Shown: piece by piece, positions 1 through 64,000 of the stretch
How the letters are laid out: the number at the start of each line of letters is the position of its first letter
How positions within the stretch are numbered: the first letter of the stretch is position 1
NCBI GenBank assembly: GCA_012840925.1
Contig: DUVS01000008.1
Coordinates: 1-64,000 of the forward strand
DNA: 64,000 nt
Origin: Bacillota bacterium
Lineage (GTDB): Bacteria > Bacillota > Limnochordia > Darwinibacteriales > DTU012
Reading direction: 5' to 3'
Position numbers and translations under genes: made by a program
Notes under the pieces: generated by a model
What the model was told of the DNA's origin: nothing
Database searches by the model: none
What the model saw: the letters and a program-made list of their open reading frames with translations, nothing else

Positions 1-17
1 GATCAAACTCTCCAATG
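1..17 (-). rRNA. 16S rRNA, extreme 5' end only (gene continues left of window)
   Basis: Reverse complement of the first bases reads ...TTGGAGAGTTTGATC, the conserved 16S 5' end (27F region). Confidence 0.85.
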
Positions 18-164
18 AAAATTTGTCCTGTCTGTTTCTGTCTAAAGCACCGGATCTGCATCCGGTACACGACAGGGTTGAACGTTAACGTTCTCCGCAC
101 TTCTGCTGTTTAGTTTTCAAAGTCCACCGAAAGTTATTGCGCCACTCATGAGCGCAACACTTTA

Positions 165-193
165 AGCATAGCACGTACTGAACCACTTGTCAA
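165..193 (-). promoter_or_regulatory. Sigma-A type promoter for the rRNA operon
   Basis: On the minus strand TTGACA - 17 nt - TATGCT, followed by a CTTTGAAAACTAAACAG-type rRNA leader upstream of 16S. Confidence 0.75.
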
Positions 194-291
194 CAATCAA
201 TCTTTCCGATTCATCTGTGCCCTCGATTGTGAAGCCGCCAGCGCCTATCTCCTGGCGGCAAGATATATCTTAGCACCATCTATAAGCTCTG

Positions 292-1239
292 TCAAGGGGT
301 TGATAATCCTAATTCCCAGGTTTCGGCCAGAGGGTTGCTTCCGTCCCATCCGCCGAACATGATCATGCTGTCCCGGCCACCGTGATACACCAACCCGTAG
401 TAGATGCGGCCTAAAGGTACTTTCACATCAATTAACTTCCACTCGGTACTGTCCCACTCGATCATCTCATTGCGGCCGCCGTAAGCTACACCGTGGGCAA
501 CTATCTTCTGTCTGACAGGATCATAAACCATTCCGTGCCTGGCTCTGGCAAATGATTCATCCTCAGCAAGCAGTTTCCATCCTGCCCCATCCCAGGCCCA
601 CGTATCACCGAGCGGCTCGCCGTTGGACGCGCGCCCTCCGAAGAGCAGCACCGTTTTTCTAGCTGCATCGTAAACCATGGCACCCCGAGAACGGCCTGAC
701 GGGCCTGAATTGGACACCAGCCGCCACTTTTCACCGTCCCATTCCCAAGTATCTCCCATATCCCGGGGAATGCCTCCAAACAAGACGACTACACCCCGGT
801 CAGGGTCATATGCCATACTGTGCCTGCCCCGGGGTTTCGGGCCATTTTCGGCTGCCAGCTTCCATTCAATGCCGTCCCATTCCCAGGTATCGCTGCAGAA
901 AGTCCCGTCGTTGCCTCCAAAGAGGACAACTACCTGACGCTTGCTGTCGTAAACCATACTGTGGCCTAACCGCGGCGAAGGGCCTGTGTCGGCCACCTTT
1001 TTCCACTCCCCGCCGTCCCTATTCCCAGGTATCACCGTAGAGAATTCCCTCTCGCTCGCGCCCGGTAATGCCCCCGAACATGACGATAACACCGCGGGTG
1101 CTGTCGTACATCATCCCGGGGCTGTGGCGCGGCGGTGGGCCGGCGGTACTCAGCATGATCCAGCCTGGTTCACCGGCTGAATCACCTGAGACTGGATTAG
1201 TATCGCTAAAATGATGAAAACTATCTTTGCCTGCCGCAT
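292..1239 (-). pseudogene. Kelch-repeat (galactose-oxidase-like beta-propeller) protein, frameshifted
   Basis: Repeated 'GPxPRxxHxMVYDxxRxxVVLFGG...DTWEWDG.W' units. The 5' part is split over other frames: ATG at 1239 with GAGGGG RBS and a hydrophobic leader, then a frame change near 'GWIMLSTAGPPPRHS', then TAG at 1019-1021 inside 'DTWE*'. Confidence 0.75.
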
Positions 1240-1258
1240 TGTAAATCCCCTCGGAGGC

Positions 1259-3694
1259 CTAGTCATCATCTTTGGCAGCGAGATGGGCGGCGGCTACTAC
1301 TTTATCATCTTCCCCGAGTTTCATCAGAATTACACCTTGAGTAGCCCTTCCAAGACGGGAAATGTCTGCTACTGACATCCGGATCATGATCCCTTCAAGG
1401 GAGATCAACATGACTTCATTATTTTCATGCACCATCTTGGCGCCTACGATGCGACCAGTTTTCGCGGTTCTGTTCAGGGTCTTGATTCCCTTGCCGCCGC
1501 GGTTGGTGATGCGGTAATCTTCAATGCTGGTGCGTTTTCCATAGCCATTTTCCGTCACAACCAACAGATCATCTCCGTTGGCAACCACATCCATGCTTAC
1601 CACATAATCCTCTTTCTCCAGGGTAATTCCCTTGACTCCTCGGGCATTGCGGCCCATCGGTCTGACCAGCTTTTCAGAAAAGCGAATCGACTGCCCTTCT
1701 CCGGTAATCAGGACAATCTCCTGATTTCCGTCGGTCAGCCTGACACTGACAACTTCATCGTCATCTGCCAGAACAATACCGATCAATCCCGCCCGGGGAC
1801 TGTCGTATTCGGTCAAGGCTGTCTTTTTCACAATTCCGTTCTTGGTTGCCATGATCAAGTACTGATCATCCGAGTATTCACTAATGGGAATCGTGGCTTC
1901 AATCCGCTCTCCCGGTTCTAAATGAATAAGGTTGACCACAGCCACACCACGGGCGTTGCGTCCTGCTTCGGGGATTTCGTGCCCTTTGAGCCGGTGCACC
2001 CGCCCCTTATTGGTAAAGAACAGCACATAATTATGGGTGCTGGTGACAAACAGCTGTTCAACAAAATCCTCGTTTTTGTTGGATATTGCCGTAATACCTC
2101 TGCCACCCCGGCGTTGGCTGCGATAGGTGTCTACCGGCAGCCGCTTAATGTAGCCTTGATGTGTCAGAGTAACGATCAAGTCCTCTTCAGCGATCAAATC
2201 TTCAACATCAAGGTTTGAATCGTCCCTGACAATTTTTGTCCGTCTTGGATCACCGAAGCGTTCCTTGAGTTCCAGCAACTCTTCTTTGATTATATTGTAA
2301 ATCAGGTTAATATCGCCCAGGATCGTTCTTAAGCGTTGGATGGTCTGCTGCAGCTGAGCGTATTCTGCTTCAATTTTCTCCCGCTCCAAACCAGTCAATC
2401 TGCGCAGCTGCATATCGAGGATGGCTACTGCCTGGCGTTCGGTCAGTTCAAACCGGCTCATTAAAGTTTCCTTAGCCACCTGATCATTAGATGATTTGCG
2501 GATGATGTTAATGATCTCATCGATATGATCAAGGGCAATCAACAACCCTGCCCGGATATGGGCATCGTTTTCCGCTTTGTCCAATTCAAACTTGCAGCGC
2601 CGGATGATAACATCTTTTTGATGCTCTACATAGTAGTGCAGCATTTCTTTAAGATTCAACACTTTTGGTTCATCATCCACCAACGCCAGCATAATTACGC
2701 CAAATGTATCCTGCAGCTGGGTGTGCTTGTACAATTGATTCAAGATCACCCGGGCGTTGGCATCTCGGCGAAGTTCAATCACGATTCGCATTCCGGATCG
2801 GTCTGACTCGTCTCTTAAATCAGTAATCCCATCAATCTTCTTATCTCTGACCAAATCAGCAATCTTCTCAATCAGCTTCGCTTTATTGACGTTATACGGC
2901 AGCTCGGAAACTATGATCTGCTGCTTGCCGTTGTTTAATTGCTCAATTTGGCTTTTTCCCCGCACAACAATGCGACCCTTGCCGGTTTCGTAAGCAACCT
3001 TAATCCCGTCTCTGCCTAGAATTAAGCCTCCGGTTGGAAAATCAGGGCCTTTGATTACCTGGGCTAAATCTTTAATTGTTACATCAGGATTGTCGATCAA
3101 CAGAATAATCCCGTCGATCACTTCGCCCAAGTTGTGAGGAGGAATGTTTGTGGCCATACCTACAGCAATACCTGATGTCCCATTTACAATCAGGTTTGGG
3201 AAACGGCTGGGCAGGACCGCCGGCTGGTCAACTGTCTCGTCGTAGTTGGGGACGAAATTGACTGTATCTTTGTCAATATCCCGAAGCATCTCCGTGGCCA
3301 AACGGGACAGCCGAGCTTCTGTGTAACGCATGGCAGCAGGAGGGTCACCATCGACACTGCCAAAGTTCCCGTGCCCGTCAACCAATGGATAGCGGTATGA
3401 AAAGTCTTGTGCCATGCGGACCATTGCATCATAGATCGCCGCATCGCCATGGGGGTGGAATTTACCCATGACTTCACCCACGATTCCGGCGGACTTTCTA
3501 TGGGGCCGGTCATAGCGGAGGCCCATTTCACCCATACTGTAGATGATTCTCCGCTGTACGGGTTTCATGCCATCGCGCACATCCGGCAAAGCTCTTTCCA
3601 CAATGACACTCATGGCATAGTTGATATATGAGGTTTTCATCTCATCTACCAGTTTGATCGGAACAATTTTTCCGTCACGAAAATCCAGGCTCAT
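1259..3694 (-). CDS. gyrA: DNA gyrase subunit A
   Basis: Full-length GyrA with the QRDR/active Tyr region ([11 protein letters not shown]) and C-terminal GyrA-box motif (QRRGGRG). Confidence 0.98.
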
Positions 3695-3709
3695 CCTTCA
3701 TGACTCCTT

Positions 3710-5653
<1,944 letters not shown>

Positions 5654-5690
5654 TTAAGCCTACACATAGCTATTGTAACATAAATTGCCA

Positions 5691-5933
5691 TCAATCACCA
5701 AAGCCAGACATCCTTTTCCCCAAGGTCCGCGATGATATTGGCGATAGATAAACCTGATCATTGGTAACAACGATCGAACTGGGTGAAGCAGTCAGTCGGT
5801 TGACAAATCCCTCATCTGCTGCAATCCGTATAAACTCCTCTAGGATCTCTGAGTTGGATCTCGCACTCAGGTCTATGATCGCTACAATCTCTTTTGCTAA
5901 CACCGTTACATCCTGGCCAATATGCAAGAACAT
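5691..5933 (-). CDS. remB: DUF370 / RemB-like extracellular matrix regulatory protein
   Basis: MFLHIGQDVTVLAKEIVAIIDL... in the recF-gyrB gap as in Bacillus yaaB. The ORF track start at 5966 is probably too far upstream. Confidence 0.75.
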   Translation of the reverse strand: MFLHIGQDVTVLAKEIVAIIDLSARSNSEILEEFIRIAADEGFVNRLTASPSSIVVTNDQVYLSPISSRTLGKRMSGFGD

Positions 5934-5937
5934 GTAA

Positions 5938-7059
5938 TCAACGCCCTTCCTGTACTTGTCCGGCATTTACTTGGAACACCTTTGCATCCACCGCTAAGTC
6001 AGGTTCAAAATCAGATATGTTGGTAGTAGTGATAACAGTTTGAATTTTCTTCGTCAATAGCTTTAGTAAAAAGTGTTTGCGCTGCTGGTCAAGCTCAGAC
6101 GTGACATCATCCAGCAAGATGGTAGGAAAACTACCTGTCTCTGACTTCATATACTCCAACTCAGCCAGGCGGCAGGCTAAGACTGCAGTTCTTTGCTGTC
6201 CCTGGCTGCCAAAGGTCTTGACATCCAAACCGTCGATGAGAAACTGGAAATCATCACGATGCGGGCCTACCAAAGAGTACCCGCGCCGAAGCTCAAGAGA
6301 TCTTGCTGAAACCAATGCCTCAGAAAACTTACGCTTGATCGACTGGTAATCATAGTCGGTGTCCTGGTGATCGGCCGCAAAAAAAGGAACATAGCGAAGG
6401 GTTAACTCTTCTTTGCCATCACTAATTTGGCGGTGCATCAGTCTGCTTAAGAGCCCTAGTTTATGAATCATAGTTGCCCTGATTGCCATTAACCGGCTTC
6501 CCAGCTCAATCAGCTGCTGATCCCAGATCTCAAGCATTTTCGGATCCTGATTCTCAAAAGCAATGGTTTTCATCAGCGAATTGCGGTGCTGCAAAACCTT
6601 GTAGTAATCCAGTAGTAAACTGCGATATCCAGCACTTACCTGAGATATCTCCCAGTCAAGAAATCTCCTGCGTTCACCAGGAGACCCCTTCACCAAGTAT
6701 AGATCATCGGGAGTGAACAAAACCACATTAAAGACTCCAACAAACTGCCTGTGGGGTAGATCCTTTTTGTTGAAGCGAAACCGCTTTGGCCCATCGCGCC
6801 TGAGGACTAGCTCCAGAGTATGTGTCGCTTCTGTGGTTACTTGTCCCGACACTAGACTGTAGCTTTGATCATGGGCGATCATGTCGCTGTCTCTGGCAGC
6901 CCTGAATGATCGGCCCATGGCCAGAAGATAGATGGCTTCTAAGATATTGGTCTTGCCTTGAGCATTATTGCCGACAAGAATATTAACCGATGGATCCAAC
7001 GTCAAATCTAAAGTCCTGTAATTACGAAAATTTAATAATCTCAATTCCCGGATTAACAT
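5938..7059 (-). CDS. recF: DNA replication/repair protein RecF
   Basis: Walker A GNNAQGKTN, RecF signature LLDDVTSELD, neighbourhood. Confidence 0.97.
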   Translation of the reverse strand: MLIRELRLLNFRNYRTLDLTLDPSVNILVGNNAQGKTNILEAIYLLAMGRSFRAARDSDMIAHDQSYSLVSGQVTTEATHTLELVLRRDGPKRFRFNKKDLPHRQFVGVFNVVLFTPDDLYLVKGSPGERRRFLDWEISQVSAGYRSLLLDYYKVLQHRNSLMKTIAFENQDPKMLEIWDQQLIELGSRLMAIRATMIHKLGLLSRLMHRQISDGKEELTLRYVPFFAADHQDTDYDYQSIKRKFSEALVSARSLELRRGYSLVGPHRDDFQFLIDGLDVKTFGSQGQQRTAVLACRLAELEYMKSETGSFPTILLDDVTSELDQQRKHFLLKLLTKKIQTVITTTNISDFEPDLAVDAKVFQVNAGQVQEGR

Positions 7060-7060
7060 T

Positions 7061-7267
7061 TCAGATTACCTTGAATGTTCGATTACCTACCGTCACGATG
7101 TCGTTACGATGCACTTTTTTACTGCGTCTAGTTTCAACTGTACCGTTGAGGAGAACCTGGCCACTTTGAATCAAATGCTTGGCCTCTCCCCCGGTTGCGG
7201 CGGCGCTTGCCCATTTAAGCAGCTGATCCAGTTGAATCGATTCTGTTTTTATTTCGATTGTTTCCAT
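7061..7267 (-). CDS. yaaA: S4-domain RNA-binding protein (YaaA-like)
   Basis: Short S4 domain protein between dnaN and recF. Confidence 0.85.
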   Translation of the reverse strand: METIEIKTESIQLDQLLKWASAAATGGEAKHLIQSGQVLLNGTVETRRSKKVHRNDIVTVGNRTFKVI

Positions 7268-7281
7268 GATTTTCCTCCTGG

Positions 7282-8379
7282 TTAATTGAGACGGATCGGC
7301 ATTAATATATATTTTTGATTCTGATCATGATCTCCTTTCATCAATGCCTGGCGCAGATCCGAATTGAAATGAAACAGAATCTGCTCCGCATCAACAGCTT
7401 TGAGCATATCCAGGATATACCTGGCGGAAAAAGCAGCTTCCCCATTCTCGCCTTCATGTTCCACATTGATGATTTCTTTGCTCTTGCCCTTGCTTGACGA
7501 AGGGGTTCTGATCTCCAGCACACCGTTGGCAGCGTCAAAGATAACGATTTGACTTCCGTCATCACTGTCGATCAAAGCTGCCCTTTCCACGGCTGCTATC
7601 AAGATCTGGCGGCTAATCGAAATGCGTATTGGTTCTTCTTGTGGAAAGAGGTTCTTATACTTAGGAAACCGATCATCTATCAGCCTGGTAGTGATTTTAG
7701 TGTTCCCATATTCAAAGATCACATGTTTCGTGTTGAAGGCAATCTTGATTTCCGAATCATCATTTGGCAGGCTCCGTTGCAATTCTTGAAGTGTTTTCAT
7801 GGGAATCAACAGTTGTGTATCAGGCAGCTGCTGTTCGATCTGGATTGCATCATAGGCAAGCCGGTTGATATCAGTAGCAGCAAAGTGCAGCATTTGCTCG
7901 GAAATTTCAAACAACACGCCGTTGACAAATGGCCGGCGATCGTCTTTACCGCAGGCAAAAATCGTATTCCTAATCAGAGTCAATAATTGCTTGGCCGGCA
8001 GCGTAAAAACCAAATCCTCGATTTCAGGCAATTGAGGGAAATCCTCTGGAGGCAGTGTTGTTAGGGTAAATTCCACCGAACCGGCTGTGATCATAAGCTG
8101 CTGATCCGTCAGTTCAAAGATAATAGGCTCTTGGGGTAACGTACGGACCAATGCTGCTAACAATTTGCCGTCAACTACAGCTTGATCTGCTTTGCTGACA
8201 TGTGCTGGTAATTCAGATCGAATGCCGAGTTCGAGGTTTGTAGCAGTTAAAGTGACCTGATTGTCACCAGCCATGATATGAATACCTTTGAGGACAGGAA
8301 TGTTGTCCTGAGCAGCAACTGCTTTTTCTACCAAAGAAACTACAGGCAGTAAGTCAGTAAGAGAGCATTGAAAATGCAT
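7282..8379 (-). CDS. dnaN: DNA polymerase III beta sliding clamp
   Basis: DnaN-like sequence ending in LMPIRLN, next to dnaA. Confidence 0.97.
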   Translation of the reverse strand: MHFQCSLTDLLPVVSLVEKAVAAQDNIPVLKGIHIMAGDNQVTLTATNLELGIRSELPAHVSKADQAVVDGKLLAALVRTLPQEPIIFELTDQQLMITAGSVEFTLTTLPPEDFPQLPEIEDLVFTLPAKQLLTLIRNTIFACGKDDRRPFVNGVLFEISEQMLHFAATDINRLAYDAIQIEQQLPDTQLLIPMKTLQELQRSLPNDDSEIKIAFNTKHVIFEYGNTKITTRLIDDRFPKYKNLFPQEEPIRISISRQILIAAVERAALIDSDDGSQIVIFDAANGVLEIRTPSSSKGKSKEIINVEHEGENGEAAFSARYILDMLKAVDAEQILFHFNSDLRQALMKGDHDQNQKYILMPIRLN

Positions 8380-8648
8380 ATTTATTCCTCCTGTGGAAAT
8401 TTATACAAACAGTGAGTAGGTACTATTGAATAAGTTTATAGATAGTAGTAATAATAGTAGGCCATGTTGCTTATGTGGATAAGCCGTGTGATGATTGCCA
8501 AAGGGGGCTTTAGCCACAATAACAACTTGTGGTTAAAACAGAAATGTTATCAACATATTCCAGATCGACAAAAATCGAATTTTTTCTATTCACATGTAAT
8601 CAACATGGCTGTGAAGAGGTTATCCCCAATTAATCATGAATGCTGTGA
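8380..8648. other. oriC: oriC, dnaA-dnaN intergenic part, with DnaA box and DnaA-trio tract
   Basis: Perfect TGTGGATAA at 8474-8482, TAG-TAG-TAA-TAA-TAG-TAG at 8443-8460, and further TTATCAACA/TTATCCCC-like boxes. Confidence 0.8.
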
Positions 8649-10022
8649 TCACGAACGCTGGATCAGATCGATCAATTCTTTGACAGTCAGCTGTAATGAT
8701 GGGTCCCGTTTCATATCGTTCGTGATCTTTTCGCAAGCATGCATAACCGTTGTGTGATCTCTCCCGCCGAATTCCTCACCGATTTTAGGCAGGGAGTTTT
8801 CCGTCAACTCTCTGGCAAGATACATGGCTACCTGTCGCGGATAGGCAATTGATCTGGTCCGTTTTTTTGCCTTCATTTCTGTCACTTTGATTCCATAATG
8901 ATTGGCAACTACTTGTTGAATTAAATCGATGGTAATCGGTTTTTGCCTTTGGGTACCAATGATGTCTTTCAAAGCTTCCACAGCGATTTCCTGGGTGATC
9001 GGCGTCCTATGCAGGTTTGCATAAGCGACAACACGGACAAAAGCCCCTTCCAATTCACGGATGTTGGATTGAACGTGGTTGGCGATGTAGGATAAAACGT
9101 TCGAAGGGGCATCAATCTCCTCCAGCTCAGCTTTCTTTCTTAAGATAGCAATCCGGGTTTCCAGATCCGGCGGCTGAATATCGGTGGTTAAGCCCCATTC
9201 AAATCTGCTCCGCAGGCGTTCTTCTAATGTAGGAATTTCTTTAGGAGGGCGATCAGACGAAATGATCAGCTGCTTATTAGCTTCGTATAAAGCATTAAAG
9301 GTATGGAAAAACTCTTCCTGCGTTGACTCCTTGCCGGCCACGAACTGAATGTCGTCAATCAGCAGAATGTCGGCATTGCGGTATTTGGCCCTGAACTCAA
9401 CCATGGATTTGTTTCCGATTGCTTTGATCAGATCATTGGTAAATGCCTCTGAAGTAATGTAGATTACAGTTATATCAGGGTTGCTTTCCAGGGCGTAATG
9501 ACCGATGGCGTGCATCAGGTGGGTTTTACCCAGCCCCACTCCCCCATAAAGGAACAAAGGATTGTACGCCTTGGCAGGGGCTTCCGCTACTGCAAGGGCA
9601 GCAGCGTGAGCAAAACGGTTGGAATTGCCAACAACAAACGTATCAAAGGTATACTTGGGATTCAAAAAAGTAGTTTGTGCTTGCTGTTTATTTCTGACAC
9701 CGGTGGATGGTGTCGGTTTTTGTGGCAAATTTTCCGGTTGTTGATTGATTGAAGGGCTGTTCACCTCGAAACGAAGTTCCAGATCTTCATTTAAAAGATG
9801 ACGCAGTGTTTTGCGTAAAGCAACAGTATAACGAGCTTCCACCCAGTCGCGAGTAAATTCGTTTGGAACCTCAATGTAGAGCACATTTCCCTCTAAGCGG
9901 TTTGGCTTGGTGTCTTTTAACCATGTTTCAAATGATGTCCTGGCGACTTCAGTCGCCATTAAAGCCAAAACTTCGTTCCAAATACTCATCAACTGGTCCA
10001 TTACTTCTTCCTCCTGACCTAT
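8649..10022 (-). CDS. dnaA: Chromosomal replication initiator DnaA
   Basis: AAA+ Walker [14 protein letters not shown] and C-terminal DnaA signature [11 protein letters not shown]. Start at MRTIGQ or MDQLMS is uncertain. Confidence 0.98.
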
Positions 10023-10037
10023 GGTTCTCATATTCAT

Positions 10038-10541
10038 TCTTGATCTAATCCACAGGATCCTGCTTCCATAAAAGATTTAACCCACAACATGAGTTGGGGA
10101 TAACTTGGCTGTGAATCAAAAAATGATGTTTTACACATAATCCACGGGAGCAAAACCGCACGTAGAAGAACTGATCTGGATAATTGTTCACAGTATCAAC
10201 AGGATATCCACAAATTGATCATCAACAAGAGTTTTAAACTTATCCATGTTCGATACCCACATCATCCACAGAACAATCCACAGGGGACAAGGTAAAAACA
10301 GATCTGCGCAAAGCAGGATGTAGTCTAGTTTTATAGGTTTTTATCATATTTTACCAGTTAGAGAATATGCACAAAGGCTTAAAAATGCTTTTATCCACAG
10401 GTTTGTCTACAGGATGTGAATAAAAATTGCTGGGGTTACCTGCCGATCTATAGATTCTAACAAAATATTAAAGAATTACCAACATACTTGTGGACAAACT
10501 ATTATGGATAGTGTGGATAAATGTTCGTCATGTTTTTGCGG
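10038..10541. other. oriC: oriC, dnaA-rpmH intergenic part with DnaA box cluster
   Basis: Perfect boxes TTATCCACA 10391-10399 and TGTGGATAA 10512-10520, plus near-perfect boxes at about 10046, 10204, 10262 and 10274; AT-rich and non-coding. Confidence 0.85.
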
Positions 10542-10571
10542 TTGACATCACTGTTTAAAATGCGTTAAAAT
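10542..10571 (+). promoter_or_regulatory. Sigma-A promoter for rpmH
   Basis: TTGACA - 18 nt - TAAAAT about 43 nt upstream of the rpmH start. Confidence 0.6.
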
Positions 10572-10613
10572 AAGGCAGGTGTCTCTCTGTGATGGTAGTG
10601 GAAGGAGGTTGTG

Positions 10614-10751
10614 ATGATGAAACGGACTTTTCAACCTAATAGAAGAAAGCGGAAAAAGAATCATGGCTTTTTAGTACGAATGAGGACCAAAGCTGGCCGC
10701 CGAGTATTGGCACGGCGCAGGAAAAAGGGCAGAAAAATCTTAAGTGCATAA
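10614..10751 (+). CDS. rpmH: 50S ribosomal protein L34 (absent from the supplied ORF track)
   Basis: [53 protein letters not shown]; typical position upstream of rnpA. Confidence 0.97.
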
Positions 10752-10758
10752 AAGCTGT

Positions 10759-10782
10759 GACCCGGAAACGGGTCTTCCTTTT
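10759..10782 (+). terminator. Hairpin/attenuator after rpmH
   Basis: GACCCG-GAAA-CGGGTC followed by TTCCTTTT. Confidence 0.6.
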
Positions 10783-10811
10783 ACCGTAAAAGAAACAGGA
10801 ATGGAGGATCT

Positions 10812-11141
10812 GTGGTACTTATGGAGAACGAAAATCGTATGCGATGCCGGAGAGATTTTCTCAGAGTATACCAGCATGGGTCAGTACGATTTGGTCGTTA
10901 TCTCGTGATGCACCTTCTTCCTGTATCAGAAAGTCCAACTAAGGTTGGGATCTCTGTCAGTAGAAAAGTAGGCAATGCTGTGATTCGCAACCGGATCAAG
11001 CGTAGGCTGCGGGAGATCATGCGTTTAAACTGGCAGAGCATACCGGAACAGCACTATCTGGTGGTTAGCGCCAAAGTTAAAAGCAGAGATGCGAGTTATC
11101 GGGAACTGGAGACAGATTTTAATCGGCTGTTAAAGGGATAG
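10812..11141 (+). CDS. rnpA: Ribonuclease P protein component
   Basis: RnpA signature (RNRIKRRLREIMR), between rpmH and yidD. Confidence 0.95.
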   Translation: MVLMENENRMRCRRDFLRVYQHGSVRFGRYLVMHLLPVSESPTKVGISVSRKVGNAVIRNRIKRRLREIMRLNWQSIPEQHYLVVSAKVKSRDASYRELETDFNRLLKG

Positions 11142-11159
11142 ACAAGGGGCGAGGAGAAT

Positions 11160-11387
11160 ATGAATGCGATCGCGAAACTGGTATTGAAAGTTCCCTTGTT
11201 GATCATAGGTTTCTACCAGAGGTTGATTTCACCCCTGCTGCCGAACAGATGTCGTTTTACACCTTCATGTTCAGAATATACCAAACAAGCAATCATGCGT
11301 TATGGATTTAAGGGGTTATGGCTGGGACTGCGCCGCATCCTGCACTGCCATCCTTGGCATCCGGGTGGCTATGATCCTGTTCCGTAA
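11160..11387 (+). CDS. yidD: Membrane protein insertion efficiency factor YidD
   Basis: [27 protein letters not shown]...HPGGYDPVP. Confidence 0.97.
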
Positions 11388-11405
11388 CCGATATTAAGGG
11401 GGACA

Positions 11406-12038
11406 TTGGATTTGACTTGGCTTGCGAACGGGTTACGATGGATTTTTGATTTTATCGTGGGATTCTCCAACAGCTATGGAATCGCGATTATTTTGGTTAC
11501 AATACCAATTAGATTAGTCATGCTGCCGCTCACAATCAAACAGGCAAAAAGCATGCAAGTGATGAAGGAGATCCAACCAAAACTTGAAGAGCTGCAGAAG
11601 AAATACAAGGATAATCCCCAGGAATTACAGGCCAGAACCTTGAAACTGTACCAGGAATATAAATATAATCCCTTAGGTGGATGCCTGCCGCTACTGCTTC
11701 AACTGCCGATTTTATGGGCATTTTTTCAAGTTTTGCGTGAATTGCCGCAAAGCGAAGCAGCACAGTTTTTCTATTTGAACCTGACTGAACCGGATCCTTT
11801 CTATGTGCTGCCGCTTCTGTCCGTGCTGACCCAGTTTATATCGATTAAGCAAACCACGGCAGATTCCTCGCAACAGGGAATGATGCTGTTTATGCCCTTC
11901 TTTATCGGGTTGATCAGTATCCGGCTGCCTGCCGGTTTGGTATTGTACTGGGTGGTAGGAAACATTTTCTCTATTGTACAGCAGGCATGGATTAGCAAAA
12001 GGTTTCCAACTGCGCCACAAGGAGGACAAGTTAAATGA
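11406..12038 (+). CDS. yidC: YidC/OxaA/SpoIIIJ membrane insertase
   Basis: YidC transmembrane core; TTG start; followed by jag. Confidence 0.95.
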   Translation: MDLTWLANGLRWIFDFIVGFSNSYGIAIILVTIPIRLVMLPLTIKQAKSMQVMKEIQPKLEELQKKYKDNPQELQARTLKLYQEYKYNPLGGCLPLLLQLPILWAFFQVLRELPQSEAAQFFYLNLTEPDPFYVLPLLSVLTQFISIKQTTADSSQQGMMLFMPFFIGLISIRLPAGLVLYWVVGNIFSIVQQAWISKRFPTAPQGGQVK

Positions 12039-12667
12039 GATCGGTAGAGATAATCGCACGTTCCGTTGAGGAAGCTATTGATGAGGGTTTGGAAAAATTG
12101 GGTGCGAATCGGGATGAAGTGGAGATTACGGTCCTGGATGAAGGAAATAAAGGATTGTTCGGGATTCTTGGGGCAAAACAAGCAAAGGTAAGGCTGGAGT
12201 TTAAGGTTAATACGAAGTACAAAAGCCAGGCAGCGAAAGAGTATCTGCAGGAAGTGCTGCGCCTGATGAAGGTTGAAGCGGACATTCATGTGGAGATCGT
12301 CGATGAAGAAAACATCCGCCTGGCAGTGTACGGTGAGAATCTAGGATTATTAATCGGCAGGCGGGGACAAACTTTAGATGCCCTTCAATACCTGGTCAGC
12401 ATGGCTGCCAACCGTGAAGGCAGCAATTGGGTTAGGATCATAATGGATGTGGAAGGATATCGCAGTCGCCGAGAAAATACTCTCAAGTCCCTGGCACATA
12501 GACTTGCTGCCAAGGCAATTGACAGCGGCAGAAGAGTGGCCCTTGATCCGATGACAGCTCTAGAGCGGAGAATAATCCACACGGAGTTGCAAGCCAACCC
12601 TGATGTGGAGACCCACAGCGAGGGACGAGAACCATACCGGAGAGTAATTATTGTTCCGAAGAAATAA
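12035..12667 (+). CDS. jag: Jag/KhpB RNA-binding protein (SpoIIIJ-associated)
   Basis: Jag_N domain, KH (IGRRGQTLDALQYL) and R3H domains; 4-nt overlap with yidC. Confidence 0.95.
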   Translation: MRSVEIIARSVEEAIDEGLEKLGANRDEVEITVLDEGNKGLFGILGAKQAKVRLEFKVNTKYKSQAAKEYLQEVLRLMKVEADIHVEIVDEENIRLAVYGENLGLLIGRRGQTLDALQYLVSMAANREGSNWVRIIMDVEGYRSRRENTLKSLAHRLAAKAIDSGRRVALDPMTALERRIIHTELQANPDVETHSEGREPYRRVIIVPKK

Positions 12668-12670
12668 ACG

Positions 12671-12698
12671 AGCGTGCCGCTGGTACGCTTCTTTTTTT
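12671..12698 (+). terminator. Rho-independent terminator after jag
   Basis: GCGTGCC-GCT-GGTACGC followed by TTCTTTTTTT. Confidence 0.7.
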
Positions 12699-12732
12699 AT
12701 AGAAGAAGAATTAGGAAACGGTGAGAAAAAAG

Positions 12733-14124
12733 ATGTTCAACGATACTATAGCAGCTATTGCCACCGCCATGGGGGAAGCCGGAATCGGTATCATCCGCCT
12801 TAGCGGGGGCGAGGCAATCAGCATCGCTGATCAAGTTTTCAGAGCCAAAAACCGGAAAAAGCTGGCTAACCAAGGCGGATTTACAGTTCGCTATGGCAAG
12901 ATTGTGGACTCCGAGGAGAACGTTATTGACGAAGCGTTGGCAGTAATCATGCGGGGGCCCCATTCCTATACAGGCGAGAATGTAGTAGAATTGCAGTGCC
13001 ATGGCGGCGTGGTTGTAATGCGAAAAATCCTTGATTTGGTGCTCTCTTTGGGAGCACGTCTGGCTGAACCGGGTGAGTTTACCAAACGGGCATTCCTAAA
13101 CGGTCGTCTTGATCTGTCTCAGGCAGAGGCTGTGATTGACATTATCCGATCCAAGACCGATCGCAGTCTGGATTTGGCGGTGCAGCAGCTGGAAGGGAGC
13201 TTAAGCAGGCGGATTCAGTCGATCAGGGAAAGCCTGTATGATCTGGTGGTGCAAGTAAATGCAGTGATTGACTTTCCAGAAGATGATATTCCGGAAATCG
13301 ACTCCGAGAACATGTTGGCTGTACTGACAACTGCAATCGACGAAATCACGAAGCTGATTGATACCGCAGATAACGGCAAAGTCCTCCGGGAAGGAATCAA
13401 GACTGTGATTACCGGCAAACCCAACGTGGGGAAATCAAGCTTGCTCAACCGTCTGCTGGACGAGAACCGGGCTTTGGTCACCGACATTCCCGGTACAACC
13501 CGTGATACCATTGAAGAAGTGCTCAACATCAACGGGATTCCGTTTCGGCTGGTTGACACAGCGGGAATCCGCCACTCAGCTGATCGCATTGAACAGTTGG
13601 GTGTGGAGAGAGCGATGGAGTTTATCAATGAGGCAGATCTGATTTTGCATGTCCTGGATATCAGCCGAGAGCTCGAGGAGGAAGATAAACAGCTTTTAGC
13701 CCAGTTGGCAGGTAGGAAGCGGCTGTTGGTGATCAATAAAACTGATCTGCCGCGACAATGGGATGGACAGGCCTACTTGATTGAGAAAGGATACATCGAT
13801 CAAAGTGTTCCAGCAGTGGAAATATCGTTAACAGGGGACAGCCTTGATCCGTTACTGGAACAGATTGTCGGATTGGTGATGGAAGGTTTGGTCCAGATCG
13901 AGCGGGAGAACGCTATCATTACCAGAAGCCGGCATAAACAGGCTTTGGTTGAGGCAAAAGCCGATCTGCAGCAGGCTATGGAGACCTTTAACCAAGAGCT
14001 GCCTTTAGACTTAATTTCTATCGGGCTGCATGGAGCACTGGAACATCTCGGGGAGATTACCGGAGAGACGGTGCGTGAAAATATTATCGATAGGATCTTT
14101 GCACAATTCTGTATTGGAAAGTAG
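12733..14124 (+). CDS. mnmE: tRNA modification GTPase MnmE
   Basis: MFNDTIAAIATAMGEAGIGIIRLSG..., G1 GKPNVGKSSLLN, C-terminal FCIGK. Confidence 0.97.
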   Translation: MFNDTIAAIATAMGEAGIGIIRLSGGEAISIADQVFRAKNRKKLANQGGFTVRYGKIVDSEENVIDEALAVIMRGPHSYTGENVVELQCHGGVVVMRKILDLVLSLGARLAEPGEFTKRAFLNGRLDLSQAEAVIDIIRSKTDRSLDLAVQQLEGSLSRRIQSIRESLYDLVVQVNAVIDFPEDDIPEIDSENMLAVLTTAIDEITKLIDTADNGKVLREGIKTVITGKPNVGKSSLLNRLLDENRALVTDIPGTTRDTIEEVLNINGIPFRLVDTAGIRHSADRIEQLGVERAMEFINEADLILHVLDISRELEEEDKQLLAQLAGRKRLLVINKTDLPRQWDGQAYLIEKGYIDQSVPAVEISLTGDSLDPLLEQIVGLVMEGLVQIERENAIITRSRHKQALVEAKADLQQAMETFNQELPLDLISIGLHGALEHLGEITGETVRENIIDRIFAQFCIGK

Positions 14125-14131
14125 GAGCAGC

Positions 14132-16006
14132 ATGGGTAAGGAGTATGCAGTAATCGTGGTTGGCGGTGGCCATGCCGGTTGTGAAGCTGCTCTGGCAGCT
14201 GCCCGGCTTGGGTGTAAAACGCTTTTGATCACCATGAATTTAGATACAATCGCACAGATGTCCTGTAATCCAGCTATTGGAGGGCCAGCAGCCAAGAGTC
14301 ACCTGGTCAGGGAGATCGATGCTTTGGGCGGCCAGATGGCTAAAGTGATCGATCAGACTTATTTAAACATCCGGATGCTCAATTTAAGCCGGGGGCCGGC
14401 TGTTCATGCCTTGAGAGCTCAAGCTGACAAAGTGAAATACCGGGCTGTGATGACCAAAACGTTGGAATCAGAGCTAAATTTGAGTGTACGCCAAGGTGTG
14501 GTTACCAAGATTTTAGTGGACGATGGCGTAGTATATGGAGTCCAATTAAAAACCGGCACGAAAACCACTAGTGATACCGTGATTTTGGCTACCGGTACGT
14601 TTTTACGGGGTGAGGTAGTCATAGGCCCGGTGCGGTATCCAGGCGGGCGCCAAGGCGAGCCAAGTGCCGAAGAGCTTTCTCAAAGCTTGATTGGCTCCGG
14701 CTTAAAACTGAGCCGTTTTCAGACAGCGACTCCCCCTCGTGTTCATGCCGACAGCGTTGACTATGAGAAGCTGACTTGTCAGAGAGGTTCAGACACGCCG
14801 CTGCGGTTTTCTTTCGATACACCTTTGGTTGCCCGGGAACAGATTCCCTGTTGGTATACGCGAACAACACCCGATACGATCAAGGTGATCCGGGAGAACA
14901 TTCATCTTTCTCCGATTCAGACCGGAGCTATCCAAACCAAAGGGCCGCGCTATTGCCCGTCAATAGATCGAAAAGTCTTGCGTTTCCCAGACAAGACTGA
15001 TCATCAAATATTTCTAGAACCAGAAGGTGAGTATACTAAAGAGCTGTATTGTTTAGGTCTGACCACCAGTATGCCAGAGGAGATCCAGCTGAAAATCCTG
15101 CGTTCGATTCCCGGACTGGAGCAGGCCGAAATCATGCGTACTGGTTACGCCGTTGAGTATGATTATATTCTACCGGACCAGGTTTACCCCACTTTGGAAT
15201 CAAAGCTGATCCAGGGGTTGTTTACCGCCGGCCAGATCAACGGCACTTCGGGGTATGAGGAAGCAGCAGCCCAGGGATTGATCGCCGGCATCAATGCCGC
15301 CCACAAGGTAAAAGGCAATCCAAGTTTGATTCTCTCCCGATCCCAGGCTTACATCGGCGTTTTGATCGATGACTTGGTCACCAAAGGAACGGAGGAGCCT
15401 TACCGGATGATGACATCCCGGGCGGAATACCGCTTGATACTGCGGCAGGACAATGCCGACCTGCGGTTGCGGGAAATTGGGTACAAGGTTGGTTTGATTG
15501 ATGAAGCACGTTATCAAAAACTGGTGACAAAGAAACAGGCGATCCAGGATACTCTCCAGTGGCTGCAGCAGGTGCAGGTATCACCAACAGCGGAGGTCCG
15601 TGATTATTTGATTCAGTTAGGCTCGGGCGATCTGAAGAAAGCAGTAACTCTTCATGAGATTCTGCAAAGGCCAGAGGTCCAATTCAGAGACTTATGTTTC
15701 TTCGCCTCCTTGCCGGAACTGGATCCGGAAGTGATCGAACAGGTTGAGATTGAATGCAAGTTCAAAGGCTATATTGAACGGCAGCTTAAACAGATTGAGC
15801 AGTTTAACAAACTGGAAGGTATCGCCATCCCTGAAGACATTGATTATCATCAGATCCAAGGTTTACGCACGGAAGCCAGAGAGCGACTGACAGCCATCAA
15901 ACCTGCCTCCTTAGGCCAGGCAGCCCGGATTTCCGGTGTGTCTCCTGCAGATATCAATGTCTTGCTGGTTGTTCTGAAGGGAGACAGGCAGCATGTATCA
16001 GCATAG
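14132..16006 (+). CDS. mnmG: MnmG-family tRNA uridine-5-carboxymethylaminomethyl modification protein, copy 1 (divergent)
   Basis: MGKEYAVIVVGGGHAGCEAALAAARLG, SCNPAIGG, GPRYCPSI, GTSGYEEAAAQGLIAGIN. The ORF track start at 14030 overlaps mnmE and is likely too long. Confidence 0.92.
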   Translation: MGKEYAVIVVGGGHAGCEAALAAARLGCKTLLITMNLDTIAQMSCNPAIGGPAAKSHLVREIDALGGQMAKVIDQTYLNIRMLNLSRGPAVHALRAQADKVKYRAVMTKTLESELNLSVRQGVVTKILVDDGVVYGVQLKTGTKTTSDTVILATGTFLRGEVVIGPVRYPGGRQGEPSAEELSQSLIGSGLKLSRFQTATPPRVHADSVDYEKLTCQRGSDTPLRFSFDTPLVAREQIPCWYTRTTPDTIKVIRENIHLSPIQTGAIQTKGPRYCPSIDRKVLRFPDKTDHQIFLEPEGEYTKELYCLGLTTSMPEEIQLKILRSIPGLEQAEIMRTGYAVEYDYILPDQVYPTLESKLIQGLFTAGQINGTSGYEEAAAQGLIAGINAAHKVKGNPSLILSRSQAYIGVLIDDLVTKGTEEPYRMMTSRAEYRLILRQDNADLRLREIGYKVGLIDEARYQKLVTKKQAIQDTLQWLQQVQVSPTAEVRDYLIQLGSGDLKKAVTLHEILQRPEVQFRDLCFFASLPELDPEVIEQVEIECKFKGYIERQLKQIEQFNKLEGIAIPEDIDYHQIQGLRTEARERLTAIKPASLGQAARISGVSPADINVLLVVLKGDRQHVSA

Positions 16007-17852
16007 CCAATCTAGATATGACATCATTGTAGTTGGAGCAGGCCATGCAGGGTGTGAAGCTGCTTTAGCTGCTGCCAAAATGGGTCAGCAAGTCCTGCTT
16101 TTAACCATAAATCTCGACAATGTGGGCCTTATGCCCTGCAACCCTTCTTTGGGGGGGCCGGCCAAAGCACATCTTATCAGGGAGATTGATGCCCTTGGCG
16201 GTGCCATGGCTAAGGTGGCAGATGCCACTTTAATGCAGATGCGCAGGCTGAATACCCGCAAAGGGCCGGCAGTTCAAGCCTTGAGGGCACAGATCGACCG
16301 TAAGTTGTATCAGCGTAAAATGAAAAATCTGGTGGAGACAACTCCAAATCTCTATTTAAAGGAAGGCACTGTTACAGACTTGCTGATCAAAAACAACCGG
16401 GTTTACGGGGTTATTATTGGCAACACTAAAGTAGAAGCAAAAGCAGTGATTTTGGCTACAGGCACCTATTTACGTTCTCAAATTTTTATCGGAGAAGAAT
16501 CATGTCCTTCGGGGCCGCAGGGACAGCATCCTGCGGTAGCATTGGGAAATGCTCTGGAGAAGTGGTTGCCGTTGGTGAGATTCAAAACAGGCACCCCCGC
16601 ACGAGTCAATCTCCGCTCCATCGATTACGACAAAATGATCAAACAGCCGGGCAACGAATTCCTGCAGGGTTTTTCGTTCGAGACCAAAGGCCTGCAGATT
16701 GAACAGGCACCTTGTTGGTTGACATACACCAATGAAAAGACCCACCAGATAGTAAGGGATAATTTGCACCGGGCAGCCCTTTACACAGGAGCCATCACTG
16801 GAGTCGGGCCCAGATATTGCCCCTCGATTGAAAGCAAAGTTGTGGAATTTCCCGATCGCGATCGCCACCAGGTGTTTGTGGAACCAGAAGGTTGGGACAC
16901 TTCTGAAGGCTATTTGAGTGGTTTATCCAGCTCGTTGCCGGCTGATGCCCAGCGAGCACTGATCCGTACCGTACCCGGATTAGAAAATGTAGAAATAATG
17001 CGGATTGGATATGCCATTGAATATGATTGTCTTGATCCAACCTTATTGAACAGTTACTTACAGGTGAAAGGCTATCAAGGGTTATTCACAGCTGGCCAGA
17101 TCAATGGCACTTCGGGGTATGAGGAAGCGGCAGCCCAAGGATTAATCGCAGGGATTAATACAGCTTTGTATTTGCGCGAAGAGGACCTGATCACCGTTGA
17201 CCGTTCACAAGCGTACATCGGTGTGCTGATTGACGATTTGGTCATTAAGGGCACCAAAGAGCCCTATCGCTTAATGACATCCCATGCAGAATACCGTCTT
17301 AACCTACGGGTTGACAACGCCGATCAAAGGTTGACCCCCTTAGGCTACAAACTAGGGTTGATCTCGGAAGAGCGATATCGTGAATTCGAACGGAAATGGG
17401 AACAGATCGAGCAGGAAATCGACCGTTTGGAAAAATACAGCATTGGTTCAACTAAAGAAACGAACCAAATCTTGGAAGAGATGGGGACCGCACCAATCAA
17501 GCATGGGTTTACCCTGGCAGAGCTGCTGCGGCGCCCGGAAGTCAGTTATCAGGACTTGGGCCGTCTTGCTGATTTGCCCGAACTTGATCCACAGGTTGTG
17601 GAAGAAGTAGAAATCGCTATCAAGTATCGTGGCTATCTTGAAAAACAGAAGGCAGCCATCGACCGGTTCCACAAACTGGAGCATAGGAAGCTGCAGAACA
17701 TCGAATATGACTTGGTACCTGGACTGTCGCGGCAAGCCAGGGAGAAACTGGCTCAGTTCAAGCCAATGACTTTGGGGCAGGCATCGCGAATCTCCGGCGT
17801 CACACCGGCTGATATCTCTGTACTGCTAGTTTATCTGGAAGGGAATGGCTGA
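15993..17852 (+). CDS. mnmG: MnmG-family protein, copy 2 (tandem paralog)
   Basis: YDIIVVGAGHAGCEAALAAAKMG, PCNPSLGGPAKAHL, GPRYCPSI, GTSGYEEAAAQGLIAGIN; starts inside the last codons of copy 1. Confidence 0.95.
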   Translation: MYQHSQSRYDIIVVGAGHAGCEAALAAAKMGQQVLLLTINLDNVGLMPCNPSLGGPAKAHLIREIDALGGAMAKVADATLMQMRRLNTRKGPAVQALRAQIDRKLYQRKMKNLVETTPNLYLKEGTVTDLLIKNNRVYGVIIGNTKVEAKAVILATGTYLRSQIFIGEESCPSGPQGQHPAVALGNALEKWLPLVRFKTGTPARVNLRSIDYDKMIKQPGNEFLQGFSFETKGLQIEQAPCWLTYTNEKTHQIVRDNLHRAALYTGAITGVGPRYCPSIESKVVEFPDRDRHQVFVEPEGWDTSEGYLSGLSSSLPADAQRALIRTVPGLENVEIMRIGYAIEYDCLDPTLLNSYLQVKGYQGLFTAGQINGTSGYEEAAAQGLIAGINTALYLREEDLITVDRSQAYIGVLIDDLVIKGTKEPYRLMTSHAEYRLNLRVDNADQRLTPLGYKLGLISEERYREFERKWEQIEQEIDRLEKYSIGSTKETNQILEEMGTAPIKHGFTLAELLRRPEVSYQDLGRLADLPELDPQVVEEVEIAIKYRGYLEKQKAAIDRFHKLEHRKLQNIEYDLVPGLSRQAREKLAQFKPMTLGQASRISGVTPADISVLLVYLEGNG

Positions 17853-18574
17853 TGGATAGACAGAGTTTGCGTACTCATTTGATTAGAGGTTGTGCCCTGA
17901 TGGAGATCGAGATTAACTCGCATCAGGTGGAGCAGTTGTTGAAATTTGCCGACATGGTCGAAACAGGAAATCAGCAGATGAATTTAACTCGGATTAGATC
18001 GGAAGCAGAGTTTGCTGTCAAGCATTTCGTTGATTGTCTGGCTGTGCAGAAGATCGGGTTTGAGTTCAAAGGCCGGGGGATTGATGTGGGAAGCGGCGCC
18101 GGATTTCCGGGAATCGTCATTGCCAGCTGCCTCACATCAGACTCGGTAGTTTTGATCGACTCACTGGAAAAGAGAGTTAGATTTTTGCGAGAAGTCAGTG
18201 AAGCGCTTCAACTTCGCCATGTCAGTTGTGTTCATGGCCGGGCCGAAGATCTGGCCAGGGATTCGCATTATCGGGAGCAGTTCCAATGGGCAGCTGCCCG
18301 GGCGGTAGCACCTTTACCAGTGCTTTTGGAATACTGTGTACCATTTTTATCAGTTGGCGGACATTTTATAGCTTTTAAGGGAAGCGGGTTTCCAGACGAA
18401 CTGAAGGCTGCGGTTAACGCTATCAAACTACTCAATCTCAGTATAGTGGATCAGCATCGACTGCAATTGCCGTTTGAGATGGGCGAAAGATGGATCGTCA
18501 ATTTCCGAAAGGAAGCAGCAACACCAAGCCAATACCCGAGAAAAGCAGGGATTCCCAGAAGAAAACCGCTGTGA
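17852..18574 (+). CDS. rsmG: 16S rRNA (guanine527-N7)-methyltransferase RsmG (GidB)
   Basis: GIDVGSGAGFPGIVIA SAM motif; follows mnmG. Confidence 0.96.
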   Translation: MDRQSLRTHLIRGCALMEIEINSHQVEQLLKFADMVETGNQQMNLTRIRSEAEFAVKHFVDCLAVQKIGFEFKGRGIDVGSGAGFPGIVIASCLTSDSVVLIDSLEKRVRFLREVSEALQLRHVSCVHGRAEDLARDSHYREQFQWAAARAVAPLPVLLEYCVPFLSVGGHFIAFKGSGFPDELKAAVNAIKLLNLSIVDQHRLQLPFEMGERWIVNFRKEAATPSQYPRKAGIPRRKPL

Positions 18575-18609
18575 AGCGAAACAGAAATTCGATTCACGGC
18601 GTTTTTTTA
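18566..18609 (+). terminator. Terminator overlapping the rsmG stop
   Basis: CCGCTGTGAA...TTCACGGCG followed by a T7 run. Confidence 0.65.
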
Positions 18610-18709
18610 TGGTTGTTTCTCCGATTAAATCTATTTCCCGGAAGGAACAGGAATGCTCTTACCGAATAATAACCTATGATATAACTTGGATTAATAGGTT
18701 GGTGATAAA

Positions 18710-19585
18710 GTGAAACTAACAGATCTGCTGCGGTCGAAACAAAAATCACCGAACAGGGTAGGGGTATCGGTTACACAGGCAGACAACATACCCAACTTCG
18801 TAGAAGACGATGTCCAATCCCTACCAATTAGCAGGATCGAGCCAAATCCATTTCAGCCAAGGATCAGCTTTGATCCGGAACCATTGCAGGAGTTAGCTGA
18901 GTCTATAGCCACACACGGCTTGTTGCATCCCATCATCGTCAGATTGGTGGATCAAAGATATCAGTTGGTTACGGGAGAACGGAGATTACGAGCATGCAAG
19001 TTGCTGGGCTGGACTACAATTCCCGCCGTAGTCAAGATCATGGATGACCGCACTGCGGCTGAAATGGCTTTGATTGAGAATTTGCAGCGTCGCGATCTCC
19101 ATTTTCTTGAGGAAGCAGAGGGATACCAAAAACTGATTGCTGAATTCGAGTTAACCCAAGAAGAGTTGGCTAAACGGATTGGCAAAAGTCAATCGTCTAT
19201 AGCCAACCGGCTGCGATTATTAAGACTGGATCCAGACATTCGGAGCATTATTTCCCGGGAAATGATTAGTGAACGGCACGCGAGAGCATTACTGCAGCTG
19301 GAATCCTCTCAGGAACAAATGGAAGTTTTAGGGATAATCACCGCTCAAAGTTTAAGTGTGCGGGAAACGGAGGAATTGATCAGGAAAAAGCTTCAACAAA
19401 AAGCTGCTCCGAGCAAGCAAAATCGAAAAATTGTGATCAAAGATATCCGTTTGTTTACAAATGGTGTGAAAGAGTTGACTAGATCGCTTACCAACAGCGG
19501 CCTACAGGTGACTTACAAAGAAGACGAGGATGAGGGGTTCTATCGGGTAACGGTCACGATCAAAAAGCCAGAGGGGAGGGACTAA
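18710..19585 (+). CDS. noc: Nucleoid occlusion protein Noc (ParB family)
   Basis: ParB/Spo0J-like with [18 protein letters not shown] and GERRLRA, located between rsmG and soj as in Bacillus; contains an exact Noc-binding-site sequence. Confidence 0.88.
19250..19263. promoter_or_regulatory. Noc-binding site (NBS) ATTTCCCGGGAAAT
   Basis: 14-bp palindrome identical to the published B. subtilis NBS consensus, within noc. Confidence 0.75.
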
Positions 19586-20352
19586 TGATGGGTAAGATTA
19601 TTTCTATTGTCAATCAAAAAGGTGGAGTTGGCAAAAGTACGACGGCTGTAAATCTAGGGGCATACCTGGCGTTAGCCGGCAAACAAGTTCTCTTGGTTGA
19701 CATTGATCCTCAAGGTAATGCCTCCAGCGGTGTGGGTGTGGACAAGGGAAAGATTGAGCGCTGCATGTATTCTGTGTTGATCGAAGGGGAGCGGATTGAC
19801 CGCATTATCCTGAATACTGAAATTGACGGATTCTATGTTGCGCCTGCCACCATTGAGCTTGCTGGAGCAGAGATAGAACTGGTATCAACTTTGTCGAGAG
19901 AGTTTCGTCTCAAACGGGCTCTGGATCAGGTTGTCCATAAATATGACTACATCATTATAGACGCACCCCCATCATTAGGATTGCTAACCATTAATGGTCT
20001 GACTGCTTCACATTCGGTAATTGTCCCAATCCAGTGTGAATACTATGCTTTGGAAGGTTTAAGCCAGTTGGTAAGCACTATTGCCATGGTACAGGAGCAT
20101 TTAAACCCCGACCTGACTTGGGAAGGCGTAGTAATGACGATGTATGATGTCCGGACCAACTTGTCCCATCAGGTGATCCAGGACGTGAAAAATTATTTCC
20201 AACGACAGGTAAAAGTCTATGAGTCCATAATTCCCCGGAATGTAAAATTGAGTGAAGCACCAAGCTTTGGAAAACCGATTGCCTTGTATGATGACAAATC
20301 AAAAGGCGCGCTAGCCTATGAAAGTTTAGCCCAGGAGGTGCTTAATTCTTGA
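19585..20352 (+). CDS. soj: Chromosome partitioning ATPase ParA/Soj
   Basis: [20 protein letters not shown] deviant Walker A; between noc and spo0J. Confidence 0.97.
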
Positions 20353-21182
20353 GTAGACAGGCTTTAGGCAAAGGGTTGCGCTCTTTGATCCCCCAAGGCG
20401 ACCCCATTAACCGCAGTTTGGTCAGTCAGATTGAACTGGATAAGATCACCGCCAACCCGTTTCAACCCCGCAAGCAGTTTGATCAGGAAAAACTGGAGCA
20501 ATTGGCGGAGTCAATTAAAAATCACGGCGTCTTGGAACCGATTATTGTCCGTAGAGCTGGTGACGAGTATCAGATTATAGTTGGTGAAAGGCGTTGGCGC
20601 GCTTGTCAGTTGGCAGGGTTAAAAACGATTCCTGCAGTAGTCAAAGAACTGTCTGATCGGGAAATGACAGAAGTAGCTCTGATTGAGAATCTCCAGCGGG
20701 AAGATCTCAATGCCATTGAAGAAGCAGAAGGATATCAAATCTTGATTGAGGAATTCTCTCTGACACAGGAAGAAGTTGCCCAATCGGTTGGCAAGAAGCG
20801 GTCATCGATTGCCAATGCTCTGCGCCTGTTAACATTAGAACCGCAGATTAAAAGAATGGTGGCAGAAGGTAGATTAAGCCGCGGGCATGCCAAAGTGCTT
20901 TTAGGAGTCGAATCAGGCAAGCTACGGCATAGTTTGGCCCAGAGGGTGGTTGAAGAAGACCTTAGTGTACGGCAGTTGGAAAAACTGGTACAGAATAAGC
21001 CTAAACAGGGAGTGCTTAAGAAACAAAATGCAGATCCGCAGGTGCAAGTGGTACAGGATGAACTGCAGCGTTTGTTGGGCACCAGAGTGCGTCTTACATA
21101 TAAACGGGGTAAAGGCAAAATCGAAATCGAATATTACTCAGACGAAGAATTGGAGCGGATCATAGAGTTAATGCGAGGTTAA
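20349..21182 (+). CDS. spo0J: Chromosome partitioning protein ParB/Spo0J
   Basis: [15 protein letters not shown]..., [27 protein letters not shown]. Confidence 0.97.
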
Positions 21183-21201
21183 AACGTCTGGAGGTAATCG
21201 C

Positions 21202-22341
21202 ATGTTCGGCGGGAATGGAAAGTCCTGTAACTGGAAAATCGGAGACCAGATTACGTTTGCCGTTGAATCAGGTTTGTTCGAAGGGGTCTTTACCAGTGAA
21301 GTAGTGGGGATTAATCCCCGCCAGGGGTTGATCCAAATTCAGTTTCCCATGGTCGAGGGGAGATTGGTATTGCTGCCCGTTGGCACAACCGTTACCATCA
21401 GACAGGAGGGGCTGCCTGAGCCGCAAAACAGATTCATAGTGATCGAACGGGTTGGAGGAGAAAAACGTTCATTGGTATTGAAACATACCGATTTCGAGAT
21501 CAACAGGTTAGTGTACCTCACGCCCCCGAAAGACAGGCAGTTAATCAGTGTTTGTTCGGGGAAAGGTGGAGCTGGCAAGACAACGCTGGCCATCAATCTG
21601 GCATATGCCCTGGCTGAATGGAACTACAAAACATGTATCTTTGATGCTGCTTTAGGTACGGCCAACGTGGATGTGCTTTTGGATTTAGCACCTCGTTATC
21701 ATCTCGGGCATTTGATTGCCGGCAAACGCGGTTTAATGGATATTCTCACTGAAGTACGGCCAAGGATGTATGTTGTTCCCGGATGTTCCGGCGTCCAACT
21801 GCTGACAGAACTGACCATTTATGAGTACAATCTCCTGGCCAGCGAGATCCAGCAGCTGTTCGATTATTTTGACGTAATTATCATAGATACCAGTTCTGGA
21901 ATTACTGCCAGTACCACCAACTTTATATTGGCGTCTCAGGGCGGATATTTGATCACCACTCCGGAACCCCACGCAATTACAGATACTTATGCTCTGCTAA
22001 AGACGTTGGTAACCCAAAGAAAGCGACCGGTTAATCTAAATCTTGTAGTTAACCGGGTTTATTATCGTTCGGAAGCGAAGAATACTGCGGATAAACTGCA
22101 GTTTGCAGCCCGGAAATTCCTTAATTTTGAACTGGGCTATGCAGGATTCATTTTTGACGATACCCGGGTGCGGGAAGCAAACATGCAGCAAAAGCCAGTT
22201 TTGGAACTGGAACCTTCAGCCCTTGCCAGTCAGGGTTTGCGGGCAATTGCCGATAAGTTTCACGAAAAGGATGCCGGAGTCAGAAACAGGAGCCCTGGAA
22301 GTATACTGGATCGGATCAAACAAATCAGCAAAAGAGCTTAG
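21202..22341 (+). CDS. MinD/FlhG-like P-loop ATPase with an N-terminal YcgR_2 (PilZN)-like domain
   Basis: CSGKGGAGKTTLAINLAYALA Walker A; N-terminal ~100 aa 'KIGDQITFAVESGLFEGVFTSEVVGINPRQGLIQIQFPMVEGRLVLLPVGTTVTIR' resembles YcgR_2. Confidence 0.75.
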   Translation: MFGGNGKSCNWKIGDQITFAVESGLFEGVFTSEVVGINPRQGLIQIQFPMVEGRLVLLPVGTTVTIRQEGLPEPQNRFIVIERVGGEKRSLVLKHTDFEINRLVYLTPPKDRQLISVCSGKGGAGKTTLAINLAYALAEWNYKTCIFDAALGTANVDVLLDLAPRYHLGHLIAGKRGLMDILTEVRPRMYVVPGCSGVQLLTELTIYEYNLLASEIQQLFDYFDVIIIDTSSGITASTTNFILASQGGYLITTPEPHAITDTYALLKTLVTQRKRPVNLNLVVNRVYYRSEAKNTADKLQFAARKFLNFELGYAGFIFDDTRVREANMQQKPVLELEPSALASQGLRAIADKFHEKDAGVRNRSPGSILDRIKQISKRA

Positions 22342-22360
22342 GAAAAGATTAAGAGCTTAA

Positions 22361-22376
22361 TGTTCCACGTGGAACA
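22361..22376. promoter_or_regulatory. parS: parS centromere site TGTTCCACGTGGAACA
   Basis: Perfect 16-bp palindrome of the parS family (TGTTNCACGTGNAACA), ~1.2 kb downstream of spo0J. Confidence 0.93.
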
Positions 22377-22895
22377 TTAAGCTCTGTTTACGCTAACATC
22401 ACGTACACTCATTAACAGACCATTGGTAATTACTTCACTCATCCGCATCACCAGACTGAGCCTGGTGTTTTGAAGCACAAAGTACTCCATCATACCTCCG
22501 ACATTGACAATACCGATGATATGATAATCTCCAATCTCAGGGAGAGCTTTATTCACACCAGTGCCTGGCTTTAAGGGGCCTGATTTGAGAGATATATAAC
22601 CAACATTTTCCGACTTGCCGAGGCAGGCGTCGACTGCCAAAACCACAGAATCTGGATGTTTGGTTCTGATCCTGGTTACAAAGTGCTCGAGGTTCAGGGC
22701 GTGTACTGGTTCATCAAGACAGCCATAAACAGTGATGTTAGGAGGTAGGTGTTTGAGGAGCGTAGTACCAATTAATGGGCCTAAAGAATCTCCTGTTGAG
22801 CGATCGGTACCAACGCAAACAACCACTAAGTGACGTTCTTCGGTTATCTGGGCAATAGAGAGAGCCAGGGTCTCTGCGGCAAATGGATCATCCAT
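22377..22895 (-). CDS. yyaC: Spore protein YyaC (GPR-protease-like fold)
   Basis: VVCVGTDRSTGDSLGPLIGTTL, DACLG, GGMMEYFVLQNTRLSLVMRMS. Confidence 0.9.
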   Translation of the reverse strand: MDDPFAAETLALSIAQITEERHLVVVCVGTDRSTGDSLGPLIGTTLLKHLPPNITVYGCLDEPVHALNLEHFVTRIRTKHPDSVVLAVDACLGKSENVGYISLKSGPLKPGTGVNKALPEIGDYHIIGIVNVGGMMEYFVLQNTRLSLVMRMSEVITNGLLMSVRDVSVNRA

Positions 22896-23039
22896 GTGAA
22901 GTCTAACAATATGATCACGGTTGCGATCAATGATAGGAGCTCCCTCCCCTCAGGAGTAGTGATCTTTTCACTAATATACGCCGCAATCCATCATAATATG
23001 TATTGCCGGACATATTTTTCACTGGGAGGGGGGGATCCT

Positions 23040-24020
23040 GTGGCCTGGAAAATCGCTTCCTTATATATAGCATCAGTTATCGGAGCTGGTTTTGCATCGG
23101 GACAGGAGCTGGTGCAGTTCTTTGCCCGATTTGGTGGTCTTGCCTATTTGGGTGTGGGGTTGACAACGTTAGGCCTAAGCCTTTGTGGGGGCCAAACACT
23201 CTACAAATGCGTAAGTTGGGGCTTAAGTGATTACAACCAATTAATTAGAAGGTTGAACAACCATCTGGCGCCGTATTTTGATCTGGCTTATACAGCATTT
23301 CTGATTCTGGGTACAGCCATTATGCTCGCCGGCACCGAAATCGTCATTGTTGAAATAGCTCAAATCAGCGGTGGGATGTATTTAACTGCGTTTTTGGTGT
23401 TGATTCCGCTCTTGATTGGGCCTGGCGGCATCTTGAAATTGAATGGATATATGGTTCCCGTCATGATCCTCTTGATTGGATATGTTGCTGTCAGTACGAT
23501 CATCGAGGGTAAGTTCATGTTTCCACCGGGGATGGTGGAGGCCGTACCCTATGGAGTCCTGTACGCTGGATATAACTATGGCTTTGCGCTGGCCGTATTT
23601 GCAGGGATTGGCGGGGTGACCAGCAGCAGCAAATCAGCAAAATCCGGTGGTTGGATCGGCGGTCTGATCCTGGGGGTTTTGATTGCCCTCGTAATCACAG
23701 CTCTATTTGCCAGCCCGCCGGCAATCATGGATGCGCCAATCCCGATGCTGGCTCTGGCTCAGCGGATGAGCCCGACGATGGGCAAGCTGTATGGTTTAGT
23801 GATTTGGATGGCCATGTATACCACAGCCTTAGCCCACGGATTGGCGGTGACGCAGCGGCTGCATCGCCTGGTGTTTTCCCATTGGTGGAAGACAGCCGGA
23901 CTTGTTCTAGGGGTAGTGCTGCTCATTGCCAGGTTGGGCTTTGTACCTTTACTTAGTTTTACTTATCCGATCTTTGGCATAGTGGGCTTGTACTTACTTT
24001 ATCAAGTAATGCGGCGGTGA
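23040..24020 (+). CDS. YkvI-family multipass membrane protein
   Basis: WKIASLYIASVIGAGFASGQELVQFFARFG, ~10 hydrophobic segments. GTG start chosen; the ORF track N-terminus overlaps yyaC antisense. Confidence 0.75.
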   Translation: MAWKIASLYIASVIGAGFASGQELVQFFARFGGLAYLGVGLTTLGLSLCGGQTLYKCVSWGLSDYNQLIRRLNNHLAPYFDLAYTAFLILGTAIMLAGTEIVIVEIAQISGGMYLTAFLVLIPLLIGPGGILKLNGYMVPVMILLIGYVAVSTIIEGKFMFPPGMVEAVPYGVLYAGYNYGFALAVFAGIGGVTSSSKSAKSGGWIGGLILGVLIALVITALFASPPAIMDAPIPMLALAQRMSPTMGKLYGLVIWMAMYTTALAHGLAVTQRLHRLVFSHWWKTAGLVLGVVLLIARLGFVPLLSFTYPIFGIVGLYLLYQVMRR

Positions 24021-24063
24021 ATGCCACACTGACACTTGCAGACGGGCACCGAGGAGGATAGCG

Positions 24064-24582
24064 ATGACAATAGATTCTTCAATGTACGAACAAGGAGTTG
24101 TTTTACTGGAACAGGGGGCATTCGATCAGGCAGAGCAGTGTTTCCGGGCTGCGATTCAAGCAGAGCCGGGGCACGCCCGGGCGTGGAATAAGCTTGGTGT
24201 ATTATACGTCCATCGACGCGATCTGCAGCAGGCTGCAGAGTGTTTTCAAACTGCCATTGACTATGACCCTGAGCTGGCAGCGGCATACAGCAACCTGGGC
24301 AATGTTTATTTTGAACAGGGGGATTTTGAAACCGCTTTAGTGGTCTATCACCGGGCAATTGAAATTGATCCCGAGTGTGCCACAGCCTACCACAATCTTG
24401 GTGTTTTATACAAGAAGCAGGGAAATATTAACGAAGGCATTAAGTATTTAAAAAAGGCGTCCAAGCTATACCGCCGCCGTCCGTGGCAGGGCCGTCAGCC
24501 TCCCAAGCTCACCGGTGTCAGGACAATCCTGTGGCTGATCATTATTGGACTGCTGTTTTTTGTTTTGCTGCAGCACAGATAA
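24064..24582 (+). CDS. TPR-repeat protein with C-terminal transmembrane helix
   Basis: Repeated TPR units (A..ysNLGNVYFEQGDFETALVVYHRAIEIDPE) then LWLIIIGLLFFVLLQ. Confidence 0.9.
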   Translation: MTIDSSMYEQGVVLLEQGAFDQAEQCFRAAIQAEPGHARAWNKLGVLYVHRRDLQQAAECFQTAIDYDPELAAAYSNLGNVYFEQGDFETALVVYHRAIEIDPECATAYHNLGVLYKKQGNINEGIKYLKKASKLYRRRPWQGRQPPKLTGVRTILWLIIIGLLFFVLLQHR

Positions 24583-24847
24583 GGGCAAAACCCCAGCACT
24601 GGTCCAGGGTGGTGCCAGGGTTTCCCTTTAGTGGCGCTTGATCGGCCTCCAGATGAGAATAACGGTTTTCTTCCTAGCCTTCAAGATCGGGTCAATTAAG
24701 GCCTTAAGCAGGTTAAACATGTCATTCCCCCGTTTACGGTATTTGTACCTCGTAATCGGCTTTGTGTTGTATGTTATGAAGGAGATCTATTTTTGGTGAC
24801 AAATTGTTATAGTGAAAGAGGGAATCAAAGGCAGAGGAGGTTTTTCA

Positions 24848-25930
24848 GTGGCTGCAAAAACACCGCTCTATGAGCATCATGTAAACTTAGGTGCCAAGAT
24901 GACGGAATATGCGGGCTTTTTGATGCCGCTCCAGTATACCAGCATTGTAGCAGAGCATCAAATTGTCCGCAGCGATGTAGGGCTATTTGATCTGACCCAC
25001 ATGGGTGAGATTTTCGTTACAGGTACGCAAGCCGAACAATTCTTAAACTATGTGACCACGAACAATGTTGCCAAATTGACACCTGGAGCCATCCAGTACA
25101 GCTTTTTAACTACTGAAACCGGTGGTGTCATTGACGATATTTTGATTTATCGTGTACCTGAAGGATTCTATCTTGTGGTGAATGCCGCAAACAAGGAGAA
25201 AGACTATCAATGGCTGCTGTCTCACGCGCCGGAAGGTGCCACAGTTACAGATCTTTCTCCATTGACAGCGTTATTAGCCGTTCAAGGGCCTAATGCACTG
25301 CCAGTGACAGAAAAGGCTGTGGAAGCAAAGTTTGCCGAGATTCCATATTACCATTTTGTAGATTTGCCTTATCGAGGTGAACGAATCCGGGTTTCTCGAA
25401 CTGGTTATACTGGTGAAGACGGATTTGAGATCTATATGCCGCTGCATATTGCTCCGCTATTATGGGAACAGCTTTTAGCTGTTGGCAAACCCTATGGCAT
25501 TCAACCAATCGGCCTGGGCGCAAGAGATACGCTCCGTTTGGAAATGCGGATGCCCCTTTATGGTAATGAGCTTACGGAGAACGATACACCTTTGCATGCA
25601 GGGTTGGGCAGATTTGTCGATTTTGACAAGGGGGATTTCATTGGCCGAGAAGCATTAATTGAGCAGAAGTCGGCGGGAGTCGACCGGAAGCTGGTGGGTT
25701 TTGTCCTGAAGGAAAAAGGAATTCCCCGGCACGGATATAACATTATCAGAGAAGGAGAGATTATAGGGCGCGTGACCAGCGGAACAATGTCTCCAATAAC
25801 CCAAAAGGGAATCGGCCTGGGTTATGTTGACAGTGTCCATGCCAAGATTGGCAGCATAATTGAGATTGAAATACGCAGGCAGATGATGCCTGCTGAAATC
25901 ATTAAAGGCAGGTTTGTCACTAATAAGTAA
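24848..25930 (+). CDS. gcvT: Glycine cleavage system T protein (aminomethyltransferase)
   Basis: KTPLYEHHVNLGAKMTEYAGFLMPLQY..., GFEIYMP, operon with gcvH/PA/PB. GTG start after GGAGG. Confidence 0.96.
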   Translation: MAAKTPLYEHHVNLGAKMTEYAGFLMPLQYTSIVAEHQIVRSDVGLFDLTHMGEIFVTGTQAEQFLNYVTTNNVAKLTPGAIQYSFLTTETGGVIDDILIYRVPEGFYLVVNAANKEKDYQWLLSHAPEGATVTDLSPLTALLAVQGPNALPVTEKAVEAKFAEIPYYHFVDLPYRGERIRVSRTGYTGEDGFEIYMPLHIAPLLWEQLLAVGKPYGIQPIGLGARDTLRLEMRMPLYGNELTENDTPLHAGLGRFVDFDKGDFIGREALIEQKSAGVDRKLVGFVLKEKGIPRHGYNIIREGEIIGRVTSGTMSPITQKGIGLGYVDSVHAKIGSIIEIEIRRQMMPAEIIKGRFVTNK

Positions 25931-25956
25931 TCTAAAGGCAGGAGGTTGTTGAGAGC

Positions 25957-26340
25957 ATGGAAGTCAGAAAAGGATTACTGTACAGCAAAGATCACGAGTG
26001 GGTACAAGAAGTCAGTGAATCAGTAGTCAGGGTGGGGATCAGCGCATATGCACAGGACCAGCTGGGAGACATCGTGTACATCGAACTGCCCGAAATTGAT
26101 GCTGAAGTGGCCAAAGGCGAGTCCTTTACAGTGGTTGAGTCAGTAAAAGCCGCCTCAGACGTCTTCTCACCCGTGTCAGGAAAAATTGTGGCCGTAAATG
26201 AAAAATTAGAGGACAGTCCAGAATTGATCAATGAATCGCCATATGATGAGGGATGGATTATTGAAGTTAAGAGTGACGAACTGGAACTGTCAGACTTAAT
26301 GACAGCTGAGGAGTATGCCCGGTATATAGAGGAGGTATGA
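25957..26340 (+). CDS. gcvH: Glycine cleavage system H protein
   Basis: Lipoyl motif VESVKAASDVFSPVSG. Confidence 0.97.
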   Translation: MEVRKGLLYSKDHEWVQEVSESVVRVGISAYAQDQLGDIVYIELPEIDAEVAKGESFTVVESVKAASDVFSPVSGKIVAVNEKLEDSPELINESPYDEGWIIEVKSDELELSDLMTAEEYARYIEEV

Positions 26341-27689
26341 TCGTGCCTTACATACCCAATACACCGGAAGAACAGCAGCAGATGCTCAAATCCCTGGGCA
26401 TGAGCAAGCTGGCGGAATTATTTGCCGATATTCCCGATCATTTACAACTAAAACGGCCGCTGGATCTACCAGAACCTCTTGCTGAACATCAACTGCTGCG
26501 CTATATGGGCCAACTTGCAGAAAAAAATGTGAACTTGGATCGCTGTATCTCCTTTCTGGGAGCAGGAGCATATGATCATATCGTACCTGCGGTAGTCTCG
26601 CACATAATCAACAGGGGAGAGTTTCTGACGGCGTATACGCCATACCAGGCGGAAGTGAGTCAAGGTGTGCTTCAGTCGATTTTTGAATTTCAAACCTTGA
26701 TCGCCAACCTGACTAACATGGAAGCGGCCAATGCTTCCATGTATGACGGAGCTACTGCTTTGGCAGAGGCAGCTTTGATGTCCTGCAATGTTACGAACCG
26801 TCGCAAGGTGGCTGCAGCGGCAAATCTTGATCCCCGATGGCTGGAAATTCTGCAGGTATACTTGGAAAGCCAAAATATTGAGCTGATAAACATTGCCTAT
26901 GATCCTGTCACAGGATTAGTTGACCTGGAAGCGGTTGAACCAAAACTCGGAGCAGAGCTGGCCTGCATGATCGTGAGCCAGCCAAGCTTTTTTGGATCGG
27001 TGGATGATGTCGATCGGGTTGCGCAGTGGATCAAATCTTATCAAGGGCTTTTGGTAATGGCGGTAGACCCCATTAGTCTGGGCATTCTCAAGGCACCGGG
27101 GGAATACGGCGCTGATATTGTAGTGGGCGATGCCGGGTGCTTGGGAAATCCCATCAGCTTTGGCGGGCCTAGCGTGGGGTTTTTTGCCGTGACTGGCATG
27201 AAACTGATTCGGAGAATGCCCGGGAGAATCGTAGGCCAGACAACCGACCGTGATGGAAATATTGGTTATGTTTTAACACTGCAAGCCCGTGAGCAGCATA
27301 TCAGGCGGGAAAAAGCCACTTCGAACATCTGTACCAACCAGGCCTTGAATGCCCTGACGGCTACGATTTATCTGGCATTATTAGGCCCGCAAGGTATCAA
27401 GCAGGTAGCATACCAGTGCCTCCAGAAAACTGCCTACTTGCGCAGGAAGCTTGAAGCTGCAGGGTTCAAGCTTAGATTCAATGCACCTGTGTTCAAGGAA
27501 TTTGTGATCCAGGCAGATTGGGATTGGGAAGAGATCAATCAAAGACTGTTGGAGCACGGCTATCTAGGTGGTTTTCCACTGAAACTGGCAGATCCCAATT
27601 TGTCTGATTGTACCTTGATTGCAGTAACGGAAGCTCGAACCAAAGCGGAAATGGATCGATTTGTGGATTTGTTAAGGGGGTGGCGGTAA
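26337..27689 (+). CDS. gcvPA: Glycine dehydrogenase (decarboxylating) subunit 1
   Basis: [22 protein letters not shown]..., [21 protein letters not shown]. Confidence 0.97.
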
Positions 27690-29128
27690 TGTTACTGTTA
27701 GATCTGTCGGTTCCTGGGCGGCAAGGCTATGCCCTGCCTAAGCTTGATGTGGAAGAAACACCAATCGAAGAACTGATTCCCGAAACTTACCTCAGAAAAA
27801 GTGAATTGGGGCTGCCGGAACTTACCGAACCTGAGGTAGTCCGGTATTTCACCCAGCTGTCCCGGAAAAATCACGGTGTAGATGTGGGATTTTATCCACT
27901 TGGATCCTGCACCATGAAGTACAACCCCAGGGTAAATGAAAACATTGCAGCCATGCCTGGATTCAGCAGAATTCACCCCCGGCAGCCGGAAAACACAGTC
28001 CAAGGGGCACTGCAGTTAATGTACGAACTGGACCGCTACTTGGCTGAAATTGCCGGACTGGCCAAAACCTCGCTGCAGCCGGCTGCAGGAGCGCATGGGG
28101 AACTGACAGGGCTTTTGATTATCAAAGCCTACCATGAGTTTAACGGCGAAGCTGAACAACGCCGTGAGATTATTATCCCCGATTCAGCCCACGGCACGAA
28201 CCCTGCAAGTGCTCAGATGGCTGGGTTTATTGCCCGGGAAATATCGTCTGACCCACGGGGCGGAGTTGATGTGGAAGCTTTACGGGCGATGGTTGGGCCG
28301 CAAACTGCCGGTTTGATGCTGACCAACCCCAATACCCTGGGCCTATTTGATGAGAACATCGAAACTATTGCCAAGATTATCCATGACGCTGGAGGCCTGT
28401 TGTATTACGACGGTGCCAATGCCAACGCCATCCTGGGGATTGTCAGGCCGGGCGATACAGGCTTCGATATAGTCCATTTCAATTTGCACAAGACGTTTTC
28501 CACACCTCATGGAGGTGGCGGGCCAGGTTCAGGGCCGATTGTGGTCAGCAATAAGCTTGTTGACTTTCTGCCCGATCCCATCGTGGAATACACTGATGGC
28601 AGGTATCATCTGGCCAGGCCCAAGCATAGTATTGGGCCGGTTAAGGCATTTTACGGCAACTTTGGTGTCATGGTCAAAGCCTATGCCTATATCCGTCATT
28701 TAGGGGCAGAAGGGTTAAGGGCAGTCAGTGAAAATGCCGTGCTTAACGCTAATTATGTGTTGAATCAGCTGAAACAGGATTACCACCTGCCATATGACCG
28801 CCTTTGCATGCATGAGTTTGTTTTGTCAGGCAAATGGCAGAAAGAGCTGGGAGTCTCCACTTTGGACATTGCCAAACGCCTCTTGGATTACGGAGTGCAT
28901 GCACCTACCATCTATTTCCCTTTGATCGTAGAAGAGGCGATCATGGTGGAACCAACGGAAACAGAATCAAAAGCGACATTGGATGCGTTTATTGAAGCCA
29001 TGCAGAATATTGCTGAAGAAGTAAGAACTAATCCGGAACGGATAAAATCAGCACCATGCCAAACACCGGTAAAACGGCTTGATGAAACGAAAGCAGCACG
29101 CAGTCCGGTTCTTACAAGAAAACTTTAA
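27689..29128 (+). CDS. gcvPB: Glycine dehydrogenase (decarboxylating) subunit 2
   Basis: PLP-Lys motif [21 protein letters not shown]; real start MLLLDLS, not the upstream ORF start at 27608. Confidence 0.97.
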
Positions 29129-29141
29129 CTTATAAATAAGA

Positions 29142-29170
29142 ACGCCCCCGAAAATTTGATTCGGGGGCGT
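29142..29170 (+). terminator. Terminator-like hairpin between gcvPB and convergent prsA-like gene
   Basis: ACGCCCCCGAA-AATTTGA-TTCGGGGGCGT, 11-bp perfect stem. Confidence 0.7.
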
Positions 29171-29237
29171 ATAGTTTAGTAACTTTGTTGCGTCTGAAAC
29201 CTCAGCAAAAGTTATGTCTAAGCGCTGTTAACTGCAT

Positions 29238-30128
29238 TTAGCGATAGCGGTCTCTCAAAATCGTAATGTTTGCTTCTTGTTCCAGACGATACAGATAATG
29301 GCCTAGATATTCGCTGGCAAGGAATTTGATCAAAGTATCCTCTATTTCGTCCCATTGTTCTTCCAAATTTGCTTCTTTGGCAGCACGCTTATCAGTTACC
29401 AAAACGACATGCCAGCCATAAGCAGTCTCAACCTTATCAAACTGATTGATACCCAAGCTCAAACTCAGGTCTTCAAAGGCGGGTACCATTTCGCCTTTGG
29501 CAAAGTAACCTAAATCTCCACCAAAGCTGCTGGTTTGTGTGTCGTTTGAATAGGTTTTGGCCAACTCCGCGAAATCTGCTCCTTCTTTCAGCTGCTTAAG
29601 CAGATTATCTGCTTCGGCTTCGGTCTTGACAAGAATATGACTAGCCCGTACCGATTCCTGCTGATTAAAGTAATCGCGGTTTTCCTCGAAAAATTGAGTT
29701 ACCTGATCAGGGGTGACCTCTGTCTCCTGTAGAGCACATTGATAGAGAATATACTCTAGTTCCAAAAGCTCAATGAATGAATCCTGATTCAGTCTCCGTT
29801 CTTCCAGATAGTAGAGAAAATTGGTTTCTCCACCTAACTGATACATAATCTCGGCAATGTTCTGCGCCAAGTATGCTTCCATTTCTAGCGGATCCACAGT
29901 AATACCTAAAGCCTTCTGCTTCTGCGTCACCAATTCTTTAAAGATCATATGAGCTAGAACAAAAGTGCCAACTTCCTGTTCCATGGTCTCATAAAACTCA
30001 GACAGAGTAATCTTGCGGTCATTGATTATGGCAACAACCTCATCATCAGTTATATCAGCCGCAAAAACCGGAATGCTGGTCGCTAACAGAATCAAGATCA
30101 ATACGATGGGCAGTCTGTGAAATTTCAA
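29238..30128 (-). CDS. Secreted peptidyl-prolyl isomerase (SurA_N + parvulin rotamase, PrsA-like)
   Basis: Signal peptide, VRASHILVKTEAEADNLLKQLKEGADFAELAKTYSND...GGDLGYFAKGEMVPAFEDLS. Confidence 0.9.
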   Translation of the reverse strand: MKFHRLPIVLILILLATSIPVFAADITDDEVVAIINDRKITLSEFYETMEQEVGTFVLAHMIFKELVTQKQKALGITVDPLEMEAYLAQNIAEIMYQLGGETNFLYYLEERRLNQDSFIELLELEYILYQCALQETEVTPDQVTQFFEENRDYFNQQESVRASHILVKTEAEADNLLKQLKEGADFAELAKTYSNDTQTSSFGGDLGYFAKGEMVPAFEDLSLSLGINQFDKVETAYGWHVVLVTDKRAAKEANLEEQWDEIEDTLIKFLASEYLGHYLYRLEQEANITILRDRYR

Positions 30129-30265
30129 AGAAACATCTTCCTCTCTAACCTATTTGAAGTCGTTAGTACACTATTCGTGATCAGTGGGTAAAAACCTGCC
30201 AGTACTGGGAATATATTTTTGAAACCCCAAGTTCAATCAGCTATAATGGACATGGAGGGATTGGG

Positions 30266-30472
30266 ATGTACAATATAGGAGAGATCCTGCGCCTGAGAAA
30301 GAAGCATCCCTGCGGCGGTGATCAGTGGGAAGTGCTGAAAGCAGGAGTAGACATGCGGTTGAAATGCTTGACTTGCGAGCGGGTGATCCTCATTCCCAGG
30401 GTTAAACTGGAAAAACAGGTCAAAGAGGTAACAGCACCAGCAGCAGGGTCCGACAGTGTCACAGAGAATTGA
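30266..30472 (+). CDS. DUF951-family protein
   Basis: LRLRKKHPCGGDQWEVLKAGVDMRLKCLTCERVILIPR. Confidence 0.9.
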   Translation: MYNIGEILRLRKKHPCGGDQWEVLKAGVDMRLKCLTCERVILIPRVKLEKQVKEVTAPAAGSDSVTEN

Positions 30473-30534
30473 ACTGCACCCTTGTTCCCGGATCGCATAT
30501 ACTACTATGTGATCGCTTATGAAAGGGGATATCA

Positions 30535-31623
30535 ATGATGGCACGGATTCGCAAGTTCTTTGCAGGCGGCTGCACGCCTTTGGGGTTTTACTCGCTTTTT
30601 GACCAGATTATTGGCAAACAGGCTTATCGAATCTATATCCTTAAAGGTGGCCCCGGTACGGGGAAATCGACCTTGATGGCCGGCATTGCTGCTGAAATTT
30701 CAGCCTTGGGTTATGATTTGGAGCAGTTTCACTGTGCCTCTGACATCGATTCTCTGGATGGGATAGCCATACCTGCACTGAAATCGGCTGTAGTGGACGG
30801 CACAGCCCCTCACATTATTGATCCCAAGTACCCGGGCTGCGTTGAAAGAGTAATCAACCTCGGTGAATTCTGGGATCACCGTGGAATTGGCGCCCAACGG
30901 GAGAAAATCATTGAGTTGACCGACCAGAACAAGGCCTGCTACCTGCGGGTGTATCGTTACCTTAGGGCAGCCAAGGAACTTCATGATGATACCTATGAAC
31001 TAAACAGCAGCTTAACGGATCTCAATCAGATAAATCAAATCGCGAACGATTTGATCGAGGATATCTTTCCGGATCATGATCATCCGAGGCAAGTGGGAAA
31101 GCTGAGGAAGCTGTTCGCTTCGGCATATACTCCTCAAGGTCAAGTCAATGAACTCCACAGCATTATGGAAGATTTTTCTGCTCAGTATATTATCAAAGGA
31201 GAACCTGGCACCGGCAGAGATTCCATTCTGGATCGAATCGCCAACCATGCCTCGGCCAAAGGCTATGATGTGGAAGCTTACCCTTGCCCTCTCAGTCCAG
31301 AGCGGTTTGATCACCTGGCCCTGCCCCAATTGGGTGTGGCTGTTGTTTCATCCCATGCGCCCCACATTTATGAGCACAGTAAGGCGAGAGTAATCAATCT
31401 TAATGATTACCTGGATCAAGCCGAACGGAGCACGTATCAATATGTTTTACACAAGAATTTTGTGCTCTTTGATGAGCTGATCAATCTAGCTCTGAAGCAG
31501 CTGCGCAGAGCAAAAGCAATTCACGATGATTTAGAGCAGAAATACATTCCGTTTATGGACTACAGTAAACTGGAACGGGTTAAGGAGGAAATCCTCACCG
31601 ATATCTTGACATTCATAAGGTAA
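30535..31623 (+). CDS. P-loop ATPase, PRK06851-type with two P-loop modules
   Basis: First module KGGPGTGKSTLM; second module KGEPGTGRDSIL; shared 'G.D.E..HC' and 'APHI' patterns. Confidence 0.75.
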   Translation: MMARIRKFFAGGCTPLGFYSLFDQIIGKQAYRIYILKGGPGTGKSTLMAGIAAEISALGYDLEQFHCASDIDSLDGIAIPALKSAVVDGTAPHIIDPKYPGCVERVINLGEFWDHRGIGAQREKIIELTDQNKACYLRVYRYLRAAKELHDDTYELNSSLTDLNQINQIANDLIEDIFPDHDHPRQVGKLRKLFASAYTPQGQVNELHSIMEDFSAQYIIKGEPGTGRDSILDRIANHASAKGYDVEAYPCPLSPERFDHLALPQLGVAVVSSHAPHIYEHSKARVINLNDYLDQAERSTYQYVLHKNFVLFDELINLALKQLRRAKAIHDDLEQKYIPFMDYSKLERVKEEILTDILTFIR

Positions 31624-31661
31624 AGGGGCAAATTCCAAACAGGAGAGGTTGGGTCTTTGGC

Positions 31662-32741
31662 ATGGAAATTGGAATCGTGGGCTTGGCAAATGTGGGCAAA
31701 TCGACATTGTTTAACGCTCTGACGCAGGCTGATGTACCAGCCTTGAACTATCCGTTTTGCACGATTGAGCCGAATGTGGGTGTGGTCATGATCCCAGATC
31801 AGCGCCTTTTGGCTGTAGCCGATCTGGTGCAGCCAGAAAAGGTGACCGGCTCGGTGATCAAGTTTGTCGATATTGCCGGCCTGGTACGGGGAGCCAGCAA
31901 AGGCGAAGGTTTGGGGAACCAGTTTCTGGCCCAGATCCGCGAAGTGGACGCCATTATTCATCTGATTCGCACCTTCAGGAATCCGAATGTGAGCTCTGTC
32001 GAGGGAGAAGTGGATCCTTTAAGGGATTTGGAAATCGTGGAAACCGAACTGATGCTGGCTGATTTACAAACGCTGGAGAACCGCATGGAGCGAGTGAGCC
32101 GGTTGCTGAAAACCGGCGAGAAGAAGTATCGGGAGCAGCTGACGGTGTTGGAGGAAGCCCACCACCATCTCAATCAGGGCAGAGTTGATGCCCTCAACCC
32201 GGACAAGTTCCCCCCAGATCTACGGCTGTTATCCACAAAGCCGGTGGTTTACGTACTCAATGTGGACGAGGATCAGCTGATGGATCCGGGAACGATTGAG
32301 TCATTTGAGATAATCAAGACCAGGGCTGCAGCTAGAAACAGTGAAGTAATCCTACTCTGTGCCGCCGTGGAAGCAGAACTTGCCAAGCTCGATTCCGACG
32401 AAGCCCAGGAATATTTCCAGGAGTTTGGGCTTCAGGAGTCGGGATTACACCGGATTATCAAGGCAGGATATCGCTTGCTGGACTTAGTTACATTCTATAC
32501 GATCAAGGGTGTTGAGACCCGATCTTGGTTGGTTCCCCGTGGAACATTGGCACCTCAGGCGGCAGGGAAAGTCCATTCTGACATGGAACGGGGATTCATC
32601 AAGGCAGAAGTTGTGGCTGCGGACAAGCTGATCGGCTGCGGCTCTTTTGCCAAAGCGAAAGAACAAGGCGCTGTGCGGCTGGAAGGTAAAGAATATGTGG
32701 TCCAGGATGGCGATGTGATTTTATTTCATTTCAATGTTTGA
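31662..32741 (+). CDS. ychF: Redox-regulated ATPase YchF/OLA1
   Basis: GLANVGKSTLFNALTQADVPALNYPFCTIEPNVGVV, TGS domain. Confidence 0.97.
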   Translation: MEIGIVGLANVGKSTLFNALTQADVPALNYPFCTIEPNVGVVMIPDQRLLAVADLVQPEKVTGSVIKFVDIAGLVRGASKGEGLGNQFLAQIREVDAIIHLIRTFRNPNVSSVEGEVDPLRDLEIVETELMLADLQTLENRMERVSRLLKTGEKKYREQLTVLEEAHHHLNQGRVDALNPDKFPPDLRLLSTKPVVYVLNVDEDQLMDPGTIESFEIIKTRAAARNSEVILLCAAVEAELAKLDSDEAQEYFQEFGLQESGLHRIIKAGYRLLDLVTFYTIKGVETRSWLVPRGTLAPQAAGKVHSDMERGFIKAEVVAADKLIGCGSFAKAKEQGAVRLEGKEYVVQDGDVILFHFNV

Positions 32742-32767
32742 CTTATCTAAATTTGTAGTGGTATAAT
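32738..32767 (+). promoter_or_regulatory. Sigma-A promoter for the rpsF operon
   Basis: TTGACT - 18 nt - TATAAT overlapping the ychF stop. Confidence 0.7.
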
Positions 32768-32773
32768 AAAACA

Positions 32774-32814
32774 TGCCCTGCCCCGGGGTGAACCGGGGCC
32801 GTTAGTCCAGAGGG
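32774..32814 (+). promoter_or_regulatory. Putative S6:S18 autoregulatory leader RNA
   Basis: CCCTG[CCCCGG-GGTGAA-CCGGGG]CCGTTAGTCCAGAGGG: nested stems with a CCG-containing loop directly upstream of rpsF. Confidence 0.6.
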
Positions 32815-32830
32815 AGGAGGTGAGCCGACG

Positions 32831-33121
32831 GTGCGTGCCTATGAATTGATGTTGTTGCTTAACCCACAGCTGGAAGAAGAAGCAGTGGAAGCTGTGATTC
32901 AAAAAACCACAGAAATCGTAACATCACGAAATGGTGAAATCGAGAATATTGACCGCTGGGGTAAGCGCAAACTCGCCTACGAGGTACAAGATCTCACCGA
33001 AGGCTTCTATGTGGTAATCCGCTTCAAAGCAGATAACGAAGCGACTACTGAAGTCGATCGTGTGCTTAAGATTACCGAGGAAGTACTTCGTTTTCTGCTC
33101 GTTCGTACTGATAAAGAATGA
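32831..33121 (+). CDS. rpsF: 30S ribosomal protein S6
   Basis: RAYELMLLLNPQLEEE...ENIDRWGKRKLAYEV. Confidence 0.97.
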   Translation: MRAYELMLLLNPQLEEEAVEAVIQKTTEIVTSRNGEIENIDRWGKRKLAYEVQDLTEGFYVVIRFKADNEATTEVDRVLKITEEVLRFLLVRTDKE

Positions 33122-33139
33122 GCAAAGGAGTGATCAACG

Positions 33140-33517
33140 GTGTTGAATCGCATAATCCTTATTGGGCGGTTGGTCGCAGATCCTCAGTTGCGCTACACAC
33201 AGAGCGGAGTTGCGGTTACATCTTTTACCATCGCTGTCGATCGATCGTTTAGTTCACAAAATGGAGAACGGGAAACGGATTTTATTGACATAGTCACCTG
33301 GCGCAAGCTGGCAGAAACTTGTGCCAATCATCTCAACAAAGGCCGTTTGGTGGCAGTTGAAGGAAGGTTGCAAATCCGTTCCTACGATGATCGTGATGGC
33401 ATCCGCCGCAAAGCTGCGGAAGTAGTGGCTGATCAAGTACAGTTCCTTGATTGGCCCAGCCGTGAATCAGAACCAACAGACCTGCCCGAATCAGGATTTG
33501 ATGATGTTCCATTTTAA
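33140..33517 (+). CDS. ssb: Single-stranded DNA-binding protein
   Basis: MLNRIILIGRLVADPQLRYTQSGVAVTSFTIAVDR; C-terminal acidic tip DDVPF. Confidence 0.97.
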   Translation: MLNRIILIGRLVADPQLRYTQSGVAVTSFTIAVDRSFSSQNGERETDFIDIVTWRKLAETCANHLNKGRLVAVEGRLQIRSYDDRDGIRRKAAEVVADQVQFLDWPSRESEPTDLPESGFDDVPF

Positions 33518-33542
33518 TCAAACAGATTTGGAGGCTGGATAA

Positions 33543-33773
33543 ATGGTCAGAGAAAAAGGCCGCAGAGGCAGGAAGAAGGTCTGTGCCTTTTGTGTTGATA
33601 AAATTGCGCAGGTCGATTACAAAGATGTCGGCCGGTTGCGGAAATATGTAACTGAACGAGGCAAGATCTTACCTCGGCGAATTTCCGGAAACTGCGCGAT
33701 TCATCAACGGCAATTGACAGGCGCCATAAAACGGGCCCGTCAAATGGCATTGATGCCATATACAGTAGAGTAA
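33543..33773 (+). CDS. rpsR: 30S ribosomal protein S18
   Basis: [61 protein letters not shown]. Confidence 0.97.
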
Positions 33774-33777
33774 CGGA

Positions 33778-33803
33778 GGAGCAGCACAGCTGCTCCTTTT
33801 TTT
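33778..33803 (+). terminator. Rho-independent terminator after rpsR
   Basis: GGAGCAGC-ACA-GCTGCTCC followed by T7. Confidence 0.8.
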
Positions 33804-33859
33804 ACCGCAGGAACGGGCGGCAGGACTAAACCTTAAGATGCAGAAGTACAGTATGAGTT

Positions 33860-34837
33860 ATGATTAGGCGGGACGGTGAAGGTTCTTTGAAAACTCGTGC
33901 AGTAACCGAAGGAGCGATGTCGGCTGTAATAATTGTCCTTTTGAGCTGCTTCAATTTCACGTTTGGTTTTGTCGGCCCTCTGATTCCCATACCACTGGCC
34001 ATGGTTGTCTACCGCCATGGATTAAAAGCCGGTATGGCAGTTTCATTTGTTTCAGCGGCAGTTACCTCACTAATCCTTGCATCACCAATCATTGGCCTTG
34101 ATTTGATGATCATCGGCATTCTGGGAATTGCCATCGGATTAGCTGTCAAAGAAGGTTTCAGTTTCACCTACATCTTTATCGTTGGTGTGGGGGCGTCAGT
34201 TATTGCGTCAGTTTTGCGATTGTTCACCTTTTCGCTGATAGCTGGCTATAGCCTGATAGAAGAATTTGCAGTATTATGGGAAGGTGTTAGCCAGCAGGTG
34301 CTTGAGTTTTGGCAAGCTGCGGACATGCCCACGGAGATCATGGCTCAATATACAGAGCTGATAACCAACATGCCCACACTGTTCCAGATGCTGCTGCCCG
34401 TATCGGTTCTGATTTACGGTATCTTTGAGACTGTCATTTGTTTGTTGGGATTGGGTATTGTGTTTAGGCGCTTTGGCGTGTCGCTGCCGCGGATACCCCG
34501 GTTCATCCACTGGAAACTGCCTTGGTACTTCGTTTGGGGATTTATTGCCTGTAAAGCAATGGCAATTATCCTTGCTTATTTTCCCAGTCACATTGTCCAA
34601 GTCATCGTACTTAATCTGGATTTGTTCTTTTCAGGAGCATTCTTTATTCAAGGTTTGGCGATTATGTGGTTTTTCATGACCCAGGCGGAGATCAGCAAGG
34701 TAGTAAGGGTTTTGATTACCGCCGTGGCTTTGGTAACAGGAAATGTGTTGGTTTATTACATCCTCACCATGTTGGGAGTCATGGACACCTGGTTTGACAT
34801 TCGCAAACTCAATAACGCAGGCAAAGGGGGTTACTAA
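33860..34837 (+). CDS. YybS-like / DUF2232 membrane protein
   Basis: Multiple TM segments, GAMSAVIIVLLSCFNF start, position between rpsR and rplI. Confidence 0.8.
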   Translation: MIRRDGEGSLKTRAVTEGAMSAVIIVLLSCFNFTFGFVGPLIPIPLAMVVYRHGLKAGMAVSFVSAAVTSLILASPIIGLDLMIIGILGIAIGLAVKEGFSFTYIFIVGVGASVIASVLRLFTFSLIAGYSLIEEFAVLWEGVSQQVLEFWQAADMPTEIMAQYTELITNMPTLFQMLLPVSVLIYGIFETVICLLGLGIVFRRFGVSLPRIPRFIHWKLPWYFVWGFIACKAMAIILAYFPSHIVQVIVLNLDLFFSGAFFIQGLAIMWFFMTQAEISKVVRVLITAVALVTGNVLVYYILTMLGVMDTWFDIRKLNNAGKGGY

Positions 34838-34838
34838 G

Positions 34839-35285
34839 ATGGAGGTTATCCTTCAGCAAGATGTAAAAGGTTTGGGGAAAAAGGGAGATGTGGTTAACGT
34901 TGCCGATGGTTATGGGCGTAATTTCCTATTACCCCGGGGCTTGGCAGTTCCAGCCACGGCTGGCAATCTTAGACAGGTAGATCTGGAAAAAGAAACTCAG
35001 AAGCAGAAGCGAGAGCGGGAGCTGAAAGAGGCAGAGGAAGTAGCAGCAAGGCTGCAAGGCCAGAAACTACAGATTACCACCAAAGTTGGTGAATCGGGCA
35101 AACTGTTTGGTTCCATCACCAGTCAAGAGATTGCCGAAAGGCTGCAGCGTCAATATAAGGTTGAAATTGACAAGAGGAAAATTGACCTGGAAGAGCCAAT
35201 CAAGAGCGTAGGAAAGCATCCGGTCAAGATTCGGATCCACCCGAAGGTACAGGTGGAAATAATTGTTCAAGTCACAGAAGGTTAA
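34839..35285 (+). CDS. rplI: 50S ribosomal protein L9
   Basis: MEVILQQDVKGLGKKGDVVNVADGYGRNFLLPRGLA. Confidence 0.97.
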   Translation: MEVILQQDVKGLGKKGDVVNVADGYGRNFLLPRGLAVPATAGNLRQVDLEKETQKQKRERELKEAEEVAARLQGQKLQITTKVGESGKLFGSITSQEIAERLQRQYKVEIDKRKIDLEEPIKSVGKHPVKIRIHPKVQVEIIVQVTEG

Positions 35286-35295
35286 GGAGATACGC

Positions 35296-37227
35296 ATGTT
35301 TGGGGAATCGAAAAACAACAGCCTGGATCGGATCAATGCCGATCAACGCAGTATTAATCACAAAATATCCGCTCTGTTTGAACTCCTGAGTGAGCTCCAT
35401 GGTTCAGAACAGTTGATTCTCAAAGCCGGTAAGCTCGATGCCCTACAGCTGATGGATTCCAGCAAGGTTACGGAAAGGCTGGTGGCTCTGGAACGACTGG
35501 TTTATGAAGACCCCACCATTGATCAAGACTATGCAGAGGCAGATCTGGATGAGGTTATCAAAGAACTGGAAGACAATATAGCTCACATGATAGCCAAACA
35601 GACAGTCGAAAAAGAATTGGATGCTAAAGTTGCTGCCCTGATGCAAAAGCGCCATCAGGAATATCTGCAGGAAATACAGGCGGAAGTACTCAAACAGGAA
35701 TTAGGAGCAGATAATGCCCAAACATTAAGGAAGTATGCGCAACTGGAAATGCTGGAGCAAAAGAAGTTGGCTGCGTCAGCCATGGATCTGATGCGGCCGG
35801 CGAAACTGTCTCAAATTGTGGGGCAGCGCAGTGCCTTGAACGCATTGGTGACAAAGCTCAGCTCACCCTTTCCACAGCATATCATCATCTACGGCCCGCC
35901 GGGAGTTGGCAAAACAACGGCAGCCCGCCTGGCCTTGGATTATGCGAAAACCCGCCCCTATACGCCGTTTGCTGAGGACGCACCGTTTGTTGAAGTGGAT
36001 GGTACCACTCTGCGCTGGGATCCACGGGAAGTAACGAATCCGCTATTAGGTTCGGTGCATGATCCTATCTATCAAGGCGCCAGGCGTGATTTGGCAGATG
36101 GGGCTATCCCTGAGCCAAAACTGGGCCTGGTGACAAAAGCCCATGGCGGGGTGCTGTTTATCGATGAAATCGGTGAGCTGGACCCGTTGCTCCAAAACAA
36201 GCTTTTGAAGGTTCTGGAAGATAAGCGGGTGATGTTTGAATCGGCATATTTTGATCCCGATGATCCACGGGTGCCGAAATGGATTCGGAAGTTGTTCACC
36301 GATGGTGCGCCTGCGGATTTAATCCTCATCGGGGCCACCACCAAAGACCCAAGTGAAATAAATCCGGCACTGAGATCTCGCTGTGCCGAGATCTTTTTTG
36401 ATCCGCTGTCGGAAAAAGACATCGAATTGATCGTGGGCTCGGCAGCTGAACGCTTAGGCATCGACCTTGAACACGAACTGTGCAGGATGATTGCGGAATA
36501 TACGATTGAGGGCCGGCAGGCAGTGAGATTGCTGGCCGATGCCTACAGCGCTGCCCTCTTTCGCCATTGTGAAAAGGACGAAGACCCAACCAGCCTGGAA
36601 ATCACAAAGGCAGATCTGCTGTCAGTAATTCAGGCAGCCCGGCTAATCCCGATGAATCACACCAGAGCATCCAAGCAGCCGGAAATTGGCCAGGTTTTCG
36701 GGCTGGGTGTTGCCGGCTTCCTGGGCTCTGTGATTGAAATCGAGGCAGTGGCATTTCCTGCGGCCCAAAAGGGTAAAGGTGTAGTCCGGTTCAATGATAC
36801 TGCCGGAAGTATGGCTAAAGACAGTGTTTTCAATGCCGCTTCTGTGTTCAGGATGTTAACCGGGAAAGAACTGAGCGATTATGATATCCATGTGAATGTG
36901 GTCGGTGGAGGGAATATCGACGGGCCCTCGGCTGGAGTGGCTGTTTTGTTGGCAATTTATTCTGCCGTTAAACAAGTACCTATGCCTCAAGATATCGCCA
37001 TTACCGGTGAGATATCGATACGCGGCAAGATTAAACCGGTTGGAGGCATCCCCGAAAAAATCTATGGCGCTAAAAGAGCAGGTATCCGCCGGGTCTATAT
37101 TCCGAAAGCCAATTTGGACGGCATTGTAAACCGCGATTACGGCCTGGAGATTATTGGTGTGGCCCATGTCAATGAACTGATGGCCCATTTTTTTCCAAAC
37201 TCGCTGCTGGGAAGTGAGGTGGGATAA
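35296..37227 (+). CDS. lonC: Lon-family ATP-dependent protease (LonC-type)
   Basis: Walker A YGPPGVGKTTAARL; Lon Ser motif GGNIDGPSAGVAVLLAI and Lys motif GKIKPVGGIPEKIYGA. Confidence 0.88.
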   Translation: MFGESKNNSLDRINADQRSINHKISALFELLSELHGSEQLILKAGKLDALQLMDSSKVTERLVALERLVYEDPTIDQDYAEADLDEVIKELEDNIAHMIAKQTVEKELDAKVAALMQKRHQEYLQEIQAEVLKQELGADNAQTLRKYAQLEMLEQKKLAASAMDLMRPAKLSQIVGQRSALNALVTKLSSPFPQHIIIYGPPGVGKTTAARLALDYAKTRPYTPFAEDAPFVEVDGTTLRWDPREVTNPLLGSVHDPIYQGARRDLADGAIPEPKLGLVTKAHGGVLFIDEIGELDPLLQNKLLKVLEDKRVMFESAYFDPDDPRVPKWIRKLFTDGAPADLILIGATTKDPSEINPALRSRCAEIFFDPLSEKDIELIVGSAAERLGIDLEHELCRMIAEYTIEGRQAVRLLADAYSAALFRHCEKDEDPTSLEITKADLLSVIQAARLIPMNHTRASKQPEIGQVFGLGVAGFLGSVIEIEAVAFPAAQKGKGVVRFNDTAGSMAKDSVFNAASVFRMLTGKELSDYDIHVNVVGGGNIDGPSAGVAVLLAIYSAVKQVPMPQDIAITGEISIRGKIKPVGGIPEKIYGAKRAGIRRVYIPKANLDGIVNRDYGLEIIGVAHVNELMAHFFPNSLLGSEVG

Positions 37228-38091
37228 ATGGAGTTGTTGGGAGTGATCGGCAATCCCATTGCCCACTCTCTATCTCCGGTTATGCACAATACAGCTTTGG
37301 CAGCTGCCGGGAAGAAAGCAGTCTATCTACCCTTTTTGGTGAAACATGAAGAACTCGCTCAAGCCATTTACGGAGCCCAGGCTTTAGGGTTCACAGGCCT
37401 TAATGTAACGATACCTTTTAAGGAGCAGGTCCTGCCTTACCTTACCGAGCTAACTCCTGAGGCAGAGGTGATCAAATCGGTAAACACAATTGCTTTCATC
37501 GCGGATCGGATTGTGGGGCACACCACTGATGGGATCGGCTTTATTGCAGCTGCCAAACATGAATTGAATTTTGATTTCATCAGGAAAACCGTGCTGGTCA
37601 TTGGCGCCGGCGGTGCAGCCAGGGCCATCGTTGCCCAGCTTTTGGCACACCAATGCCGTGTTTACATCACCAACCGGACTGATCACCGGGCCCGGGCCCT
37701 TCTTACCCTTGGAGATAACGCTCGAGAGCAAATGACAGTTGTGCCAATGCAGCTGGAAAGCTTAAGGGAAATCATGGATCAAGTGGAAGTAGTGATCAAT
37801 ACTACTTCTGTGGGCATGGCTAAACCAGCAGCACCAACTTCCAGCAACTCACAGGATCAAACCCAGGTACCTATACCAGCCGAGTTGTTATTACCGCAGC
37901 ATCTTGTCATTGATATCATCTATAATCCAAAACAGACCTTGTTTTTGGAGATGGCCAGCCAAAGGGGCTGCCGCATCCAAAATGGTGTGGGAATGCTGGT
38001 TTGGCAGGCTGTTAAAGCGTGGGAATTCTGGTGGGGTATCACTCCACCTCTCGACAAAATGTATCAGGCTGTGAAAGCCTCACTATCATAA
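37228..38091 (+). CDS. aroE: Shikimate dehydrogenase
   Basis: GVIGNPIAHSLSPVMHN, GLNVTIPFKEQV, GAGGAARAI. Confidence 0.96.
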   Translation: MELLGVIGNPIAHSLSPVMHNTALAAAGKKAVYLPFLVKHEELAQAIYGAQALGFTGLNVTIPFKEQVLPYLTELTPEAEVIKSVNTIAFIADRIVGHTTDGIGFIAAAKHELNFDFIRKTVLVIGAGGAARAIVAQLLAHQCRVYITNRTDHRARALLTLGDNAREQMTVVPMQLESLREIMDQVEVVINTTSVGMAKPAAPTSSNSQDQTQVPIPAELLLPQHLVIDIIYNPKQTLFLEMASQRGCRIQNGVGMLVWQAVKAWEFWWGITPPLDKMYQAVKASLS

Positions 38092-38122
38092 GCGTTGATG
38101 CTTAAAGACAGTGAGGCTTTTT
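38076..38122. terminator. Terminator between convergent aroE and galK
   Basis: AAGCCTCACT ... AGTGAGGCTTTTT with an internal TAAGC/GCTTA stem. Confidence 0.7.
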
Positions 38123-38159
38123 GCTGAGGTTATTGCGGGATGAAACTCTGATCATATGT

Positions 38160-39320
38160 TCACGCCAGCAGCTGGGCGCCTTCGCTGGCATTGAAAACGT
38201 AGATCCGGGGCTGTAAGCCTGTCTGGTGCGGATAATGTTCCAGTACAACAGCCTTAAGCTGGTCAATAGAGTGATCAGCAACCAGAGATACGGTGCACCC
38301 TCCAAACCCGGCACCGGTCATCCGCGAACCATAGGTTCCTGGAACACTTTGGGCCAACTCAACCAGAAGGTCCAGTTCTTTACAGCTTACCTCGTAGTCA
38401 TCCCTGAGGCTGGTATGGGATTGGTTCATCAGCTGCCCAAACTCTTGCAGCTTGCCTGCGGCCAGGAATTTTACCGCATCAAGAACCCGTTGATTTTCCG
38501 TAATCACGTGCCGTGCCCGTTTGCGTAAATCGAGCGGTAGCTTTTCAACTAAATCGAGGTTCATGACACTGACATCACGTAACGCCCTGATGTGGGGTAA
38601 GTCCTTTTTCAGCTCTTCTACCGCTTTTTCACACTGGCTGCGCCGGAGATTGTACTCGGAACTGACCAGGCCCCGCTTGACTCCGCTGTCAATTACCACA
38701 ACGCTGGCCTGGTTTACTGCAAAAGGCGCCGGCACTAAATCATAGTCCAGCGATCGGCAGTCCAGAAACAGCACATGCCCTTGTTTTCCCAGCATGGATA
38801 TGAACTGATCCATAATGCCGCAGTTAACGCCCACGAACTCATTTTCAGCTCGCTGAGCCAGTTTGATCAGTTCCACCGCTCCGGTGTCCAAACCATTGAG
38901 ACTACGGATCAGTAAAGCACTGCCCACTTCCAGGGCCGCGGATGAGGACAAACCTGCCCCTTGAGGAACATTCCCGGTCAGGACGATATTCATACCCTTT
39001 AGTGGTGTGAATTCAAGGAATTTGGCGCAAACACCGCGGATATAATTGGTCCAGGTAGCAGCGGTGCTGCGTTCCAGATCCTGAAGGGAGAACCGGTCAC
39101 CGCTTTGAAAATCCAAGGAATAGAGATGGACCTCCTGATCGTTTCTCAGTGATCCAGCAAGCATGATTTGGGCATCAATTGCCATTGGCAGCACATAGCC
39201 GTCGTTGTAGTCGGTATGTTCACCGATAAGGTTCACTCGTCCCGGAGCTCTGACCACAATCGGTTCATCAGCGATGGGGAAGCGGCGGCGAAAAGCCTCA
39301 GCCATTTCACGGGCATTCAT
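38160..39320 (-). CDS. galK: Galactokinase
   Basis: VRAPGRVNLIGEHTDYNDGYVLPMAI, GAGLSSSAALEV, MTGAGFGGCTV. Confidence 0.96.
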   Translation of the reverse strand: MNAREMAEAFRRRFPIADEPIVVRAPGRVNLIGEHTDYNDGYVLPMAIDAQIMLAGSLRNDQEVHLYSLDFQSGDRFSLQDLERSTAATWTNYIRGVCAKFLEFTPLKGMNIVLTGNVPQGAGLSSSAALEVGSALLIRSLNGLDTGAVELIKLAQRAENEFVGVNCGIMDQFISMLGKQGHVLFLDCRSLDYDLVPAPFAVNQASVVVIDSGVKRGLVSSEYNLRRSQCEKAVEELKKDLPHIRALRDVSVMNLDLVEKLPLDLRKRARHVITENQRVLDAVKFLAAGKLQEFGQLMNQSHTSLRDDYEVSCKELDLLVELAQSVPGTYGSRMTGAGFGGCTVSLVADHSIDQLKAVVLEHYPHQTGLQPRIYVFNASEGAQLLA

Positions 39321-40285
39321 TTTTTTACACCTCGCAATCGGTCGGCCTGTTCTTCAGGGCTCATGTCGGTAATGAACGTACCGGCACCGGATTCGACACC
39401 GGCCAGATACTTCAGTTTGGTCTCGGTACGGTTAAACGGGTAGAATTCAAAGTGAAAATGATACTCGGGATAATCGCCCTTGGTTGGGGTTTGATGTAAT
39501 ACCATAATGTACGGAAGGGTAAAGCCGAACAGCTGATCGTACCGGGTAATAAGTTCTTTGAGCAGATACGCCAGATCAGTCCTTTCTTGATCGGTCAAAT
39601 CAGGCAGTGAACCAACATGGCGTTTGGCAATCAGATGGACTTCATATGGAAAACGGGCATAAAAGGGTACCAGCGCCGTAAAAGAGTCGTTGTCACAGAC
39701 GATTCTCACCTGGTCGGCATACTCCCGTTTGAGAATATCGCAGTAAAGGCAAGTGCCATGCTTGGCATAGTGCTGTTTTGCCGCAGTAAGCTCTTGTTTT
39801 GGTATTGGTGGAATAAAAGGAAGAGCATAAATCTGTCCATGGGGGTGGTGTAAGGTTACACCCACCGCTTCGCCGCGGTTCTCGAAAATAAAGACATACT
39901 CGATACCCGGTTTGGATCCCAGTTCCTGGTAGCGATCTGTCCAGACTTGAATCAGGTTATGAATATGCCCGGCGGTAGCTTCGCCCAAGGTCATGTGATG
40001 GTTGGGAGAATAACAAATGACTTCGCAAATACCCTCTGCTGGAGCAACCGGATATAAATCGGAGGATGCTACATCCATTCCCGGCGGCGGTGTCTTCAAA
40101 GAAGGAAATTTGTTTTCAAATACCACAATCTCATAATCCTCAGCAGGGATTTCAGTTGGAAACGCACCAGGCCTGGTCGGACACAGGGGACAAAACTCTT
40201 TCGGTGGTTTAAAGGTTCGATGCTGACGATGGGTGGCAACAATTACCCATTGCATCAGTTGAGGATTCCAGCGCAGTTCAGACAT
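39317..40285 (-). CDS. galT: Galactose-1-phosphate uridylyltransferase
   Basis: GVTLHHPHGQIYALPFIPP, CPLCP, PEYHFHFEFYPF. Confidence 0.95.
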   Translation of the reverse strand: MSELRWNPQLMQWVIVATHRQHRTFKPPKEFCPLCPTRPGAFPTEIPAEDYEIVVFENKFPSLKTPPPGMDVASSDLYPVAPAEGICEVICYSPNHHMTLGEATAGHIHNLIQVWTDRYQELGSKPGIEYVFIFENRGEAVGVTLHHPHGQIYALPFIPPIPKQELTAAKQHYAKHGTCLYCDILKREYADQVRIVCDNDSFTALVPFYARFPYEVHLIAKRHVGSLPDLTDQERTDLAYLLKELITRYDQLFGFTLPYIMVLHQTPTKGDYPEYHFHFEFYPFNRTETKLKYLAGVESGAGTFITDMSPEEQADRLRGVKK

Positions 40286-40288
40286 GGT

Positions 40289-40381
40289 TTATTTCTCCTT
40301 TTTCTTGGTAAAAGTATAGAAGATAATGTAACGGCCATCTTCTTTTTTCTTGACGGTCTTCTGCATTTTTGTCTTTTTCAT
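40289..40381 (-). CDS. Small basic protein of 30 aa upstream of galT (absent from ORF track)
   Basis: MKKTKMQKTVKKKEDGRYIIFYTFTKKKEK; AAAGGGGG RBS, 3-nt gap to galT. Confidence 0.6.
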   Translation of the reverse strand: MKKTKMQKTVKKKEDGRYIIFYTFTKKKEK

Positions 40382-40603
40382 TTGCTAGCCCCCTTTACTT
40401 CGCATGTCTTAACTTAAGTTCAGGATTGCGATCAGCTTGAGGTGATATTTTTAGCTTTCTTCTACATAGTATTTAGTGGTTCCTTCAAGAAAATGCCAAC
40501 AACTAACAGGAGCAGAGCGTGTCAAATCCGAATAATGCTAGAGGTACACAAATAGCGGGAATGAAACGAAACAGGTATTCAGTGAAGTGTAGAGGGAGGA
40601 TAA

Positions 40604-41695
40604 TTGATGTCTAGGTTGCGTGTAGGGGTTATTTTCGGCGGCCGGTCCGGAGAACATGAGGTTTCATTGATGTCTGCAAAGTCCGTGATCTCTGCCCTTG
40701 ATCCCCAAAAATATGAAATCATACCCCTGGCCATTGATCAAAGTGGCAGATGGCTCCTGCCCAATGAAGCGGTTAAAGTGCTCGATGCAGCAGTGGTGCC
40801 AAAGTTGTCAGTTGACAACCCTGTGATGGAATCCGGGCAGCTGCCTTTGGTTCCCGATCCTAATGCCAAGACACCTTTTTTGGATGTGATCTTTCCTGTC
40901 CTCCACGGCCCCCATGGTGAAGACGGGACAATCCAGGGGCTGTTGGAGCTGGCCAATATTGCTTATGTGGGAGCCGGCGTGTTGGGTTCGGCCGTTTCCA
41001 TGGATAAAGCTATGATGCGCACAGTCTTTGCCCAGGCGGGTCTGCCTGTGGTTAAATGGGAGACAATTATTCGCAGTCACTGGGAACGGGATCCAAACCA
41101 GATCATTGCCCTGATCGAAACGGAAATTGGTTATCCGTGCTTTGTCAAACCGGCCAATCTCGGTTCCAGTGTGGGTATCACTAAAGCACGCAGCCGTGAG
41201 CAGCTCATCGAGGCTGTCACCTTGGCCTGTGAATTTGATCGCCGGGTGGTTGTGGAGGAGGCGCTGAACAGGCCCCGGGAAATCGAGTGCAGTGTACTGG
41301 GGAATGATGATCCCATCGTATCGGTCCCTGGAGAAATAATTCCCGGGAATGAGTTTTATGATTATGAAGATAAATACATCAACGACAGATCACAGCTGGT
41401 TATTCCAGCCGAAGTCACCCCCGAGCAAAGACGGCTGCTGGAAGAGTGTTCCATTAAGGCTTTCAAGGCGGTAGACTGCGCTGGTATGGCGAGGGTGGAT
41501 TTCTTCATTACCGAGTATCAAGAAGTGATTATCAATGAAATCAACACTATTCCAGGTTTTACCAGGATTTCGATGTATCCGAAACTGTGGGAGGCATCAG
41601 GGATTGGCTACCGTGAGCTTTTGGATCGCCTGATCGAACTAGCCCTGGAGCGCCACGAAGATCGAAAACGCCGGCGCATTTCATTCAAGCCTTGA
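40604..41695 (+). CDS. ddl: D-alanine--D-alanine ligase
   Basis: [46 protein letters not shown]. Confidence 0.96.
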
Positions 41696-42692
41696 CCGAC
41701 CAGTTGTAAATTGGATAGAGGACATTCCAGAGCCGGTACTGCCAAGGCCGGTAGATTAAATCAAACTCACCCAGATAGGTGTAGGGTTCGACCGGGAAAC
41801 TGAACAGACGAGTATCTAAACTCGTCTGTTTGGTTGTTAGCAGCGTATCGATGATCTCGTAATTTTTGTAGCCTGCTTTAGCGGCCCACTCCATGATTGC
41901 CAGGTGCAAAAAAGACTCGGGATACAAACCCAGGTGACGCTGCCGGTAAACAGTATACAGGCTGTAGCAAGTACTGCCGAAGGTGATCAAGAGGCTGGTG
42001 CCGATGACATAGTTTTTTTGCTTGACTAGAAAGAGGTACACCCCATATTCCTGCAGTAAATCCCACATCCGCTGGTAATAACTGAAGGTCCGGACTTTGA
42101 TTTCTGTAAGCTCACTGTACTCCAACAGCAGCGCATAAAAGATTTTCAGTCTATCCATGGACGAGCTCCATTCCACGCTGAGTCTGTTGGCTTTGCCCAC
42201 ATTCTTGATTAACGTAATGTGGGATCGGTTCTGGTAAGGCAGGTGAATCCGGTAAACCTGGGTCAACTGAAGGCTTTTCTGGGGATGAACCTTATCGACC
42301 TGCTTGAAGCCTAGTTGAAGCAATTTTTGGTGAGCCCGGCTTGCCAGCCGGGGCAGCGCCGGGTCAATCTTGAGAAAGACGGCATTGACAGATTGGGCAA
42401 GGGCTGAGATTTTCCCGAAGAGGAACTCAAGCAGACGGTCATCATCAAAGTACATTACCGGGCCCCGGGGAGCATAAAGCAAGGAATAGTCATTGTACAA
42501 CTGATGATTCAGCAAAGTAACTGCGGCAACAACGCGGACCTTTTCGTACACGATCAGCCGCAGCGGCTGCCAGCCAAAAGTCTTTTTCAGTTCTCCCCAG
42601 GGATAGGATTGAAACAGGTGGCCGTAAGGATGGGTTAAAATGTGGTTGTCGTAATCGTGATCCTGTTGGTCTATAATCCTGCAGGTAAACAT
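41685..42692 (-). CDS. FemAB/FemX-like peptidoglycan bridge aminoacyltransferase (GNAT fold)
   Basis: QSYPWGELKKTFGWQPLRLIVYE, YAPRGPVMYFDD, IDPAL; start MFTCRIID preferred. Confidence 0.8.
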   Translation of the reverse strand: MFTCRIIDQQDHDYDNHILTHPYGHLFQSYPWGELKKTFGWQPLRLIVYEKVRVVAAVTLLNHQLYNDYSLLYAPRGPVMYFDDDRLLEFLFGKISALAQSVNAVFLKIDPALPRLASRAHQKLLQLGFKQVDKVHPQKSLQLTQVYRIHLPYQNRSHITLIKNVGKANRLSVEWSSSMDRLKIFYALLLEYSELTEIKVRTFSYYQRMWDLLQEYGVYLFLVKQKNYVIGTSLLITFGSTCYSLYTVYRQRHLGLYPESFLHLAIMEWAAKAGYKNYEIIDTLLTTKQTSLDTRLFSFPVEPYTYLGEFDLIYRPWQYRLWNVLYPIYNWSVKA

Positions 42693-42770
42693 ATTCCCGC
42701 CTCCTCCCCACATTTTATGCAACAGGAATTGAGCAGGCTAATGTGGTATTAGTATCCAGGAGGATTCACC

Positions 42771-44657
42771 ATGCAAATCAACAATCTGACCAAGTATTAC
42801 GGCGATCAGCTGGTGTTTACTGAACTTACGGCAACAATCAACCCAGGGGACCATATTGGCCTGGTGGGAGCTAACGGAGTAGGGAAGACTACTCTGCTTA
42901 GGATCTTGACTGGTGAGATACTCCATGACGATGGTGAAATCATAAAACCGCCAAATTACCGCATTGGTTATCTGCAGCAGCTTCTGCCGGATGCGGATCT
43001 GACGCTAAAACAGTATTTAACGCAGCCTTTTGCTGGATTAATGGAAGTGCAGAGGCAGATGCGGTGGTTGGAGCAGGAAATGGCAAAGGCCAGCGCTGAA
43101 CAGGTTTTTGCTGAGCTTGAAGCTACTATGAGCCAGTATGCTGATTTGCAGCAGCGGTGGGAAACAGAAGGCGGTTATACATACCATGCTCAGATTAACA
43201 GTGTGGTTTTGGGATTAGGTTTGACCCTTGAAGATCTGGTCAAACCGTTAACAGCCTTAAGCGGCGGCCAACGAGTCAGGGCACAGCTGGCGCGGTTACT
43301 GTTAGAAGCTCCGGATCTGCTGCTTTTGGATGAACCTTCAAACCATTTAGATTTAGAGGCCTTGGAATGGCTGGAAGAATTCCTGCAAAGATACCCGAAA
43401 GCAATAGTCGTCGTATCCCACGACCGCTATTTCCTGGATCGGTTTGCCACCAGGATCTGGGAATTGGCCGATCATCGTCTTTATCAGTTTAGAGGCAACT
43501 TCGCGGCTTATCAAATCCAGCGCGAAGAACGGATAGCCCAGGCCCGCAAACAGGCGCAGAAACAGCAGGAGGAGATTGACAAAATCCAAGCGTTTATCAG
43601 CAAGTTTGGCGCCGGGACCCGGGCGGCTCAGGCAAAAAGCCGGGCTAAAAAGCTGGACAAACTGGAGCCCGTTGTGCTAAGCCAGGAACCTGAAAACATG
43701 GAGTTCAAGTTCAGGCCAAAGCGCAAAAGCGGTGTTAAGGTGGTGGAGTTCAGCGACATCACGAAGGAGTACGATCGGGTAGTTCTCGATCGGGTATGCG
43801 GCTGCATCAGGCGAGGGGATCGGACCGCCTTGCTTGGAGCCAATGGTTCAGGTAAATCAACCTTGTTGAAGATCCTTGCCGGGCGCCTTGACTGCACCGG
43901 TGAGATCAAATGGGGTGTCAATGTAGATGTGGGGTATTTTGACCAGGAAATGGAGTTTGAACACAACGAGACGGTCCTCCATGAGCTCTATTTAACGTAT
44001 GATCTAGACTATGGCCAGCTGCGCAGCGTCTTGGCACGATTCTTATTCAGAGGAGAACAAGTGTTTCAACCTGTGAGCGTGCTGAGCGGAGGTGAACGCA
44101 ACCGGCTTCTGCTTGCTAAACTGTTTCTCGCCGCACCAAACTTCTTGCTGCTGGACGAACCTACCAATCACTTGGATATATACGCCCGCACAGCACTGGC
44201 CCAATCCCTCAGTGAATTTACCGGAACAATGCTCTTTGTGACTCATGATCGTTATTTGGTTGATTTATTGGCTACTAAAATCTGGATCCTGGACGGGGGT
44301 CAGATCACCGAGTTTGCAGGTAATTACTCACAATATCGTGAATACTTAAGAGCCCGGAAGATTCAAGGCCAAAAACTGGATCAAAAGGCCGAAAAATCGC
44401 TAAAACCTAAAGTTGAATCCCGAAAAAAGGATCCGGAGTTGCAGAAGCGGCAGCAGCAGCTGGAATTGGAGATCATCAGCTGTGAAGAGAAAAAAGAGGA
44501 ACTGGAAACGCTGCTGTCCCAGCCGGAGCTGTATCAGGATCCTGAGAGAATAAAGCAGATCAACCAGGACTATCAGGCGTTGACTGCAAGGCTTGAAGCT
44601 TATTACCAACAATGGGAATTGCTTGTTGATGCAATTCAAACGAAGGATGATGGGTAA
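42771..44657 (+). CDS. ABC-F family ATP-binding cassette protein
   Basis: Two ABC domains (GANGVGKTTLLRIL, GANGSGKSTLLKIL), LSGGQRVRAQLARLLL, linker and C-terminal coiled coil. Confidence 0.95.
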   Translation: MQINNLTKYYGDQLVFTELTATINPGDHIGLVGANGVGKTTLLRILTGEILHDDGEIIKPPNYRIGYLQQLLPDADLTLKQYLTQPFAGLMEVQRQMRWLEQEMAKASAEQVFAELEATMSQYADLQQRWETEGGYTYHAQINSVVLGLGLTLEDLVKPLTALSGGQRVRAQLARLLLEAPDLLLLDEPSNHLDLEALEWLEEFLQRYPKAIVVVSHDRYFLDRFATRIWELADHRLYQFRGNFAAYQIQREERIAQARKQAQKQQEEIDKIQAFISKFGAGTRAAQAKSRAKKLDKLEPVVLSQEPENMEFKFRPKRKSGVKVVEFSDITKEYDRVVLDRVCGCIRRGDRTALLGANGSGKSTLLKILAGRLDCTGEIKWGVNVDVGYFDQEMEFEHNETVLHELYLTYDLDYGQLRSVLARFLFRGEQVFQPVSVLSGGERNRLLLAKLFLAAPNFLLLDEPTNHLDIYARTALAQSLSEFTGTMLFVTHDRYLVDLLATKIWILDGGQITEFAGNYSQYREYLRARKIQGQKLDQKAEKSLKPKVESRKKDPELQKRQQQLELEIISCEEKKEELETLLSQPELYQDPERIKQINQDYQALTARLEAYYQQWELLVDAIQTKDDG

Positions 44658-45325
44658 TGTCATCGCGTTCAGATAGTTTTATCATCAAAGGCTTGGAAAA
44701 ACAGCCGCTGCAGATACCGGTAGAGCTGCTGATTGCCCAAAAAGCCCTGGGAATAACGGCCGTGATGGTCTGGATCAACATGGCCATGTTTGAGCAGCAG
44801 CACCAACCGGTGAACGTTGCCCTGATCAGCGAGGCCATGAATATCAGTGGAGCGGAAGTCAATAAAGCTTTAGCCTGTTTGGCGGACCACGGATGGATTG
44901 TTGACGAAGGCAGTGAAATTAGATTGGCCATTCCTGAACTGAAACCAGTTGATCCCGATGTGGAATTGTTGGATCCACTGCAGAAGGGATTTGAGTGGTT
45001 GATCAACTTCTGGACCAACCGAGTGGGAGTACCCACCCCCGAAGATATGCAAAAATTAATGTTTTGGGTGGAACAAAAAGGGATGTCCCATGAGGTCATA
45101 GCCGTGGCTATTGAAGAAATGTGCAATTCCATCGACAACCCCCACATGGGATATCTGGAAGGAATACTGCGGCATTGGATTATGGAAGGAGTCACTACCT
45201 ATCAGCAGCTGCTTGATAAACCTTATTTGGCCAAAGTATTGAATCAATCCCGTTTAGAGTCACAAATCCATCCTGAGTCAGAACGAAAGTGGAAGGAGTT
45301 ATTCCCCGATGAGTTCGATTCCTAA
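44657..45325 (+). CDS. dnaD: DnaD-domain primosomal protein
   Basis: N-terminal winged helix plus 'YLEGILRHWIMEGVTTYQQL' DnaD-like motif. Confidence 0.8.
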   Translation: MSSRSDSFIIKGLEKQPLQIPVELLIAQKALGITAVMVWINMAMFEQQHQPVNVALISEAMNISGAEVNKALACLADHGWIVDEGSEIRLAIPELKPVDPDVELLDPLQKGFEWLINFWTNRVGVPTPEDMQKLMFWVEQKGMSHEVIAVAIEEMCNSIDNPHMGYLEGILRHWIMEGVTTYQQLLDKPYLAKVLNQSRLESQIHPESERKWKELFPDEFDS

Positions 45326-46688
45326 GTCAGTAGCGGCATTGCCAGTGGACATTGAAGCTGAAAAGCGAGTATTGGGCATTCTGGTCAAGTATCCGCAAGA
45401 GATTGACAATGTTGTGGAGAAACTGCGCCCTGAGCATTTTTACTATCCCGAACACCGTAAGATCTATGAAACGATCTGGAGTCTATATACAGAATCCGGC
45501 CGCATTTCCTACACCCAAATCTACAATCAATTACGGAAAACCAAGGCTGTGGCCAATCCTGCGGAAGTATTGATGGGGTTAACAGAGGCCATAGTGGCCA
45601 TCAGCGAGCTGGAGCCCAGTGTGGAAGTGCTGCGGCTGAAAGCTGGCTTGAGGCGGATCATGGAGGCATCCTGGGCGATTGAAAGCCTGGTGATCAATGA
45701 AGAAGGGCAGGATTTGGCGGAGATTCAAGCCCGGGCTCAAGAGCTGATTTTTGCAGCAACCGAATCCATGCTTGATGGCGAATCTGATGCTAAATCTTTG
45801 TTGGAGGTACTCAACAAATGCTATCTGAAACTGGTGGAGAGGCGTCAAGGTCTGGAGAACGCATACGGCCTTTCGGTGCGGTTTCCTTCCGTTGATGCCA
45901 TGACTACCGGGTTCAAGAAAAAGGATTTGATCATCCTGGCTGCAAGGCCCAGCATGGGGAAAACTGCCTTTGCCTTAAACATGGTTGTCAATGTTGCCAA
46001 GCGCAATATCCCCACCTTGATTTTCAGCCTGGAGATGGATGATGAACAGATTGGCGATCGGATTGTCTTGTCTGAGTTTTTTCGCTACAAAGAAGAGGGA
46101 GATTTTGAGATTACAGCAGCTGAGTATCAAACCCGCCTCAGTGATCAACAATTTGTCCGGGCTCAAAGTGTGTTTAACGAGCTGTATCAGCTGCCCGTCA
46201 CCATTGTAGACCGAAGAGGTTTGACCTGTGCTGAAATCAGAGCCATGGCCCGTAAGGTTAAGGCCAACCAGCCGGATTTGGGCTTGATTGTCATTGACTA
46301 CCTGCAGTTGATTCGGCCGCCAAGCCACAGTTCGGGGCGGAACTGGGCACTGGTAGTAGGCGAGATGGTGCGGGAACTGCGGGATTTAGCCGGGGAACTG
46401 GATGTGCCTATTATCCTGATCTCACAGCTGAACCGGGGAGTTGAGAGTCGTATCGACAAACGACCCTTGATGTCAGACCTCCGGGATTCCGGCAATATTG
46501 AGGAATTTGCAGATGTTGTGATGTTCTTGTACCGCCATGACTATTATCATCCGGAAGAAGCGGCAGCTGAAGGTACTCAAGGTGAAGTGGAAATCATTTT
46601 CGCCAAGCAGAGAAAAGGGCCAACCGGGACGGTGAAACTGAAGTTCGTTAAGGAGTACACACGCTTTATTGATGAATATGTACAGTAG
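45309..46688 (+). CDS. dnaB: Replicative DNA helicase (DnaB-family)
   Basis: LAARPSMGKTAFALNM, SLEM, VIDYLQLI, SQLNRGVESR, SDLRDSGNIEEFADVVMFLYR. Confidence 0.93.
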   Translation: MSSIPKSVAALPVDIEAEKRVLGILVKYPQEIDNVVEKLRPEHFYYPEHRKIYETIWSLYTESGRISYTQIYNQLRKTKAVANPAEVLMGLTEAIVAISELEPSVEVLRLKAGLRRIMEASWAIESLVINEEGQDLAEIQARAQELIFAATESMLDGESDAKSLLEVLNKCYLKLVERRQGLENAYGLSVRFPSVDAMTTGFKKKDLIILAARPSMGKTAFALNMVVNVAKRNIPTLIFSLEMDDEQIGDRIVLSEFFRYKEEGDFEITAAEYQTRLSDQQFVRAQSVFNELYQLPVTIVDRRGLTCAEIRAMARKVKANQPDLGLIVIDYLQLIRPPSHSSGRNWALVVGEMVRELRDLAGELDVPIILISQLNRGVESRIDKRPLMSDLRDSGNIEEFADVVMFLYRHDYYHPEEAAAEGTQGEVEIIFAKQRKGPTGTVKLKFVKEYTRFIDEYVQ

Positions 46689-46700
46689 GCGGTGAGAACC

Positions 46701-46919
46701 ATGGGGTTGTTTGAAGAACTGGAGCGGATGCGGTTAAAGTTTATAGCCGTGTGTGAACAGCTCTTGAGCAAAGGCTTCATTACTGAGGAGCAGTTTGATC
46801 AGATACTGGTCCTCTTGGATAACTTGGACGAATATGATCAACAATACATTAATCAGAAGTTGAACGAACTGACCAACGGCAGATTGGATTTGCTGTTTTG
46901 GGAGCAAGATCCGATTTAG
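46701..46919 (+). CDS. Small hypothetical helical protein (72 aa)
   Basis: MGLFEELERMRLKFIAVCEQLLSKGFITEEQFDQILVLLDNLDEYDQQYINQKLNELTNGRLDLLFWEQDPI; in-operon position. Confidence 0.6.
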   Translation: MGLFEELERMRLKFIAVCEQLLSKGFITEEQFDQILVLLDNLDEYDQQYINQKLNELTNGRLDLLFWEQDPI

Positions 46920-46949
46920 GCCCCAGCCCTGCGGGAAGGAAGTTTTATT

Positions 46950-47822
46950 GTGGATTACAATCAACTAGTCAGCCCACGGACAGTAAAAGCTTTGATGCAG
47001 CAATATCAGATTCGCTTCAAAAAGCGTTTCGGCCAGAACTTTCTTGTGGACCGCAACATCCTGCAGAAAATTGTGGCCAGCGCCGGGCTGCAGCCAGATC
47101 AGTTTGTATTGGAAATCGGAACGGGATTGGGTACATTAACCTATGCCTTGGCCCAAAAGTGCCGGCAGGTGATCACCATTGAGATTGATCCTGATTTGGT
47201 GACTGTCTTTCAAGAGAATCAAAAGCTGGATAACGTCCGCTTGGTTGCTGGTGATGCTCTCAAACTTGATTGGGAACAGCTTTTAAAGGATCAAAGCTGG
47301 AACGGAGAGCGGGTGAGCCTGGTAGCAAACCTGCCATATTACCTGACCTCGCCGCTGTTGATCAAAGCCCTTGAGGGAGACCTCATTTTTGACCCGATTG
47401 TGGTGATGGTGCAGAAAGAAGTCGCCGAACGGATTCGGGCCTCCCCCGGGACTAAGGACTATGGTTTATTGACTCTGGTGATCCAGTATTATGCCGATGT
47501 TAAAATCATAGCCAAGGTTCCTAAAACGGTGTTTGTCCCACCTCCCGAGGTAGAATCAGCAGTCATCAGATTGAGTCCTCGCCCGCCGCTTTGGCAGGTG
47601 GAGCGGGAGTCTCTGTTTGCAGTAATCCGGGCTGCATTTTCCCAGCGGCGCAAGACACTGAAAAATACACTGCATGATTTGTGTCAAGACTGGGGTGTCC
47701 CGGATCAACAGCTTGACCATATTCTCCATGAACTGAACCTGCCTCCCACAGTCCGGGGAGAGGCGCTTTCGCTAGATCAGTTTTGTGAGCTGGCCAACAA
47801 ATTGTTAGCCTGTAAGAAGTAG
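46950..47822 (+). CDS. rsmA: 16S rRNA dimethyladenosine transferase RsmA/KsgA
   Basis: KRFGQNFLVDRNILQKIV, LEIGTGLGTLT, NLPYYLTSPLLIKAL. Confidence 0.97.
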   Translation: MDYNQLVSPRTVKALMQQYQIRFKKRFGQNFLVDRNILQKIVASAGLQPDQFVLEIGTGLGTLTYALAQKCRQVITIEIDPDLVTVFQENQKLDNVRLVAGDALKLDWEQLLKDQSWNGERVSLVANLPYYLTSPLLIKALEGDLIFDPIVVMVQKEVAERIRASPGTKDYGLLTLVIQYYADVKIIAKVPKTVFVPPPEVESAVIRLSPRPPLWQVERESLFAVIRAAFSQRRKTLKNTLHDLCQDWGVPDQQLDHILHELNLPPTVRGEALSLDQFCELANKLLACKK

Positions 47823-47860
47823 TGCTTTCCTATTTTGTGTGAGGAAAGCACTACTTTTTT
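47821..47860 (+). terminator. Rho-independent terminator after rsmA
   Basis: AGTGCTTTCCT-ATTTTGTGTG-AGGAAAGCACT followed by ACTTTTTTT. Confidence 0.85.
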
Positions 47861-47897
47861 TCAGTTTCATAAACTGTATATCAGCGGAGGTGTCCAC

Positions 47898-48770
47898 ATG
47901 AAAAAGGTTAGCGTGGGTGATATGGTCACGCGCCGTTCTTACGGCCAAGACATTGTGTTTTATGTTCGGCGCATCCTTGGCACCGATCCGCCTATTGCCC
48001 AGTTGATCGGTGTCAATGTCCGTCTCTTTGCTGACAGTCCGCTGGATGATCTGATTGTCCTCGATTACCGGACTAAAGCGAGCGGCTCATCGGGATTAAA
48101 ATCGATCATCTCCCAGATTATGCTGCAGCGGACCAAGCCAATACCACAGCAGAACTACCGGTTGGAAGTAGTAAAGTCTGATTATGTACCTGTACCGGGC
48201 AAAGTGCTGCACGTGGATGGGGAAGAACACTATCTTAATCAATGCCTGGCCTTATACCGCAATCTCAATGTCCCCGTCATTGGGCTGCATATTCCGGAGG
48301 CGGAACAACCGAAAAAGATTAGGCAGGTATTGGAGAAGTACCAACCAGATATCCTGGTGATCACAGGGCATGATGGATTACTGCGCAAGCAGAGCAACCG
48401 GGATTTTTTGATAAATTACCGCTCAAGCCAATACTTCGTGGAAACTGTGAAGCAAGCTCGTCTTTATGACTCCAATCGTGACGGGCTGGCAATTATTGCC
48501 GGCGCCTGTCAAAGCCATTTTGAATCGTTGATCGAGGCCGGAGCAAATTTTGCCAGTGCCCCTGAACGGGTTATGATCCACTGTTATGATCCGGTTTTTG
48601 TCGCGGAAAAATTGGCCTACACACCTTTTACCCAGGTGGTTAATCTGCCTGAGCTGTTTTATACCACCATCAGCGGTAAAGATGGCATTGGAGGTATTGA
48701 AACCCGCGGCAAGCTGAGGCAGGGTTTCCCTCGGATTGAGTCATGGCTGCCCACAGAGTCCTATACTTGA
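47898..48770 (+). CDS. yabG: Sporulation-specific protease YabG
   Basis: MKKVSVGDMVTRRSYGQDIVFYVRRI, LHVDGEEHYLNQCLALY, ILVITGHDG, NFASAPERVMIHCYDPVFVAEKLAYT. Confidence 0.92.
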   Translation: MKKVSVGDMVTRRSYGQDIVFYVRRILGTDPPIAQLIGVNVRLFADSPLDDLIVLDYRTKASGSSGLKSIISQIMLQRTKPIPQQNYRLEVVKSDYVPVPGKVLHVDGEEHYLNQCLALYRNLNVPVIGLHIPEAEQPKKIRQVLEKYQPDILVITGHDGLLRKQSNRDFLINYRSSQYFVETVKQARLYDSNRDGLAIIAGACQSHFESLIEAGANFASAPERVMIHCYDPVFVAEKLAYTPFTQVVNLPELFYTTISGKDGIGGIETRGKLRQGFPRIESWLPTESYT

Positions 48771-48812
48771 CAAAAACTGGAGAAAAAAAGCACGAAAATG
48801 TAAATTTCCACC

Positions 48813-48841
48813 TTGACACAGGCTTTGGTTCTTGATACAAT
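48813..48841 (+). promoter_or_regulatory. Veg promoter P1
   Basis: TTGACA - 17 nt - TACAAT. Confidence 0.75.
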
Positions 48842-48848
48842 ATTTTGT

Positions 48849-48877
48849 TTGACAAGCACTGGACACTGTAGTATAAT
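48849..48877 (+). promoter_or_regulatory. Veg promoter P2
   Basis: TTGACA - 17 nt - TATAAT, full consensus. Confidence 0.85.
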
Positions 48878-48908
48878 TAACTTAGCACACTTCAAAAGGA
48901 AGGTGAAG

Positions 48909-49202
48909 GTGAGCATAGTGCCAACAAATACCAATCCTTTGGAGCAGATTAAGCTCAACCTGGATGCTTGTGTTGGTAAGAAGATCAGACTCAAGGCAAA
49001 CAAAGGACGTAAGAAAGTTGTGGAAGCAGAAGGCATCCTTGAGAACACTTACCCTAACATCTTCGTGATTAGGTTGGATAAATCCAGTGCTATCAAAAGG
49101 CTTTCTTACACGTATGCAGACATTTTGACTCAGACTGTTGAACTGACTGTTGACAATCACCGGATTGGAGTCGCCGCTTGTGGCACAGCTGAAGGTATGT
49201 AA
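48909..49202 (+). CDS. veg: Veg family protein
   Basis: PLEQIKLNLDACVGKKIRLKANKGRKKVVEAEGILENTYPNIFVIRL; GTG start after AAGGAAGG. The ORF track start overlaps the promoters. Confidence 0.92.
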   Translation: MSIVPTNTNPLEQIKLNLDACVGKKIRLKANKGRKKVVEAEGILENTYPNIFVIRLDKSSAIKRLSYTYADILTQTVELTVDNHRIGVAACGTAEGM

Positions 49203-49226
49203 CAAACTGTATTAAAAAGCATCGTT

Positions 49227-49260
49227 AAGCATCACCGATCGAAAACGGTGCTTTTTTTTT
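49227..49260 (+). terminator. Terminator after veg
   Basis: AAGCATCACCG-ATCGAAAA-CGGTGCTT followed by a long T run. Confidence 0.75.
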
Positions 49261-49300
49261 ATGCCCGTTCATAGTTTTTCTATTGAGAGGGCGTGAAAGC

Positions 49301-50566
49301 ATGCTGGGCAGAAAGAAAAACTTCAAGTTGGGGGCACGGGTTCTCAAACTGGGATCCCGCGGCAGTGATGTGGGCCAGCTGCAGCAAAGGTTGAAGGATT
49401 TTGGTTATGAACCGGGTCCGGTTGATCATATTTTTGGCTATTTGACTCAAGAAGCGCTCCAGTTTTTTCAGCGCGATTACCGGCTTAAAATCGACGGCAT
49501 TGCCGGTGAGGAAGTGTTTGCCTTGCTTAACCAGGCAAAACTGCCCATCACCCGCCGGGTGCATGTTGTCCAACCGGGCGAAACCTTAAGCAGTATTGCC
49601 GGACAATACCACGTGGGCCCCGAAGCCTTTTTTGATCATCACAAAAAGGACATATACCCGGGCCAGCAGCTGATTTTCTATGACCGGGAAGTGTGGGGAG
49701 TGCTGGGAGAGGGCATTCAGGCCCAAGAATCCTTCGCTGTCAATCAAGAACTGATGACCGGGGTGTTTTTTTCCATGAACCCAGAACAGGGAGTCCCCCG
49801 TTTCGTCCAGGCCATCAAGTGCCCAAAGATTGCCCAGATTGTATTTGACGATGCTGAACAGCTGATCAGCATCCACACCATCTTGACCAGGCGGAAAATG
49901 CGGAAAAGTTTCCTCCAGTTATGTCGGGAACTTGTGGCCAAAGCAGATGGGATTTGGCTTGGGTGGGAGCACATTTCCCGGGTTGACGGCTACCGGTATT
50001 TTAAGCTTTTACGTGCTGTAAAAAGACAGATCGGAGCCCGCCGCCTGATTATCACCCTAACCTGGGAAATGCCCCGCTGGAACCTTCTCGGCGGCATAGA
50101 CTTTGCTGCGGTCAGCAGAATTGTGGACCAGGTTGTGGTGAAACTGCCGCTGCCGGAATGGAACAATCCAATTCTGGACAAAAGTCGGTATGAGCAGGCG
50201 CTCCACCGGATGCTGAATTATGTGCCGGCATACAAAATTCTATTGGCGGTACCGGTTTATGCGTTAATGTGGAATCAGGCAGAACCTGACACCTGGCAGC
50301 GGCTCAGTTATGGCGAAGCCATGGCCAGAACTTTCCGCCACGGGGCACGGCTGGAGGCAGACAGTCAGGGCAAATCCTTTTACCGGTTTTTTCATCAACA
50401 AGCGGAGTGGCTGTTAAGGATCTCATCTTTGGAACAGTTGAATCAAATCCTGGCCTTGGCCAATCGTTACAATCTAGCCGGCATTGTCATCGACCGCATC
50501 GGTGAGGAAGATCAGCGGTTCTGGGCCAGGATCCGGAACCACTTCAGCATCAACAGAAATCTGTAA
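49301..50566 (+). CDS. Peptidoglycan-binding + LysM + GH18-like protein (YaaH-type spore hydrolase candidate)
   Basis: LKLGSRGSDVGQLQQRLKDFGYEPGPVDHIFGYLTQEALQFFQ (PGB), VVQPGETLSSIAGQYHV (LysM), C-terminal TIM-barrel-like region. Confidence 0.75.
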   Translation: MLGRKKNFKLGARVLKLGSRGSDVGQLQQRLKDFGYEPGPVDHIFGYLTQEALQFFQRDYRLKIDGIAGEEVFALLNQAKLPITRRVHVVQPGETLSSIAGQYHVGPEAFFDHHKKDIYPGQQLIFYDREVWGVLGEGIQAQESFAVNQELMTGVFFSMNPEQGVPRFVQAIKCPKIAQIVFDDAEQLISIHTILTRRKMRKSFLQLCRELVAKADGIWLGWEHISRVDGYRYFKLLRAVKRQIGARRLIITLTWEMPRWNLLGGIDFAAVSRIVDQVVVKLPLPEWNNPILDKSRYEQALHRMLNYVPAYKILLAVPVYALMWNQAEPDTWQRLSYGEAMARTFRHGARLEADSQGKSFYRFFHQQAEWLLRISSLEQLNQILALANRYNLAGIVIDRIGEEDQRFWARIRNHFSINRNL

Positions 50567-50696
50567 AGGTTGTCACTTTGCAACTCAGCTTTGGTTACTT
50601 TGTAACATCTTTTTGGACGATGTGTCATATATATAACTGAATTGTGGCGTAAGCACAAGGGGTAAACATAAGGGGTAAATACAAGGGGGGAACAAA

Positions 50697-52292
50697 ATGA
50701 GTCTCAACATAAAAGAAGAAGTTTTACATGTGGAGAGTCTGGTAGGTGAGAATTCAGCCCAAGCGGTACTCCAGACAACACTGGATCTGTCAGGATCAGC
50801 TCCCAGTATCGGCAGGATCGTCTGGATCAAACCAACAGCCATAGTCAGCGATGCAGCGGCAGCCACAGATAAAGTCAATTTAGAGGGGTACATTGATCTG
50901 AAACTAGTCTATGTTGCGGAAGACTTCGATGGTGAACCGCCAAATTATCAAGTGGTCTCATACCGTCAGGCAATTACCTTCAGCGATTATGTAGAGGTCA
51001 TTGGTGCGGAAGAAGGGATGCTGGTCCAAGCCAAGGCCGAGCTTTTGGGCCTGGAATGGGCGCTGAAGTCCGACCAGAGGACAGTGGACGTAGATGTACT
51101 GGTGCAGTTCTCTGCAAGGGTAAAAAAGCAGCATTGCATTCAAGCCGTCACAAATGCCAGCGTCAAGCCACCAAAGAAACTGGCAGTCGAAGAAGGTGTT
51201 TTTACGATCCAATCCATGTTGAAGACCGCCACTACTGCATTGAGTGTGGAGCGAGAGTTGGCAGTGGAAACGGAAGATCAGATCAAATTTGTTTTGAACG
51301 CACAAGTCAAACCTCGGATCGAAGCGACTCAAGTTGAACAAAACCAGATTACCCTATCCGGCAATCTTGATCTGCATCTAATCTATCTGAATGAAGAGAG
51401 TCATATTCAATCCTGGGCCTATCCAAGAGCATTCCCATTCACGGTCAGTGTTCCAAACGATACCAAGACTGCAGAAATTGCCGTGAGGCCAGAAGTCATG
51501 GCTGATCTGAAAGTAGACGCAAATCTGGCAAACAACAGCTTTTCTCTAGCCGGCGATCTGCGGTTTAAACTGGATCTGTATGAGTCGAAACAAATCCGGA
51601 TTGTTAATGCCTTGACCGGATCCGGAGGTCTGGTCGTTGAAAGCCGGACCGAAACCGTGATGCTTGATAATGTAGTGAATGAGAAAAGCCAACAAGCGGC
51701 AGCCCAAGGTGTCATCGAACTGACCAGTAATTATCCGCCGATCAGAGAAATTGTTGTTTCTGAAGGCAAAGTGGTCAACGTGGATTACCGTGTCGACGAT
51801 GATAAAGTCTTTGTTGAAGGGGCAATCAGTATCGATGTCACATATCTTGCCCATACAGAAGACGAACATAAACCGTTGTACAGGGCGTCCTTCAGCAATG
51901 CGGTGCCGTTTCAACAGGTGATTGCCATTGGCGGGGTTCAGCCGGGCATGGTTGCGGAGCTGGACATTGATGTTGTGCAGATTAATCTCGATCTTATCAA
52001 CCGGGAGACCATTGAGGCAGATATTACCTACCGGAGCCAGCTGAAGGTGATTGAGCCAGTGCAGCGAGATATTGTGGTTGAGGCCGTGGAAGTGCCGCCG
52101 CTGGAAGAAGATCCGCCTACGATCACCTATGTATTCGTCCATGAGACTGATACCTTATGGAAATTGTCACGGCAGTATCATACCTCTTTGGAGGCGATCC
52201 TTGAGGCCAACTCATGGCTGCGGGAGCGGGAGCCGATGCGGCTTCTGCCGGGAGATAAACTCTGCATCCCCCGGAAGACCTTGACGGCATAG
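50697..52292 (+). CDS. SipL-like DUF3794-repeat protein with C-terminal LysM
   Basis: Repeated DUF3794-type units and a terminal LysM (VHETDTLWKLSRQYHTSLEAILEANSWL). Confidence 0.85.
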   Translation: MSLNIKEEVLHVESLVGENSAQAVLQTTLDLSGSAPSIGRIVWIKPTAIVSDAAAATDKVNLEGYIDLKLVYVAEDFDGEPPNYQVVSYRQAITFSDYVEVIGAEEGMLVQAKAELLGLEWALKSDQRTVDVDVLVQFSARVKKQHCIQAVTNASVKPPKKLAVEEGVFTIQSMLKTATTALSVERELAVETEDQIKFVLNAQVKPRIEATQVEQNQITLSGNLDLHLIYLNEESHIQSWAYPRAFPFTVSVPNDTKTAEIAVRPEVMADLKVDANLANNSFSLAGDLRFKLDLYESKQIRIVNALTGSGGLVVESRTETVMLDNVVNEKSQQAAAQGVIELTSNYPPIREIVVSEGKVVNVDYRVDDDKVFVEGAISIDVTYLAHTEDEHKPLYRASFSNAVPFQQVIAIGGVQPGMVAELDIDVVQINLDLINRETIEADITYRSQLKVIEPVQRDIVVEAVEVPPLEEDPPTITYVFVHETDTLWKLSRQYHTSLEAILEANSWLREREPMRLLPGDKLCIPRKTLTA

Positions 52293-52392
52293 GCTTTGAA
52301 TAACGGAAATGGGTCGCACCGACCCATTTTAATTTGCCAAAAAAGGGCAATACTATGACGGCACAAGTCTGACTAACAGAGGAGGTAATTAA

Positions 52393-52824
52393 ATGCTGGC
52401 ATTGCTGGCAGCAGCTGTTTCCGGTGTTGCCATGGCAATTCAAGGTTCATTAAACACGGCTTTGAGCAAAAAAATTGGCCTTGTGCCGGGAACCTTTATC
52501 GTCCATCTGGTGGGAACCGGGTTCGCCCTCGTGCTGCTGTTGTTTGGCGTGGGCAAATCACAGTGGGAGATGCTAAAGCAGGTGCCCTGGTATAATTTCA
52601 TTGGCGGGATTCTTGGTGTGGGAATTGTGTATGGAGTGATGGTAAGTATTGAGAAAACCGGAGTGGCAGCGGCGACTACTGCCATTATTGTCGGTCAGGT
52701 ATCCATGGCTGCTCTTGTTGATCATCTGGGTTTGTTTGGCCTGGAGCCGATTCCATTTAACTGGTGGAAAGGGATCGGGATTGGATTAATGGCTGTAAGT
52801 GCCTGGCTGCTTTTACACCGGTGA
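52393..52824 (+). CDS. DMT-family (DUF606/YdcZ-like) membrane protein
   Basis: Four-TM protein MAIQGSLNTALSKKIG...GTFIVHLVG. Confidence 0.8.
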   Translation: MLALLAAAVSGVAMAIQGSLNTALSKKIGLVPGTFIVHLVGTGFALVLLLFGVGKSQWEMLKQVPWYNFIGGILGVGIVYGVMVSIEKTGVAAATTAIIVGQVSMAALVDHLGLFGLEPIPFNWWKGIGIGLMAVSAWLLLHR

Positions 52825-52896
52825 AAAACGATCCACCAATAAATGCAGGAAAATTCACCCACATGCTGAATAATTGTAACGTAATGGGGTGAATAC

Positions 52897-53760
52897 ATGC
52901 GGTCAATTGTGGTCAAAGCCCATGGCAAGATCAACCTAAGCCTGGATGTGATCGGGCGCTACAGCAATGGTTATCATCAGATTCGCAGTGTGATGCAGTC
53001 GATTAGTCTCGCAGACAAACTAACGGTTGTGAGGACAGATACGGGGCTGGACTTACAGACTAGCATCAACATGGCGCCAACCCATGAAAACTTGGCCTAT
53101 CAAGCGGCGGAGCTGTTTTTCAAAGCGGCGCAGCTTAGATGGGGCGCGAAGATCTTATTGGAAAAGAACCTGCCGATAGCAGCAGGTCTAGCTGGGGGCA
53201 GTGCTGATGCAGCTGCCGTATTATGGGCATTGAATCAGCTGTATCAAGCCCCGTTTAGTTTGCCTGAGCTTAAGAAACTAGCTGTGCAGCTAGGTGCCGA
53301 TGTAGCCTTTTGCCTTCAAGGGGGAACCTTGTTAGCGGAAGGTATCGGGGATCAACTCACTGAACTCCCACCAATTGGCCATTTTGAATTCGTCCTGGTA
53401 AAGCCCAATCCTGCAATCAGTACAAGAGCAGTTTATCAAGCCTTGAACCCAAGTACTTTCGGTGATCGCTATACCAGCAGACTTGTTCAAGCACTGCAGG
53501 AGGGACAAGATATAACTTGTTGTTTTGGCAACGCCTTGGAATCAATCAGCACAGAGTTGGTTCCGGAGATTGGCTTATGGCGGGAACGACTGGTACAAGC
53601 CGGAGCGAAAGCCAGTTTCATGTCCGGCAGCGGCCCGACAGTGGTCGGCGTTTTCACTTCATCAAAGTTGGCCGAAGGGTTTGTTCAGCTTTGGCAGGGT
53701 CAGTGCTGGATGACGATCACTCAACCATGGACTGTCGGGATCTCAGTTGTAAAGGAATAG
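52897..53760 (+). CDS. ispE: 4-diphosphocytidyl-2-C-methyl-D-erythritol kinase
   Basis: AHGKINLSLDVIGRYSNGYHQI, LPIAAGLAGGSADAAAVL, MSGSGPTVVGVF. Confidence 0.96.
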   Translation: MRSIVVKAHGKINLSLDVIGRYSNGYHQIRSVMQSISLADKLTVVRTDTGLDLQTSINMAPTHENLAYQAAELFFKAAQLRWGAKILLEKNLPIAAGLAGGSADAAAVLWALNQLYQAPFSLPELKKLAVQLGADVAFCLQGGTLLAEGIGDQLTELPPIGHFEFVLVKPNPAISTRAVYQALNPSTFGDRYTSRLVQALQEGQDITCCFGNALESISTELVPEIGLWRERLVQAGAKASFMSGSGPTVVGVFTSSKLAEGFVQLWQGQCWMTITQPWTVGISVVKE

Positions 53761-53773
53761 AGGTGGCACATTA

Positions 53774-54526
53774 ATGCAAGTCGATGCGATAGTCCTTGCA
53801 GGTGCGAAAAACGATGGTAAATTACAGGAAGTCAGTTCCAGCCCTTACGAAGCGCTAATCCTGATCAATGACAAGCCGATGGTGAGCTATGTAGTTGAGG
53901 CTCTGAGAAACTCGGCCCAGGTAAACAGGATTGTTGTGGTCGGCTATGCCGAGTTTAAGGAGTACATGGATGACGGTGTCGTTTTGCTGGAATGCGGCCA
54001 GTCTCTGGTGGAAAACATTGAAATTGGCATGGACTATCTGGGGGCGGAAAATCATGTGCTGGTTGTGACTTCCGATATTCCCATGCTGACTTCTGCAGCA
54101 GTTGATGATTTCCTTACCCGCTGCCGGGACCATACTCAAGATTTGTTTTATCCGATTGTCAGCAAGGAAGTGAATGAAGCTGTCTACCCTGGTGTGGGGC
54201 GGACATATGTGAAGATAAAAGATGGTACATTTACAGGCGGTAATATGGTGTTGGTTGCACCCAAATTTATCCAAGAATCCCAGCAAGTGATTCATCGAGT
54301 GGTAGCGCTGCGGAAAAAACCGTTTGAGATTGTCAAACTACTGGGTTTCCGAATCCTGATCAAGTTTATTTTCCGCTGTCTTACCATTGCGGAGGTTGAA
54401 CGAAGAGTCAAGCATCTTTTTGGAATCAATGCCAAAGCGGTTATTACCTCGTATCCTCAGATCGGCACCGATGTGGACAAACCCAGTGATTGGGAGCTGG
54501 CTCAAAGGATCCTAAGCCAGCAGTAA
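53774..54526 (+). CDS. Nucleotidyltransferase (MobA-like NTP transferase) family protein
   Basis: MQVDAIVLAGAKNDGKL..., LVVTSDIPMLTSAAVDDFL; between ispE and purR. Confidence 0.8.
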   Translation: MQVDAIVLAGAKNDGKLQEVSSSPYEALILINDKPMVSYVVEALRNSAQVNRIVVVGYAEFKEYMDDGVVLLECGQSLVENIEIGMDYLGAENHVLVVTSDIPMLTSAAVDDFLTRCRDHTQDLFYPIVSKEVNEAVYPGVGRTYVKIKDGTFTGGNMVLVAPKFIQESQQVIHRVVALRKKPFEIVKLLGFRILIKFIFRCLTIAEVERRVKHLFGINAKAVITSYPQIGTDVDKPSDWELAQRILSQQ

Positions 54527-54542
54527 AGTCAGGAGGTGGGCT

Positions 54543-55355
54543 ATGCGCCGGAGTCACCGCATTGCAATTATAACCAAAATTCTTAGTGAGCATCCCCATC
54601 AGCTGTTCTCCTTATCCGATTTCGCCCAGATGTTTGGAGCAGCAAAGTCAACCCTCAGTGAAGACCTGGCAGTGATCAAAGAAGCGTTTGCCGAGAAGGA
54701 GCTGGGAAAGGTTGAAACGCTGCCCGGAGCGGCCGGGGGAGTGCGGTATGTGCCAAAGTTATCCCGCACTGAGTTGTTCACACGCATTGATCGGCTCTGC
54801 CAGAAGCTTTCGGACCCCGGACGAATTCTTCCTGGCGGATTTCTTTATCTAAGTGACCTGACTTCTGATCCCGTAGTGATTCGTGAGATTGGTGAAATAT
54901 TTGCCGCGTATTTCGCCGGTTTGGATCCTCAGTATATCGTAACGGTGGAGACAAGCGGAATTCCATTGGCATTAGCCACGGCCCATTACTTGAATGTCCC
55001 CATGGTGGTTGTGCGCCGGATCTCACAAGTCAGTGAGGGTTCTGTTGTTACGGTCAACTATGTTGCCGGATCTTCACAGCGGATCCAGACCATGTCCCTT
55101 GCCCGGAGAGCTTTGCCTGTCGGTTCGCGGGTGCTGCTGGTGGATGATTTCATGCGGGCTGGAGGCACACTGCGGGGACTGGCAGAGCTAATGGCAGAAT
55201 TTGAGTCGCAAGTGGTGGGGACCGGCGTTCTAATCGAAATGGAACAACCCTCAGCGAAGCTGGTGGAGGATTATGTGTCCTTTATCAGTCTGGAGCAGAT
55301 TGATTCAACCAATCAGGTTGTCAAAGCAGAACCTGCCCCTTGGATTAAGCCCTAG
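54543..55355 (+). CDS. purR: Pur operon repressor PurR
   Basis: RRSHRIAIITKILSEHPHQLFSLSDFAQMFGAAKSTLSEDL; PRPP motif VLLVDDFMRAGGT. Confidence 0.95.
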   Translation: MRRSHRIAIITKILSEHPHQLFSLSDFAQMFGAAKSTLSEDLAVIKEAFAEKELGKVETLPGAAGGVRYVPKLSRTELFTRIDRLCQKLSDPGRILPGGFLYLSDLTSDPVVIREIGEIFAAYFAGLDPQYIVTVETSGIPLALATAHYLNVPMVVVRRISQVSEGSVVTVNYVAGSSQRIQTMSLARRALPVGSRVLLVDDFMRAGGTLRGLAELMAEFESQVVGTGVLIEMEQPSAKLVEDYVSFISLEQIDSTNQVVKAEPAPWIKP

Positions 55356-55378
55356 CGCCCAGCAGGGCTTTTCTTTTT
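55347..55378 (+). terminator. Terminator after purR
   Basis: AAGCCCT-AGCGCCCAGC-AGGGCTT followed by TTCTTTTT. Confidence 0.75.
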
Positions 55379-55589
55379 GGCAGCAAAAGACAGAAAATTG
55401 CAAAATCATACAACCCTTCTGCAGGCTCAATCTGGCTGTAAACATTATCACATTATTACTTAACATTTATCCATTTATTTTTTCCAGTCTGGGTGTTAAG
55501 ATACAGTTGCAATAATCAATTTACCTGGTAACCTTTTCCGCAACCGCACAGAGCTGAACACCTCCGGAGAAACAAAAGGAGTATATTCG

Positions 55590-57668
55590 ATGAAATTCAA
55601 GGTCGAAAAACTTGCTCGATATCAGCGCCTGCAAGAACCGGTAACTGCAGCCATGCCAATTCCCAAGGCTGCTCTGAGGGATGCTGCTGATGTACAAGTC
55701 TACTGTGGTGAACAGCTATTACCAACCCAGTCACGCATCACAGCTGTTTGGCCTGATGGCAGTATCAAATGGCTGTTGATTAATTTTCTCGCTGATCTTC
55801 CTGCCAACAGTGCTCAGGAATTTGAGCTTCGGTTTACAAAGTCCACAGCACAACCTCTGGTTCCTGTATTGGTTGCAGAACATGAGCACCGCTTGCAGCT
55901 TCGCACCGGAGATCTGGTGGTTACCCTTGCGGATCCAGCTGACGGAGGGCTCTTTCACGAGGCAGTCTACAAAGGCTGGCGTCTTGATCACCGCAGTATG
56001 GCAGAACTTGGGGTCTTGAAGGATGGGCAAAGATATTATACGGTTATTACAAAACCAGGATGGTCTATGATTGAATCCGGGCCGGTCCGGGCAGTATTGG
56101 AGGCTTCGGGTACACACCTGAACGCTGACGGAGCCAAAGTCCTGGATTTTTTGGTACGGATTTATGCTTTTGCCGGGAAACCATGGCTGTGGATTGATTA
56201 CCAAGTGATTAATCGAAGTGAAGCCGATCTTGAACTTTCAGGATTAGGCTGGCATCTTAACCTCAATCCCCATGCAGCGCCGGTCCGGACTGCTGTGGCA
56301 GTGTCGAACTACAGAACCACTATCAGATCGAGTGAAGCGGGAGATGCTTTAGAGCACAAAATTGACGCCGAACAGATCCTATATGAACCTAACGAGCAGA
56401 TCCCGGAAACTCTTTACGGTACTTTTTGGGCAGATTGGAACGGTGCTCAAGGTGGAGTTGCCGTCACAATTTACCAGGCACACCAAAACTTTCCAAAACG
56501 ATTGGCAGCAGCGAAGACCGGGCTCGATGTGGAGTTACGTTTCGACAAACCTTTGCGGACGGGGATTTCCGGGCCTTTTGCCAAGAATTTCCAGAATGGT
56601 TGGGAAAACGAATTCATTGGTGCGAAGCCGTTTTTCGTGGCTGAAGGGTTAACCTTTATCAACTGCGGCAGCGATTTGATTTACGCCGGTGCTATGCTCT
56701 ATTCCTTTACTGGAAACGAAAAACCACTGCAGTGGGCCAAAACCCTGGCCCAGCAGTATGTCAATGCCCGAGATCCCGTTACCAAACTGGGCGCTTTTCA
56801 ATACAGTCAATCCCGTAATCAAGCCGGGCCACCGGACGATCCCGACAACATTCAATATGCCTGGCAGACATCAGGTGATCGGGCTCAGCGTCAGTTTGGC
56901 CATGAATTCGGTGATCTCGCCCTGGAGGGCAGATTCCTTCATAAAGAACACGATGAAATCTATGGCAAGAATGCCATTATCCAACTGCAGATTGCTGAAA
57001 TGCTAGAGGATGCGGGACAGGAATTTCTAAGCTGGACCCATGAAGGGCTGCGGGCGTTTGCTCAGTATGCTTATAACATGGAAGAGAGCACAGTAAAACC
57101 AATGTGGAGCGATGGCACCGATCTGTCCGGCTATCAGCTGAAGCGTTCAGGATATTACGGAGAACAGGGAACAGTTCTGCTGCCAAGGCGAGCCGGAAGC
57201 ATTTACCTCTTATCATTTGCCCTGGGCTATCGCCTCACTCAGGATCCCTTGCTCTGGAAGGTTGCACGGCGGGTAGCCATGGATCATCAATTGGGGGATC
57301 TGGGTGTTCAGCCGGGAGAAGAGATGGATCTGAACATGGCCACACCCAATGCAGATCCGGTAGCCTTGTTCAGCCTGTTGGATATTTATCGTGGGACACA
57401 TGAAACAGCTTATTTGGAACTTGCCTGCCGCATCGGAGACAACATCATTGGCCAGTACTTCAATGAAGGGTTCTTTGCGGGCAAAAACAATATCTATGCT
57501 CCAACTGATTCTGAGGAAGCTTTTGCCTTGATCGCGCTGGAGACAGCTGTTCGTGGTGATTGGGATGCAGTGCCCCGGTATAACTCAGGGCGGGGCTTTA
57601 TTCACGGCAACTATGACGGTTACGGCAGAACCTACGATAAAGTAGTATTTTGGCAGCAGGCCAAATAG
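55590..57668 (+). CDS. YetA/PcRGLX-like protein (PL26-type rhamnogalacturonan-lyase-like fold)
   Basis: N-terminal RIFT-barrel pattern (VTAAMPIPKAALRDAADVQVYCGEQLLPTQSRITAVWPDGSIKWLLINFLADLPA), large central alpha region; next to an AraC regulator. Confidence 0.6.
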   Translation: MKFKVEKLARYQRLQEPVTAAMPIPKAALRDAADVQVYCGEQLLPTQSRITAVWPDGSIKWLLINFLADLPANSAQEFELRFTKSTAQPLVPVLVAEHEHRLQLRTGDLVVTLADPADGGLFHEAVYKGWRLDHRSMAELGVLKDGQRYYTVITKPGWSMIESGPVRAVLEASGTHLNADGAKVLDFLVRIYAFAGKPWLWIDYQVINRSEADLELSGLGWHLNLNPHAAPVRTAVAVSNYRTTIRSSEAGDALEHKIDAEQILYEPNEQIPETLYGTFWADWNGAQGGVAVTIYQAHQNFPKRLAAAKTGLDVELRFDKPLRTGISGPFAKNFQNGWENEFIGAKPFFVAEGLTFINCGSDLIYAGAMLYSFTGNEKPLQWAKTLAQQYVNARDPVTKLGAFQYSQSRNQAGPPDDPDNIQYAWQTSGDRAQRQFGHEFGDLALEGRFLHKEHDEIYGKNAIIQLQIAEMLEDAGQEFLSWTHEGLRAFAQYAYNMEESTVKPMWSDGTDLSGYQLKRSGYYGEQGTVLLPRRAGSIYLLSFALGYRLTQDPLLWKVARRVAMDHQLGDLGVQPGEEMDLNMATPNADPVALFSLLDIYRGTHETAYLELACRIGDNIIGQYFNEGFFAGKNNIYAPTDSEEAFALIALETAVRGDWDAVPRYNSGRGFIHGNYDGYGRTYDKVVFWQQAK

Positions 57669-57672
57669 AGGG

Positions 57673-58554
57673 TTACTGCTTCTCACGGGTCAGCTGCTTG
57701 CGGTACTCCGCTGGAGCCATCCGCTTGTGTTTCTTAAAGGTCTTGGAAAAGTGCAGTGGATCTTGATACCCCACTGAACGGGCGATTTGTGAAATGGTCA
57801 GATTCGGCTGCTGCATCAGATTGACAGCATGCTGAATGCGGATTTTGGTCAGATATTGCTGTGGTGAGAGATTCAGTTTCTCCTTAAAGATCATAAACAG
57901 GTATGAGCGGCTGACTCCGGCATGGGCAGCTATTTCCGCAATGGAAATATCGTGGCTGTAATGATTTTCAATAAACCTGAGAGCCTGCTCCAAGATCAGA
58001 TCTTTATTACCGCTGTAATCAGCAGTGGCACTGACATACCCGGCTTCAACCTGGTTGTTGATCAAGGCAGAGATCAGAGTATAAAGTAAGCCAAGGGCTT
58101 TAATCTCACTACCAATCACCAGAGAGTCGGTCTGGAGCATCTCTTGGAATATGTCTTTGATTTGCTCTCTGTTGGTGCAGTTGATAATAGGAGATTCGGG
58201 ATTGATCTGCATCATACGGAGATATGTATCGGCCATCGAACCTTGAAAGACGACCCAGTAATAAGCCCAAGGATCATTGGCATCAGCAATGTAGTGGTGC
58301 AAAACATTCGGTGTGATTACAAAGATCTGGCCGGGGCCTAAGTGATATTGCTCATTGTTGATATACAGCATGCCACGGCCGCTTTCAATGTAGGTTATCA
58401 AATAATGATTTCTGATAGCCGGCCCATAAGAGTGGCCGGGCCGGCACATTTCATGGCCGCAGTGGTTGATCACCAAGGCATTGTCCGCCGTTTGCCCGTT
58501 GGTTGTTTCCATGTTCTTAAAATAAACGTATTTGATTTTACGCATTTTGATCAC
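57673..58554 (-). CDS. AraC-family transcriptional regulator
   Basis: Cupin-like N-terminus and C-terminal HTH (AGVSRSYLFMIFKEKLNLSPQQYLTKIRI...IARSVGYQDPLHFSKTFKKHKRMAPAEYRK). Confidence 0.95.
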   Translation of the reverse strand: MIKMRKIKYVYFKNMETTNGQTADNALVINHCGHEMCRPGHSYGPAIRNHYLITYIESGRGMLYINNEQYHLGPGQIFVITPNVLHHYIADANDPWAYYWVVFQGSMADTYLRMMQINPESPIINCTNREQIKDIFQEMLQTDSLVIGSEIKALGLLYTLISALINNQVEAGYVSATADYSGNKDLILEQALRFIENHYSHDISIAEIAAHAGVSRSYLFMIFKEKLNLSPQQYLTKIRIQHAVNLMQQPNLTISQIARSVGYQDPLHFSKTFKKHKRMAPAEYRKQLTREKQ

Positions 58555-58622
58555 CTGAAAACAGTATACCTTATTCTCGTTATTTTGCCACCGGTATTCT
58601 GCAGCATGAAGGAGGGACTAGA

Positions 58623-58784
58623 TTGGATAGCATTTATAAATTCAGTGTACATAGTGGAAATATCGAACCAAATGCAACACTGGTAATTGAATCCGACAAA
58701 GGAACCGAAACCTCATTCTTATGTTTCAGGGCTAATTCAGGTATGGAGATCTATATTAAATCGATTACCATTGAATACCAATAA
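58623..58784 (+). CDS. Small hypothetical protein (53 aa; absent from ORF track)
   Basis: TTG start 6 nt after GGAGGG; MDSIYKFSVHSGNIEPNATLVIESDKGTETSFLCFRANSGMEIYIKSITIEYQ; followed by a terminator. Confidence 0.5.
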   Translation: MDSIYKFSVHSGNIEPNATLVIESDKGTETSFLCFRANSGMEIYIKSITIEYQ

Positions 58785-58796
58785 AAAAACGACCAT

Positions 58797-58831
58797 ACTC
58801 CCTGATGGCTCAATGTCATCAGGGAGTTTTT
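58797..58831 (+). terminator. Rho-independent terminator
   Basis: ACTCCCTGATG-GCTCAATGT-CATCAGGGAGT followed by TTTT. Confidence 0.8.
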
Positions 58832-58937
58832 AAGTGGGAAAAATAGTATAAAAATCACTAGGATTATTACAATACCTTTTCTGTTATGTTTGCTATAATC
58901 AAAGCAAATGTATACGCAAAACATGAGGAGGGTCATG

Positions 58938-59570
58938 ATGCAGGTACTACAGGCAATTTCGCAAGCACTGCAAAGAGGAGATGTTAACGGCGTCAGGCAG
59001 GGTATTGCCACGGCCCTGGGCGAAGGGATTGAGCCCAAACGGATCCTGGAAGAAGGCATGCTGTCAGCCATGGACATTATTGGCGTCAAATTCAAGAACA
59101 ACGAGATTTTTGTACCTGAAGTTCTGATTGCAGCCAGAGCCATGAATGCGGGAATGGAAGCATTGAAACCGAAACTGGTCGAAGCAGGCATAAAACCTAT
59201 TGGCAAAGTAGTGATCGGCACGGTTAAAGGCGACCTCCATGACATTGGCAAAAACATGGTGCGGATGATGATGGAAGGAGCCGGCTTCGAGGTTGTCGAT
59301 CTGGGCATTGATGTCGCGGCAGAGAGATTTGTTGAGGCGGTTCAAGAACACCAGCCGGACATCCTGGGCATGTCTGCCCTGCTGACGACAACCATGGGTG
59401 AAATGAAAGCGGTTATTGATGCTGTTGCTGACGCTGGATTAAGGGATCAGGTCAAAATTATGGTTGGAGGAGCGCCGCTAACCCAGAGTTTCGCCGATCA
59501 GATTGGTGCGGATGTTTATTGCAAAAATGCAGCTGAAGCTGCAAGTGCAGCAAAACAACTAGTCCTTTAG
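58938..59570 (+). CDS. Corrinoid (cobalamin-binding) methyltransferase protein
   Basis: B12-binding motif GTVKGDLHDIGKNMV (DxHxxG) and N-terminal helical cap; MtaC/MtbC-like. Confidence 0.93.
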   Translation: MQVLQAISQALQRGDVNGVRQGIATALGEGIEPKRILEEGMLSAMDIIGVKFKNNEIFVPEVLIAARAMNAGMEALKPKLVEAGIKPIGKVVIGTVKGDLHDIGKNMVRMMMEGAGFEVVDLGIDVAAERFVEAVQEHQPDILGMSALLTTTMGEMKAVIDAVADAGLRDQVKIMVGGAPLTQSFADQIGADVYCKNAAEAASAAKQLVL

Positions 59571-59600
59571 CTGTAAGCAAAGGCCTTGAGGAGGGAGACT

Positions 59601-60638
59601 ATGAAGCCTATTGAGCGAGTTACTTTAACCCTGCAGCACAAAGAAGCAGATCGTATTCCGGTCTATCCATTGATGTGCGGTGTCGCCAGGAAACTGGTTG
59701 GTGCACCTTATCCCCGTTGGAGTACAGATATGGATGTTTGTGCTGAAGCATATGAAAAGGTAACCGAGGAATTTGATCTGGACATTATCTGTACCCTGAT
59801 CGATCTGTCGGTGGAAGCAGCCGATTTTGGCCAACCGATCATTTACCCGGAAAACGAAGCAGCCCATCCGGACTTTCACAATTACATGCTGAAGAGTATT
59901 GCTGATATCAATGCTTTACAGCCAATCAAGTTCAAAGATTCGGTCAGAATGAAGGGCATGGTCAAGCTCTGTGATCGTTTGATGAAGAGCAAAGGCGCTG
60001 AAGTTCCGGTAGTAGCCTTTGTCTTTGGCCCCTTAGGAGTTTTAAGCATGATGCGCGGGCAGGCCAATCTATTTATGGACATTCTTGATGATCCCGACGC
60101 TGTCAAAAACGGTGTAGCAGCCGTGACCGAGACTTTGCTGGAGTATATCGATGCTTTGGCTGCTACGGGTGTCCCAGCTGTTATGCTGGATACTCTGTTT
60201 GCATCCCAGTCGATCATGAGAAAGTCCATGTGGCTGGAATTTGAAGGCCCGTACGTGAAACGCATTGCGGAGCGGATTCGGGAGCATGGCGCTCAGGTGA
60301 TGATTCACAACTGCGGCAATGGCATATACTTTGATGCCCAGATTGAGGCCATGCAGCCAACTGCCATATCATTCCTCCATCTTCCCGATGACTGTCAATC
60401 ACCACAGGAATTAAAAGAGAAATATGGTTCAAAAGTGACTTTGATCGGCCGTATCCCTCCCACCTGGCTGTTGACTTGCACTCAGGAGGATTTAGAAGAA
60501 GAATGCCGCAGGGAGATCGATGACTACAAAGCAGGCGGCGGGTTTATTCTGGCAACCGGCTGTGAGTATCCTGCCAATTTAGGTTTTGAACATGCCAGAA
60601 CAATGGTCAGGATGGCAAAGGAATATGGAAAGTATTGA
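59601..60638 (+). CDS. Uroporphyrinogen-decarboxylase-family methyltransferase (MtaA/CmuA-like)
   Basis: MKPIERVTLTLQHKEADRIPVYP, Zn-ligand-like HNCGN and ATGCEYP. Confidence 0.88.
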   Translation: MKPIERVTLTLQHKEADRIPVYPLMCGVARKLVGAPYPRWSTDMDVCAEAYEKVTEEFDLDIICTLIDLSVEAADFGQPIIYPENEAAHPDFHNYMLKSIADINALQPIKFKDSVRMKGMVKLCDRLMKSKGAEVPVVAFVFGPLGVLSMMRGQANLFMDILDDPDAVKNGVAAVTETLLEYIDALAATGVPAVMLDTLFASQSIMRKSMWLEFEGPYVKRIAERIREHGAQVMIHNCGNGIYFDAQIEAMQPTAISFLHLPDDCQSPQELKEKYGSKVTLIGRIPPTWLLTCTQEDLEEECRREIDDYKAGGGFILATGCEYPANLGFEHARTMVRMAKEYGKY

Positions 60639-61359
60639 CATGGAGAATACCCTGAGCTTGAATTCGGAGGTCGGGTACCAGCTGCCCCGGGAGATCATTT
60701 TACGGGCTATTGGTTATCAGAACCCCGATAGCGCCGGAGAGGAGATCAATGATCTTATTACGGAGTATCTGGGATTGGCAATAATAGCAGCAGATCCGAA
60801 AGCAATATACCGCAGTACATCCTTCAGGCTTGTTGGGGATGATCAGGTTGAGCTTCTGGACGGGCAGATTCTCACCAGTGAAATGTTGTATCAGACTATA
60901 GCCGAGTGTGAGGGGATAATCATCGGTCTGGTGACACTGGGGAGCAAGACCGATGCTGCCATCGCCGCCGTGTCCCAAGAAGACGCTTTCTGCGGCTATC
61001 TGACAGATGTGATCAGTTCCTTGTTGGTGGAAATTTTGGCCCACAAGTTCTGGCAGTACCTAGTTTCGGAGTTAGGCAGCCAGGGCTATAGAGCGACCAG
61101 TTTCGTCTCTCCCGGAGCGATCAAGTTTCCACTGCCGGAACAGAAGCGGATCTTTCAGTTCCTCCAACCGGAGCGAATCGGAGTTACCCTTACCGAGTCA
61201 TGCTTGATGGAACCATCAAAATCACTGACGGTGATCTTGGGTTACGGCAAACAGATTGAGCCAGCAAAATACAGTCACGACTGTTCAACTTGCGATATGA
61301 AGGATTGCTTGATTAGAGGAATCCATATAGATTTGGCAGAATCAAATGCTGGGTACTAA
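60625..61359 (+). CDS. MetH-activation-domain-like protein with C-terminal Cys motif
   Basis: Resembles B12-dependent methionine synthase activation domain proteins of methyltransferase operons; C-terminal CSTCDMKDCLIR. Start 60625 or 60640. Confidence 0.7.
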   Translation: MESIDMENTLSLNSEVGYQLPREIILRAIGYQNPDSAGEEINDLITEYLGLAIIAADPKAIYRSTSFRLVGDDQVELLDGQILTSEMLYQTIAECEGIIIGLVTLGSKTDAAIAAVSQEDAFCGYLTDVISSLLVEILAHKFWQYLVSELGSQGYRATSFVSPGAIKFPLPEQKRIFQFLQPERIGVTLTESCLMEPSKSLTVILGYGKQIEPAKYSHDCSTCDMKDCLIRGIHIDLAESNAGY

Positions 61360-61373
61360 AGAGCCCAGCATTT
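61344..61373 (+). other. Hairpin spanning the stop codon of the MetH-activation-like gene
   Basis: AAATGCTGGG-TACTAAAGAG-CCCAGCATTT, 10-bp perfect stem followed by TAATT. Confidence 0.5.
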
Positions 61374-61433
61374 TAATTGTGGAATCAATTGAGCAGAGTA
61401 TACGCTTTGGATTGCAGAAGGCAGGTGTCAACC

Positions 61434-63218
61434 ATGGAGTTGGAAATCAAATTGAGGATGCAAAACAGGGTAGAAACAATCCTATGCCCGCCCGGCGCAA
61501 ACCTGTTAGAGTTGCTGCATCAGTATGGATACAGTGTGTACAGTCCCTGCGGAGGCAAGGGCAGGTGCGGAAAATGCTTGGTTAGGGTAAGTGGTAGTGC
61601 CGTCGAGTTGACGGATCCGGAAAGGCAGCATCTTACCCAGGCTCAAATTGAAGACGGCATCCGCCTGGCCTGTCAGCTCAAAGTCACCGGCAATCTGGAG
61701 ATTGACTTGTCACCCACTGATCAACTGGTAATCCTTGCTGATGATTCTGGCGGTGATGTTCAGCTGAACCCCCATGTCAGGCAGGAGGAGATTCGCCTAG
61801 AACAACCGCGCATTGACCAACAGGACGATTATTGGCAGCGGATTCAGCAACAGCTGGGACGCAAAGAAATTGCATCCCAGGCATTATGCCGTTTGGGAGA
61901 ATTAGAGCAAAAACTGGATCTGCTGGTAACTTTCAGCGACGGCAAAGTACTGGATATTGACGATCCTCAAGCAGTTGCAGCCAAGTCAGGATATTATGGG
62001 CTTGCTGTTGATATCGGTACCACCACAATAGTACTTTATCTTCTCAATCTGACCAACGGGGCACAAGTGGGTGTCCATGCCTTTGCCAATCCCCAAAGTC
62101 GTTACGGCGGTGATGTGATCACAAGGATCGACTATACAATCAACCGCGCTGATGGTGTTCAAAAACTGCAGGACACTCTGTTGGAGTCCCTTAATCAGGG
62201 GATTCAGCATCTGGTTCGCAAACACGGCATTGATACCACCAAGATTTACCACGCTGTCTTTGTTGGCAACACTGTAATGCTCCACACACTTCTTGGGGTG
62301 AATGCGGCCAGCATTGCCAATGCCCCCTATGTCCCCATTTTCACCGATGGGATGGAGTTTTCCGCCCGGGAGCTGGGTTTGGGGATCCATCCTGACGGGA
62401 TTGTGGAATTACTACCCTGTGTGTCAGGTTATGTGGGCGCGGATATCATTGCGGATCTGCTGGCTGCCGATTTCGAATCCAACCAATGGCGGTTGCTCGT
62501 AGATATTGGCACTAATGGGGAGATCATTTTGGGGAACAAAGAAAAGATGTTCGCCTGTTCCGCTGCAGCAGGGCCGGCGTTCGAAGGTGCTAATATTGCC
62601 TTCGGCATGAGCGGCATACCCGGAGCCATTGCCAGTTATCAGCTGGAGAGCAGTGGTGAGATTCGCTATCAGGCCATTGCCAATCAAGAACCCCAAGGAA
62701 TTTGCGGCTCCGGGTTGGTGGATATCATTGCGTCTTTGTACTCCCGAGGCTTTCTCAGCTCCACCGGTGCATTTCAAACAGGATTGTCAATAACTGAGTA
62801 TCAGGGACAACCGGCGTACCGGGTTGTTCCGGGCAAAGAGATCTTCCTGACCCAAAAGGATGTGCGGGAATACCAGCTGGCTGCCGGTGCAATTGCTGCC
62901 GGAATTCAGGTATTAATGAGCGAAGCCGCCATCACAGAAACAGCCATTGACCGGCTCTACCTTGCGGGCGGGTTTGGCAATTATATAAATCCTGAGAGCG
63001 CAGCCGTTTTAGGCTTGCTACCCCAAAGTCTGCTGACAAAGGTGGTGAAACTGGGCAATGGCGCCGGGGCTGGTGCCAAGCATTATTTGCTTGATCGCAG
63101 CGCCAGGGCGAGAGTTGACAAATTAAAGCAGAGGATTAAGTATGTTGAGCTGTCAGCGAGGGCTGATTTCCAAGAGCATTTTATGGGTGCCATGCTTTTT
63201 CCTGAGATCAGAGCTTAA
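61434..63218 (+). CDS. Corrinoid protein reductive activator (2Fe-2S ferredoxin + ASKHA/DUF4445, RamA/AcsV-like)
   Basis: 2Fe-2S motif CGGKGRCGKC...C, ASKHA phosphate loop GLAVDIGTTTIVLYLL, LVDIGTNGEIIL. Confidence 0.9.
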   Translation: MELEIKLRMQNRVETILCPPGANLLELLHQYGYSVYSPCGGKGRCGKCLVRVSGSAVELTDPERQHLTQAQIEDGIRLACQLKVTGNLEIDLSPTDQLVILADDSGGDVQLNPHVRQEEIRLEQPRIDQQDDYWQRIQQQLGRKEIASQALCRLGELEQKLDLLVTFSDGKVLDIDDPQAVAAKSGYYGLAVDIGTTTIVLYLLNLTNGAQVGVHAFANPQSRYGGDVITRIDYTINRADGVQKLQDTLLESLNQGIQHLVRKHGIDTTKIYHAVFVGNTVMLHTLLGVNAASIANAPYVPIFTDGMEFSARELGLGIHPDGIVELLPCVSGYVGADIIADLLAADFESNQWRLLVDIGTNGEIILGNKEKMFACSAAAGPAFEGANIAFGMSGIPGAIASYQLESSGEIRYQAIANQEPQGICGSGLVDIIASLYSRGFLSSTGAFQTGLSITEYQGQPAYRVVPGKEIFLTQKDVREYQLAAGAIAAGIQVLMSEAAITETAIDRLYLAGGFGNYINPESAAVLGLLPQSLLTKVVKLGNGAGAGAKHYLLDRSARARVDKLKQRIKYVELSARADFQEHFMGAMLFPEIRA

Positions 63219-63247
63219 TAGCTTCGCTAATTGATTAAGCTCTTTAT
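63210..63247 (+). terminator. Terminator at end of the corrinoid operon
   Basis: AGAGCTTAAT...ATTAAGCTCT followed by TTATAAA, overlapping the stop codon. Confidence 0.65.
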
Positions 63248-63377
63248 AAATTGACAATCAGATTACCAAAACATCTCGATTTATTACAATACAGCACAGA
63301 TATAATATCTTATACTGAAACTGATTCGCGTTACAGCAATAACAGACTGAGAACCAAAAGCACCAGGAGGGAATCAA

Positions 63378-64000
63378 ATGACCAAGAAACGTTTTCTGTT
63401 CTTGTTTGTACTACTGATGGCGTTGGGGTTGTCTGGTTGTTTTTCTTTTTTCTCAAAAACCCCTTATCTCAAAGTAGTTCCTGAATCAGTAGTTTTGAAT
63501 CTGGCGACTGGAGAAACTGAGGTTGAATTGACTGCAGAGGTTGTGGATCTGATTACCGATGAGCAAATTACCTGGGAAATTGCAGATGCAGCAGTTGCCA
63601 CACTTAGTGAAGAAACAGGTGCTCAAGTAAAGGTTGTTGCTCAGGCGGTCGGCGAAACAACAATCACCGTGAGCTGCGGTGAGCTTGAACCTGTGACCGT
63701 CTCTGTCAAGGTTGTTCACGATGAAAAGGCGCTGCCGCTGGTGATTGATTTTGCCGAAGCCGAGAGAAGCACTTTTTTTACCGCTGAATATACCCATGCA
63801 CCGAATATGGCTGATGAACCATTGTGTGGAATATTAAGCAGTGGTTCAAAGATCCAGATCAATGCCGGAGTGTTTTCGATGAACGGTGCCCGTTGGGCGA
63901 TTGGTGCTCCCTCCACTTATCTGGAAGGTGGTATCAAAACGACAAAAGAGGACAGTAAAACGGTCGGTTATTTGGATTTGTCCAAACCATATGCAATAAC
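63378..64000 (+). CDS. Lipoprotein with a Big_2-like Ig domain (runs off the window; absent from ORF track)
   Basis: AGGAGG RBS, MTKKRFLFLFVLLMALGLSGC lipobox, then VVPESVVLNLATGETEVELTAEVVD...ITWEIADAAVATLSEETGAQVKVVAQAVGETTITV. Confidence 0.75.
   Translation, partial: MTKKRFLFLFVLLMALGLSGCFSFFSKTPYLKVVPESVVLNLATGETEVELTAEVVDLITDEQITWEIADAAVATLSEETGAQVKVVAQAVGETTITVSCGELEPVTVSVKVVHDEKALPLVIDFAEAERSTFFTAEYTHAPNMADEPLCGILSSGSKIQINAGVFSMNGARWAIGAPSTYLEGGIKTTKEDSKTVGYLDLSKPYAI

Follow-up and report, generated by a model that had tools for sequence, protein, structure and literature searches.

Gene content of the corrinoid set

The window analyzed here is a stretch of 64,000 nucleotides from the genome of an uncultured anaerobic-digester bacterium (G000, 94% complete). 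The initial annotation described a corrinoid methyl-transfer set at 58938-63218 with a UroD-family protein as its sole methyltransferase, and our analysis confirms this. All four genes are present, intact and in order on the + strand, and neither an MttB-like nor an MtaB-like MT1 gene lies inside the set. The features are as follows.

58797..58827, + strand: terminator-like hairpin (13 pairs and a T-run, consensus match only), which splits the set from the upstream DNA
58938..59570, + strand: corrinoid protein (methyl carrier) of the MtgC/MtbC/MetH type, 210 aa (PF02607, PF02310)
59601..60638, + strand: UroD1, UroD-superfamily methyltransferase, 345 aa (PF01208, alignment, AF2 model, tree)
60640..61359, + strand: MetH-activation-fold protein with a C-terminal CxxCxxxxC, 239 aa, presumed reactivation partner (fold)
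61434..63218, + strand: RACE, ferredoxin-ASKHA ATP-dependent corrinoid reductive activase, 594 aa (PF00111, PF17651, PF14574)

The start codon of the corrinoid protein was picked by its ribosome-binding site. A profile search matches its B12-binding_2 and B12-binding domains, and it scores 243 bits against the MtgC model, under the cut-off of 370. The activase contains the Fer2, RACo middle and RACo C-terminal domains expected of a RACE and reaches 395 bits against the AcsV model, which is also under the model cut-off. The third protein scores under the cut-off against PF02965; its AF2 model matches PDB entry 1j6r and MetH activation domains, which points to a TM0269-like fold. Its Cys-rich tail reads HDCSTCDMKDCLIR, as annotated before, and an alternative in-frame ATG a few codons upstream overlaps UroD1. 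No Rfam riboswitch match is found anywhere in the window.

The same four genes are carried by G003 from the same genus, with dN/dS of at most about 0.2 for each gene, some of the synonymous distances being saturated. In our survey of 73 genomes UroD1 is found in 23. A stand-alone corrinoid protein and RACE accompany it in 22 of these, and therefore the grouping is not due to chance. Among otherwise similar gene sets, DUF1638 and the MetH-activation-fold protein interchange, which hints at what DUF1638 may do. Judged from sequence, the set combines a carrier and a UroD protein, the latter with a predicted soft zinc site of the His-Cys-Cys type, with two members of reactivation families.

Putative zinc site and relatives of UroD1

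UroD1 matches URO-D (PF01208) with 193 bits. Its predicted soft zinc site is formed by His236, Cys238 and Cys321, which are invariant across 21 aligned sequences and throughout the UroD1 clade. Such H-C-C ligands were tied to sulfur and selenium substrates by Kountz and Balskus (PMC10418091). The best Foldseek match of the UroD1 AF2 model is MtaA with a TM of 0.84, and UroD1 shares with MtaA and MtbA this fold, the H-x-C...C zinc ligands and the presumed methyl transfer from a corrinoid to a thiol. However, the sequence identity to MtaA/MtbA is 18-19%, and the score against the PRK06252 subfamily model is 125 bits, under the curated cut-off of 244. In the tree UroD1 forms its own clade apart from MtaA, with long branches that leave the deep placement unsure, and no characterized member of the clade was found. 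Furthermore, the host group is non-methanogenic, and UroD1 is unlikely to act on CoM.

Folate route and methionine genes

It was suggested before that the UroD-family protein may supply the methyl group to folate, with the gcv genes as a sign of folate C1 metabolism. GcvT (at 24812) and GcvP (at 26337) are indeed in the window. However, no match to MTHFR, the pterin-binding methyltransferase domain (PF00809) or MtrH (PF02007) is found in G000, which leads us to reject folate as the acceptor there, and UroD1 occurs mostly in genomes where these proteins are absent. MetH, MetE, MetY and a homocysteine methyltransferase are likewise not detected in this 94% complete genome. A CODH/ACS methyl source in G000 is argued against by the missing AcsE-type pterin domains and by the location of its sole RACE in the present set.

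MTHFR is absent from 20 of the 23 UroD1 carriers. Over all 73 genomes the Fisher tests are weak (p = 0.016 for MTHFR and 0.054 for pterin domains), because one family is without nearly every component. The sharper signal comes from the RACE-positive genomes and from contrasts within genera. Among the RACE-positive genomes UroD1 and MTHFR largely exclude each other (3/22 versus 11/16, p = 0.00077), in a subset chosen after the data were seen and by tests computed without kinship correction, three close groups supplying much of the pattern. The swap between folate route and UroD1 is visible within two genera. In G001 a SAM riboswitch precedes metY-metA-Hcy without metF, while its congener G002, where UroD1 is missing, carries metY-metA-metF-activation protein-metH. 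The MetH of both G003 and G004 is truncated inside its folate domain. Eleven genomes keep a homocysteine methyltransferase with both folate steps absent; UroD1 is present in ten of them and a stand-alone corrinoid protein in all eleven.

Neighborhood and possible methyl donor

The use of O-methyl sugars had been proposed from the adjacency of a YetA-like gene. This gene (55590-57668) matches Pectate_lyase_2 and PcRGLX domains. We do not favor a functional link to it: the terminator-like hairpin intervenes between an AraC gene and the four-gene set, and the pectate-lyase gene is not beside UroD1 in G001 and G004, the same-genus genomes with a readable upstream side. The adjacency is therefore a weak argument, but the sugar idea gains indirect support from a second locus on contig C15 of G000. 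There, a further UroD protein (UroD2) is grouped with its own corrinoid protein and a PocR-AraC regulator, among genes for pectic acid lyase and GH106 rhamnosidase. The corrinoid protein of this second locus is the sole one found in G001 and G004, and in G004 it lies near UroD2. Therefore, UroD1 must use the second-locus carrier in these two genomes. From its neighborhood alone, UroD2 is the best candidate for the donor side. Our literature search on sugar O-demethylation by UroD proteins returned nothing relevant.

Proposed methyl relay and alternatives

We tentatively propose, as a possible rather than a probable reading, that the set is a corrinoid methyl relay independent of folate, in which UroD1 would hand the methyl group to a thiol, most likely homocysteine. 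RACE would spend ATP and a low-potential electron to reduce Co(II) to Co(I), probably assisted by the MetH-activation-fold protein. A substrate-specific methyltransferase would then methylate the carrier, the best candidate in G000 being UroD2 with its own corrinoid protein alongside. UroD1 would act in an MtaA-like manner, its zinc activating the thiol for methyl transfer from the carrier. We favor homocysteine because MetE, MTHFR and folate-binding methyltransferases were all looked for and not found. In relatives, a surviving homocysteine methyltransferase could likewise be served by the same methylated carrier.

Such a relay has partial precedents. In split MetH with DUF4445 and DUF1638 reactivation (Price 2018, PMC5764234) and in MtgBCDE, which couples betaine demethylation to methionine synthesis (Mausz 2025, PMC12478193), a stand-alone corrinoid protein is also shared by methyl donors and homocysteine, with RACE-type reactivation. 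DUF1638 is common to split MetH and relatives of the UroD1 set. However, those systems keep a pterin-binding methyltransferase, while here the UroD protein takes the place of the absent folate module; of the split-MetH modules, only the B12 module is found in G000, the homocysteine and folate modules not being found. MesA-D (Price 2021, PMC7857596) also make methionine without methyl-folate, from a corrinoid methyl source in the case of MesA-C, and with MTHFR absent. But the Mes proteins match Meth_synt_2 (PF01717), which is not detected in G000 or in any other UroD1 genome; this leaves the proposed likeness in function untouched.

Several observations count against the relay. A separate homocysteine methyltransferase accompanies UroD1 in 13/23 genomes and would make a second enzyme for homocysteine superfluous, and the presence of both UroD1 and the folate route in G005, G008 and G050 counts against a replacement of folate. 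In the other ten carriers, among them G000 with its missing MetY, no homocysteine methyltransferase is detected and the acceptor can only be guessed; this weakens the methionine reading for G000. The 13 genomes would fit a donor-side UroD1 that charges the carrier with the methyl group of an S-methyl compound, be it methanethiol, dimethyl sulfide or a methylthio product of methylthioadenosine salvage; methionine would then be made by the separate enzyme. A thioether would fit the soft zinc site no less well than a thiol. Moreover, family f10 clusters the homocysteine methyltransferase with MTA phosphorylase, MtnA and S-adenosylhomocysteine hydrolase, and therefore methylthio waste and homocysteine meet in f10. 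We nevertheless consider this rather unlikely, since in the ten genomes the loaded carrier has no detected unloader, and the nearest structural relative, MtaA, works on the acceptor side. Still less likely is that folate loss is unconnected to UroD1, whose role is separate, and that methionine is made by betaine- or S-methylmethionine-dependent homocysteine methyltransferases. The G001 and f10 enzymes score 220-235 bits against the betaine-homocysteine methyltransferase model, but this is under its cut-off of 338, the protein of G003 and G004 is plainly a shortened MetH, and a stand-alone corrinoid protein is kept in every genome that has a homocysteine methyltransferase and neither folate step (11/11). 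This makes the explanation improbable.

UroD1 might also be a substrate-specific MT1 for catabolic demethylation (as an O-demethylase, on haloalkanes or similar), with an unnamed acceptor taking the methyl group. PocR-AraC regulators, the sensor type of the mec dichloromethane cassette (PMC9768040), adjoin the corrinoid protein and UroD1 in order-level relatives, and both MecE and CdmB of the chloromethane system (PMC13222342) are UroD-superfamily methyltransferases working with a corrinoid protein. However, the bacterial systems all use a folate methyltransferase as MT2, such as CdmA and MecF, and neither the set nor the rest of G000 has a PF00809 or PF02007 match. The H-C-C set also differs from O-type enzymes (PMC10418091) and from CdmB, where all three ligands are missing. 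We regard this role as quite unlikely. Recycling of methyl-selenide or methyl-selenol, the function put forward for type 1 mlp gene clusters (Kountz and Balskus, PMC10418091), is very improbable. Those clusters likewise lack a folate methyltransferase and combine a UroD methyltransferase with a corrinoid protein and RACE, the zinc ligands are the same as in Mlp proteins, and Mlp2 demethylation was assayed with selenide. But a type 1 cluster requires Mlp2 and Mlp3 as a minimum, while the present set has one UroD and an extra MetH-activation-fold protein, and UroD1 falls outside the clades of the Mlp-like proteins from G105, G099 and G187. In addition, SelD is above the cut-off in only 4/23 UroD1 genomes, with none in G000 or its genus, which disfavors a selenium role.

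Implications

If the relay is true, these anaerobic-digester bacteria would have swapped the folate methyl supply for a B12-type relay fed from elsewhere, and the apparent gaps in their methionine pathways would be explained. It would also widen the range of folate-independent methionine systems and give an uncharacterized UroD clade a testable role. An extended version, which we hold to be unlikely, is that UroD1 adds a fifth kind to the folate-independent methionine synthases, as an MtaA-like zinc enzyme that would methylate homocysteine from a corrinoid protein, with O-demethylating UroD paralogues charging that protein from plant-derived methyl groups. In that case, the methyl groups of methionine would come from food and not from folate.

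The corrinoid set and its flanks

Domain matches and gene calls bear out the four-gene corrinoid set described in the initial annotation (58938-63218), as follows.

58797-58827: terminator-like hairpin of 13 pairs, upstream of the set
58938-59570, + strand: corrinoid protein (methyl carrier), both B12 domains present
59601-60638, + strand: UroD1, URO-D protein (UroD-superfamily methyltransferase), full length
60640-61359, + strand: MetH-activation-like protein, scoring below the MetH activation-domain cut-off
61434-63218, + strand: RACE, reductive activase with ferredoxin and RACo domains

The hairpin directly follows a gene remnant (58623-58786), where only the last part of a repeat-type surface/lipoprotein gene remains. 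In G003, a genome of the same genus, a related gene, whose end the remnant resembles, precedes the corrinoid gene; a further copy begins at 63378 of the window. The four-gene content of G003 is identical, with purifying constraint on all four genes.

UroD1

All 21 aligned sequences, the most distant at 42% identity, keep His236, Cys238 and Cys321 of UroD1 unchanged. These residues match up with the H-x-C...C residues of MtaA, which is also the best fit to the AF2 model (pLDDT 94, TM 0.84). Although fold and motif are alike, UroD1 falls outside the CoM methyltransferase models (125 bits, cut-off 244). The initial annotation had proposed a phylogeny; in our tree of 37 UroD proteins, UroD1 forms a clade (99/99) with UroDs of G121, G167 and G129, all uncharacterised. 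It stands apart from MtaA, which groups with Mlp-like proteins (100/100), and from UroDs lacking the third Cys, its deep placement being unsure owing to several long branches. No characterised member of this clade was found among solved structures or curated families. The sister clade, from other Bacillota (loci L058, L059 and L060), occurs in clusters with two corrinoid proteins and genes read from sequence as DUF1638-, DUF2284-, CobW-, MoxR- and VWA-like.

Proposed partners of RACE

The third protein of the set has the MetH activation fold, with TM0269 as best match; its CxxCxxxxC tail is kept in the nearest relatives, not in all. In G006 an activation-fold protein is paired with RACE, and the sole corrinoid domain found is that of MetH, which at about 810 aa is too short for its own activation domain. 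Gene order is DUF1638-RACE-PocR/AraC-corrinoid-UroD1 in order-level relatives and activation-fold protein-RACE-PocR/AraC-corrinoid in G012, the first three of which recur in G016. We infer that DUF1638 and the activation-fold protein are alternative partners of RACE. In loci L036 (3692-9035) and L114 (1748-6359) these two occupy an equivalent position before RACE and PocR-AraC, the sets being otherwise alike. Methionine synthesis in Phaeobacter was shown to depend on two genes, one of DUF4445 (RamA-like) and one of DUF1638 (Price 2018, PMC5764234).

Probable replacement of the folate steps

The host genome (G000; 1.72 Mb, 56 contigs) carries three UroD proteins, two corrinoid proteins and one RACE; MTHFR, pterin-binding, MetE, homocysteine methyltransferase and MtrH domains were not detected in this 94% complete assembly. 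Counted at 56% identity or more, UroD1 is present in 23 of 73 genomes; in 22 of these it occurs alongside a stand-alone corrinoid protein, and in 22 alongside RACE. In family f10 the corrinoid and RACE genes adjoin each other, away from the UroD1 gene; FolD precedes them, as in most cases do sulfide-dehydrogenase-like (NfnAB-like) genes. At f10 loci L138-L141, a homocysteine methyltransferase gene clusters with MTA phosphorylase, MtnA and S-adenosylhomocysteine hydrolase genes. Family f6 lacks UroD1, and a pterin-binding protein sits between RACE and the corrinoid protein.

Homocysteine methyltransferase domains occur in 37 of the 73 genomes, and 11 of these have neither MTHFR nor a pterin methyltransferase. 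UroD1 is found in 10 of the 11 (corrinoid protein in all 11) and in 3 of the other 26. G002 has metY-metA-metF-activation protein-metH and no UroD1, whereas in G001, of the same genus, a SAM riboswitch heads a metY-metA-Hcy operon with metF missing and UroD1 is present. A like contrast separates G014 from G016 in another genus. G003 and G004 have a MetH-like protein terminating within its folate domain. These proteins (L110 6140-7504, L111 6651-8027) end about half way along that domain, with altered folate-motif residues and no B12 domain. Judged from which genes these draft assemblies hold and lack, with no correction for kinship, the methyl groups for homocysteine in these relatives probably come from a source other than folate.

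Proposed donor and direction

A second locus, L065 of G000 (contig C15, 8896-16673), combines the second corrinoid protein and a PocR-AraC regulator with a UroD that reads H-S-C...H instead of H-C-C; genes for a pectic acid lyase and a GH106 rhamnosidase are also there. L065 is possibly a methyl-sugar demethylation locus. In G000, G003 and G004 this locus has the regulator, a UroD with a non-Cys third zinc ligand and an adjoining pectate-lyase-like gene. Its corrinoid protein is the only one found in G001 and G004, and G008 and G016 have further UroDs without the full Cys set close to UroD1. For these reasons we favour a relay. The methyl group of an O-methyl donor would enter it through such UroDs, those that lack the full Cys set, and UroD1 would then hand it on to a thiol. 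The closest rival reverses the role of UroD1, which would move methyl from an S-methyl donor to the carrier. A serious difficulty for the relay is that ten UroD1 genomes, G000 included, have neither a MetY match nor a homocysteine methyltransferase; in those genomes UroD1 must itself serve homocysteine, or else a different product is made.

That methionine can be fed from non-folate donors via a corrinoid protein is already a known idea; open literature joining UroD, corrinoid and homocysteine methyltransferase yielded only a MetE structure paper. Judged from gene content, the UroD1-corrinoid set would be the natural alternative methyl supply for homocysteine in these relatives.
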